NCBI GenBank assembly: GCA_903858595.1
Contig: CAIOJL010000038.1
Coordinates: 1 to 41,087 of the forward strand
Length of the DNA: 41,087 bases
Source: an uncultured Spartobacteria bacterium
GTDB taxonomy: Bacteria > Verrucomicrobiota > Verrucomicrobiia > Chthoniobacterales > UBA6821
Direction: 5' to 3'
A model generated the notes under the pieces. It searched no databases. It was not told the DNA's origin and worked only from the letters and a program-made list of their open reading frames with translations. Below, piece after piece: positions 1-41,087 of this stretch. Positions within the stretch are counted from its first letter, which is position 1, and every line of letters starts with the position of its first letter. The position numbers and the translations under genes were made by a program.

Positions 1-1
1 A

Positions 2-90
2 GGAGGGGTGGTAGAGCGGTTTATTGCACCGGTCTTGAAAACCGGAGAGGTCACAAGCCTCCGTGGGTTCGAATCCCACCCCCTCCGCCA
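2..90 (+). tRNA. tRNA-Ser (anticodon TGA)
   Basis: The acceptor stem pairs GGAGGGG (2-8) with CCCCTCC (80-86), followed by discriminator G87 and an encoded CCA (88-90). The anticodon stem CCGGT/ACCGG (29-33/41-45) holds loop CTTGAAA with anticodon TGA at 36-38, and there is a long class II variable arm typical of serine tRNAs. It would read UCA and related UCN codons. Only one base precedes it, so its promoter is outside the window. Its 3' end serves as the integration site of the adjacent island and is duplicated at 2925-2946. Confidence 0.97.
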
Positions 91-91
91 T
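70..91 (+). repeat. Left attachment site (att direct repeat, copy 1)
   Basis: These 22 bases form the T-arm 3' half and acceptor end of tRNA-Ser plus one base. They recur identically and in the same orientation at 2925-2946. Identical direct repeats of a tRNA 3' end bounding foreign-looking DNA are the classic product of tyrosine-recombinase integration, where the incoming element restores the tRNA 3' end and displaces the original copy to the far side. Confidence 0.85.
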
Positions 92-146
92 GCCTCTCGA
101 ACGACCGCCAACCCCCATAAATACAGGGTTTGCCATTTTGCGAGGC

Positions 147-166
147 GCCCTAAAAAGGGTCTTTTT
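147..166 (+). terminator. Possible intrinsic terminator after tRNA-Ser
   Basis: A short hairpin, GCCCT (147-151), AAAA loop, AGGGT (156-160, one G-T wobble), is followed by CTTTTT. It is correctly placed to end tRNA-Ser transcription, although the stem is short. It lies inside the island, so it would have been brought in with it. Confidence 0.4.
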
Positions 167-172
167 GGGCCA

Positions 173-193
173 AGTGTCCCTAAAAGTGTCCCT
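173..193 (+). repeat. Paired AGTGTCCCT direct repeats near left island end
   Basis: AGTGTCCCT occurs at 173-181 and again at 185-193, separated by AAA. A related pair lies at 2809-2827 near the other island end (AGTGTTCCT and GGTGTCCCT). Such end-proximal short repeats could be recombinase arm-binding sites. This is inferred from position and similarity only. Confidence 0.45.
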
Positions 194-226
194 CCTCGGA
201 TCGCGGAGGCACTACCCGAACCAAGG

Positions 227-1018
227 ATGTCACAAAGCGAGCACTACTCGCATATTGCTCCCAACCGGGAGCCAAAGGGGGAGATTTTTCGGTCATGGTC
301 TGCAACTATTGAATTTCTCACAAGTGGAAATGAGGCAGTCGCTGTCAAAGCAAAAGCAGAGGGCAACCCATTCAGGATCCCTTTTACTCTAAATCAAGGT
401 GTTGAATCCGCTTTAGCCTTTAAGAGGTTTCATGAAATTCGTGAAACAAATCGCATGGCCTTAGATCTTTTCTTTTCTCATTACTACACGAATGGAAGCT
501 TTATCACCCAACAGTTCACAGACATGGTTCATGCCCTTGAGGGATTACACCGGGGAGTCAGAGGAGGAAACTTTATCGATCCAAAGAAATATAAAGAGGA
601 ATTATTCCCGATACTGATCGCGGCTATTCCAGACAAGATAGATGCAGATCTTAAACAGTCGTTAGAGAAGAGGCTGCAATTTGGGAATGATCTATCTCTA
701 CGACGCAGACTCAAAGAACTAGCAAGGAGTCACGACGAGTATACCCGACAAATTATTGGCAAACCGGCAGACTTCGCCGATCTCATAGCAGTTCTACGCA
801 ATAAAGTCGCCCATGCTTTGGGATCTGAAAAAACAACCTTAAAAAATCTTATGGAGTATGTTGTTCAGCTTCATCGGGCAAAAATACTCTTTCAACTAGA
901 GATCCTTTTGCAGATTGGTTTTCCAAGGGACTTTTTAAAGGAATGTATTCGTAGGCTTGAATCGTTTGAAATCGTAGCCAGAAACGCTCAGAAGGCCACT
1001 AACGGAGAATCGGATTAA
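227..1018 (+). CDS. ApeA-like HEPN-domain protein, probably N-terminally truncated
   Basis: A 263-residue protein if started at ATG 227; the frame is open back to position 8, but that part overlaps tRNA-Ser and is not credible coding sequence. Residues ~62-110 resemble the segment before the HEPN domain of ApeA-type proteins, with an ALEGLHRG stretch. Residues ~180-235 contain RNKVAH, giving the Rx4H HEPN motif (R191, H196), followed by a helical stretch rich in Leu and Ile. HEPN proteins of this kind are RNases; ApeA acts against phage by abortive infection. The large N-terminal domain of ApeA is absent, so this may be a fragment cut at the island boundary or a naturally short form. No good ribosome-binding site precedes the ATG. 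The gene is AT-richer than its surroundings, consistent with transfer. Family assignment is by recognition, not by a search. Confidence 0.6.
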   Translation: MSQSEHYSHIAPNREPKGEIFRSWSATIEFLTSGNEAVAVKAKAEGNPFRIPFTLNQGVESALAFKRFHEIRETNRMALDLFFSHYYTNGSFITQQFTDMVHALEGLHRGVRGGNFIDPKKYKEELFPILIAAIPDKIDADLKQSLEKRLQFGNDLSLRRRLKELARSHDEYTRQIIGKPADFADLIAVLRNKVAHALGSEKTTLKNLMEYVVQLHRAKILFQLEILLQIGFPRDFLKECIRRLESFEIVARNAQKATNGESD

Positions 1019-1082
1019 AGCGCTTGGGCTACGCTGTGGTTGTTCTTGAGATTAGCTACACTGGTTTAGATTTCTAAAAAGT

Positions 1083-1100
1083 TGCTCCCGAGCGGGAGCA
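1083..1100 (+). other. Perfect inverted repeat between island genes
   Basis: TGCTCCCG (1083-1090) and CGGGAGCA (1093-1100) form an 8-bp palindromic stem separated by AG. It lies between the HEPN gene and the small HTH gene. There is no T-tract after it, so it may be an operator or an mRNA hairpin rather than a strong intrinsic terminator. Confidence 0.35.
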
Positions 1101-1134
1101 CCAAGGTAAGGAACAAAGGCTACCCTGCCCACCT

Positions 1135-1464
1135 ATGTTCCAATCCAAAAAAACAATCTCCCTTGAAGAAGAGGCATTACTCCTTGATGGACGCCGCCTT
1201 CCGGCACGCCTGACTTCAGCCGAAGTAGCGGTGGTCTTGGGGTTCCATGAGCACGATATCGCCCAACTGGTTGTCTTCAAGCTGCTGACCCCTCTCGGAA
1301 AGCCAGTTCACAACTCGCCGAAGCATTTTGCTGCCGTTGATGTCATCAAGGCTGCCCAAGACCGCGAATGGCTCTCCATGGCCACCCGCCAAATCTCCCG
1401 CTACTGGCAAAGCCGGAACGAGAAGAAGAGGGTGCCGCCTGCCTTGGAAGAACCTCTCAGTTGA
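1135..1464 (+). CDS. Small helix-turn-helix-like (excisionase-type) protein
   Basis: A 109-residue protein. Residues ~25-70 (LTSAEVAVVLGFHEHDI, then a KLLTPLG segment) look like the N-terminal helix-turn-helix and wing of MerR/excisionase-like small proteins: helix, turn at LGF, recognition helix, then a short hairpin. The C-terminal part has a WLSMATRQISRYWQSRN stretch. Proteins of this style are common in Verrucomicrobiota genomes, often near transposon or integrase genes. In this island it could regulate the downstream HATPase-STAS pair or act as a recombination directionality factor; neither is shown. The gap to the next gene is 82 bp. Confidence 0.55.
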   Translation: MFQSKKTISLEEEALLLDGRRLPARLTSAEVAVVLGFHEHDIAQLVVFKLLTPLGKPVHNSPKHFAAVDVIKAAQDREWLSMATRQISRYWQSRNEKKRVPPALEEPLS

Positions 1465-1546
1465 CAACATCCTCAGATGCAATCTTGGGATCTTTCATTT
1501 GCCCAATGACTGGAGCTAGTCTGCTTCAGGCAGTCTCCGAACAGCT

Positions 1547-2494
1547 ATGATACATTCTTTCCCTGCCATGATCTTCGAGGAAAATCTTCCCCGAGTCCTT
1601 GATCAATTGGGGGAACTAGATGGGAGTACTGAGTCACTGGAGATTGATCTCTCCAGGGCAAAGTTCTGGATTCCTTCCGCTATTGTGGCGATCTGCGCCA
1701 TGGTTACGAAATGGAGGGAAAATGGGAGGGAGGTTAGTTTCCCAAACTGTGAGCAGTGCCTGGTCTCGGGATATTTGCAGAGAATCGATTTCTTTGAGCA
1801 AATCGGATTGATGCTTCCTGAGACATTCCAGAGGCATGATCCAGGAACCTCGTTTGTTGTGATTGAGCGCATTGATCCGGGGCAAGCACGTCTTAATGAG
1901 CCACTGGCCCGCAAACTCGCGTCGTGCCTTGCTGGAACTGATGATGCTCTAGCTGATGCTTTTCGGTTTTCGGAGTTTTCAATGGGTGAACTGGTAGCCA
2001 ACTGCCAGCAACATGCGATGAGATCTGGATATGTTTCGGCTCAATATGTCGGGATGAAGGATTGGGCCCGGATCGGTATCGCGGATGCAGGAGTAGGAAT
2101 CCGCGAGAGTTTTCGTCTCGCGGAGTCACCCTTCTTTCGGGAGGGGATGAGTGATGGAGAAGCTTTGGAGATGGCTATGCAGCCTTGGTGCTCGAGTAAA
2201 AAGCATCAGAAAGGCCCTTATGGGGCTCCGGCCAATAGGGGAATCGGTCTCAAGATGGTTTGGAACATGCTCCATCAGGCTGGAGGGGAGCTTTTCATTG
2301 CTTCCGGGAATGCCTGGAGGCACTACAAAGGGGAAAAGGTGAATCATGGAGAAATGAGGGCGCGATTTCAGGGAACAGTGGTGTCCGTCAGGTTTGAGAG
2401 GGGGCAGATTGATGATTATGTAGAGATCTGGCGGGAGGCTAGCCGGGCGGTTAACTTGACGCCCGAGGAAGACTCGACCATCTTGTTCTCATGA
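1547..2494 (+). CDS. GHKL/HATPase-domain protein with STAS-like N-terminus
   Basis: A 315-residue soluble protein. Residues ~28-90 look like a STAS-type fold (LEIDLS strand, then a serine-containing helix start, then an FPNC strand and FFEQIGL). Residues ~143-285 form a GHKL ATP-binding domain: N-box ELVANCQQHA (E148, N152), G1 box DAGVGI (180-185), G2 box NRGIGLKM (230-237). There is no dimerisation/phospho-acceptor histidine domain or membrane segment, so it resembles anti-sigma/serine-kinase-type ATPases of partner-switching systems rather than a sensor kinase. It overlaps the next gene by 4 bp (ATGA), implying translational coupling to the STAS-like protein. ATG 1568 is an alternative start. 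Substrate and role are unknown. Confidence 0.7.
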   Translation: MIHSFPAMIFEENLPRVLDQLGELDGSTESLEIDLSRAKFWIPSAIVAICAMVTKWRENGREVSFPNCEQCLVSGYLQRIDFFEQIGLMLPETFQRHDPGTSFVVIERIDPGQARLNEPLARKLASCLAGTDDALADAFRFSEFSMGELVANCQQHAMRSGYVSAQYVGMKDWARIGIADAGVGIRESFRLAESPFFREGMSDGEALEMAMQPWCSSKKHQKGPYGAPANRGIGLKMVWNMLHQAGGELFIASGNAWRHYKGEKVNHGEMRARFQGTVVSVRFERGQIDDYVEIWREASRAVNLTPEEDSTILFS

Positions 2495-2796
2495 ATATGA
2501 CCATCCGTCTTTCCGAGCGGTTCGGTACCTTCTTGCTCAATGGCGATGAGGCCAATCTGCTGCGCTTTACCGAGATCGAGCCAAAGATTTCCATGGGGAC
2601 GATCGTGGAGATCGATTTCAGCGGGGTTACCAACATGACCAGCTCGTTTTGCAATGCCTTGGTGGCCACTCTGGTGGCTCACCATCCGATGGACTTTGCC
2701 CAGAAGGTGCGTTTCAAGAATTGTGATCCCCTCATTCGTGAGATGATTCTTGGTGCTGTTGCAATCGGTCGTCGTGAGGCTGCCGAGTTGACCTAG
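2491..2796 (+). CDS. STAS-like domain protein (DUF4325 type)
   Basis: A 101-residue protein consisting of one domain. The core VEIDFSGVTNMTSSFCNAL (39-57) matches the STAS/DUF4325 pattern: a strand ending in DFSGV, a loop, then Ser-Ser at the start of a helix (S51, S52), where anti-anti-sigma factors such as SpoIIAA carry their phosphorylated serine. It is translationally coupled to the upstream HATPase gene. A kinase-STAS pair suggests a phosphorylation-controlled partner switch, but no sigma factor is encoded in the island, so the controlled partner is unknown. A GGACAC/GTGTTCC inverted repeat follows the stop codon. Confidence 0.65.
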   Translation: MNMTIRLSERFGTFLLNGDEANLLRFTEIEPKISMGTIVEIDFSGVTNMTSSFCNALVATLVAHHPMDFAQKVRFKNCDPLIREMILGAVAIGRREAAELT

Positions 2797-2797
2797 C

Positions 2798-2827
2798 GGA
2801 CACAAAAAAGTGTTCCTAGGTGTCCCT
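2798..2827. repeat. GTGTCC-type repeats at right island end
   Basis: GGACAC (2798-2803) and GTGTTCC (2810-2816) form an inverted repeat around an A-rich spacer. AGTGTTCCT (2809-2817) and GGTGTCCCT (2819-2827) are near copies of the AGTGTCCCT pair at 173-193. The hairpin directly after the STAS-like gene could also slow transcription, but no T-tract follows. Confidence 0.45.
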
Positions 2828-2924
2828 TCGGGGTCGATTTCGGTATTCGACGAGTTGGCGGAGGTATTCCTTGCGTGCTCTGTAGAAGCCGATAAAATAA
2901 GGCTCTAACCCGCAAATCATCGGC

Positions 2925-2946
2925 CGAATCCCACCCCCTCCGCCAT
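2925..2946 (+). repeat. Right attachment site (att direct repeat, copy 2)
   Basis: This is an exact second copy of the 22 bases at 70-91, the 3' end of tRNA-Ser including CCA, with no tRNA 5' portion in front of it. It marks the right end of the island and is probably the original chromosomal tRNA 3' end. A 7-bp hairpin, CATCTTC (2944-2950) with GAAGATG (2954-2960), begins here and may be a remnant of the pre-insertion tRNA downstream region. Confidence 0.85.
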
Positions 2947-2974
2947 CTTCATCGAAGATGTCGTGAGTCAGGAC

Positions 2975-3445
2975 CTAGCGGGAAAGATCCCCTTGATTCA
3001 GAATCTGATACCCCTCCCCTTGCAGGACGGTCGATGCGCATTCGTTGTCATCCACATGGAGGACGAGCAGGGCTTTCCCACGGGGACGCACGAGCAGAGG
3101 GTAGCTGAAGAGGAGGTTCACCTCGGCCATCAGGAGGCAATTCAGTACGTGACCCAGATCCGCGGCTCCCTCGGCCAGTTCGACCACGAGCACCGTGGTC
3201 TCGACATAGGCAATATCCCGCTCATGCAATAACTTACCCACCAGCACGGGATCGCTGACGATCATGCGGGCAATGGCGGACTCGGCGGAATCCACGATGC
3301 TGAAGGCCAAAACAATGACTCCCTTCTGCTCGAAGAACTTCACCACCTCAAGAAGAGCCCCCACCTTGTTGTGAAGGAATATCGAGAAGTGCTTCACGGG
3401 AACTCCCGTAACGGTTTCCTTGGTGGCTGGTGAGGGCGAGGACAT
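2975..3445 (-). CDS. Tandem ACT-domain protein
   Basis: A 156-residue protein with two ACT domains, about residues 16-80 (VPVKHFSIFLHNKVGALLEV start) and 81-150 (a TTVLVVEL strand with a matching final strand ALLVLHV). ACT domains bind amino acids and regulate metabolic enzymes; here no catalytic domain is attached, so it is probably a stand-alone sensor or regulatory subunit. No acetolactate synthase or other amino-acid biosynthesis gene is nearby. It starts 4 bp after the stop of the exported-protein gene, forming a likely operon. The island's right end lies 28 bp beyond its stop codon. Confidence 0.75.
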   Translation of the reverse strand: MSSPSPATKETVTGVPVKHFSIFLHNKVGALLEVVKFFEQKGVIVLAFSIVDSAESAIARMIVSDPVLVGKLLHERDIAYVETTVLVVELAEGAADLGHVLNCLLMAEVNLLFSYPLLVRPRGKALLVLHVDDNECASTVLQGEGYQILNQGDLSR

Positions 3446-3449
3446 GGGA

Positions 3450-3938
3450 TTATTTGTAGCAGTAGACCAGAGAAAAATCGAGCGTCCCTTCGGTTGGGCC
3501 TCTCATACCCTCCACTCCGATAAAGTACTTCCCGCTTTGAGTAGGCGCAACTCCCGTGGCACTCCGTGTCCCCTCGGCATTGACCGTATTGTGCCAAAGA
3601 TCACTTTTTATGGGCTTTCCGGAGGCATCATAGACCGTGACGTGCAGCATGGCCCCGGTCGTCGGGGAGGCTGCCACAAACCAATAATTCTCTCCGGCAA
3701 AGAGCGTTACCTGAAGGAAGAGGGGTGCTCCCTTGGAGAGAGTACCGCTCCACTCACCGTCACGGATTCTGAACCCGTCGTTCTCAAAAGCCCCGGACGT
3801 TTCCAAAGCCAGCCTGCGGGGTTCCATCGAAATCGGTTTAACCACCTTGAAGAGTGAAGGAAGAGCATCCTCGGCCATCATCCTTCCGATAAAAACCAAC
3901 ACTAGGAGTACCAGCAGGAGTAGTCGTTCCTTCCTCAT
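3450..3938 (-). CDS. Exported protein of unknown function
   Basis: A 162-residue protein from ATG 3938, chosen because it begins a clear signal peptide (MRKER, then a Leu/Val run to about residue 18, then MMAEDA) and because this ATG overlaps the upstream stop as ATGA. The frame extends further upstream, but that would put 31 residues before the signal peptide. The mature part is predicted to be beta-rich, with alternating hydrophobic strands (LFLQVTLFAGENYWFVA, GKYFIGVEGM), resembling a small extracytoplasmic beta-sandwich. No catalytic motif is recognised. It probably acts outside the inner membrane together with the upstream lipoprotein. Confidence 0.65.
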   Translation of the reverse strand: MRKERLLLLVLLVLVFIGRMMAEDALPSLFKVVKPISMEPRRLALETSGAFENDGFRIRDGEWSGTLSKGAPLFLQVTLFAGENYWFVAASPTTGAMLHVTVYDASGKPIKSDLWHNTVNAEGTRSATGVAPTQSGKYFIGVEGMRGPTEGTLDFSLVYCYK

Positions 3939-4807
3939 GATTTGGAGGGGGTAGGCCCCGGAACGGGCGAAGGAATTGTCGAGGGGGCTTTTATCGAGGA
4001 GCTCAGGATCGCCTTCACCACAGCCGAGCAATCGTCATGAATCTTAGTGTAGTTTTTACGCTGGGTGTCCGTCTTGGTATCTTGAGTCTCAAGCAAGGAG
4101 GCCGTTGTTTCCATAGTTCGCTTTACCGCCGGTACCAGGGACCCTCTCTTCATACGATCGGGAAGCGAGTCGAGTTCCGTGGCGAGCTTTCTGGCTAGTT
4201 CCGGCTGATAAAGCACCCCGGCCCCCTGAAGAGAATCACTGGAAAGCACGACGCCGGTGGCGACTTCCAGGCCTCTCAGCCATGCGGCGGCGGAGGTAAG
4301 AACGACCAGATCGCGGTCTTTCTGCCCCATCATGGTGTTTTTAACCTCGTTCTCGGTGGCCTCCAGCTCATCGGCAAGAGCGTCCCAATTGTTGTTATCG
4401 GCAAATTCCATGAGACTGTTTCCCCTCCCGAGCAGGCTCTGGCTGACACCTAGCGACTTGGCAAGGGCCATCAACTCTCGGCCGACATTCTTCACCTGTT
4501 GGCCGTCCTGAGCCTCCACCGCGACATAGCCGTTGGCCGTGAGAACGCCGACGGCGAGGGCAAGCTGAGGACGCTCGGTGGTCACCGGCGCGGTGGCGGG
4601 CGTGACAAGGGTGGCCCAATTGGGTCTGCAGGCCTTGTTTAGCGCCGCAAAGACCTCGCCAGGAGATGGCACACTCAGCGCGTCCAGGAAAACGGCGGCC
4701 TTCTTCTGCGGCTCCGTCATATGGGCATTCGTAGGATCCATGGATTGGGCTCCGTGGCAACCGATGGCCATCAGCGCCAGAACGCCAAAATGTCTGCCAG
4801 TCAGCAT
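3935..4807 (-). CDS. Putative lipoprotein, unknown function
   Basis: A 290-residue protein from ATG 4807; an ATG five codons upstream is also possible. The N-terminus is a lipoprotein-type signal, with hydrophobic core FGVLALMAIG and candidate lipidated Cys17. The mature part is mostly helical and polar, with an ELEATENEVKNTM segment, and ends in a Pro/Ser-rich tail. No known domain is recognised. It is first in a three-gene minus-strand unit with an exported protein and the tandem-ACT protein. Its start is only 26 bp from the start of the divergent hrpB gene, so the two promoters must overlap or lie within coding sequence. Confidence 0.6.
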   Translation of the reverse strand: MLTGRHFGVLALMAIGCHGAQSMDPTNAHMTEPQKKAAVFLDALSVPSPGEVFAALNKACRPNWATLVTPATAPVTTERPQLALAVGVLTANGYVAVEAQDGQQVKNVGRELMALAKSLGVSQSLLGRGNSLMEFADNNNWDALADELEATENEVKNTMMGQKDRDLVVLTSAAAWLRGLEVATGVVLSSDSLQGAGVLYQPELARKLATELDSLPDRMKRGSLVPAVKRTMETTASLLETQDTKTDTQRKNYTKIHDDCSAVVKAILSSSIKAPSTIPSPVPGPTPSKS

Positions 4808-4833
4808 GATTTCTAGATACACCAGATGACCGC

Positions 4834-7404
4834 ATGTTGCCAGAACCGAACCACTCCCCCTTATCAGAGAGCAGCAACACCATCCGCCGAACCGACCTGC
4901 CGATCGAGGAACTGCGCGAAGGAATCATCTCCGAACTGACCGGGGGCAACCGCGTGATCGTGGAAGCTCCCACGGGTTCGGGAAAATCGACCCAGATACC
5001 CCAGATGCTGCTCGATGCCGGGATTCTGGGCTCTGGTCGCGCTGTGATCCTTCAGCCAAGAAGGCTTGCCGCTCGCATGCTTGCCGCCCGTGTCGCCCAT
5101 GAACGCAATGGTCGTGTCGGCGACGAGGTCGGTTACCGCATCAGGCTGGATGATGCCTCGAGCTCCGCAACACGACTCCTCTTTGTCACAGAGGGTATTC
5201 TCGTCCGACAGATGCTGGGCGATCCCGATCTGAGAGGCGTGAGTGCTCTGCTCTTCGACGAGTTCCATGAGCGGCACCTCTACAGTGACATCTCGCTGGC
5301 TCAGGCGCTGGAGCTCCAGGCGACTCGGCGACCCGATCTGAAGATCATCGTCATGTCGGCGACCTTGGATACCTCCGCGCTGGCCGAATATCTGCAACCC
5401 TGCGCTGTGCTCCGCTCCGGGGGACGGACCCATCCCGTCGATATCGAATACCTCACCCGGGATCCCGGAGAGGAGAAGCCTTGGGATCTCGCCGCCGAGG
5501 CTGCCGAGAGCATGCTGAAGAAGACCACTGGCAATCTCCTGGTCTTCATGCCGGGCACCTATGAGATCTCGCGGACCATCTCGACGCTGAGGGTACGGCT
5601 GCCAGCAACGATTGCCGCCCTGCCCCTTCACGGGGAACTCACTCCCGCCGACCAGGATGCGGCGGTCACTTCGGGCGGCAGCCGCAAGGTGATCGTGGCG
5701 ACCAACGTGGCGGAAACCTCCCTGACCATCGATGGGGTCACCGGCGTTATCGACAGCGGCCTGGCCCGTATCGCGAGTTTCGATCCCCGGCGCGGCATCA
5801 ATACACTCCTGATCGAGAAGATCAGTCGCGCCTCGGCCGATCAGCGTGCGGGCCGGGCAGGACGCACCGCACCCGGGGTCTGTCTCCGTCTCTGGACTGA
5901 GCGTGACCATGCGCGGCGCATACCCCGCGAGGCTCCGGAGATCCATCGCGTCGACCTGAGTGAGGTTCTTCTCACGCTCAAGGCCGCTGGATTCACTTCC
6001 ATGGATGCCATCCGCTGGCTGGATGCTCCCAAGGATCAAGCACTGACCCGAGCTGAAACACTCCTGCGGGATCTCGGGGCACTCGATCACGACGGAGAAA
6101 TCACTCCCATGGGACGACGGATGCTGGCCTTCCCCACGCATCCCAGATATGCCCGCATGCTCCTGGCGGCCCAAGAATACGGCTGTGTCCGCGCCGTGGC
6201 CCTGATGGCGGCCTTGACCCAGTCACGCCCACTGCTGCTCCGTACAGACCGCAAGACGGAGGAGGAGCGTCAGGATCTCTTCGGTGGTGGAGGCTCCGAC
6301 TTCCTGGTGATGGCCCGTGCCTTCCGCTGGGCTGAGAAGAATGATTTTCGCGCAGACCGCTGCCGCCAACTCGCAGTCCATGGCGATGCCGCGCGGCAGA
6401 CGGCCAAGATCTTCGAGCAGTTCCTTCGACTTGCAGAGAATCAGGGACTTGATGTCGACGCCCCGGCCACCCCTGACGAGGCATTGGCCCGCTGTATTCT
6501 GGCCGGTTTCGCCGACCAGGTGGCCCGTCGGCGAGGCGCTGGCACAAATCTCTGCGACATCGTCCATGGACGCCGAGGACTGCTTAGCAAGGAGAGTGCC
6601 GCAGCAGAAAGCCGGCTTGTCGTTGCCGCGGAAATCAGCGAGATCGGCCAGGGCAGCGGCGATGTCCGTGTCCAGCTCTCGATGGTGACCTCCATCGACG
6701 AGCAGATGCTGAGGGATCTCTTCCCGAATGAATTCATAGACAGAAACGACTACTTCTTCGACACATCCACCAACCGTGTCGTGAAGCGCACCGAGAAGGT
6801 CTTCCGCGATCTCGTGCTGGAGTCTGTCCATCGCGATGCCCAGCCATGCGAGGAAGCCTCCAGCGTCTTGGCTGCCGCACTGGCCGAGGGGGATCTTCCC
6901 CTTCCCACGTGGAAGGAAGAGACCGAGGAGTGGATGCAGCGGGTGCAATGGCTGGCCCACCACCACCCAGACCTCGAACTCCCGACATTCGATGAGACGG
7001 AACGCCAACTCGCTCTTGTGGAGTGGTGCAGGGGAGCCGTGGGCTACCGTGAAGTGAAAGATAAACCGGCTCTCCCAGCTCTCCAGTCGCTACTGACTCC
7101 AGGCCAGCGCTCCGCCCTTGAACGCCTCGCTCCCGACCGCCATGAGCTGCCCGGAGGGCGCAAGGCCCGACTACTCTACAAAGCAACTGGTCAGGTCACC
7201 ATGAGCGCCCTGATCCAGGATCTCTACGGCGTGACCTCAGCTCCGAAACTCGCGGGAGGAAAAGCCGAAGTGACGATCGAGATTCTGGCGCCCAATCACC
7301 GTCCCATTCAGATCACCAAAGATCTCAACTCCTTCTGGAAAGAGACCTATCCGAAGATCAAGCCGGAGCTTTTACGCCGTTACCCCAAGCATAAGTGGCT
7401 GTAA
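4834..7404 (+). CDS. hrpB: ATP-dependent helicase HrpB
   Basis: An 856-residue DExH-box protein of the usual HrpB size. Helicase motifs appear in order: Walker A APTGSGKST (45-53), DEFH box (142-145), SAT (175-177), motif V ATNVAETSLTIDG (from ~289), motif VI QRAGRAGR (~337-344). A long HrpB-type C-terminal region follows, ending near FWKETYPKIKPELLRRYPKHKW, a typical HrpB ending. The family unwinds RNA in vitro; its cellular role is poorly defined. It is a single plus-strand gene between minus-strand units. No Shine-Dalgarno sequence precedes the ATG. Confidence 0.95.
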   Translation: MLPEPNHSPLSESSNTIRRTDLPIEELREGIISELTGGNRVIVEAPTGSGKSTQIPQMLLDAGILGSGRAVILQPRRLAARMLAARVAHERNGRVGDEVGYRIRLDDASSSATRLLFVTEGILVRQMLGDPDLRGVSALLFDEFHERHLYSDISLAQALELQATRRPDLKIIVMSATLDTSALAEYLQPCAVLRSGGRTHPVDIEYLTRDPGEEKPWDLAAEAAESMLKKTTGNLLVFMPGTYEISRTISTLRVRLPATIAALPLHGELTPADQDAAVTSGGSRKVIVATNVAETSLTIDGVTGVIDSGLARIASFDPRRGINTLLIEKISRASADQRAGRAGRTAPGVCLRLWTERDHARRIPREAPEIHRVDLSEVLLTLKAAGFTSMDAIRWLDAPKDQALTRAETLLRDLGALDHDGEITPMGRRMLAFPTHPRYARMLLAAQEYGCVRAVALMAALTQSRPLLLRTDRKTEEERQDLFGGGGSDFLVMARAFRWAEKNDFRADRCRQLAVHGDAARQTAKIFEQFLRLAENQGLDVDAPATPDEALARCILAGFADQVARRRGAGTNLCDIVHGRRGLLSKESAAAESRLVVAAEISEIGQGSGDVRVQLSMVTSIDEQMLRDLFPNEFIDRNDYFFDTSTNRVVKRTEKVFRDLVLESVHRDAQPCEEASSVLAAALAEGDLPLPTWKEETEEWMQRVQWLAHHHPDLELPTFDETERQLALVEWCRGAVGYREVKDKPALPALQSLLTPGQRSALERLAPDRHELPGGRKARLLYKATGQVTMSALIQDLYGVTSAPKLAGGKAEVTIEILAPNHRPIQITKDLNSFWKETYPKIKPELLRRYPKHKWL

Positions 7405-7424
7405 GCCACAGAAGGATGAAAGCT

Positions 7425-7513
7425 GAAACTTAAAAGCTGAATAAAAACTTAAAACAGTCGGCTGGTTGTTTCCACATTTCAACCCTTCAACCTTTTAACG
7501 CTTTAACCCTTAA
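7425..7513. repeat. Degenerate 7-8-bp AT-rich repeats
   Basis: The gap after hrpB holds imperfect short repeats: AAAGCTGAAACTTAAAAGCT-type units at ~7429-7455 and TTCAACCC/TTCAACC/TTTTAACG/CTTTAACCC units at 7477-7513. Similar runs occur at 13299-13324, 13366-13388, 25601-25616 and 37960-37987. The last units overlap the end of the entericidin-like gene. Confidence 0.5.
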
Positions 7514-7704
7514 TTCGTCTTCGGGAACTGGGGTGGGTTCTGGACATAATCCGAATCCGACTTCTTTACGGAACTGTCACCCGTCATCTTCTCTTGAGAC
7601 CAGGTGGCGGCTCCGGAGATGTCTTCCCCAACTCCTTTGAAGGTGTTGCATCCAGCAAGCATCAGAGGAGCCACGATCAGGGGAAGGAGCAGCAGGGTTT
7701 TCAT
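7510..7704 (-). CDS. Entericidin-like small lipoprotein
   Basis: A 64-residue protein from ATG 7704, chosen because MKTLLLLPLIVAPLMLAGC is a textbook lipoprotein signal with the lipobox LAGC and lipidated Cys19. The sequence after it, NTFKGVGEDISGA, matches the entericidin A/B pattern. Entericidins are small envelope lipoproteins of the EcnAB type. The remaining tail is polar. It lies 32 bp downstream of the acyltransferase gene and may share its transcript. Confidence 0.75.
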   Translation of the reverse strand: MKTLLLLPLIVAPLMLAGCNTFKGVGEDISGAATWSQEKMTGDSSVKKSDSDYVQNPPQFPKTN

Positions 7705-7736
7705 GGTAAGATCCATATCTCCGGACGTACTGCTTG

Positions 7737-8750
7737 TCATCCCATTTTCTCGATCAACTCCTGAAAAGGCTCATACTCCCCGGCATAGAACGGATATCCC
7801 TCACCCTCATAACTTTCCGAACCCTTAGGCCGGTAGCGCCAGTGCTTGTAGCTCCAGAGCCAGAGTTCGGGATGGGCGTGAAGCCCAGGCTCCAAGGCGT
7901 CCCAGCATGCTTGGGCAATCTGGGCGGGCGTGGTTTCCGCAGTCACGGGAAGCTCGGGCAGATAGCGAACGATATAGCCACCATCCTTTCGCGGGAGGCA
8001 AACCACGGGGACAAGGACTGACCCGGTCCTCAAGGCAAGTTCCGCAGGCAGTCGGGTCACCGGAGTCAGGAGGCGCCCGAACTGTCGGATCACAACAGGT
8101 CCCTCGCTTGGCTTAAGATTCAGGTCGATCAGCATCCCCATTTTCCCCCCATCCTTGAGATAACGAATGGTCCTTAGCATGGCTCCCTTCTGGGGCATGA
8201 TCTCCTGGCCGAGAGCGGATCGCCATCCGTCGAAGAGAGGGCCGAGCAGCGGATTCTTTAGGTTCTGGGCGATGACCGGGAAATTCCCAAAATGCCGGCA
8301 GGTGATCTGACTGAGCCACTCGAAGTTCCCTGCATGAAGGCAGAAATAGAGAGCAGGCCTTCCCTCGGCACCATGGGAGGGCATCGGATCGAGTCCCTCG
8401 GTGGTGATGATCTCGTCCAATACTTCCTTCGAGAGATTCGAGGACCAGAGAAGCTCAAGAGCCGTTCGAGCAAAGACGCCGTAGGATTTTCTTCCGATAC
8501 AATCATACTCTGCCTCCGAATAGCGCTCTCCGAAAGCTGAGCGCAGATTTGCAATGGTCACCTCACGGCGGTGAGCGTCCAAGGAGAAGAAGAGTGATCC
8601 GACGAAATTTGCGAGCGGGGGGATCACTTTCCATGGCAGGAGGCAGACCAAAGCAGAAGCCAACCTGAGTCCCCAATATTCCAGGCGATAGCGCTGACGC
8701 TTCCAAAAAGGGAAGGCTCTCAAGCCAACAGCCTGTCCGGTTATTGTCAT
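7737..8750 (-). CDS. Lysophospholipid/lipid A acyltransferase (LpxL/HtrB family)
   Basis: A 337-residue protein. The start at ATG 8750 is chosen because it overlaps the metG stop as ATGA; the frame is open further upstream inside metG. The HX4E acyltransferase motif is present as HAGNFE (H139-E144), followed by family-like segments including a GKMGMLIDLNL stretch and an RTGSVLVPV stretch. An N-terminal hydrophobic segment (~28-56) would anchor it to the inner membrane. The family transfers acyl chains from acyl-ACP onto lipid A precursors, so the host probably makes lipopolysaccharide. Which acyl chain or substrate is used cannot be read. Translational coupling to metG is likely. Confidence 0.85.
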   Translation of the reverse strand: MTITGQAVGLRAFPFWKRQRYRLEYWGLRLASALVCLLPWKVIPPLANFVGSLFFSLDAHRREVTIANLRSAFGERYSEAEYDCIGRKSYGVFARTALELLWSSNLSKEVLDEIITTEGLDPMPSHGAEGRPALYFCLHAGNFEWLSQITCRHFGNFPVIAQNLKNPLLGPLFDGWRSALGQEIMPQKGAMLRTIRYLKDGGKMGMLIDLNLKPSEGPVVIRQFGRLLTPVTRLPAELALRTGSVLVPVVCLPRKDGGYIVRYLPELPVTAETTPAQIAQACWDALEPGLHAHPELWLWSYKHWRYRPKGSESYEGEGYPFYAGEYEPFQELIEKMG

Positions 8751-10318
8751 GCAGCAGAATCTCCAACTCCCGCAACCGACATTTCCAATCTCGGGAAGAC
8801 CGGCTTGGGTTCGCCACATCGGTATCCCTCGGGTAATGCGGTGATTGCTAATGCCCCGAGCTCCAAGGCAGGAAGAGCAATCTGGCGTAGGATCTCGGCG
8901 GCGGCCTCCGGAGCTACAGGCAAGAGGAGCGTGGCAGCGGTGCGGGCCGAGAGGATAAGAGTGGAAAGCACGGCATCAAGCCTGTCGGCGTGTTCCGGAT
9001 CCTTGGCGAGCTTCCAAGGCGCGGCGGAATCCACTAGGGCATTCGCCCTATTCACCAAATCGACCATGGTCTCGATTCCGGCATGAATCTGGTTGGCATT
9101 CATCTGAGTGACAAAGGTCTTCACTGACTCGGAATCAGCAGCCAGATGGGCGGCTAGGTCCGCAGGAAGAGAGACCTGCTTTGGCGATCCCTCGCGGTAG
9201 CGATGGGTCATGCTCAGGGTCCGGTTCACGAGGTTGCCGAGGCCGTTCCCCAGCTCGGTGTTGTGACGCAGGATCAGACGCTCCTCGCTGAAGTCGGCGT
9301 CGCGACCCATAACGGCATCGCGCATCAGATAATACCGAAGTGCGGTAACTCCATAGGTCTCCACCAGCGCGGCGGGATCAACCACATTGCCGGTGCTCTT
9401 GCTGACCTTCTCGCCGCGCAGGCTCCAGAAGCCGTGAACTAGCAGATGCGGCATCCGATCATCGCTAAACCCCATGGCATGCAGCATGCAGGGCCAATAG
9501 ACGCCGTGGGCTGGGATCAGGATGTCCTTGCCGATCACGTGATGGTCGGCGGGCCAGAGCGTGTCGAAAGCAACCTGGCCCTCTTCTACCTCGACACCAT
9601 AACCGGCAAAGCTGATGTAGTTGATCAAGGCATCGAACCAGACATAGGTGACAAAGCCGGAATCGAACGGCAGCTCGATCCCCCACTCCAGGCGGCTCTT
9701 AGGACGCGAGATGCAGAGGTCCCCTGTGATCTTCGCGGCAGCATTCTTCAGCTCGGTCTGACGGAAGTCAGGGGTGACGAAATCCTTGCGGCTCTCCAGG
9801 AAGCCGTGGAGCCACTCGGAGCACTTCGAAAGACGGAAGTACCAATTCTCTTCGTTCAGAAGTACGACCTCGCCCCATTCGGTTCCGAACTCTCCGTCGG
9901 GCCCCCGCTCCTTGTCAGTCAGGAACTGCTCCTGACGGACGCTGTAGTGGCCGCTGTAAGTCGCCTTGTAGAGCCAATCGCGCTCCTTGAGATCCTGGAG
10001 AATGCGCTGGACCGCCGCCTTGTGGAGCGGGGCCGTCGTTGCCGCCCAGGCGTCGTAGGAAATACCCAGCGTTTTCCAGAGTGTGAGGAATTTCTCGGAA
10101 ACCCTGTCGGCGAATTTCTGGGGAGGAATTCCCTCTCGCTCGGCACTCTGCTGGACCTTCTGGCCATGCTGGTCGACACCAGTGAGGAAAAAGACTTCGC
10201 TACCCCTCTGGCGCTGATAGCGGGCCAGCACATCGGCGAGGATCTTCTCGTAGGCGTGGCCGATGTGCGGCGGGGCATTCGTGTAATCAATCGCAGTGGT
10301 AATGAAGAATGGTTTCAT
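8747..10318 (-). CDS. metG: Methionyl-tRNA synthetase
   Basis: A 523-residue class I aminoacyl-tRNA synthetase that charges tRNA-Met. The signature HIGH is at residues 18-21 in APPHIGHAYE, and KVSKS (304-308) is the KMSKS loop. The start at ATG 10318 (MKPFFITT) fits the family N-terminus; 11 further codons upstream are open but look unrelated. The connective-peptide region (YSGHYSVRQEQFLTDKE) lacks the cysteines of zinc-binding MetRS, so it is a zinc-free type. There is no C-terminal dimerisation domain. It overlaps the acyltransferase gene by 4 bp. Confidence 0.96.
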   Translation of the reverse strand: MKPFFITTAIDYTNAPPHIGHAYEKILADVLARYQRQRGSEVFFLTGVDQHGQKVQQSAEREGIPPQKFADRVSEKFLTLWKTLGISYDAWAATTAPLHKAAVQRILQDLKERDWLYKATYSGHYSVRQEQFLTDKERGPDGEFGTEWGEVVLLNEENWYFRLSKCSEWLHGFLESRKDFVTPDFRQTELKNAAAKITGDLCISRPKSRLEWGIELPFDSGFVTYVWFDALINYISFAGYGVEVEEGQVAFDTLWPADHHVIGKDILIPAHGVYWPCMLHAMGFSDDRMPHLLVHGFWSLRGEKVSKSTGNVVDPAALVETYGVTALRYYLMRDAVMGRDADFSEERLILRHNTELGNGLGNLVNRTLSMTHRYREGSPKQVSLPADLAAHLAADSESVKTFVTQMNANQIHAGIETMVDLVNRANALVDSAAPWKLAKDPEHADRLDAVLSTLILSARTAATLLLPVAPEAAAEILRQIALPALELGALAITALPEGYRCGEPKPVFPRLEMSVAGVGDSAA

Positions 10319-10497
10319 GAAATTTTTGGATCTTCGGAAGACACAGCACAAGATTCCGTCGCATCAGGAAATCAGGAAAGGAGAATATGATGACACTCCA
10401 CGGCGTTCGGACTCACCTACTTACCGCAGAGGGTGCCACTTATTTGTCCGCACCTCTGGTAAGAGCGCACGGGATGTGATGGTGGTTCTTGAAGCCG

Positions 10498-10509
10498 GCA
10501 GGGCCCTGC
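10498..10509. repeat. Perfect 12-bp palindrome upstream of metG
   Basis: GCAGGGCCCTGC is fully self-complementary and lies in the 247-bp gap between hicA and metG. It may be an operator or part of an mRNA hairpin at the end of the hicBA transcript. The rest of this gap shows no supported gene. Confidence 0.25.
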
Positions 10510-10565
10510 GGGCCGCTGCGGTTGGTTCTCCAGCGAGCAGACAGATTCATAGATCTGCTGCGGGT

Positions 10566-10772
10566 TTAGAGTTTCCTAAACTCCTCCTCCGTCATCTCTG
10601 CCTGCTTAAGGATGGAGCGGAAGGTTCCCATCGGCACATCCTTCGTGTGCATTGCCACATAAGTCTGACGACCATCAGGGTGCCGGAGGACCACATGAGA
10701 ACCGCTTTGCCTGCGGATGATGAATCCCACCCGCTGAAGCCTCTGGAGGACTTCTTTAGCCTTAAATGGCAT
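10566..10772 (-). CDS. hicA: HicA-type mRNA interferase toxin
   Basis: A 68-residue protein matching the HicA double-stranded-RNA-binding-like fold. It starts with [14 protein letters not shown], then the diagnostic [13 protein letters not shown] with catalytic His26, then a [20 protein letters not shown] helix. HicA toxins cleave mRNA and are neutralised by HicB. The HicB-like gene lies 46 bp upstream on the same strand, giving a hicB-hicA order. The length is typical and the catalytic histidine is present, so the toxin appears intact. Confidence 0.9.
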
Positions 10773-10818
10773 GAAGGAAGATTCCTAGTTGATTGACAGG
10801 ATCGGTCTTTGTAAAAGC

Positions 10819-11040
10819 CTACACTTCGACCGAGGCCAGGACAGACTCGCGGACGGCCAAGGGAGCCTCTCCATGCGCCTTTTTTTCCTCCACCCAGAGG
10901 CGGATCAGGTCGCGGACTGCGGTCATCGCTCCTTCGATCCCCTCACCATGCGTGGTGATCCCGAGCGAGGGAACATGGGCGTAGTAGATCCCCTCCTCCT
11001 CCTGGACGGTGGATGATTCGAGAAGAACAGAGTAGTTCAT
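10819..11040 (-). CDS. hicB: HicB-type antitoxin
   Basis: A 73-residue protein with the partial RNase H-like HicB fold. It has MNYSVLLESS, then GIYYAHVPSLGITTHGEGIEGA, the usual HicB pattern (strand, Pro-Gly-type turn, Thr-Gly-Glu turn, helix), followed by a helix AVRDLIRLWVEEKK. The short C-terminus leaves no room for a clear ribbon-helix-helix or HTH DNA-binding domain, so autoregulation, if any, may need the complex. It precedes hicA by 46 bp. A 13-bp palindrome sits about 55 bp upstream of its start. Confidence 0.87.
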   Translation of the reverse strand: MNYSVLLESSTVQEEEGIYYAHVPSLGITTHGEGIEGAMTAVRDLIRLWVEEKKAHGEAPLAVRESVLASVEV

Positions 11041-11094
11041 GAGGATGAAGATAACTTCTCTTGGCCGATTGTCTCCGGTTTTTTGTCAGAGAGG

Positions 11095-11107
11095 TGGATC
11101 AGATCCA
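11095..11107. promoter_or_regulatory. Palindrome upstream of hicBA, possible operator
   Basis: TGGATC-A-GATCCA is a perfect 6-1-6 inverted repeat, 55-67 bp before the hicB start codon. Toxin-antitoxin operons are commonly autoregulated through such palindromes. No clear -10/-35 pair was recognised near it, so the role is a guess from position. Confidence 0.3.
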
Positions 11108-11219
11108 TCCCGCGAGCATCAAGCCACACTCCTCCGGAGTTGCAGAGCTGAAGCTGAACTGCCGGGCACTCAGCAGATTCATGGAGAGAATCTCTACCCG
11201 ATCTCCAATCTTCTATCTC

Positions 11220-11594
11220 CTAACCCCTATCTTCTTCCTTGGCGATCTTGCCACCCCAGGAAAGGATCCTAGCTTTCACGCCGGCAGACTCAGCCTCTGC
11301 GATCTGGTGGTTGCGTACATAAAACATGGAAAGACTCGACCACGCCAGCTGGTCATTGGGTTGGAGTTGCGTCGCCTTCAGGCCCGCCTCGATGGCCTCC
11401 GGGAAGCAGCCCGTTTTCATGAGGGCCATCCCCAAGGCATGCCATCCGTCAAAGAACAGTGGGTCGATCTCGATGCAGCGACGGTATTTCTCCACCGCAG
11501 CCTCGAGTTCCCCCACGGCGACATCCCCGCTGGCCTCGTCAAAAAGGTCAAAGAGGGTCGTAGTGCCGCCACTCTCGGGCTGAGTTTCAGACAT
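11220..11594 (-). CDS. Small tetratricopeptide-repeat protein
   Basis: A 124-residue soluble protein from ATG 11594; the frame stays open upstream into the chaperone gene, but MSETQPE is the natural start. Residues ~29-115 carry two to three TPR units: AVEKYRRCIEIDPLFFDGWH, then ALGMALMKTGCFPEAIEAGLK..LQPND, then LAWSSLSMFYVRNHQIAEAE. TPR domains mediate protein-protein contacts. It starts 31 bp after the PpiD-like chaperone gene stop, so it may be co-expressed with it. The partner is unknown. Confidence 0.75.
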   Translation of the reverse strand: MSETQPESGGTTTLFDLFDEASGDVAVGELEAAVEKYRRCIEIDPLFFDGWHALGMALMKTGCFPEAIEAGLKATQLQPNDQLAWSSLSMFYVRNHQIAEAESAGVKARILSWGGKIAKEEDRG

Positions 11595-11625
11595 GAAAAC
11601 TTCTAAGCCTCTCCCGTTGGGATTC

Positions 11626-13197
11626 TTACTGAGGACCCTGACCAGCTTGAGCGCCCTGAGCATTCTGCGCACCTTGCGAGTTCCTGGCATCTCGTCCAAG
11701 CATCTTGATCTGAGCAGAGGCGCGGGCGGAACGGAGCCAATCCATGTAGAGCAGGTCCTGCTCATTGGAGAGAATCGTCTTGGAAAGCGTGGTTTGGTGC
11801 TCTTTCCACTGGGCATCAGTAAGCGGGGTTCGCTTCACAAGGTAGATGGCAACGCCGCCCCAGGGAGCGGGCTGTAGAGAGCCAAGCTGGCCGTCCTTCA
11901 GACCAAGACTGGCCGAGGCCAAAGCCTGCTGCTCCTGCGAGTTCTTCTGGTCGGAAGGAGTGACTCCCGCAAGAGCTGTCGTCTTCACACCGGCGGCTTT
12001 TGCAGCATCCGCGAAGGATTTTCCAGCAGCCATGTCGGCACGGATCTTATCGAGGGATTTGGAAGCCGACTCGGCAAGAAGCTTGACCACTTTTTCTTCT
12101 TTCAGATGAGTAATAATCTTTTCGGAAACCTCTGCCAGTTCAAGTTGGCGGACGGGATTCTCTGCATCCACGGAAATGACATAGAAGGAATTCCCTTCCT
12201 GAATGATGTCGGAAAGCTCGCCTGTCTTCTGGAGACGGAAGGCAGCCGACGCAACGGATAAAGGGATGCCCGAATCTTTTCCCTTCACGCTCCCGTCACG
12301 CTGGAGGCCGGTCACTTTCTCGGGTTGCAGGGCAGCCACCTGCTTTGCGGACTTGGCAAAAACGCTCCCCTTGGCAATCTCGCCACGGATGACCTTCATG
12401 GAATTCTCCGCCTGATCCGCCAGCTTCTGCTGTGCAGCGGCCTTTTCCTTGCCGGTGAGTTTTTGCTGCGCGTCAGGCAGGTCGAAGACCACATAGGTCA
12501 CGTCACGGCTCTCGGGGGAAAGAAGTCCACCCTTGTTCTTGGAATAAAAGGCGGCCACTTCCTCGTTCGGTACTGTGACATTCTTGCCAAATGCATCCCG
12601 CTCGAAACGCAGCACCTGAGCCGTGATCGGCTGAAAGATCCGCGCAGCCTCGCGGACCTGGCCCTCGCCGATGGCCACGGGTGAGCTGATGATCCGATGC
12701 AGTTCCCTGACACGCAGGGCATCCCGGACGATCTCCTCCATCTGTCGCTCGGTAAAGCCATTGGGAGCCAACTGATCCTGGATAAAGGCGGCATACTTAG
12801 CCGGATCGAAGGTGCCGGCGGTCTGAAGAGAAGGGAGTCCCTTGATCACATTGGCAACTGCGTCGTCGGAAGGGTGAATGCCAAGCTCCGGGGCTTGGTT
12901 GCGGATGACAAAGAGATTTAGAATGAAATCGCTCACGGAGGCCTCCTCATTCTCTCCCATGCCTCCGAGGTCACGGACGAAATCGGTCAAACCCAGGGCT
13001 AGCGCAAGACGGTAACCGCGTACCTGATGGTCGATTTCGGCACGCTGAACCACGCGACCATAGATCGAGATCACATCATTGGATCCGAACTTTTGAAATT
13101 TGTCGGTGGGGTTGTAGAGCCAGATGAAGGCGACGATCGTCAGGATGGCTATCACCAGCATGAGAACCTGTTGGTTTTTACGGATGACGGTCAGCAT
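11626..13197 (-). CDS. PpiD/SurA-like membrane-anchored periplasmic chaperone
   Basis: A 523-residue protein. It begins with MLTVIRKNQQVLMLVIAILTIVAFIWLY, read as a short cytoplasmic end plus one membrane anchor (~11-29). A SurA_N-type region follows (GRVVQRAEIDHQVRG). Residues ~225-350 resemble a degenerate parvulin PPIC domain. The C-terminal part is helical and ends in Gln/Gly/Ala repeats (QGAQNAQGAQAGQGPQ). PpiD-type proteins help fold outer-membrane and periplasmic proteins emerging from the Sec translocon. Prolyl isomerase activity is uncertain because the parvulin core is weak. It is followed by a TPR gene. Confidence 0.8.
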   Translation of the reverse strand: MLTVIRKNQQVLMLVIAILTIVAFIWLYNPTDKFQKFGSNDVISIYGRVVQRAEIDHQVRGYRLALALGLTDFVRDLGGMGENEEASVSDFILNLFVIRNQAPELGIHPSDDAVANVIKGLPSLQTAGTFDPAKYAAFIQDQLAPNGFTERQMEEIVRDALRVRELHRIISSPVAIGEGQVREAARIFQPITAQVLRFERDAFGKNVTVPNEEVAAFYSKNKGGLLSPESRDVTYVVFDLPDAQQKLTGKEKAAAQQKLADQAENSMKVIRGEIAKGSVFAKSAKQVAALQPEKVTGLQRDGSVKGKDSGIPLSVASAAFRLQKTGELSDIIQEGNSFYVISVDAENPVRQLELAEVSEKIITHLKEEKVVKLLAESASKSLDKIRADMAAGKSFADAAKAAGVKTTALAGVTPSDQKNSQEQQALASASLGLKDGQLGSLQPAPWGGVAIYLVKRTPLTDAQWKEHQTTLSKTILSNEQDLLYMDWLRSARASAQIKMLGRDARNSQGAQNAQGAQAGQGPQ

Positions 13198-13298
13198 GGG
13201 AAATTATGAGGATAGGGGTTTTAAGAGAAAATGGAGTCTTCCTGACTAATTGGCTGCTTATCCGAAAGCAAGCGCGACGAAGGATCGGAAGTTGATCG

Positions 13299-13388
13299 GT
13301 TAAATGGTTAAAAAAGTTAAAAATAGCTACCTGCAGAGAACGAGGACGTTTTGAGATTCTGCCTCCCTTCAATCCTTCAACTTTTCAC
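13299..13388. repeat. Degenerate short AT-rich repeats
   Basis: The 206-bp gap between the chaperone and the CYTH-Nudix gene holds GGTTAAATGGTTAAAAAAGT-like units (13299-13324) and CCTTCAATCCTTCAAC (13366-13381), of the same style as the repeats after hrpB. No gene or clear promoter was recognised here. Confidence 0.4.
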
Positions 13389-13403
13389 TCCCCGGAACGG
13401 GGC

Positions 13404-14276
13404 TTATTTATTGATCGTCACAGCCAACCTGCGAACGGCCTTAGCGAGACCCGGATCACCGATCATTTCCAGGGCATCACTGAATGGAAACAGCCGGCGG
13501 CGGCGTACGTTCTCCTCGGGCCAGCTCTTCAGGAGCTTCGAGATTTTCATCGCGTAGAGTTGAAGAAAGCGGCCGTCGGACATCTGGCATCGGGTCCGCA
13601 GATCCTGCCTGATAGTTCCGAGCACCCCCGCTTCTTCCACGGCCTCCATCATGGCGACCTCATGGGATGTCATGTCGGGTTCCTGACGGCCCTTGGGGAA
13701 AATCCACCGGTTCCCCGAGGAACTGGTGATGAGCAGGAGATGCAGTCGCCGATCGATAAAGGTGTAGGGCAAGATCCCCAACTGGCACATGCCTGATTGC
13801 TCGGGCGCCCCGTGAATCGCCATCTCAGCCGTTTGATACTCCTCGCGGTGGGTCACCTCCTCGCCGAGGAAGTCAGGCTTCTTGAACGCCTTGCTCGCCG
13901 ATGCATCGGGGAAAAAGACCTCCACCAACCGCAATGGCGCATGCTCGCCGGTAAATTCATCGAGCTTCATCCGCAGTCGTCCGTGCTTCATAATATGGCG
14001 GAGGCGCGTAATCCTCTGCCCCTTGGTAAAGGGCCAGAGCTTCTCGAAGTGCCCCTTCGTGATCTTGATCTCCTGCCCCGTCACGGTCCGCCCGGAGCGG
14101 TCGCGAGCCGACAGGGAGTAGCGGTTCCCCTCGCGACGCATCCGGAGTTCCTGCCCGCGCTCCCTGACAATGTACCCCTGCTCGATCTCCAGACAGCTCG
14201 AGAGAGCCATCTGGGAGGGTGCTGAGGAGAGTAGGAATTTGCGCCTGATGGGCGCCTTGGGTTTCGTTGTCGGCAT
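13404..14276 (-). CDS. CYTH-Nudix fusion protein
   Basis: A 290-residue two-domain protein. Residues ~9-157 match the CYTH/triphosphate tunnel fold in order: RRKFLL start, IEQGYIV (31-37), ELRMRREG, a central strand set, RLRHI, KLDEF, LVEVFFP, and a DFLGEEVTHREEYQTAEMA end. Residues ~163-285 are a Nudix hydrolase domain with WIFPKG and a Nudix box at 196-218 ending EAVEEAGV; the box has Met at 202 and 210 where the classic pattern has Glu and Arg, a substitution seen in some active Nudix subfamilies. In the CYTH part the ExExK motif is PIRRK and EVEF is EVFF, so several metal- and phosphate-binding acids are missing, suggesting a binding rather than hydrolytic role. The substrate is unknown; polyphosphate, nucleotides or inositol phosphates are conceivable. 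Confidence 0.8.
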   Translation of the reverse strand: MPTTKPKAPIRRKFLLSSAPSQMALSSCLEIEQGYIVRERGQELRMRREGNRYSLSARDRSGRTVTGQEIKITKGHFEKLWPFTKGQRITRLRHIMKHGRLRMKLDEFTGEHAPLRLVEVFFPDASASKAFKKPDFLGEEVTHREEYQTAEMAIHGAPEQSGMCQLGILPYTFIDRRLHLLLITSSSGNRWIFPKGRQEPDMTSHEVAMMEAVEEAGVLGTIRQDLRTRCQMSDGRFLQLYAMKISKLLKSWPEENVRRRRLFPFSDALEMIGDPGLAKAVRRLAVTINK

Positions 14277-14310
14277 GATTCTTTTACTAGCTTTTCACCT
14301 AATGCTAGGA

Positions 14311-14338
14311 TTGACAACTCGTGCCGCAAAGACATGAT
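14311..14338 (+). promoter_or_regulatory. Possible sigma-70 promoter for tRNA-His
   Basis: A perfect -35 hexamer TTGACA (14311-14316) is followed after 16 bp by CATGAT (14333-14338), a 4/6 match to TATAAT. The tRNA-His 5' end lies 28 bp beyond, a normal distance. The -10 box is imperfect and an alternative register is possible. Confidence 0.5.
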
Positions 14339-14366
14339 ATCAACCCCCCTTTTGGGAGGAAACGAT

Positions 14367-14439
14367 GGTGGCTGTAGCTCAATGGTAGAGCTCCGGTTTG
14401 TGGTACCGGCTGTTGCGGGTTCGAGCCCCGTCAGCCACC
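14367..14439 (+). tRNA. tRNA-His (anticodon GTG)
   Basis: The acceptor stem GTGGCTG (14368-14374) pairs with CAGCCAC (14432-14438). G14367 is the extra 5' G-1 diagnostic of tRNA-His, opposite discriminator C14439. The anticodon stem CCGGT/ACCGG encloses a loop with GTG at 14400-14402, and the T arm contains GGTTCGAGCCC. CCA is not encoded. It sits between the divergent CYTH-Nudix gene and the convergent glycosyltransferase gene; a T6 run (14442-14447) follows. Confidence 0.96.
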
Positions 14440-14455
14440 CGTTTTTTAAAGAACT

Positions 14456-15643
14456 TCAGGAGTACCCCAAGAGCATCTTGAGATTCTTCACCGAATCGAA
14501 GCACTCCACCGCAGTGATACGGGCCGCCTTGGAAAGTGCAGGCCAGTCCCTAAGAACCCTCTTGGAGGCCTCGACTGCCTCCTCCAGGTTGCGCACAAAG
14601 AGCATCCCTGATTGCGTCGGAAGAAACCGCTCGGCACCCGTCGGCTCCGTCACCACGGGACGGCCCAGTGCCAGAAATACGGCGGCCCGATCACTCAGCC
14701 ATCCGCTACCCATGATGGCCTCCAGCTTCACCGCAGTAAACTCGGCGGTGGCACCTGCAAGATAACGGTAATAGGACGCAGGCGTCCGGGTCAGAGTGTG
14801 CGGCGTGGCGACCTTCCATCCCAAGGAACGAAGACGCGCACGCTCGGGGTCATCGGGATTCAGATTCATGGCCAACTCAAAAACCGCCTCCGGAACCCGA
14901 CCGGGAAGTTCCATATAGGGGGCGAAAGCCGCCTGCTTGGAGTAGTCGTAATACTCATTGCCGATCTCGATATTCCCATCCCAATACCACTGGCCGATCG
15001 TTGTGAACCGGGGCTTGCCAGGCCCCATGGGGCGGGGTTGAAGTTTTAGAAGTTCGGTATCGACCAACGGAAAATAGCTTTTCCAGTGCACGATCGGCTT
15101 GGGGAGTCGTGGATCGATCGCCTCCATGCAGAGACCGACGGACCAGAACTCATCATGGGAGGACTGCCCCATCTCCATCTGGTCCATCCAGAAAAGCACC
15201 TCGGTCGGATCGAGACTGCAGAGTAGCCGACGGCCGAAAAGATTGGTGAGCGGCGGCTTGATCGAATAACTGAGATTCAGCAGGACGGCATGGGGTGCCA
15301 GTTCCTTCAACTCGGCGATCGGCATCCCGAAGGACTTCATGCCCACACCCACACCCATTGCCGAAGGATCATGCTCCTCAGGTCCCTTGGATTTCTGTGT
15401 CGGGCGAAGTAGCAGGCAATATTCGATACCGTAAAGAGTCATCCGGCGACGGAAGGTCCGGATGCACTGGACATCCTTTTCCGGATTGCCGCTCTCCTGA
15501 AGCACCTCGAGCCAGACACCACGGCGTCCCATCCGCTTCAGCCCCATGAGATACTGGAGCGGAACGGAAAAGTTCCCGCCACCCTCGGGATACTTGGCCG
15601 CGAAACCGCAACCAATAAAGACGGGAGGCAGGGAGGATTTCAC
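14456..15643 (-). CDS. Glycosyltransferase-like protein (paralogue 1)
   Basis: A 395-residue protein starting with GTG at 15643; no in-frame ATG was seen upstream before the repeat region. The N-terminus (VFIGCGFAAKYPEGG, then SVPLQYLMGLKRMG) resembles the first Rossmann half of a GT-B enzyme. The motif GWLSDRAAVFLALGRPVVTE (~313-332), which would bind a sugar-nucleotide, is shared almost exactly with the adjacent paralogue. It probably transfers a sugar to a surface or secreted glycan; donor and acceptor are unknown. It lies 95 bp downstream of the paralogue, separated by a repeat whose copy overlaps its start codon. Confidence 0.65.
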   Translation of the reverse strand: MKSSLPPVFIGCGFAAKYPEGGGNFSVPLQYLMGLKRMGRRGVWLEVLQESGNPEKDVQCIRTFRRRMTLYGIEYCLLLRPTQKSKGPEEHDPSAMGVGVGMKSFGMPIAELKELAPHAVLLNLSYSIKPPLTNLFGRRLLCSLDPTEVLFWMDQMEMGQSSHDEFWSVGLCMEAIDPRLPKPIVHWKSYFPLVDTELLKLQPRPMGPGKPRFTTIGQWYWDGNIEIGNEYYDYSKQAAFAPYMELPGRVPEAVFELAMNLNPDDPERARLRSLGWKVATPHTLTRTPASYYRYLAGATAEFTAVKLEAIMGSGWLSDRAAVFLALGRPVVTEPTGAERFLPTQSGMLFVRNLEEAVEASKRVLRDWPALSKAARITAVECFDSVKNLKMLLGYS

Positions 15644-15732
15644 AGGGATGAAGGGGATGAATGAGATGGGTGAAAGAAAAGACTGCTAAGACAAAATTAT
15701 CTTTATCCACTTAATCCCTTTCATCCCTGTGA
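15640..15732. repeat. Inverted pair of a 21-bp dispersed repeat
   Basis: Copy A (15640-15660, plus orientation) has core CACAGGGATGAAGGGGATGA. Copy B (15712-15732) is the same element inverted, with core CACAGGGATGAAAGGGATTA. They face each other across a 51-bp spacer and could form a hairpin between the two glycosyltransferase genes. A third copy lies at 40723-40743. The element contributes the GTG start codon of the downstream gene. Confidence 0.65.
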
Positions 15733-15738
15733 GTTAAT

Positions 15739-16920
15739 TTAGACGCCGGCTCGTTCGAGAAGGGAGGCCAGCACTTTCTCTGCCTCGAAGACTTCGCGGG
15801 CGATTTCGAGGGCCGCGCGGCTGTGCTTCTTGTAATCGGCGCGGATCGCGGTGACCGCATCCACAATCTCCTCCATGGTCGAGAAGGTGAGGAGACCCTC
15901 CTTGCCGCCATAGTGGGCAGTGAATCCAGTCTCCTGGGTGATCACGGGACGCCCAGCCGCCAGATAGCAGGCGGTGCGGTCACTGAACCATCCCGTGTTC
16001 AACCGTATATACTGGTCCTTTGCGCAGGTAAACTCCCCCTTGGAATTTCTGATGTAATCACGATAGCCGTTCCAATCGACGCTCAAATCATGAGGCAGCA
16101 CGAGCTTCCAGTCGTTTTTTCGGAACAGCTCTAACTCCTCTTCCTTCTTGATATCGGTCGCCATCTCGAAGGGTTCCCCAGAGAGTTTAGGAGCCTCGAT
16201 GAATCGGAGGAACTCGAGCGATTTGCTCCAGAGGTAGTTGGAATCCTTCCAGACGATGTCCTTCTTACCGCTGGTCGACCAGTTGCAGATCGTGGTGAAG
16301 AGCGCTGAGGGATAAGGCTCCGGAGCCTCTACTCCCGCACACCAGAGATCGGTCACCACGGGTTGCCGAGTCGGCAGCCATTTGAAATCATGGGTGTGCA
16401 CAACAAAGGCAGGCGTGCCGATATTCTCTCCGAAGGTGAAAAGGCGCCGGTGCTCTTTCAGGTAATCGATTGTCTCCGACTCCCCTTGGTCGATCTTGAT
16501 CTGCTCCACGCCGGGATCGCTCTCGACATAGATCAGGTTCCGAATGGTCCTCAAATCGTCGTTCATATCGTGCGATCCACAGATATTGAGCGCACAGTCG
16601 GCCTCCTTGTAGAGAGTCCTAAGTTCGGCAAGCGACATCCCGGAAATCTCAGTGGACTCCTTGAAGCGCGCGCAGTAGGCCCAGCGACCCTCAAACCCGT
16701 GTTCCTTGGCTAAGCGCCCCAGCGTTTGTGTCGCATAGGAGTAATCGTCGGAGATGTTGAAGGCGAGCGGATCGTAGGGATAGTTCAGCGTGTCCTCGAC
16801 ATAAGTGACCTCATGACCCAGCCGCTGAAGCCCGACGATGTAGTGGATATGCTGCCAGATGACCCCGGCGATGGGCATGCCGCCCATGAATCCCAGGACG
16901 ATGATCTTTTTACGTTTCAT
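15739..16920 (-). CDS. Glycosyltransferase-like protein (paralogue 2)
   Basis: A 393-residue protein starting at ATG 16920, which overlaps the ABC-exporter stop as ATGA. The N-terminus KKIIVLGFMGGMPIAGVIWQ is a Rossmann-type phosphate loop followed by HYIVGLQRLGHEVTYVE, as in GT-B enzymes working on lists of nucleotide-sugars. The C-terminal motif GWFSDRTACYLAAGRPVITQ (~309-328) matches paralogue 1. CgeB-type glycosyltransferases have the same layout. Its translational coupling to an ABC exporter suggests the two act on one envelope or exported molecule. Confidence 0.68.
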   Translation of the reverse strand: MKRKKIIVLGFMGGMPIAGVIWQHIHYIVGLQRLGHEVTYVEDTLNYPYDPLAFNISDDYSYATQTLGRLAKEHGFEGRWAYCARFKESTEISGMSLAELRTLYKEADCALNICGSHDMNDDLRTIRNLIYVESDPGVEQIKIDQGESETIDYLKEHRRLFTFGENIGTPAFVVHTHDFKWLPTRQPVVTDLWCAGVEAPEPYPSALFTTICNWSTSGKKDIVWKDSNYLWSKSLEFLRFIEAPKLSGEPFEMATDIKKEEELELFRKNDWKLVLPHDLSVDWNGYRDYIRNSKGEFTCAKDQYIRLNTGWFSDRTACYLAAGRPVITQETGFTAHYGGKEGLLTFSTMEEIVDAVTAIRADYKKHSRAALEIAREVFEAEKVLASLLERAGV

Positions 16921-18719
16921 GATTCGTTAGTTCCTTTCGGTTCGTGACCGGCAGCATGGTAGAGGCGGGCGTAGGATCCTCCTAAAGCGAGAAGCTCCGG
17001 ACCAGTTCCCTGCTCGGCGATGCGGCCATGCTCGAGAAGCACCACGCGTCCGAGATGATGGACCGTCGAGAGTCTGTGGGTGATGATGAGGGTGGTGCGC
17101 CCCTTCATCAGCTCTGCGATCGTCTCCATGATAGCCTTCTCGGTGGAGGGATCGAGTGCCGAGGTCGGCTCGTCCAGAAGCAGGATCGGGGCATTCTTCA
17201 GGAACGCACGGGCAATACCGAGACGCTGACGCTGCCCGACACTCAGATGTCCCCCACGCTCTCCGACCGGCGTGTCGAAGCCCTGCGGTTGGGCTATGAT
17301 AAAGTCATAGGCTTGGGCACGTCGCGCCGCCTCGATGATCTCTTCTTCAGTCGCGCCTTCGCGCCCGTAGGCAATGTTCTCCCGGATACTACTGGAAAAG
17401 AGAATGGTATCCTGCAAGACCATGCCGATCTGGGTCCTAAGTGAAGCCTTGGTGACTCCTCGCAGGTCATATCCGTCGATCCTCACGATTCCCGCTGTCG
17501 GATCGTAAAAGCGCGGCACCAGGCTCAGGAGAGTGCTCTTCCCGGCACCAGTCCCACCCACAAAGGCCACCGTCTCGCCGGGAGCAATCGCCAGATCGAC
17601 TCCAGCTAGTACCGGAGCCTTCGGATCGTAGGCAAAGGAGACTCCGGCAAAGGTGATCTCCCCTTTGGCAATCGGCATAGTTATCGCACCGGGGTCGTCC
17701 TTGGTCTCCTCCTCGCGGTCTAGGATTTCGAAGCAACGCTGGGCACCTGCGGCGGCACCTTCAAGGGCCCAAGCCGTATAGGTGAGTTGCTGGATCGGTT
17801 GGTAGAGTGTTGCCAGATAAGCGACAAAGACCGTCAGGTCACCAATGCTCAACCTGGCATCGAGCACCTGGATAGTTCCCACATAGTACATGGCCGAGGT
17901 TCCCACGGCGATGAGCGTCGTGACGACAAGAGCGCTCTTCATGGAGGTCATGTTCAGGCGGAAATTTGCCTCAAGGCTTCTTGTCGCATGACGGACAAAC
18001 TGACTCACCTCGAACGATTCTCGGCCGAAAGCCTGGACCATCCGGATCGAGCCGAGTCCCTCCTGAGTCGTCGCGAGCAGATCGCTCTCCCTCTCCTGGA
18101 TTGTAGTGGACTCCCTACGAATCCGCTCTCCGTAATGTTGGATCGCCCAGAAGAGAGGCGGAATTACTGTCATCGAGACAAGTGTCAGCGGCCAGTTCAT
18201 CCGGAACATGATGGATAGGGCACCCGCCAGGGTGACCACTGCTCCGAAGATCGTTGCGAATCCCTTGTTGTAGATCGTCTGGAGTGACTGGGAATCGTAG
18301 GCCACACGGAATGAGGAGTCGCTGCTGCGCCTCGTGTCGTGGAACTGAAGCGGAAGGGATTGCAGGCAGCTGTACAGCTGCGTGCGGAGATGCAAGAGCG
18401 CCTTCAGGCCGATCTTGATCAGAAGTGTGCTGGAAAGGAGATTCACCAGACCCGACACAACGGCTATCAGAGCCATGATCACGCAGAGCGTCAGAGCAGC
18501 TCCCCGTGCACTGGTCCAGGCGAACCAGTGGGTAATGAAAGCATGGGCCTCGGCAACTCCGGGTGCCGTTTCGGGCTGGAGAATGCCGTCCACCACATAT
18601 TTGAACGGCCAGGGGGCCAGCAAGTTGAATCCGATGCCGGCAGACATCAGCGCCACGGCCAGAATCGTCTGGCCTTTGTAGGCACGGAAGTAGCGGAGCG
18701 TGCGGAGATAGATGGCCAT
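16917..18719 (-). CDS. MsbA-type ABC exporter (fused membrane and ATPase domains)
   Basis: A 600-residue half-transporter. ATG 18719 is chosen over upstream frames because AGAGG stands 5 bp before it. Residues ~20-300 hold six hydrophobic segments (for example TILAVALMSAGIGFNLLAPW). The nucleotide-binding domain has Walker A GGTGAGKST with Lys394, signature LSVGQRQR (~493-500) and Walker B ILLLDEPTSALD (~512-523). As a homodimer it would flip a lipid or export a small molecule across the inner membrane. Coupling to two glycosyltransferase-like genes suggests a lipid-linked glycan or similar envelope component as cargo; this is inferred. recF lies 49 bp upstream. Confidence 0.88.
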   Translation of the reverse strand: MAIYLRTLRYFRAYKGQTILAVALMSAGIGFNLLAPWPFKYVVDGILQPETAPGVAEAHAFITHWFAWTSARGAALTLCVIMALIAVVSGLVNLLSSTLLIKIGLKALLHLRTQLYSCLQSLPLQFHDTRRSSDSSFRVAYDSQSLQTIYNKGFATIFGAVVTLAGALSIMFRMNWPLTLVSMTVIPPLFWAIQHYGERIRRESTTIQERESDLLATTQEGLGSIRMVQAFGRESFEVSQFVRHATRSLEANFRLNMTSMKSALVVTTLIAVGTSAMYYVGTIQVLDARLSIGDLTVFVAYLATLYQPIQQLTYTAWALEGAAAGAQRCFEILDREEETKDDPGAITMPIAKGEITFAGVSFAYDPKAPVLAGVDLAIAPGETVAFVGGTGAGKSTLLSLVPRFYDPTAGIVRIDGYDLRGVTKASLRTQIGMVLQDTILFSSSIRENIAYGREGATEEEIIEAARRAQAYDFIIAQPQGFDTPVGERGGHLSVGQRQRLGIARAFLKNAPILLLDEPTSALDPSTEKAIMETIAELMKGRTTLIITHRLSTVHHLGRVVLLEHGRIAEQGTGPELLALGGSYARLYHAAGHEPKGTNES

Positions 18720-18768
18720 GCTTACCTCTTGCCTAGGGCAAGAATCCTTTACCTTCAAGCCACGTCAT

Positions 18769-19890
18769 TCAGGACTCTGAACCTGGATTCCGGATCAGCC
18801 CAGAAACCGAATCTCCGGAAGCAACCATCTCCAGAGTCCCCTCTTCAGTAAACCGGTGGATCCTAGAACCTTCGGGAATAACGATTCCCGTCAGCTCAGC
18901 TGTGCTGAGAAGGGCCTGGGCTCCGCGAGGCATGCCGGCCAGAAGCGCATCGCGTCGTGAGGGATCCAGCTCTCCGAAGATATCATCCAGCAGGAGCAGA
19001 GGGGGTCTTCCATTCTCCTGGTTCAAGAGCGCGGCGACAGCCAGCTTCAGAGAGAGCGCGATCGTCCGCCGCTGACCTTCGGAGGCATAAGAGCCTGCAG
19101 GAATACCATTCAGGAGGATCAGGATATCGTCCCGCTGCGGCCCGACCCGGGTCTGGCGCAGACGCAGCTCCTCATCACGGCTAGAGAGAAGAGTCTCCAT
19201 CATCGGGACTGTAGCCCCCGGCTCGTAGCGTATCTCAAGTATTTCACCCGAGATCCTTCGGCACGAATCCGCAGCAAGTGGCGCAAGGGAAGCAACCAGG
19301 TCCCTTCGGAAGCCTAGGATCCGATCACCCGACTCGGCGAGCGGATGGTCATAGGCCTCGATTTCCCGGCGAGAACGACCCTCGCGAAGGAGCAGATTCC
19401 GGGAACGGAGGGCGCGGTCGTAATCCCTGAGATCCCGGCCATAACTCCTGTAACTTCCGCTAGTCTGTAGTCCCACGCTATCGAGCAGCTTGCGGCGCCG
19501 TTCTGCCGAACCGTTCACCAGCATGAGATCATCACTGCCAAACCAGACGATCCGGCCCTGCGCGAGATAGTCTGAGGTCGTGGCCTGCGGGACACCATCG
19601 AGCTTCAGGGACCGGACAGGAGGCGTGGAGGTCAGGGAGAGACGCGTTTCACCGAGCACACCCTGAACGAGCCCCTCGAGCGCGAAGGCACTCCCTCCGA
19701 AGCGGATCAACTCGGAGTTGTTTGATGTTCTGGGGGAGCGCATCCTCAGAAGCACGCAGGCAGCCTCCAGAATCGATGTCTTTCCCCGGGCATTGGGGCC
19801 GGTGATGAAGTTCAGACCGGGACCCGGTTCGTAGCTCAGTTCCGAGAAACAGCGGAACTCTCTGAGGATGAGTTGTGTTATCTGTCTCAA
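18769..19890 (-). CDS. recF: DNA replication and repair protein RecF
   Basis: A 373-residue SMC-like ATPase. Walker A GPNARGKT (31-38), the signature YASEGQRRTIALS (268-280) and Walker B PLLLLDDIFGELD (297-309) are in the RecF order, and length is typical. RecF helps load RecA at gaps in single-stranded DNA together with RecO and RecR. The best start is TTG 19890, since no nearby in-frame ATG was seen and the sequence MRQITQLILREFRCF is the normal N-terminus. It is not next to dnaA/dnaN here, unlike the textbook arrangement, and lies between nuoN and the ABC exporter. Confidence 0.93.
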   Translation of the reverse strand: MRQITQLILREFRCFSELSYEPGPGLNFITGPNARGKTSILEAACVLLRMRSPRTSNNSELIRFGGSAFALEGLVQGVLGETRLSLTSTPPVRSLKLDGVPQATTSDYLAQGRIVWFGSDDLMLVNGSAERRRKLLDSVGLQTSGSYRSYGRDLRDYDRALRSRNLLLREGRSRREIEAYDHPLAESGDRILGFRRDLVASLAPLAADSCRRISGEILEIRYEPGATVPMMETLLSSRDEELRLRQTRVGPQRDDILILLNGIPAGSYASEGQRRTIALSLKLAVAALLNQENGRPPLLLLDDIFGELDPSRRDALLAGMPRGAQALLSTAELTGIVIPEGSRIHRFTEEGTLEMVASGDSVSGLIRNPGSES

Positions 19891-19938
19891 TCTAGGAGAT
19901 GAGGTTCCGTGCTCCCCTCCAGAAGGGTGGCTAAAGGG

Positions 19939-21381
19939 CTAGCGGAGAGCCGCCAGCAGAGGGGCCGGATAGATTCCGAGGATCAGAATGCCTGCTCCGA
20001 GCAGAAGAACAAGCCACTTGGTGGTTGCAGAGACGGGGATAGCAGTTTCCTCGGAGGGTTGCTGCCAATACATCGCTCGGATCACCTTGAAGTAGTAATA
20101 GAATCCTGCCGCCACGGTGACACAACCAAGCATCACAAGGCCATAATGACCTTGCTTCAGGGCGACCTCGAAGATCAGCAGTTTGCCGATGAATCCAGCG
20201 GTGAAGGGAATACCGGCTAGCGAAGCCGCGGAGAGAAGCATGGCGCCTGCCAGGAAGGGAGAGCGCTTGGAAAGACCGTTGAAACGGGAGATCTCATCAC
20301 CTCCGGTAGCCTCGGAAACGGCCTGCAGGACTACAAAGGAAAGCATGGTCATGGCAAGGTATCCGGTAAAGTAGAAGCCGATCGCGGGGATCGCCATGAG
20401 GGAAGCTAAGCTTGCAATACCCATCAGGAGATATCCGGCATGGGCGACGCTTGAGTAACCAAGGAGCCTCTTCATGTTGGTCTGGGGAATCGCGGCAAAG
20501 TTACCAAAGATAAGTGTCAGGGCGGCAAGCAGCGTGATCACCGCGTTAAGCTTATTGGCCAGGACCGGGATCGCTTCCAGGGAAAGAAGGAAGCGGATCA
20601 ACACCACAAATCCGGCAGCCTTGGAAGCGACGGAGAGGTAGGAAGTAATGGGCGTCGGGGCTCCTTGGTAGACGTCTGGAATCCAAAACTGGAAGGGGAA
20701 GGCGCCCGTCTTGAAGCTAAGAGCGACCAGGATCATCGCGATCCCGAAGAGCAGTGCGTAGAGCGAGGATTCAGGCTGAGTCGAAATGGCGTCAGGCAAA
20801 GCCAAGATGTTTGTTGTGCCGGTGACTCCGAAAATCCAGGAGATGCCATAGACGATGAAGCCTGTGGAGAGAGCGCCCAGGATCAGGAACTTGGTCCCGG
20901 CCTCCAAGGAGGCCGTGTTCTGGCGGAGATAGGTGACAAGCACGTAGAGAGTGATCGTCGCAAGCTCCAACGAAACGAAAATCATGATGAAGTCGATTGA
21001 GCTGACCATCCACATCAGTCCCGCGCAAACAAAGAGCGGCAGGATGGCAAATTCACCGACGCCACCGCCCGCACGTTCTGAGGGAAGGTAGCGCTCCAGA
21101 ACCGTTCGGTAACCCGGAATCATCAGAAGCGTCACGATCGTCGCAACCAACAGGAACCGGACGAAGAAAACCGAGAGAATATCGGATGTGATGAAAGCGG
21201 CCTCAGAGCTTGCCGGAAGTGGCCCGATCTGCGGAAAAAAGCTCAGGGCAAGAACCCCGGTCAGACCAGCGGCCCCCAGATAGGCTAGGTAATCCTTGTT
21301 GGAACGGTCGGAGAAAGCCTCCACAAGCAGGAGGACGATCCCGAGCAGGACGACAGCGATTTCAAGAAAGAGCGAGTTCAC
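19939..21381 (-). CDS. nuoN: NADH-quinone oxidoreductase subunit N
   Basis: A 480-residue polytopic membrane protein, last of the nuoHIJKLMN run. It begins with GTG at 21381. It has about 14 hydrophobic segments and the antiporter-like motif MKRLLGYSSVAHAGYLLMG, plus VPFQFWIPDVYQGAPTPITS-like sequence (FPFQFWIPDVYQGAPTP) typical of NuoN. NuoN is one of three proton-pumping subunits in the membrane arm of complex I. It starts 18 bp after nuoM ends. Confidence 0.95.
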   Translation of the reverse strand: MNSLFLEIAVVLLGIVLLLVEAFSDRSNKDYLAYLGAAGLTGVLALSFFPQIGPLPASSEAAFITSDILSVFFVRFLLVATIVTLLMIPGYRTVLERYLPSERAGGGVGEFAILPLFVCAGLMWMVSSIDFIMIFVSLELATITLYVLVTYLRQNTASLEAGTKFLILGALSTGFIVYGISWIFGVTGTTNILALPDAISTQPESSLYALLFGIAMILVALSFKTGAFPFQFWIPDVYQGAPTPITSYLSVASKAAGFVVLIRFLLSLEAIPVLANKLNAVITLLAALTLIFGNFAAIPQTNMKRLLGYSSVAHAGYLLMGIASLASLMAIPAIGFYFTGYLAMTMLSFVVLQAVSEATGGDEISRFNGLSKRSPFLAGAMLLSAASLAGIPFTAGFIGKLLIFEVALKQGHYGLVMLGCVTVAAGFYYYFKVIRAMYWQQPSEETAIPVSATTKWLVLLLGAGILILGIYPAPLLAALR

Positions 21382-21399
21382 GGAATTCTAGGCGGCGGG

Positions 21400-22845
21400 T
21401 TATCGGGGAATAGCGGTCGTGACCATCTTCACGAGAAGCTGGGGATAGAATCCGACGATCATCAGGGGCACAAGCAGAAGGATAACGCTCCATAGAGCCG
21501 TCGGCGTGATGTCCGTCAATGAGTCCCAGCGGGCCATCATCGGTCCCCAGAAGGTACTGCGGTAGGCGCGGAGCATGTAGATCGCCGAGATCACGACTCC
21601 CCAGACTCCGACGATCACCGGAAGGATCATCGCGGGTCCGTAAGCTGTGGCTCCGAAGAAGACAAGGATTTCACCGGCGAAGTTAGCGAATCCAGGAAGA
21701 CCCACGGAGGCCATTGCGGCAAATCCGAAGAGAAGACCCAAGACGGGCGTGACCTTGGCAAGACCTCCCAGTTCGGAGTAGTCGAGCGTACCGGTGCGGC
21801 GGCGGATTTCCCCGCATAGAGCGAACGCCGCGGCCACGGAAAGACCATGGGCAAACATGAGGATCATGGCGCCGTTCACACCAATGATGTTCAGCGAAGC
21901 AAGGCCGAGGAAGATGTAACCCATGTGCATCACGCTCGAGTATCCGATCGTCCAGTCGAGTCGCTTCTGGGCGACCGTGACATAGCCGATGTAGAGGATA
22001 TTGCCGATAACGAGCAGAAGAAGGAGACCGTTGAACTGGTGCATCGCCTCGGGGAAAAGCGGGATCGCAATGCGGATCAGGCCGTAGAGACCGAATTTCT
22101 TCAGCACACCGGCGTGCATCATCGCAGTGGGAGCCGGCGCGCATGCATAGGCAGGAGGCGCCCAGGAGTGGAACGGAAAGAGCGAAACCAGTGATCCGAA
22201 GCCGACGAGCAGGATCAGATAGATCACGGAAGAGGGATGGAATGTCCCGGCGGCGGCCATCTGGTCAAGCTGACGAAGATCCATGGTGCGGGAGACTGCT
22301 GGAATGCTCAGATAGAGAGCCAGCAGGCCGATCAGTAGGATAAAGCTTCCAAGGCCGAGATAGATCGTCGCTTTCCAGGCCGCGGCCTGGCGGTCTCCGG
22401 AACCCCACACGCCGATCATGATGAAGGTCGGAATCAGGGCGAGTTCATGGAAGGAGTAGAGGAAGAGTACATCCAGGGAGGCAAAGGCACCAATCACACC
22501 GGCCGAAATGAAGAGAAGGCATACGTAGTAGACTCCCTCGCGTTTATCGATCTTCGGTGCAATCCAAATGGCAGAGAGGGTCACCAGCGATGCGAGCAAC
22601 AGCATCGTGAGGGTCAGGCCATCAGCTCCCAGGGTCATGTTGATCCCGAGCTTAGGAAGAATCTTCCATTCGGAGAGAAACTGCCATCCGCCCGCAGTGA
22701 GATCGTAACGGGCAAAGAGCGCCACCGAGATCAGAATATTCAGGACGGCGGCACCGAGGGCCATGACGCGGGGGGCGGCACCGAGCATGATCAGCACAGA
22801 AGCGGCCAGCGGCAGGACGATCAGGAGAATGAGAAGAAGGCTCAT
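21400..22845 (-). CDS. nuoM: NADH-quinone oxidoreductase subunit M
   Basis: A 481-residue polytopic membrane protein. The key transmembrane Glu lies in FHELALIPTFIMIG, and the conserved Lys-containing helix appears as MMHAGVLKKFGLYGLIR; RLDWTIGYSSVMHMGYIFLG is the usual antiporter-like motif. These are the residues that NuoM-type subunits use for proton translocation. Spacing to nuoL is 31 bp. Length and order fit complex I. Confidence 0.95.
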   Translation of the reverse strand: MSLLLILLIVLPLAASVLIMLGAAPRVMALGAAVLNILISVALFARYDLTAGGWQFLSEWKILPKLGINMTLGADGLTLTMLLLASLVTLSAIWIAPKIDKREGVYYVCLLFISAGVIGAFASLDVLFLYSFHELALIPTFIMIGVWGSGDRQAAAWKATIYLGLGSFILLIGLLALYLSIPAVSRTMDLRQLDQMAAAGTFHPSSVIYLILLVGFGSLVSLFPFHSWAPPAYACAPAPTAMMHAGVLKKFGLYGLIRIAIPLFPEAMHQFNGLLLLLVIGNILYIGYVTVAQKRLDWTIGYSSVMHMGYIFLGLASLNIIGVNGAMILMFAHGLSVAAAFALCGEIRRRTGTLDYSELGGLAKVTPVLGLLFGFAAMASVGLPGFANFAGEILVFFGATAYGPAMILPVIVGVWGVVISAIYMLRAYRSTFWGPMMARWDSLTDITPTALWSVILLLVPLMIVGFYPQLLVKMVTTAIPR

Positions 22846-22876
22846 GTCAGGAAGTAGTGGTGATCGCTAAAGAGTT

Positions 22877-24712
22877 CTATCGGACGTGCAGGAGCAGGTA
22901 GATCAAGCCGACCACGCCGATACCGAAAAAGAGGGCGTAGGCCTGTATATTACCCAACTGCAGGAAACGGAGGGCAAATCCAACTGTCCAGACAAGCGTC
23001 GCGCTTCCCCGGACCAGAATTCCGTCGATGAACCATCGGTCGGTGAAGGAGCAGATTCTGGCAAAGCCTCCCTGAATGACGCGGACGATCCAGAAGTAAA
23101 GATCATCGATGTAGAAGCGATTCTCCAGGAACGGAATCCGGATCGGATCCTTAGCCACGTTGCGGTAGAGGACAAATGCAAGCGCAAGGCCGGCCAGAAA
23201 AACACCAAGGAAAATATTGGGAACAAAAGAGGGCACTTCTGGTTCGGCCAGAGAGCCAACCTCATGGAAGAAAAGATGCTCAAAGAAAGGATAACCGGCA
23301 ACGACCGCCGGAATAGCCAGCAGGATCAGCGGTATGGTCATCACGAGAGGTGACTCATGGGCGTGCTCGGAGTGCTCCGAACGAGGCTTCCCGAAGAAGA
23401 CAACCATCGCTTGGCGCATCATGTAGAAAGGGGTCAATCCGGCGGCGATAACGACCACCCAGAAGATCCCGCGGTGATGCTCCCAGGAGCAAGCCATGAT
23501 GAGGTCCTTGCTGTAGTGGCCGCTGAAGAAAGGGCAACCGGATAGAGCCAGCATACCGCAACAGTAGGTCAGGAAGGTGATCGGCATCTTGCCCTTCAGC
23601 CCGCCCATCTTCCAGATATTCTGCTCGTGGTGCATGCCGAGAATCACAGATCCAGCCGTGAGGAAAAGAAGACACTTGAAGAAGGCGTGCGTGAAGAGGT
23701 GGAACATCGGGAGCGCCGCAGAGACAGCAAGTCCCGCGCCGGTCACCATGTAGCCAAGCTGAGAGATTGTGGAGTAGGCGAGGATGCCCTTGATGTCATC
23801 CTGCTGGGTGGCAAGGATACCGGCGCCTAGTGCCGTGATCGCTCCAGTCCAGGCAACGATCTCGGAAGCCTCGGGAGAGGAAGAGAGGATCGGGAAAATA
23901 CGGGCGAGCAGATAGACACCTGCGGCGACCATGGTAGCGGCGTGAAGCAGTGAGGAGACAGGGGTCGGACCTTCCATCGAGTTCGGGAGCCAGACATGCA
24001 GCGGGAACTGGGCCGATTTACCGACCGTTCCGCAGAAGATCAGAACCACCGCAGCGGCTAGGAGCGCGGGATTCTGGATAAAGATCGGGGCAGGATGGTT
24101 GATCGCGGCGAAGGTGAAGGTTCCGCCTTCCGGACCGCCGGTAGCTATCCAGAAAAGCAGAATGCCAAGCATGAAGCCGAAATCGCCGATCCTATTCACC
24201 AGGAAGGCCTGCTTAGCGGCATCGGAGGCCGAGGCCTTATGATAATAATGCCCGATCAGGATGTAGGAGCTGACTCCGACCAGTTCCCAGAAGATGAACA
24301 TCATCACCAGGTTGTTAGCGAGGACGATGCCGAGCATCGAAAAGAGGAAAAGGGCCAGGCCAGCGAAGAAGCGCCAGTAACCGACCTCCTCCTTCATATA
24401 GCCGATGGAGTAGATGAAGACGATCGGGGCAATCGTGGTCACCACGACCAGCATGGTGCGGCTCAGGGGATCGAGCGCCAGATCGAAGGGAATCGACAAG
24501 GTCTGTCCGAAATCAACCCAGTTGAATCCGTGGTAAATCCCATCGGCACTCTTGGCGAAGAGGATCCACCCGCCGACGGTCGTCATCAATGCGGAGAGGA
24601 TGGCCAATCCGGCAGCAAGCGGCTTGCTTACGCGGGTCACAAAAAGGATCAACGCCGCCGCAACCAGCGGTACGAAAAGGATGATCCAGGCGATAGTGGA
24701 GAGGTTCATCAA
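22877..24712 (-). CDS. nuoL: NADH-quinone oxidoreductase subunit L
   Basis: A 611-residue protein, the largest antiporter-like subunit of complex I. MFIFWELVGVSSYILIGHYY carries the conserved Glu. FPLHVWLPNSMEGPTPVSSL and DDIKGILAYSTISQLGYM are family hallmarks. The C-terminal extension (lateral helix plus final membrane helix) is present. Two adjacent ATGs are possible starts. It starts 10 bp after nuoK ends. Confidence 0.96.
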   Translation of the reverse strand: MMNLSTIAWIILFVPLVAAALILFVTRVSKPLAAGLAILSALMTTVGGWILFAKSADGIYHGFNWVDFGQTLSIPFDLALDPLSRTMLVVVTTIAPIVFIYSIGYMKEEVGYWRFFAGLALFLFSMLGIVLANNLVMMFIFWELVGVSSYILIGHYYHKASASDAAKQAFLVNRIGDFGFMLGILLFWIATGGPEGGTFTFAAINHPAPIFIQNPALLAAAVVLIFCGTVGKSAQFPLHVWLPNSMEGPTPVSSLLHAATMVAAGVYLLARIFPILSSSPEASEIVAWTGAITALGAGILATQQDDIKGILAYSTISQLGYMVTGAGLAVSAALPMFHLFTHAFFKCLLFLTAGSVILGMHHEQNIWKMGGLKGKMPITFLTYCCGMLALSGCPFFSGHYSKDLIMACSWEHHRGIFWVVVIAAGLTPFYMMRQAMVVFFGKPRSEHSEHAHESPLVMTIPLILLAIPAVVAGYPFFEHLFFHEVGSLAEPEVPSFVPNIFLGVFLAGLALAFVLYRNVAKDPIRIPFLENRFYIDDLYFWIVRVIQGGFARICSFTDRWFIDGILVRGSATLVWTVGFALRFLQLGNIQAYALFFGIGVVGLIYLLLHVR

Positions 24713-24722
24713 AGAAAAGTGG

Positions 24723-25040
24723 TCAGAATTTCAGTGTATCGAGATCCTCGACATGGGTGGTCTGGCGAGCGCGGTAGAGGGAGACGATGATCGCCAGTCC
24801 GACGGCAACCTCGGCAGCTGCCACGGATATGATGAAGAAAACCAGGATCTGAGCATTGTAGTTCTGGTGACCCGAGACCAGCCCGTAGCGGGAGAAGGCC
24901 ACCAGTGAAAGATTCGCGGCATTGAGCATCAACTCAAGACCCATGAAGATCACGATGATGCTGCGGCGGAGCATCACGACACCGAGGCCGGTGGCAAAGA
25001 GAAGCCCGCTGGCGATCAGATAATTGGCGAGTATGGGCAT
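24723..25040 (-). CDS. nuoK: NADH-quinone oxidoreductase subunit K
   Basis: A 105-residue protein with three membrane helices. The conserved Glu-containing helices appear as IIVIFMGLELMLNAANL and VAAAEVAVGLAIIVSL, the usual NuoK features on the proton path. It starts 19 bp after nuoJ ends. Confidence 0.95.
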   Translation of the reverse strand: MPILANYLIASGLLFATGLGVVMLRRSIIVIFMGLELMLNAANLSLVAFSRYGLVSGHQNYNAQILVFFIISVAAAEVAVGLAIIVSLYRARQTTHVEDLDTLKF

Positions 25041-25059
25041 GCGTGTGAGTGTGGGATGC

Positions 25060-25563
25060 TTAGCGGAGGGTTCGGCGACTCAGGACAACCACTCCGACCG
25101 TAGCGGAGAGCAGGAGGACGCCGATGACCTCAAAGGGGAGCCGGAAGGAATGAAAGAGGGTCATGCCGATCATCTTCACGTCCGAAAGCTGCGGTCCTGC
25201 AATCGTGGGTGTCGGGATAGCAAAGGCGGGGGTGGATAGGATCACTTGGGTCATGATCGAGAGGAAGGCGGCCACGACAAGAACTCCCCCGAGAGTCACG
25301 CCGAAGTTCAGACGGCGGCTCTTCTCCTCACGCAGATCCAGAAGCATGATGATGAAAAGGAAGAGCACCATCACCGCACCCGCATAGACCAGTACCTGGA
25401 TGACTCCGATGAAGGTCGCATCGAGAGTCACGTAAAGTGCTGCAAGGCATATGAAGGACATGACCAGGCTCATCGCGCAGGAGACGGGATTGCGCAGCAG
25501 GACGACACTCACCCCGAAGAGGAGCATCAGCGTGGCAAAGAACCAGAAGGCGGCGAGGAGCAT
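25060..25563 (-). CDS. nuoJ: NADH-quinone oxidoreductase subunit J
   Basis: A 167-residue protein with five hydrophobic segments. VQVLVYAGAVMVLFLFIIML matches the conserved NuoJ helix with its pi-bulge (VYAGAVMVLFLF). It sits between nuoI and nuoK as usual. The 143-bp gap to nuoI is longer than the others in the operon and contains short GAAACCT repeats (25601-25616). Confidence 0.93.
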   Translation of the reverse strand: MLLAAFWFFATLMLLFGVSVVLLRNPVSCAMSLVMSFICLAALYVTLDATFIGVIQVLVYAGAVMVLFLFIIMLLDLREEKSRRLNFGVTLGGVLVVAAFLSIMTQVILSTPAFAIPTPTIAGPQLSDVKMIGMTLFHSFRLPFEVIGVLLLSATVGVVVLSRRTLR

Positions 25564-25706
25564 GGTGTTCGGAAAAGATGAATTATGAAGGATGAGACTT
25601 GAAACCTGAAACCTGAGTCAGAAGGAATTTAAGAGCTGGAGATTGGAAGGAATGGGGATTGGGGAGAAGCTTCTATCTTTTTCACTCTTTTAACCTCGGA
25701 TCGGTG

Positions 25707-26237
25707 TTACTTCAGCTCGTTCCACTTGAAGGTGAGACCCTTCATGACACCGCCCAGCTTGTAGAGAGTCTTCTTGTCATGGACCATCTCGGCGCGATTG
25801 AGACCTGTGATGGAGTAGTCCTTGCGGAGGAAAATAGCTTCTTCGGGGCAGACCTCCTCGCAGAGACCGCAGTAGATGCAGCGGGCCATGTCGATGTCGA
25901 ACTCCTCGGGACGCTTCTCAACCTTTCGCCATTTGTCGTTCTCGGGGATCTCCATCGGCTTGATGGTGATCGCACGTGGGGGGCAGATGAATTCGCAGAG
26001 CTGGCAAGAAACACATTTTTCTCTGCCATTTTCATCGACGACAAGCGTGGGGGCGCCACGGTACCAGTCGGGCAGGTTGGCATCCCATTTCTCCTCGGGA
26101 TACTGCATGGTGACGATTCCCTTGTTGAAGAGGGCTCTTTTCAAATGCTTCCAGGTGATCGCGAGTCCCGCGAAGATCGACGGCAGGTAGCACTTCTCCG
26201 CGAAAGTAAGCTTGGGACGATTGACGACGATAGGCAT
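25707..26237 (-). CDS. nuoI: NADH-quinone oxidoreductase subunit I
   Basis: A 176-residue ferredoxin-like subunit. Two [4Fe-4S] motifs are complete: CVSCQLCEFICP (Cys 75, 78, 81, 85) and CIYCGLCEEVCP (Cys 120, 123, 126, 130). They hold clusters N6a and N6b that pass electrons to N2 near the quinone site. The N-terminal amphipathic helix region fits NuoI. It is the only peripheral-arm subunit encoded in this run. Confidence 0.96.
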   Translation of the reverse strand: MPIVVNRPKLTFAEKCYLPSIFAGLAITWKHLKRALFNKGIVTMQYPEEKWDANLPDWYRGAPTLVVDENGREKCVSCQLCEFICPPRAITIKPMEIPENDKWRKVEKRPEEFDIDMARCIYCGLCEEVCPEEAIFLRKDYSITGLNRAEMVHDKKTLYKLGGVMKGLTFKWNELK

Positions 26238-26285
26238 GGGATCGGTTTGGTTGGAAAGTTTAGTGATGAACGATCATGCCCATGA

Positions 26286-27479
26286 TCAATGGTGCACGAC
26301 GGCAAGAATGATCGCAGTGAGAAAAATATTGAAGAGCGCGATGGGGAAGAAACCGAGCCAACCGAGCTTCATCAGCTGATCGTAGCGGAAGCGGGGAAGT
26401 GTCCAGCGAATCCAGATCATGAAGAGGAGAATAACAGACACCTTTGCGAACCAGGCCCCGATGTTCACCAGACCCCAGAACCAGCCGTGAGAGCCATCTG
26501 GGATGATAGGCAGACTCCAGCCTCCTAGGAAGATGGAGACGATAGCCCCGGAACCGGCGAACATCGCGGCGTATTCGCCGAGGAAGAACGATGCGAAGTT
26601 CATCGAGGAATACTCGGTATGGTATCCGCCGACGAGCTCCTGCTCGGCCTCAGGAAGATCAAATGGGAGACGGTTCGTCTCCGCGAAGATCGAAACCAGG
26701 AAGATCACGAAAGAGACCATCATGGGAATCCAGAGCAGGAAACGTTCCAGACTCACGCCGGCAATCAGGGAGTGGATCAGATCCTTGGGATGCAAGAGCT
26801 GATCCAGAGAGAAACCATGCGGCCAGTAGGGAGCCACCAGCCAACCGTTCTTAATTTGCCAGTCCACGATCTCATTGATGTTGAGTGTGCCGCAGACCAT
26901 AAAAATCGGGATGATCGAGAGGCCGAGCGAAAGCTCGTAGGAGATCATCTGAGAAGAGGAACGGATGCCTCCGATAAACGGGAATTTCGAGTTCGAGGCC
27001 CATCCGGCAATCGTGATGCCGTAGACGCTGAGGGAAGTGACGGCGAAGATAAAGAGAACGCCTACATTGATATTGGCGATGGTCATCTCGACTCCGAAGA
27101 GCGAGCTGCCGAAGGGAAGCACAGCCAGCACCAACAGAGGCGGGAGCAGGACCAGCTTCGGAGCGAGCCAGAAGAAGAACTTGTTTACACCGGCTGGGAC
27201 GAAGTTCTCCTTGGTCAGGAGCTTCACCGGATCGGCAATCATCTGGCCCAATCCCCAGAGAGGAATATCCTTTTTACCCCCGAGGAGAGTCATCGGAATA
27301 CCGACTCGGTTCGGGCCGATGCGGTCCTGAATGAAGGCGCTGACCTTACGCTCGGCAAACACGGTGACCGAAACGACGCCGAGAACCACGTTCAACAGGA
27401 TGAAGGTCTTCAGGAAAGTCGTCCAAATGAGGAACACCAATGGCGTGGTAAGAAAATGAAGGATCAGAGCGGTGTCCAT
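26286..27479 (-). CDS. nuoH: NADH-quinone oxidoreductase subunit H
   Basis: A 397-residue membrane protein with eight or more hydrophobic segments. It has the family marks DRIGPNRVG and AETNRLPFDLPEAEQELVGG followed by YHTEYS; these line the quinone-binding cavity. At 397 residues it is longer than the ~325-residue E. coli protein, with extra loop sequence around a PHGFSLDQLLHPKDL stretch. It is the first gene of this nuo run; upstream is a 151-bp gap to purB with no recognisable promoter. Confidence 0.95.
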   Translation of the reverse strand: MDTALILHFLTTPLVFLIWTTFLKTFILLNVVLGVVSVTVFAERKVSAFIQDRIGPNRVGIPMTLLGGKKDIPLWGLGQMIADPVKLLTKENFVPAGVNKFFFWLAPKLVLLPPLLVLAVLPFGSSLFGVEMTIANINVGVLFIFAVTSLSVYGITIAGWASNSKFPFIGGIRSSSQMISYELSLGLSIIPIFMVCGTLNINEIVDWQIKNGWLVAPYWPHGFSLDQLLHPKDLIHSLIAGVSLERFLLWIPMMVSFVIFLVSIFAETNRLPFDLPEAEQELVGGYHTEYSSMNFASFFLGEYAAMFAGSGAIVSIFLGGWSLPIIPDGSHGWFWGLVNIGAWFAKVSVILLFMIWIRWTLPRFRYDQLMKLGWLGFFPIALFNIFLTAIILAVVHH

Positions 27480-27630
27480 GAGTCTCGTTTAAGATCGAAG
27501 CCTAAATGTGGTATCCTTCCGCCGTCCGAGTGTCGAGACGCAAGAGAGAAAAAACACCTCTCGGCGCTCCCCTATCAATGGATCCCCGTCTTTCTGTCAG
27601 GTTGGGGATGGAACGTAGAATCAATTTCTT

Positions 27631-28929
27631 TTAAACCTCGATCCCGACTTTTCTCAAACGCTCCTCCACGTTGGCGAAGTGACGCTCGGGCGAGCAGATC
27701 CGACTGAGTTCGGCCGCATCGATGTGCTCCATGACCTCGCTCTCCTCGCTGAGGGTCTGGAGGAGAGGAATCTTCTCGGCCCAGGTCCTCATGGCGGCGC
27801 GCTGGACAGCCTCATAGGCATTCTTACGAGCCATGCCTCGGTCGGTGAGCTCGAGCAGGACCGCCTGGCTTCCCCAGAGTCCGAGGGTCAGGTCCATGTT
27901 CCGCTTCATGTGTTCAGGGTAGACCGTCAGATCGCGCACGAGACGAGTGAGGAGAACCAGCATGTAGTCAAGCAGTGTGCAGGAATCGGGCAGAATGATC
28001 CGTTCGGCGCTAGAATGACTGATGTCGCGCTCGTGCCAGAGGGCTACATTTTCCATGGCGGTCTGGGCGTTTCCGCGCAGGACACGGGCCAGTCCGCAGA
28101 GGCGCTCACCGGTGATGGGATTGCGTTTATGGGGCATGGCGGAACTCCCCTTCTGGCCCTTGGCGAAGGCCTCCTCCACTTCGAGTACCTCGGTGCGCTG
28201 GAGATGGCGGAACTCAGTGGCCCAGCAGTCAATGGAGCAGCCGATCAGGGCGATCGTCATCATGAACTCGGCATGACGGTCGCGCTGGATGATCTGCGTC
28301 GAGATATTGGCGGGCTTCAGCCCGAGCTTTTCGCAGACATAGGCCTCGACCTTCAGATCGAGGTGGGCGTTCGTCCCGACGGCCCCACTCAGCATGCCGT
28401 AAGCGACGCGATCGCGCGTCTCCTTCAGACGCTCGATGGATCGGCTGAACTCATCATACATCACGCCGAGTTTCAGACCGAAGGTCACTGGTTCCGCATG
28501 GATGCCGTGACTGCGGCCGATCATCGGGGTGAACTTGTGCTCCTTGGCCCGGGCGGCGATGGCCACGAGGAGTTCCTCAAGATCCTTGAGCAGGATGTCT
28601 GCCGACTCGACCATCTGGACCGCAAGAGTCGTGTCGAGCAAATCGGAAGAGGTGAGGCCACGGTGAATCCAGCGGGCCGGCTCGCCGACATGGACGGCGA
28701 CCTCCTCCAGGAAGGCGATCACGTCATGGTTCGTCCTCTTCTCGATTTCGCGTACCTCCTCGATGCGGAAGGTTCCCTTCTCACGAATAGTCTTGGCATC
28801 TTCCTTGGGAACGATCCCGAGCTCGGCCATCCCCTCGCAGGCCAGAGTCTCGATCTCGAGCCAGATTTCCAGTTTACGTTGCTCCGTCCATAGGGAGCGC
28901 ATCTCGGGTCGGCTATAGCGTTCAATCAT
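27631..28929 (-). CDS. purB: Adenylosuccinate lyase
   Basis: A 432-residue fumarase/aspartase-superfamily enzyme. It has the signature GSSAMPHKRNP (261-271), HRGLTSSDLLDT (89-100) and the catalytic-base region GRSHGIHAEP (138-147). It cleaves SAICAR and adenylosuccinate, releasing fumarate, in purine synthesis. It lies between sucB and nuoH on the same strand, but no other pur gene is nearby. No Shine-Dalgarno sequence precedes ATG 28929. Confidence 0.96.
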   Translation of the reverse strand: MIERYSRPEMRSLWTEQRKLEIWLEIETLACEGMAELGIVPKEDAKTIREKGTFRIEEVREIEKRTNHDVIAFLEEVAVHVGEPARWIHRGLTSSDLLDTTLAVQMVESADILLKDLEELLVAIAARAKEHKFTPMIGRSHGIHAEPVTFGLKLGVMYDEFSRSIERLKETRDRVAYGMLSGAVGTNAHLDLKVEAYVCEKLGLKPANISTQIIQRDRHAEFMMTIALIGCSIDCWATEFRHLQRTEVLEVEEAFAKGQKGSSAMPHKRNPITGERLCGLARVLRGNAQTAMENVALWHERDISHSSAERIILPDSCTLLDYMLVLLTRLVRDLTVYPEHMKRNMDLTLGLWGSQAVLLELTDRGMARKNAYEAVQRAAMRTWAEKIPLLQTLSEESEVMEHIDAAELSRICSPERHFANVEERLRKVGIEV

Positions 28930-29007
28930 CGGAGAAGTCTAGCGTTCAGACGTCGCCAAGGAAGTCTCTTTTGAATGGAGATGCCCATTCCAATCTCTCT
29001 TTTAGGA

Positions 29008-30105
29008 CTAATCCAAAAAGAGTCGCACCGGATTCTCGAGAGCTTCCTTGATCTTGATCAGGAAAGTCACCGCCTCCTTGCCGTCGACGACCCGGTGGTC
29101 ATAGGAGAGAGCTAGATACATCATCGGGCGTATCTCCACCTTGCCATTGATGGCGACAGGACGCTCTTGGATCTTGTGCATGCCAAGGATGCCGCTCTGG
29201 GGCGGATTCAGGATCGGGGTACTGAGGAGGGATCCATAGACGCCGCCGTTGGAGATGGTGAAGCAGCCACCCTGAAGGTCGGAGAGTCCGATCTTTCCCT
29301 CGCGGGCTTTCACGGCGAAGCCTACAAGTTCCTTCTCAAGGCCGGCCAGAGAGAGCTTCTCGCAGTCGCGTAGGACGGGAACCATGAGTCCCTTCTCCGT
29401 GCCTACAGCCACGCCGATGTCGTAGTAGTGGTTCTCGATGAGTTCGTCCCCCTCGAGTTGGGCATTGATCTGGGGAATTACCTGAAGGGCCTCCACCACG
29501 GCCTTGATGAAGAAGGACATGAAGCCGAGCTTCACACCATACTTGGCCTGGAAGCCCTCCTGAACCTCTTTGCGAAGATTCATGACGGCGCTCATGTCGA
29601 CCTCGTTGAAGGTGGTCAGGATAGCGGCGGTCTGCTGGGCATTGACTAACTGGAGAGCGATTTTCCGGCGGAGAGGGGTAAGCTTGCGGCGAGTCACTCG
29701 CCCTTCGGGCTGCGCCTTAGGCGCGGGGGATGGGGAATGGGCAATCGGTGATGGGGTGGGAACTGGAGCGGCCTTGGGTGCTTCGGCCACAGGTACTGGC
29801 TTGGTCTCGGGCTTTTTCTCAGCCACTTCAGCCTTCAGCCTTTCGCCTTCAGCCTTTTTTGGTGCGGCCGCGGCCGTATCAATCTCGGCGACTGTAGAGC
29901 CGATCGGAATCTCGGTGCCTTCGGCGACTTGGATTTTCAGGACTCCGGCCTCCAGGGCTGTGACCTCCGAAGAGACCTTATCGGTATCGAGTGTGAAGAG
30001 AAGGTCGCCCACGGCGACATGATCCCCGTCTTTTTTATGCCAGGCGGAGAGAACTCCGGAAGTAATGGATTCGCCGACGGCAGGTACGATGACAGCAACG
30101 CTCAT
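29008..30105 (-). CDS. sucB: 2-oxoglutarate dehydrogenase E2 (dihydrolipoyl succinyltransferase), lacking the E3-binding domain
   Basis: A 365-residue protein. The lipoyl domain is residues 1-76 with lipoylated Lys43 in DTDKVSSE. A Pro/Ala/Lys-rich linker runs ~77-138. The catalytic acyltransferase domain runs ~139-365 and ends with SYDHRVVDG (His337, Asp341). It transfers succinyl groups to CoA. The ~35-residue peripheral subunit-binding domain that normally sits between linker and catalytic domain to hold E3 is not visible; the sequence passes from the linker straight into [14 protein letters not shown]. Family assignment to E2o rather than E2p rests on its position 34 bp after sucA. Part of the linker is made of 7-bp DNA repeats (29830-29857). 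Confidence 0.9.
29830..29857. repeat. Heptamer repeats inside the sucB linker
   Basis: On the plus strand the sequence is four 7-bp units, AGCCTTC, AGCCTTT, CGCCTTC, AGCCTTT, encoding [10 protein letters not shown] of the E2 linker on the minus strand. The intergenic tract at 37960-37987 is four copies of AGCCTTT. Twenty-eight bases is not a multiple of three, so an expansion here would have needed compensation. Confidence 0.6.
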
Positions 30106-30139
30106 GATGGGAATGGTTGGGAGTTGGGAGATTTGTTCG

Positions 30140-32962
30140 TTATTTACCGCTTACTTTTTCACCGAAAGCTTGGGCAATGAGTTCGGCTTGCTGATGCTTG
30201 TGGGCAGCAGTTGTGCCAACAGCCGTGCTGGCACTCGCCTCGCGGCCCGCATAGCTGATGGCGCGTCCGAAGAACTTCATCAGGATCGGGAGTAAATGAT
30301 GCCAAGAGCCCATGTTCGCGGGCTCTTCCTGACACCAGACGATCTCGGGTTTTGCACCCGCACCAAGATAGGTCGCGGTGATCTTGCGGAGCTCCTCTTC
30401 GTTGAGCGGATAGATCTGCTCAAACCGGACGAGAACACTACGGTCGCTCCAACCATTCTTTTCCCTATACGCCAGAAGGTCGTAGTAGACCTTACCAGAG
30501 CAGAGGATGAGACGCTCGACCTTGGCTGGATCTGCGGGCTTGGGTCCCTCAAGGATCTCATGGAACGAGCCCTTAGTGAAATCCTCTGTCGTGGAGACGG
30601 CCACTTCGGCACGCAGGAGGCTCTTCGGCGTCATGATGATCAGCGGCTTGCGAAAATCGCGGAGCATCTGGCGGCGCAGTGCATGAAAGTACTGTGCTGG
30701 CGTGGTGAGGTTGCAGACCTCCATGTTCTGCTCGGCGCAGAGCTGAAGGAAGCGCTCAAGGCGTGCGCTGGAATGCTCGGGACCCTGACCCTCGTAGCCA
30801 TGGGGCAAAAGCATGACCAGTGAGCTGGGCCGCAGCCACTTGGTCTCAGCAGAGGCGATGAACTGGTCGATGATGATCTGTGCACCGTTGGCGAAATCGC
30901 CGAACTGAGCCTCCCACATGCAGAGCATCTTCGGATAATCCATGGAGTAGCCATAGTCGAAGCCTAGCACGGCCGCCTCGGATAGAGGGCTGTTGTAGAC
31001 GCAGAAACGGGCCTGGTCGGCAGCGAGATGCTGCAGCGGGATGTAACGCTCGCGATTCACCTCGTCATAGAAGACGGAGTGACGATGGCTGAAGGTGCCG
31101 CGGCGGCTGTCCTGACCGGAGAGGCGGATCGGTATTCCCTGAAGCATGAGCGAACCGAAAGCCAGGGCCTCGCCATATCCCCAGTCATAGCCGGTGCCTT
31201 TCTCAAAGACCTCGCGGCGACGCTCAAGGATGGTCTTGCGGACTTTCGGAAGGATGCGAAAGTCGGCAGGCACTGTCGTGAGACCGTCGACGATCGTCCG
31301 AAGGGTCTTCTCACTGATGGCTGTCTTGACCGGCTGAAAGGAGTAGTCGGGCTGGAAGACAGCGGTGGAACCGACAAAGGCCTTCTGGTTGGCCTTCACA
31401 TCGGTGACGATCCCCTTCTTCATCTCGGCAAGGGCTGTCTCCAGATGACCTTGGGACTTCTTCCAACTGGCGTCGAAATCCTCCTGGGTGAGCGTGCCAA
31501 GCTGCTTTGCGCGCTCCAGGAAAACCTCGCTTGGGCGCTTGTGGGCACGGATGACCTTATAGAGATCAGGCTGGGTGAAGAGCGGCTCGTCCCCTTCATT
31601 GTGGCCATAGCGGCGGTAGCAGACGATATCGATAACGATGTCCCGGCCGAACTCCTGGCGGTAGGCGATCGCGATGCGGGCCGCCTCGGCAACGGCGATC
31701 GGGTCGTCGCCGTTGACATGGAAAACGGGCGCCTCGACAGTCTTCGCAATCTCGGTGCAGTAGAGCGAAGAACGCGAATCCTTCGGAAGCGTAGTGAAGC
31801 CGATCTGATTGTTCACGATCAGGTGTATCGCGCCTCCCACTTTGTAACCTTCCAGTTGGGAGAGGTTGAAGCACTCTGCGACGATGCCCTGGCCTGGGAA
31901 GGCAGCATCGCCGTGAATCAGGATCGGGACGACTTTCCGACGGTCGATCGTGTCATCGAGAATGCGCTGACGTGCGCGTGCCTTGCCAAGGACGACGGGA
32001 TTCACCGCCTCCAGATGACTGGGGTTGGCGGCGAGATAGACCTCAACCTCCTGGCCCTGCTCGTTGCGGCGAGTCGTCTGGTAACCGAGGTGGTACTTCA
32101 CGTCGCCGCTGGCCTCGCCGAGATCGGGATCGTACTTATCGCTGAATTCGTTGAAGAGGATCTCGAAGGGTTTCTTGAGGAAATTCGTCAGGATATTCAG
32201 GCGGCCGCGGTGGGCCATGCCAAGAACGATCTCCTTCACACCGGCCCCTGGGGACCGGAAGAGGATCTCTGAGAGGGCCACCATCATCGACTCGCCACCC
32301 TCGAGCGAGAAGCGCTTGCTCCCGACATAGGTGGTGTGGATGAAGTGCTCGAAGCTCTCCGCCTTGTGGAGTGTGCGTAGGATCCTGTAGTGGGGGGTTT
32401 CCGTGTCGGCCTTCCCTGCACGAGCCTCGACCCGCTCGCGGATCCAGTGGCGGATACGGGGATTCTGAATGTGCATGTACTCCACACCGAGGGTGTCACA
32501 GTAGATAGTCTTCATCTCCTCGATGATGTCGCGTAACTTCATCGGAACTCCGTCGCGGAAGGAACGGGAGCAGACCGTGATATCCAGATCAGCCTCAGTG
32601 AGTCCGAATTCCTTCAGCTCCAGCAGTGGCTGGTAAGGAACCTCATCCACGAGAGGGTTGAGACGCGAGGCCGTGTGACCAAGCGTCCGGTAGGTGTAAA
32701 TCAGCGCCTCGACACGGCTCTGAAGGGAGGTTTCACGAGCAACTACCTCTGTCGTTGTTGTTGTGGAAGACTGCGTGGAAGAGGTGGAAACGACTGCGCC
32801 GATTGGCTTAGCAGGTGTTTTCTGATAGCGCGCGTAGCCAAGTTCAAACCCCTCGAAGAAGGAGGCCCAGTCAGGCGATACGGAGACTGCGTCCCTCTGC
32901 CATTTTTCGTAATTTTCATCGATGGCCGCCTCGTTCCAGCGGGCCGTGAAGGATGTGCTCAT
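30140..32962 (-). CDS. sucA: 2-oxoglutarate dehydrogenase E1 component
   Basis: A 940-residue thiamine-diphosphate enzyme. The N-terminal E2-binding segment reads [20 protein letters not shown]. Further family marks are [33 protein letters not shown], and a C-terminal transketolase half with [12 protein letters not shown] and [20 protein letters not shown]. It decarboxylates 2-oxoglutarate in the TCA cycle and passes succinyl to E2. A Ser/Thr-rich stretch (59-71) sits in the linker after the N-terminal segment. The gene leads sucB by 34 bp; lpd is not in the window. Confidence 0.97.
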
Positions 32963-33137
32963 GAAGATGTGAAAAGTCGTGTCATCCGTGGCTGAAGCTG
33001 GATTTTCCCAGCAAGGACACAGAAATCCTATTCTTTAACAGATAAGTGGAGAGGAGCAAGCTGGCAATGTCGGCGGCCCGAGCATTCTTGCACCGCCGGC
33101 TCGTAGTAGTTAGATTTCTAATCTTCCTAGCCTCCGC

Positions 33138-34169
33138 ATGATCTCTGTCCAAGGACTCACTAAAAACTACGGCGCGACCGATGCCGTCCGGGATCTCTCT
33201 TTCTCGGTAGATCGAGGCGAGGTGGTCGGCTTCCTGGGGCCTAACGGCGCAGGCAAGAGCACGACGATGAAAATCCTGAGCGGATATCTCCCAGCAGATG
33301 CGGGCGAGGTGAGGATCGCGGGGTTCGACATCCTGAGCCAGTCGCTCAAGGCACGCTCCCGGATCGGCTACCTTCCAGAAAACGTCCCTCTCTATCCCGA
33401 GATGCGCGTCGGAGAATACCTCCGCTACCGAGCCGCCCTGAAAGGAGTCCGCTCCCGCCGCATCACCGAAAAGGTTGAGGATGCCCTGGAGCTCTGCAGC
33501 ATCAGTCATGTTCGCAATCAGCTCATCGGCACTCTCTCCAAGGGATACCGCCAGCGCGTCGGACTTGCTGATGCGCTGGTGAATGAACCCGACATTCTGA
33601 TCCTCGACGAACCGACCATAGGCCTCGACCCGGGGCAGATCCGTGAAGTCAGGGAACTCATCAAGGGATTGGCTAAGCGGCATACAATCCTGCTTTCCAG
33701 CCATATCCTGAGCGAGGTGGAGATGACCTGTTCCCGCGTCCTGATCATTAACAAGGGGCAGATCGTCGCGACCGGCACGCCCGCAGAATTACGGGAACGC
33801 TCCGGCATTACTCTCTCGGGCTCGGTGAGAATGGAAATCCAGACCGCCGATCGGGCCAACTCGGAGGCCGTGCTCGCGATCCTGCAATCCCTGGAAGAAG
33901 TCGCCTCGGCATCCCTTGCAGAAGGCATCCCATCCTCCACCACCTCTACCTCTAGTTGGACCCGTTACGAGATTATCCCATCTTTATCTTCATCCTCCTC
34001 TGGGGACCCGCGCCCCGCACTCTTCGAGGAGGCTGTGCGTAGAGGCTGGAAGCTCAGGGAACTATCGGCGCACGAATCATCCCTCGAAGAGATCTTTACT
34101 TCGTTCGTCGACCGAATCCCCGGCACGCCTAAGGGAAAAACGCCAACCAAGGAGCTAACCAAGCTATGA
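33138..34169 (+). CDS. ABC transporter ATP-binding protein, GldA-like
   Basis: A 343-residue ABC ATPase. Walker A GPNGAGKST (34-42), signature LSKGYRQR (133-140) and Walker B ILILDEP (153-159) are intact. A ~130-residue C-terminal extension is typical of GldA-like proteins of ABC-2 systems, and here includes a Ser/Thr-rich stretch (266-289). The next gene starts at its stop (ATGA), coding the permease. Such ABC-2 systems export polymers, lipids or proteins, or serve gliding in Bacteroidota; the cargo here is unknown. The ATG has no Shine-Dalgarno site. Weak promoter-like boxes TTGCAC (33088) and TAGATT (33111) precede it closely. Confidence 0.85.
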   Translation: MISVQGLTKNYGATDAVRDLSFSVDRGEVVGFLGPNGAGKSTTMKILSGYLPADAGEVRIAGFDILSQSLKARSRIGYLPENVPLYPEMRVGEYLRYRAALKGVRSRRITEKVEDALELCSISHVRNQLIGTLSKGYRQRVGLADALVNEPDILILDEPTIGLDPGQIREVRELIKGLAKRHTILLSSHILSEVEMTCSRVLIINKGQIVATGTPAELRERSGITLSGSVRMEIQTADRANSEAVLAILQSLEEVASASLAEGIPSSTTSTSSWTRYEIIPSLSSSSSGDPRPALFEEAVRRGWKLRELSAHESSLEEIFTSFVDRIPGTPKGKTPTKELTKL

Positions 34170-34921
34170 GAATTTTTTGGATCCTCTGGAAACGGGAGGT
34201 GGCCTCGGCCTTCCAGACACCCATGGCCTGGGTGATCCTCTTTTTCCTGCTATTGGTCACGGGCTTCAATTTCTATGCCGGTGTCTCCGTCCTGAATCAT
34301 GGACCAACGGAAGTGACCGTGGTGGAGTCCTTCTTCAATACGGTCTTTTTCTGGTTCTCCTTCCTGCTGCTTTTTCCGCTACTCACGATGCGCCTCTACT
34401 CGGAGGAATACCGCAGCGGCACCATCGAACCTCTCATGACGGCTCCAGTGCGTGACACTCAGGTGGTGCTCGCCAAGTTCTTGGGAGTCCTCTTTCTCTA
34501 CGCGTTCCTCTGGATGCCGACGGGTCTCTACTTTCTGATCTTCTGGTGGCAGACCCATCTCACGTCGGCTGGTGCCATTGGAGCCTTTGTCGGTTCCTAT
34601 CTGTTGCTTCTCCTCATGGGGATGTTCTATCTCTCACTCGGCTGCTTCTGTTCCTCGCTCACGCGCCACCAGATCACCGCAGCGGTGATCACCTTCGCCG
34701 TGATTGCGCTCTTTTTTCTGACAGGACTCCTCTCCTTCCTGGCGGGCCATGTCGATCCGATGATGCAAGGGATCACGATCACCTTCTCCCCGATCGATCA
34801 GATGACCCAGTTCTCCCGCGGGATCTTCGACACAAGGCCGGTGGTCTGGTACCTCGTGATGACAGGGCTCTTTCTCTTCCTGACACTCCAGAGCTTCCAA
34901 GCCCGCCGCTGGCGCTCCTGA
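34166..34921 (+). CDS. ABC-2 type permease, GldF-like
   Basis: A 251-residue membrane protein with six hydrophobic segments. The order of an early MAWVILFFLLLVTGFNFYAG helix, then LTMRLYSEEYRSGTIEPLMTAPV, is the diagnostic cytoplasmic loop of ABC-2 permeases of the GldF type. It would form the membrane channel with the GldA-like ATPase upstream (4-bp overlap) and the GldG-like protein downstream. The start ATG 34166 is fixed by the overlap. Confidence 0.86.
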   Translation: MRIFWILWKREVASAFQTPMAWVILFFLLLVTGFNFYAGVSVLNHGPTEVTVVESFFNTVFFWFSFLLLFPLLTMRLYSEEYRSGTIEPLMTAPVRDTQVVLAKFLGVLFLYAFLWMPTGLYFLIFWWQTHLTSAGAIGAFVGSYLLLLLMGMFYLSLGCFCSSLTRHQITAAVITFAVIALFFLTGLLSFLAGHVDPMMQGITITFSPIDQMTQFSRGIFDTRPVVWYLVMTGLFLFLTLQSFQARRWRS

Positions 34922-34948
34922 TCCCCTATTCTTTTCGCCCCTCGCATC

Positions 34949-36523
34949 ATGGCATCCCAAGACAGAAAGCCCTCCCACCTGCGCAGTGTCCGCCTCCGTG
35001 TCATGCTGCAGATCGCCGCGGCACTGATCGTGGCGGGCAGCATCGTCGGATGGTCTCTCAACCACTACCGCCGCTACGATTTCAGTCGATCCCACAAGTA
35101 CGAGCTCTCCAGTCAGTCCAAGGAGATAATGTGGTTCCTGAAAGCACCGGTGCGGGTCATTATCTATTTCTCACCTAGCTCCGCCTCCCCCGGCGCCGAA
35201 CTCTATGGCGACATCACGGCGCTCCTGCGGGAGTTCCAGTTCTACGCGCACTGCTATCGTGACCTCACCGTCGAGCGTATCGATCCGCTGAGAAACCCCG
35301 CACGCGCTCACGAACTACAAGCCCGCTACAAGTTCTCCGGCGGAGAGAATGTTATCATCGTGGAATATAATGGGCGCTCGACCATCATTCCCGCGCCGGA
35401 GATGGGGGAATACGACACAGCCCCGACCCAGTACGGAGACCGCCCCCGATTAGTGGCCTTTCGTGGAGAGCAGATTCTCACCTCTGCGCTGATTGCCCTG
35501 ATCGAACCCTCATCAAACAAGAAAGCCTACTTCCTCCAGGGTCACGGCGAGGGCCTCCCCGGCGTTCCTCCCCTCCAATTGGTGGGACAGAACCTGAAGC
35601 GGCAGAACATCATGGTTGCCCCGCTGAACCTTGCGGAGAAAGCCTCCGTGCCCAAGGATGCGGCGCTGGTAGTCATTGACGGGGCTCATTTCGATCCCTC
35701 ACCGGACGAGATGGCGGCACTGAAATCGTATTGGAAGGCGGAGGGGCACCTCATGATCCTGCTGGATCCGACCGGGGAAACGCCTGAATTGGATGCCTTC
35801 CTTGCCGAATCGGGCAACATCATCGCGCGCAACGACCGCGTCCTGCGCCTAGTCAATCTTGGCGGAGCGATGGGCATTCTGCGGGATGTGACCGGCGAGT
35901 TCTTTGCAGGCTCCGAGATCACCTCTCACCTTGTGGGGATGAACATCCTTATGACTGGAAACACCCGTTCCCTCGCGATCAACGACCAGCGGGACAAGCT
36001 GCTCCCCAAGGCGATTCAATCAACCAACACAGAGTCAACCACCACAACCGTAGCATCGAACACCCCGGTGACATCGGCCGTCCAAGGCAGTACTCGACCA
36101 CTCATCCGGGCCATCCATGGATTCCAAGGCTGCTCCAATTACGCGAACGCCGATAACAAAGGGATCAACTTCGACCCTGCCCGGGACGCCTTTTTCCCAG
36201 TCGTCATTGCTGCCATGACCGATCTCGGTGGCGTGCATGACGACCGATTGGCCCTGGGGGCGTCGCGTATGGTCGTCGTCGGCAACAGTGAGTTCCTCAA
36301 GGACAAGTACCTTGCCGAAACGGGCCTCGATTTCTTTTCCAGCGCGATGAATACCCTCATCGACCGCACCCGACTCGCCGGCACCACGCCCAAGACCAAG
36401 GAGTTCTTCACGCTGAATCTCGATGAACAACAGATCCGCTTTCTGGCTCTCTGGACCATGCTGGCAATCCCCATGGCCGCGGCACTTCTTGGCATCATCG
36501 TCCTCTGGAGGAGGCACTCGTGA
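34949..36523 (+). CDS. GldG-like ABC transport auxiliary membrane protein
   Basis: A 524-residue protein with an N-terminal membrane helix (~18-37) and another at the C-terminus (LWTMLAIPMAAALLGIIVLW), enclosing a large soluble domain. The domain begins YDFSRSHKYELSSQSKEIMWFLKAPVRVIIYF, typical of GldG/DUF7088-type proteins, and includes KKAYFLQGHGEG. A Thr/Ser-rich linker lies at ~357-385. These proteins accompany GldA/GldF and probably hold a periplasmic part of the complex. The next gene overlaps its stop (GTGA). Confidence 0.8.
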   Translation: MASQDRKPSHLRSVRLRVMLQIAAALIVAGSIVGWSLNHYRRYDFSRSHKYELSSQSKEIMWFLKAPVRVIIYFSPSSASPGAELYGDITALLREFQFYAHCYRDLTVERIDPLRNPARAHELQARYKFSGGENVIIVEYNGRSTIIPAPEMGEYDTAPTQYGDRPRLVAFRGEQILTSALIALIEPSSNKKAYFLQGHGEGLPGVPPLQLVGQNLKRQNIMVAPLNLAEKASVPKDAALVVIDGAHFDPSPDEMAALKSYWKAEGHLMILLDPTGETPELDAFLAESGNIIARNDRVLRLVNLGGAMGILRDVTGEFFAGSEITSHLVGMNILMTGNTRSLAINDQRDKLLPKAIQSTNTESTTTTVASNTPVTSAVQGSTRPLIRAIHGFQGCSNYANADNKGINFDPARDAFFPVVIAAMTDLGGVHDDRLALGASRMVVVGNSEFLKDKYLAETGLDFFSSAMNTLIDRTRLAGTTPKTKEFFTLNLDEQQIRFLALWTMLAIPMAAALLGIIVLWRRHS

Positions 36524-37926
36524 GCTGGAAAGGAACGCTGGCCCTTCTGTTCCTGGCGGCTTCAGCCCTGATCATTCTGTTTTTTTCCGGGCGATCGCAC
36601 ACCCGTTCTGCCACGGAGCCGCTGCTGAACCTCCGTCCAGTAGATGTCACGAAGATCACTATCCGGGAGGGTGGAGGGGAGATCGTGCTGAATAAGCAAA
36701 ACGGAACTTGGATGGTCGGATTAGGGTCTCTCTCCAGTGCCGGTTCTGACCGGGCCAATGCACGCTTGATCCGTTCACTGCTTGAGGTGGCGGCTGGGAT
36801 TACTCCTCTCGACATCCTAAAACCCTCTGATCTGAAGGGAAATGTGACCATGAAATCACTCGATCTCAAGATGCCGAAGCGCGCGCTGACATTTTTCGAC
36901 GGAATGGATGGAACAAGCAGAACACTTGCACTCGGTATTGAGGGTGCCTCAAAAGATCAGATCTACGCCCGATTGAATGGAGGCAAAACGGTTTATCTGA
37001 TTCCTTCGGATGTTGTGGAAACGGCCTTCCGACCTGTGGAGGAATTCCGGGATCCTCGCCTGACCTCCCTTGATCCCGACCTCCTGGAGTCAATCAACTA
37101 CACCAAGGGATCGGCTTTTCAGCGCATCTCCCTACAAAAAGGGGATTCTGGTTGGAATCTCACGAGCCCCATGACCTCTCGGGGTAACGGCAATGCCGTG
37201 GTCGACTGGGCGACAAGTCTCGTATCGTCCAAGGTCGATCATTGGATACCCGCAGGAACAGATCCCGTTAACTCTGGGATGGACTCGTCGGCTATTGTCA
37301 TCTCGGCACATGAATCAGGAAGCAAATCGCCGGTGACGATCACTATCGGATCAGCCGTTGCAGGATCCCCGGAGAGTCATTATGTGAGCTGCAGCGACAG
37401 ACCAGGAATCTGCATTGTTCCCGGATTGGCAAGGTTTCTTGAAGTCACTCCCTCGACGCTCCGGTCAAGACAGCCAAAGCCGTTGCGCCTGGATGCCGTG
37501 GATAAAATTGAGATCAGGATTCATCCCCAGGAACAAACAAACAACCAGGAAACGATGGTCATTCTTTCGCGTAAAAAGGGAAGCGATGATTGGGAAATTA
37601 CCGGTAGTGGCACAGGAACTCTTGCGGCGGTAGAAGTCAGCACTTGGTTTGAAAAGCTGCAATCACTGACCGCCAGCACCTTCGAACCGTCAACACCCGA
37701 GAAGTTGGAAAGCGCCGGATTGACACATCCCACCGTTATCCGCTTCATCGCCCATCTTTCGGAAAATACCGCCGAGGAAGCAGCCGGCGACCTGATCCTG
37801 GCGGAGTATGCCTTTGGGACGCCCCGGAATGGTGTCGTTTCATTCCGCGAGGGAACCTCCTCGGATCTCATGATCGTCCCGGAAAGTGCCCTGGAGTTGA
37901 CGAAGGGCCCAATGCAAAATCCGTAA
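36520..37926 (+). CDS. DUF4340-domain membrane-anchored protein
   Basis: A 468-residue protein starting at GTG 36520, overlapping the previous stop, with GGAGGAGG just upstream. An N-terminal membrane helix (LALLFLAASALIILFFSG) is followed by a long soluble region with repeated beta-rich DUF4340-like segments (NLRPVDVTKITIREGGGEIVL; GTWMVG; IYARLNGGKTVYLI). DUF4340 proteins regularly follow GldA/F/G-type ABC genes in Verrucomicrobiota and Planctomycetota. Its task is probably to shape or sense the periplasmic side of this transporter. Confidence 0.75.
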   Translation: MSWKGTLALLFLAASALIILFFSGRSHTRSATEPLLNLRPVDVTKITIREGGGEIVLNKQNGTWMVGLGSLSSAGSDRANARLIRSLLEVAAGITPLDILKPSDLKGNVTMKSLDLKMPKRALTFFDGMDGTSRTLALGIEGASKDQIYARLNGGKTVYLIPSDVVETAFRPVEEFRDPRLTSLDPDLLESINYTKGSAFQRISLQKGDSGWNLTSPMTSRGNGNAVVDWATSLVSSKVDHWIPAGTDPVNSGMDSSAIVISAHESGSKSPVTITIGSAVAGSPESHYVSCSDRPGICIVPGLARFLEVTPSTLRSRQPKPLRLDAVDKIEIRIHPQEQTNNQETMVILSRKKGSDDWEITGSGTGTLAAVEVSTWFEKLQSLTASTFEPSTPEKLESAGLTHPTVIRFIAHLSENTAEEAAGDLILAEYAFGTPRNGVVSFREGTSSDLMIVPESALELTKGPMQNP

Positions 37927-37959
37927 GCCAGGGCCCCTTCCCTCACGCCTTTTTTCTTC

Positions 37960-37987
37960 AGCCTTTAGCCTTTAGCCTTTAGCCTTT
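37960..37987 (+). repeat. Four tandem AGCCTTT heptamers before alaS
   Basis: AGCCTTT is repeated four times exactly and ends seven bases before the alaS ATG (37995). It occupies the place where a Shine-Dalgarno site would be, yet contains none. The same heptamer family is found inside the sucB linker at 29830-29857. Confidence 0.75.
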
Positions 37988-37994
37988 CGACTCC

Positions 37995-40706
37995 ATGACT
38001 TCCACCGAGATCCGCCGTTCGTTCCTCGATTTCTTCCGCTGCAAGGAGCACACCATCGTCCCTTCCTCCAGCCTCCTGCCCGACTCCCCTAACCTTCTCT
38101 TCACGAACGCCGGGATGAACCAGTTCGTGCCGATCTTTCTTGGCACAACGCCCTGTTCCTATTCCCCTGCGCGTGCCGCCGACACCCAGAAGTGCATCCG
38201 AGCCGGAGGCAAGCACAACGACCTCGAGGATGTCGGGCTCGACACCTACCACCACACCTTTTTCGAGATGCTGGGAAACTGGTCCTTCGTCGATTACTTC
38301 AAGAAAGAGGCTATCACCTGGGCATGGGAGCTGCTCGTCGAGCGCTGGAAATTCCCCGCCGAGCGTCTCTATGCAACGGTCTACAGCCCAGCTGAAGGCG
38401 ATCCGGCATCCTTCGATGCCGAGGCCCACGCACTCTGGTCAGAATTTTTCCTCTCCAAGGGACTCGATCCTGCGATCCATGTCGTTCCCGGCAACCGGAA
38501 GGATAATTTCTGGATGATGGGTGAGACTGGGCCTTGCGGCCCGTGTTCGGAGCTACATATCGACCTGACTCCGGCTGGCGACACCAAGGGAGCCCTCGTC
38601 AACAAAGGTAGCGCCGAGTGCATCGAGATTTGGAACCTGGTCTTCATCCAATTCAATGCCAACCCCGACGGTTCTTTCGTTCCCCTTCCCGCATACCATG
38701 TCGATACCGGAATGGGCTTCGAGAGGGTCTGCTCGGTGATCCAATGTACAAAGGGGTTCACAGAATTCAGCAATGTCGTGATCTCCAACTACGAGACTGA
38801 TCTCTTCCGCCCGATCTTCGAAGCGATCGGCACCCTCTGCGGCAGGAAGTACGGCTCGACCCTTCCTCAACCCTCGGGCGATGGAGCCATGATTCCCGTC
38901 ACGGATCAGGAGAAGGATGACATTGCCTTCCGTGTCATTGCCGATCACCTGCGCACACTCGGGTTCGCGATCGCCGACAACATCCAGCCCGGCAATGCCG
39001 AACGTCACTACGTCCTCCGCCGCATCCTCCGTCGCGCCGTCCGCTACGGCCGCACACTCGGCTTCAACGGCCCATTTCTCGATAAACTCACCCCGGTCCT
39101 GGCATCCCTCATGGGAGATGCCTTTCCGGAGCTGCGCGCCAAGGAATCCCTCATCACCGAGACGCTGAAGCGGGAGGAAGAGGCCTTTCACAAGACCCTG
39201 GACAAGGGACTAACACTCTTCGAGGCCGAGGCAACGAAGGGGAAGGAGATCTCCGGCGAGGTGGCTTTCCGCCTCTATGACGAGCAGGGATTCCCACTCG
39301 ACCTCACCGAACTCCTTGCTCGCGAGCGCGGACTCTCCGTCGATCATGCAGGCTTCGAGATCCTCATGCAGCAGCAACGCGCACGCGCGCGTGCAGCCCA
39401 GAAAAAGGAAATCATCAGCGTCTCCTCGCTTGAGACGACATCACCCACGGCCTTCACGGGATTCGATTCAGCAGAGACCGAGGCCACGGTATTGGAGATC
39501 GTCCGTATCAAGGACCGGACTGCCGTCATCCTCGATCGCTCCGTCTGCTATGCCGAAATGGGAGGACAGCTTGGAGACACCGGATCGCTTACAGCCGGTG
39601 GCTCCCTATGGCGCGTCACCGACACTCAGAAGAATGGTCCCACATGGCTCCATTTCTTGGAGCTAAGCGAAGGGGAGGAATCCCCCCTGCTAGGAGCGAA
39701 CGTCATTCTCTCCATCGAGCATCCGCGGCGTGCCTCCATCCAGCGTCACCATACTGTCACCCATCTCCTTCATTGGGCTCTGCGGGAGACTCTCGGCGAG
39801 ACGGTTTCCCAAAAAGGTTCCTTCGTAGGAGCCGAGAAGCTCACCTTTGACTTTTCAAGCGGTGCCTTGACACCCGACCAGATCTCCAACGTTGAACGCC
39901 TTGTCAACGAGCGCATCCTCGAGAATTCCTCGGTGAGCTGGCAAGAGTTGCCTTATGCCGAGGTGAAGGGACAACCCGGCATCCTCCAGTTCTTCGGCGA
40001 TAAGTACGGTGATATCGTCCGTGTCGTTCAGATCGGAGGAATACCCGGATCGCTTGATGGCTACTCGATGGAACTCTGCGGCGGAACCCATGTCCGCGGA
40101 ACCGGCGAGATCGGTCTTTTCCGGATCCTAAGCGAAGCAGCAGTGGCGGCGGGAATCCGTCGCATCGAAGCAGTTGCTGGCCATGAGGCCCGGAGCGCTT
40201 CGAAGAGTGATGCCGAGCGTCTCCAGAGTTTGGCATCACGTCTTGGATCCCCTCTTGCCGAAGTGGAGAAGAAGCTCGAGGTAACACTAGCACGTCAGAA
40301 GGTACTGGAAAAGGAGTTGGAGGCCTTCCGTCAGCGCGAAGCCGCCGGACTTGCCAAGGATCTGATCGGCAAAGCCACCGCAGGTCCGGTTCCCTCGATC
40401 GTGGAGGAAGTTCCGGGAGCCGACGGCAATGCTTTGCAGGCCGTGGTCGACGCCTTGAAAGGCTCCTTCGATGGAGTCATCTTCCTGGCAGGTATCACCG
40501 AGGGTTCAGTCTCACTCGTTGCCTCTGTAAGCAAAGCCCATCAGTCCAGCCTTCCCGCAGGCAAATTAATATCTGCGATCGCACCCCTTGTCGGCGGAAA
40601 AGGTGGAGGCAAGCCAGACAGCGCCCGAGGCGGCGGTCGCGATATCTCAGGTATTCCCGCAGCTCTGTCTAAGGCCAGGGAACTGATCGCGGCAGGGAAG
40701 ATCTGA
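37995..40706 (+). CDS. alaS: Alanyl-tRNA synthetase
   Basis: A 903-residue class II synthetase. The catalytic core begins STEIRRSFLDFFRCKEHTIV and holds LLFTNAGMNQFV. The editing domain has the zinc-binding HTVTH (His586, His590) and CGGTH (Cys695, His699). A coiled-coil and the C-terminal DHHA1/C-Ala domain end in GGKGGGKPDSARGGG. Length and domains are normal. It charges tRNA-Ala and removes mischarged Ser and Gly. It follows the GldA-like operon by 68 bp. A 7-bp inverted repeat, TCTGATT/AATCAGA (40702-40718), covers its stop codon. Confidence 0.97.
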   Translation: MTSTEIRRSFLDFFRCKEHTIVPSSSLLPDSPNLLFTNAGMNQFVPIFLGTTPCSYSPARAADTQKCIRAGGKHNDLEDVGLDTYHHTFFEMLGNWSFVDYFKKEAITWAWELLVERWKFPAERLYATVYSPAEGDPASFDAEAHALWSEFFLSKGLDPAIHVVPGNRKDNFWMMGETGPCGPCSELHIDLTPAGDTKGALVNKGSAECIEIWNLVFIQFNANPDGSFVPLPAYHVDTGMGFERVCSVIQCTKGFTEFSNVVISNYETDLFRPIFEAIGTLCGRKYGSTLPQPSGDGAMIPVTDQEKDDIAFRVIADHLRTLGFAIADNIQPGNAERHYVLRRILRRAVRYGRTLGFNGPFLDKLTPVLASLMGDAFPELRAKESLITETLKREEEAFHKTLDKGLTLFEAEATKGKEISGEVAFRLYDEQGFPLDLTELLARERGLSVDHAGFEILMQQQRARARAAQKKEIISVSSLETTSPTAFTGFDSAETEATVLEIVRIKDRTAVILDRSVCYAEMGGQLGDTGSLTAGGSLWRVTDTQKNGPTWLHFLELSEGEESPLLGANVILSIEHPRRASIQRHHTVTHLLHWALRETLGETVSQKGSFVGAEKLTFDFSSGALTPDQISNVERLVNERILENSSVSWQELPYAEVKGQPGILQFFGDKYGDIVRVVQIGGIPGSLDGYSMELCGGTHVRGTGEIGLFRILSEAAVAAGIRRIEAVAGHEARSASKSDAERLQSLASRLGSPLAEVEKKLEVTLARQKVLEKELEAFRQREAAGLAKDLIGKATAGPVPSIVEEVPGADGNALQAVVDALKGSFDGVIFLAGITEGSVSLVASVSKAHQSSLPAGKLISAIAPLVGGKGGGKPDSARGGGRDISGIPAALSKARELIAAGKI

Positions 40707-40718
40707 TTTAGAATCAGA
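40702..40718 (+). other. Hairpin at the end of alaS
   Basis: TCTGATT (40702-40708) and AATCAGA (40712-40718) form a 7-bp stem with a 3-base loop, spanning the stop codon. No T-tract follows, so it could stabilise the mRNA end more than terminate. Confidence 0.3.
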
Positions 40719-40722
40719 ACAT

Positions 40723-40743
40723 TCACAGGGATGAAAGGGATGA
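40723..40743 (+). repeat. Third copy of the 21-bp dispersed repeat
   Basis: The core CACAGGGATGAAAGGGATGA lies just past alaS and matches the pair at 15640-15660 and 15712-15732, with one to two differences. The rest of this 112-bp gap shows no further recognisable feature. Confidence 0.65.
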
Positions 40744-40818
40744 AGGAGATCCCGCAGAGGCACAGCCGTAACGGATGAGAAGCGACGGCCGGGGAAGCAA
40801 TCGCGGAAATGTTTCTTC

Positions 40819-41087
40819 CTACTTCTTCAGCCCCAGCGCATGGTATAGGCCGATGACTAATTGCATCATGTTGGTCAGCCCCGCAGGCGGCTTTCGTTGG
40901 CCGTAGCTGTTATCACCCCAAGTCACGAGTGTCCCATTAGTCGTCACGGCAAAGACCGTATTTCCACCTGAGGCGATCTGAGTCACTCCGGATAGACCCG
41001 CCGGGACATTCGTCTGGCCCGCGTTATTCCAGCCCCAGACGACCACGGTGCCGTTACCCTTGAGTGCCACCGTATGGCTGAGTCCGG
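40819..41087 (-). CDS. RCC1-repeat protein, C-terminal end (partial)
   Basis: The frame stays open to the window edge, so only the last ~89 residues are seen. They contain RCC1-like beta-propeller repeats: SHTVALKGNGTVVVWGWNNA, then GLSGVTQIASGGNTVFAVTTNGTLVTWGDNSYGQ in two stretches, with the repeated xxGxTVxxWGxNxxGQ pattern. A short tail (LGLKK) ends the protein. Large proteins of many such repeats, usually exported, are frequent in Verrucomicrobiota. A GTG codon at 41070 is inside a repeat and is not a credible start. Confidence 0.85.
   Translation of the reverse strand, partial: GLSHTVALKGNGTVVVWGWNNAGQTNVPAGLSGVTQIASGGNTVFAVTTNGTLVTWGDNSYGQRKPPAGLTNMMQLVIGLYHALGLKK

Follow-up and report, generated by a model that had tools for sequence, protein, structure and literature searches.

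The window, i.e. the whole stretch of 41,087 nucleotides analyzed, is an entire contig (C38) from a 2.35-Mb genome assembly, presumably of a Chthoniobacterales bacterium (phylum Verrucomicrobiota), and starts inside a tRNA locus. Analysis of this left end reveals a 2855-bp insertion (positions 92–2946) at tRNA-Ser(TGA), bounded by two copies of a direct repeat that are identical over 22 bp and contain four genes between them, encoding a HEPN_Apea protein, a 109-aa protein, a HATPase kinase and a STAS-like protein of the DUF4325 type (Table 1). When the flanks were joined (1–91 plus 2947–3460) and compared with the uninterrupted site of the related genome G004, they aligned end to end over 605 bp at 91% identity; the insertion is therefore real and not delimited by a chance repeat. 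For the flanking ACT-domain gene, too, G004 is the closest relative (99% protein identity), and its tRNA-Ser has the same orientation as that of the window, with the element absent. An inverted or chimeric right junction (in relatives of the G001 type the tRNA has the opposite orientation relative to the ACT-domain gene) was rejected because the empty site of G004 has the orientation of the window. Both features of tRNA-targeted integrative elements, att repeats that copy the 3′ end of the tRNA and a related genome with the site unoccupied, are thus present, and the four-gene tRNA-Ser island proposed in an earlier, sequence-only reading of this DNA is borne out. No integrase gene was found within 92–2946; one is present in C216, a sister contig from the same genome, and in relatives.

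Table 1. Features of the island at the left end of the window
Feature	Coordinates	Strand	Evidence or remark
tRNA-Ser(TGA), integration target	2..90	+	ARAGORN; empty counterpart in G004
attL, 22-bp direct repeat, 3′ end of tRNA-Ser	70..91	+	repeat search
Left-end leader	92..304	+	95% identical to C216, there followed by tyrosine integrase gene
HEPN_Apea open frame, 263 aa	227..1018	+	domain match; RNKVAH (Rx4H) motif
Operator-like palindrome, copy 1, TTGCTCCC-N4-GGGAGCA	255..274	.	upstream of integrase slot, in leader
Palindrome, copy 2	1082..1101	.	33 nt before HTH start codon
109-aa chassis protein	1135..1464	+	HTH/excisionase-like by sequence inspection only; kept across genus, varied cargo
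CapK/VapK-type kinase, N-terminal STAS-like region and GHKL (HATPase) domain	1547..2494	+	Pfam, PHROG, motifs
STAS-only partner (DUF4325), 101 aa	2491..2796	+	Pfam; Ser51 vs VapS Ser48
Right end common to element family	2820..2945	+	76–86% in G001, G002, G003, G009 and own C180
attR, 22-bp direct repeat	2925..2946	+	repeat search; G004 empty-site alignment

Comparison with C216 and with related genomes gives insight into the overall organization of the island. In C216 a tRNA-Ser is followed by the same left leader (window positions 10–304, 95% identity) and then by a tyrosine integrase gene. The 109-aa protein, which matches no Pfam family, recurs in 14 of 58 relatives at loci occupying tRNA-Ser, tRNA-Cys and tRNA-Asn sites; of the loci examined, five, at tRNA-Cys or tRNA-Asn, carry integrases approximately 40% identical to that of C216. 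Of the 12 loci with a full-length 109-aa gene, 10 have a palindrome that looks like an operator 32–33 nt ahead of that gene, the expectation in shuffled windows being 0.1 sites per 41 kb; a second copy of the palindrome, in the leader, precedes the integrase in C216 and the HEPN frame in the window. The genes found beside the 109-aa gene vary: HipBA in G001, G002 and G003, VapBC in G013, AbiEi/AbiEii on C180, another contig of the same genome that retains only a remnant of the HTH gene, and AbiEii in G012, with similar genes also in G007; further HipA-like genes occur as well. Gene neighbourhoods, here and below, come from a simple frame caller, and several contigs end inside the element. The island family is thus built on a fixed chassis, consisting of the att site at the tRNA end, the leader, the integrase slot, the palindrome with the 109-aa protein, and the right end, together with a swappable slot for toxin-antitoxin or defence cargo that is filled here by the kinase–STAS pair. 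The HTH gene belongs to this chassis: since it recurs without the kinase–STAS pair at the other loci examined, we rejected the HTH protein as a DNA-binding output of the STAS protein.

The first gene of the island does contain the ApeA-type HEPN domain previously attributed to it (HEPN_Apea, E 9.9e-20, Pfam), and its RNKVAH sequence satisfies the Rx4-6H motif of HEPN proteins. The likeness to ApeA (PADLOC PDC-S58, Pfam PF18739) is confined to this domain and motif. Indeed, the frame covers only positions 249–447 of the 461 in the PDC-S58 profile, so that the N-terminal 250 or so positions of the family are absent and the protein is not a full-length ApeA-type protein, whereas clear PF18739 relatives in the phylum are frames of 371–460 aa, counted from the first ATG. 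Codons 1–26 (227–304) consist of integrase-leader DNA that aligns with C216, where the position of the HEPN frame is occupied by the tyrosine integrase; in G001 the same leader leads directly into the 109-aa gene with no HEPN gene between. Taken together, the leader-derived start, the partial profile match and the comparison with C216 and G001 identify the HEPN gene as a 5′-truncated insert in the integrase position. The protein is presumably inactive; a short functional HEPN is possible because the catalytic motif and the frame are intact.

The sequence-only reading had tentatively joined the HEPN, HTH, HATPase and STAS proteins into one system, which conserved co-occurrence of the HEPN gene with the HATPase–STAS pair would support. 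Among 338 genomes of the phylum, DUF4325 (PF14213) occurs in 25 and HEPN_Apea (PF18739) in five, and only the genome of the window has both; thus none of the 24 other genomes with the STAS family holds HEPN_Apea. Among 147 relatives, kinase homologues were found in four and the HEPN protein in two, again coinciding only in this genome. The nearest kinase–STAS pair (54% identical), in another Chthoniobacterales genome, has no HEPN gene nearby, nor has a second, distant pair on contig C153 of the same genome. A search of all frames of 26 loci with the HEPN protein, as a single-sequence query of limited sensitivity, found none, and plasmids and phages yielded no relatives of it. The power of this test is limited because the HEPN protein is rare, with few homologues found. 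Elsewhere, however, the pair never stands beside a HEPN_Apea gene, and in the window that gene is truncated and sits in the integrase slot while the HTH gene accompanies other cargo; a single HEPN–kinase–STAS system was therefore rejected, and a coupling of the HEPN protein to the pair is not supported.

The genes of the pair overlap by 4 bp. The kinase (315 aa) matches the Pfam HATPase family weakly (0.0015) and PHROG 3364 with an E-value of 1.6e-29, its profile gives weak matches to GHKL kinases, and its Bergerat motifs are intact (E148-N152-H156, D180-G182-G184, N230-G232-G234 and G276-T277, of the classes E-N-H, DxGxG, NxGxGL and GT). It begins with a STAS-like region, supported by weak profile matches to STAS anti-sigma antagonists (E 0.025–0.1), and has no counterpart of the N-terminal HTH of CapK. 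Residues F40-W41 lie near the site that appears equivalent to CapK W68 and VapK F54; several relatives have arginine-valine or similar there. An AlphaFold model of the kinase (pLDDT 43) was unusable. The partner matches DUF4325 ('STAS-like', 7.3e-12), and the profile of its family matches PDB 9z7o, 'Escherichia VapS', with an E-value of 1.6e-18; its Ser51, aligned with Ser48 of VapS, is serine or threonine in 12 of 14 family members. A fold search with the STAS protein gave no significant match, RsbS being third (E 0.095). The HEF_HK/Response_reg_2 two-component family (PMC8011034) was discarded for the pair, there being no Pfam match. The 101-aa partner contains neither a wHTH nor the inhibitory C-terminal tail of VapS (residues 94–116; PMC13373217), an extension that is present at loci L094, L096 and L106, and its gene borders on the right end of the element, with no adjacent vapC.

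The systems CapKS and VapKSC were reported in 2026 in EMBO J (PMC13373217). CapK is activated by single-stranded DNA and phosphorylates CapS, a wHTH repressor, at the serine equivalent to Ser51, and in VapKSC the tail of VapS blocks the RNase VapC, its release by phosphorylation having been proposed (PMC13373217). The pair in the window resembles VapKSC in that a STAS-GHKL kinase without HTH is followed by a small STAS protein with the conserved acceptor (Ser/Thr) residue, but it lacks a vapC gene and its STAS protein ends approximately where the VapS tail begins. With CapK and CapS it shares adjacent genes for a STAS-region GHKL kinase and a STAS substrate, found with defence loci, whereas the N-terminal HTH of the kinase, the C-terminal wHTH of the STAS protein and a downstream immune operon are all missing. 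The SpoIIAB/SpoIIAA switch likewise combines a GHKL serine kinase with a STAS acceptor whose serine is at the equivalent place (comparison from PMC13373217), but the island has no sigma factor or phosphatase gene and its kinase carries an additional N-terminal STAS-like region. By sequence, then, the pair belongs with CapK/CapS and VapK/VapS, and homology together with intact motifs indicates that it probably works like them; the earlier suggestion of a phosphorylation switch agrees with the homology to VapS, and modules of this type are used in anti-phage systems (PMC13373217). On the features tested, on the other hand, the pair is a member of neither named system; it is a bare switch for which the island encodes no output partner.

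Tail-less pairs like this one were found in at least eight other loci of separate genera. The pair adjoins hsdR or sits between hsdS and hsdR in L058, L087 and L093, as does the STAS gene alone in L098, whereas the stretches seen around the tail-less pairs of L057, L060, L097 and L103 contain no restriction genes. True vapKSC loci occur elsewhere in the phylum, at L094, at L106 and, with the kinase broken, at L096; a further one is carried by a Deinococcus plasmid. Plasmids and phages yielded distant relatives of the pair at 22–26% identity, and two scans of viral contigs found none.

In our best reading, to which we give a probability of about 0.72, the island is ordinary in its construction: it belongs to a family of small islands that target tRNA genes throughout the genus, and it has itself no integrase. 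Its cargo is a bare kinase–STAS switch of the CapKS/VapKSC superfamily, and the HEPN gene is an unrelated passenger that has replaced the integrase. Judging by homology only, DNA damage or single-stranded DNA made by a phage would activate the GHKL kinase, which would phosphorylate Ser51 of the STAS protein and cause it to release a bound protein. The STAS protein lacks both a DNA-binding domain and a tail of the kind that blocks VapC, so its partner would have to be a cellular protein encoded outside the island, on which the switch acts in trans; given the usual neighbours of the pair, this partner may be a component of a restriction-modification system.

A more specific version, in which the pair regulates restriction through binding of the STAS protein to a type I restriction subunit, the island acting in trans, draws on the four loci with hsdR neighbours, on the position of 88 of 443 capKS just downstream of restriction-modification systems (PMC13373217) and on an HsdM-like frame on C216 of the same genome. 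We consider it rather unlikely, as the four loci seen without restriction genes speak against it and the association may reflect a shared location in defence islands only. Less probable still is decay: the pair would be the remnant of a vapKSC or capKS, left without function once the output gene was lost. The absence of both vapC and a wHTH from the island would fit such a loss, and the missing integrase and the truncated neighbour do indicate that decay of the element is under way; however, both genes of the pair are open and overlapping with every catalytic motif kept, and the recurrence of the tail-less pair across separate genera marks it as a stable form and not as the product of a single loss. 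Finally, that the HEPN protein is an RNase restrained by the STAS protein and freed by the kinase, as VapC would be in VapKSC, has a precedent in a superfamily STAS protein able to inhibit an RNase until phosphorylated (PMC13373217) and is compatible with an intact HEPN motif and frame on the same 2.9-kb element, but it is very improbable. The HEPN gene is truncated and fused to leader DNA, it accompanies the pair at no other locus and in no other sampled genome, and it lies upstream of the pair with the 109-aa gene and a palindrome in between, in contrast to vapC, which is downstream of vapS; the STAS protein, moreover, has no tail like the one required by VapS for blocking VapC.

The preferred reading of an ordinary island carrying a bare switch leaves room for a tentative proposal, possible without being likely, that pairs lacking both tail and wHTH form a third, undescribed branch beside CapKS and VapKSC, in which the STAS protein would act in trans as a switch on another protein; this target could be a type I restriction enzyme or, with the lowest likelihood, the short HEPN RNase of the island. 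CapKS and VapKSC show that a single damage-sensing kinase–substrate pair can control either transcription or an RNase. For a recurrent pair that has neither of these outputs, the question is what its STAS protein holds, and this becomes testable through the position of such pairs inside type I restriction operons. Moreover, the island illustrates how tRNA islands carrying toxin-antitoxin genes combine a constant chassis with swapped cargo.

Outside the island, kinase-STAS pairs of the same CapK-CapS/VapK-VapS kind recur in several settings, and the window's own genome holds a second one (L057), with a kinase identity of about 30%. Three type I restriction loci (L058, L087 and L093) enclose such a pair, and a fourth (L098) contains the STAS gene alone. 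DUF3800-like frames, assigned by eye, lie near the pair in L087 and near the STAS gene in L098. Triads of the vapKSC type, composed of a kinase, a tailed STAS protein and a PIN protein, are found in distant members of the phylum (L094, L096 and L106) and also on plasmid P5 of Deinococcus gobiensis (L158); the kinase frame is broken in the L096 triad, and hsdR/hsdM adjoin that of L106.

The operator-like palindrome of the element has further copies in the same genome, on other contigs and with other genes as neighbours (L012 and L013).

Coordinates of the features at individual loci
Feature	Locus	Position	Remark
Short stretch, ~120-145 bp	L047	2138-2290	same tRNA-end repeat at both edges
Short stretch, ~120-145 bp	L046	2375-2537	same tRNA-end repeat at both edges
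Short stretch, ~120-145 bp	L145	2120-2282	same tRNA-end repeat at both edges
Second kinase-STAS pair	L057 (G000:C153)	2636-3924	
hsdS - kinase - STAS - Fic - hsdR	L058 (G001:C104)	214-6637	gene order
TTGCTCCC-N4-GGGAGCA palindrome	L012 (C14)	2732, 3191	own genome
TTGCTCCC-N4-GGGAGCA palindrome	L013 (C193)	1560, 1886	own genome
tRNA-Ser copy	L010 (C216)	3256-3337	
Truncated tRNA-Ser	L045 (G001:C52)	4509-4547	
Full window-type tRNA-Ser	L045 (G001:C52)	4698-4786	

The tRNA-Ser copy adjoining the integrase on the sister contig (L010) is cut by the contig end and has the anticodon loop CGTGAAC, with G for U before the anticodon; it is possibly a pseudo-tRNA. Relative to the flanking ACT-domain gene, tRNA-Ser is inverted in the window's genome and in its closest relative (L141), and no such inversion is seen in the other genus members compared that show both features (L144, L145 and L151). 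In a relative (L045), a truncated tRNA-Ser, similar to the intact tRNA-Ser of another relative (G013), is followed by a full gene of the window's type, which may be a replacement brought in by the element. The short repeat-bounded stretches of L047, L046 and L145, which sit at the tRNA-Ser site or the right end, are leftovers of tandem integrations.
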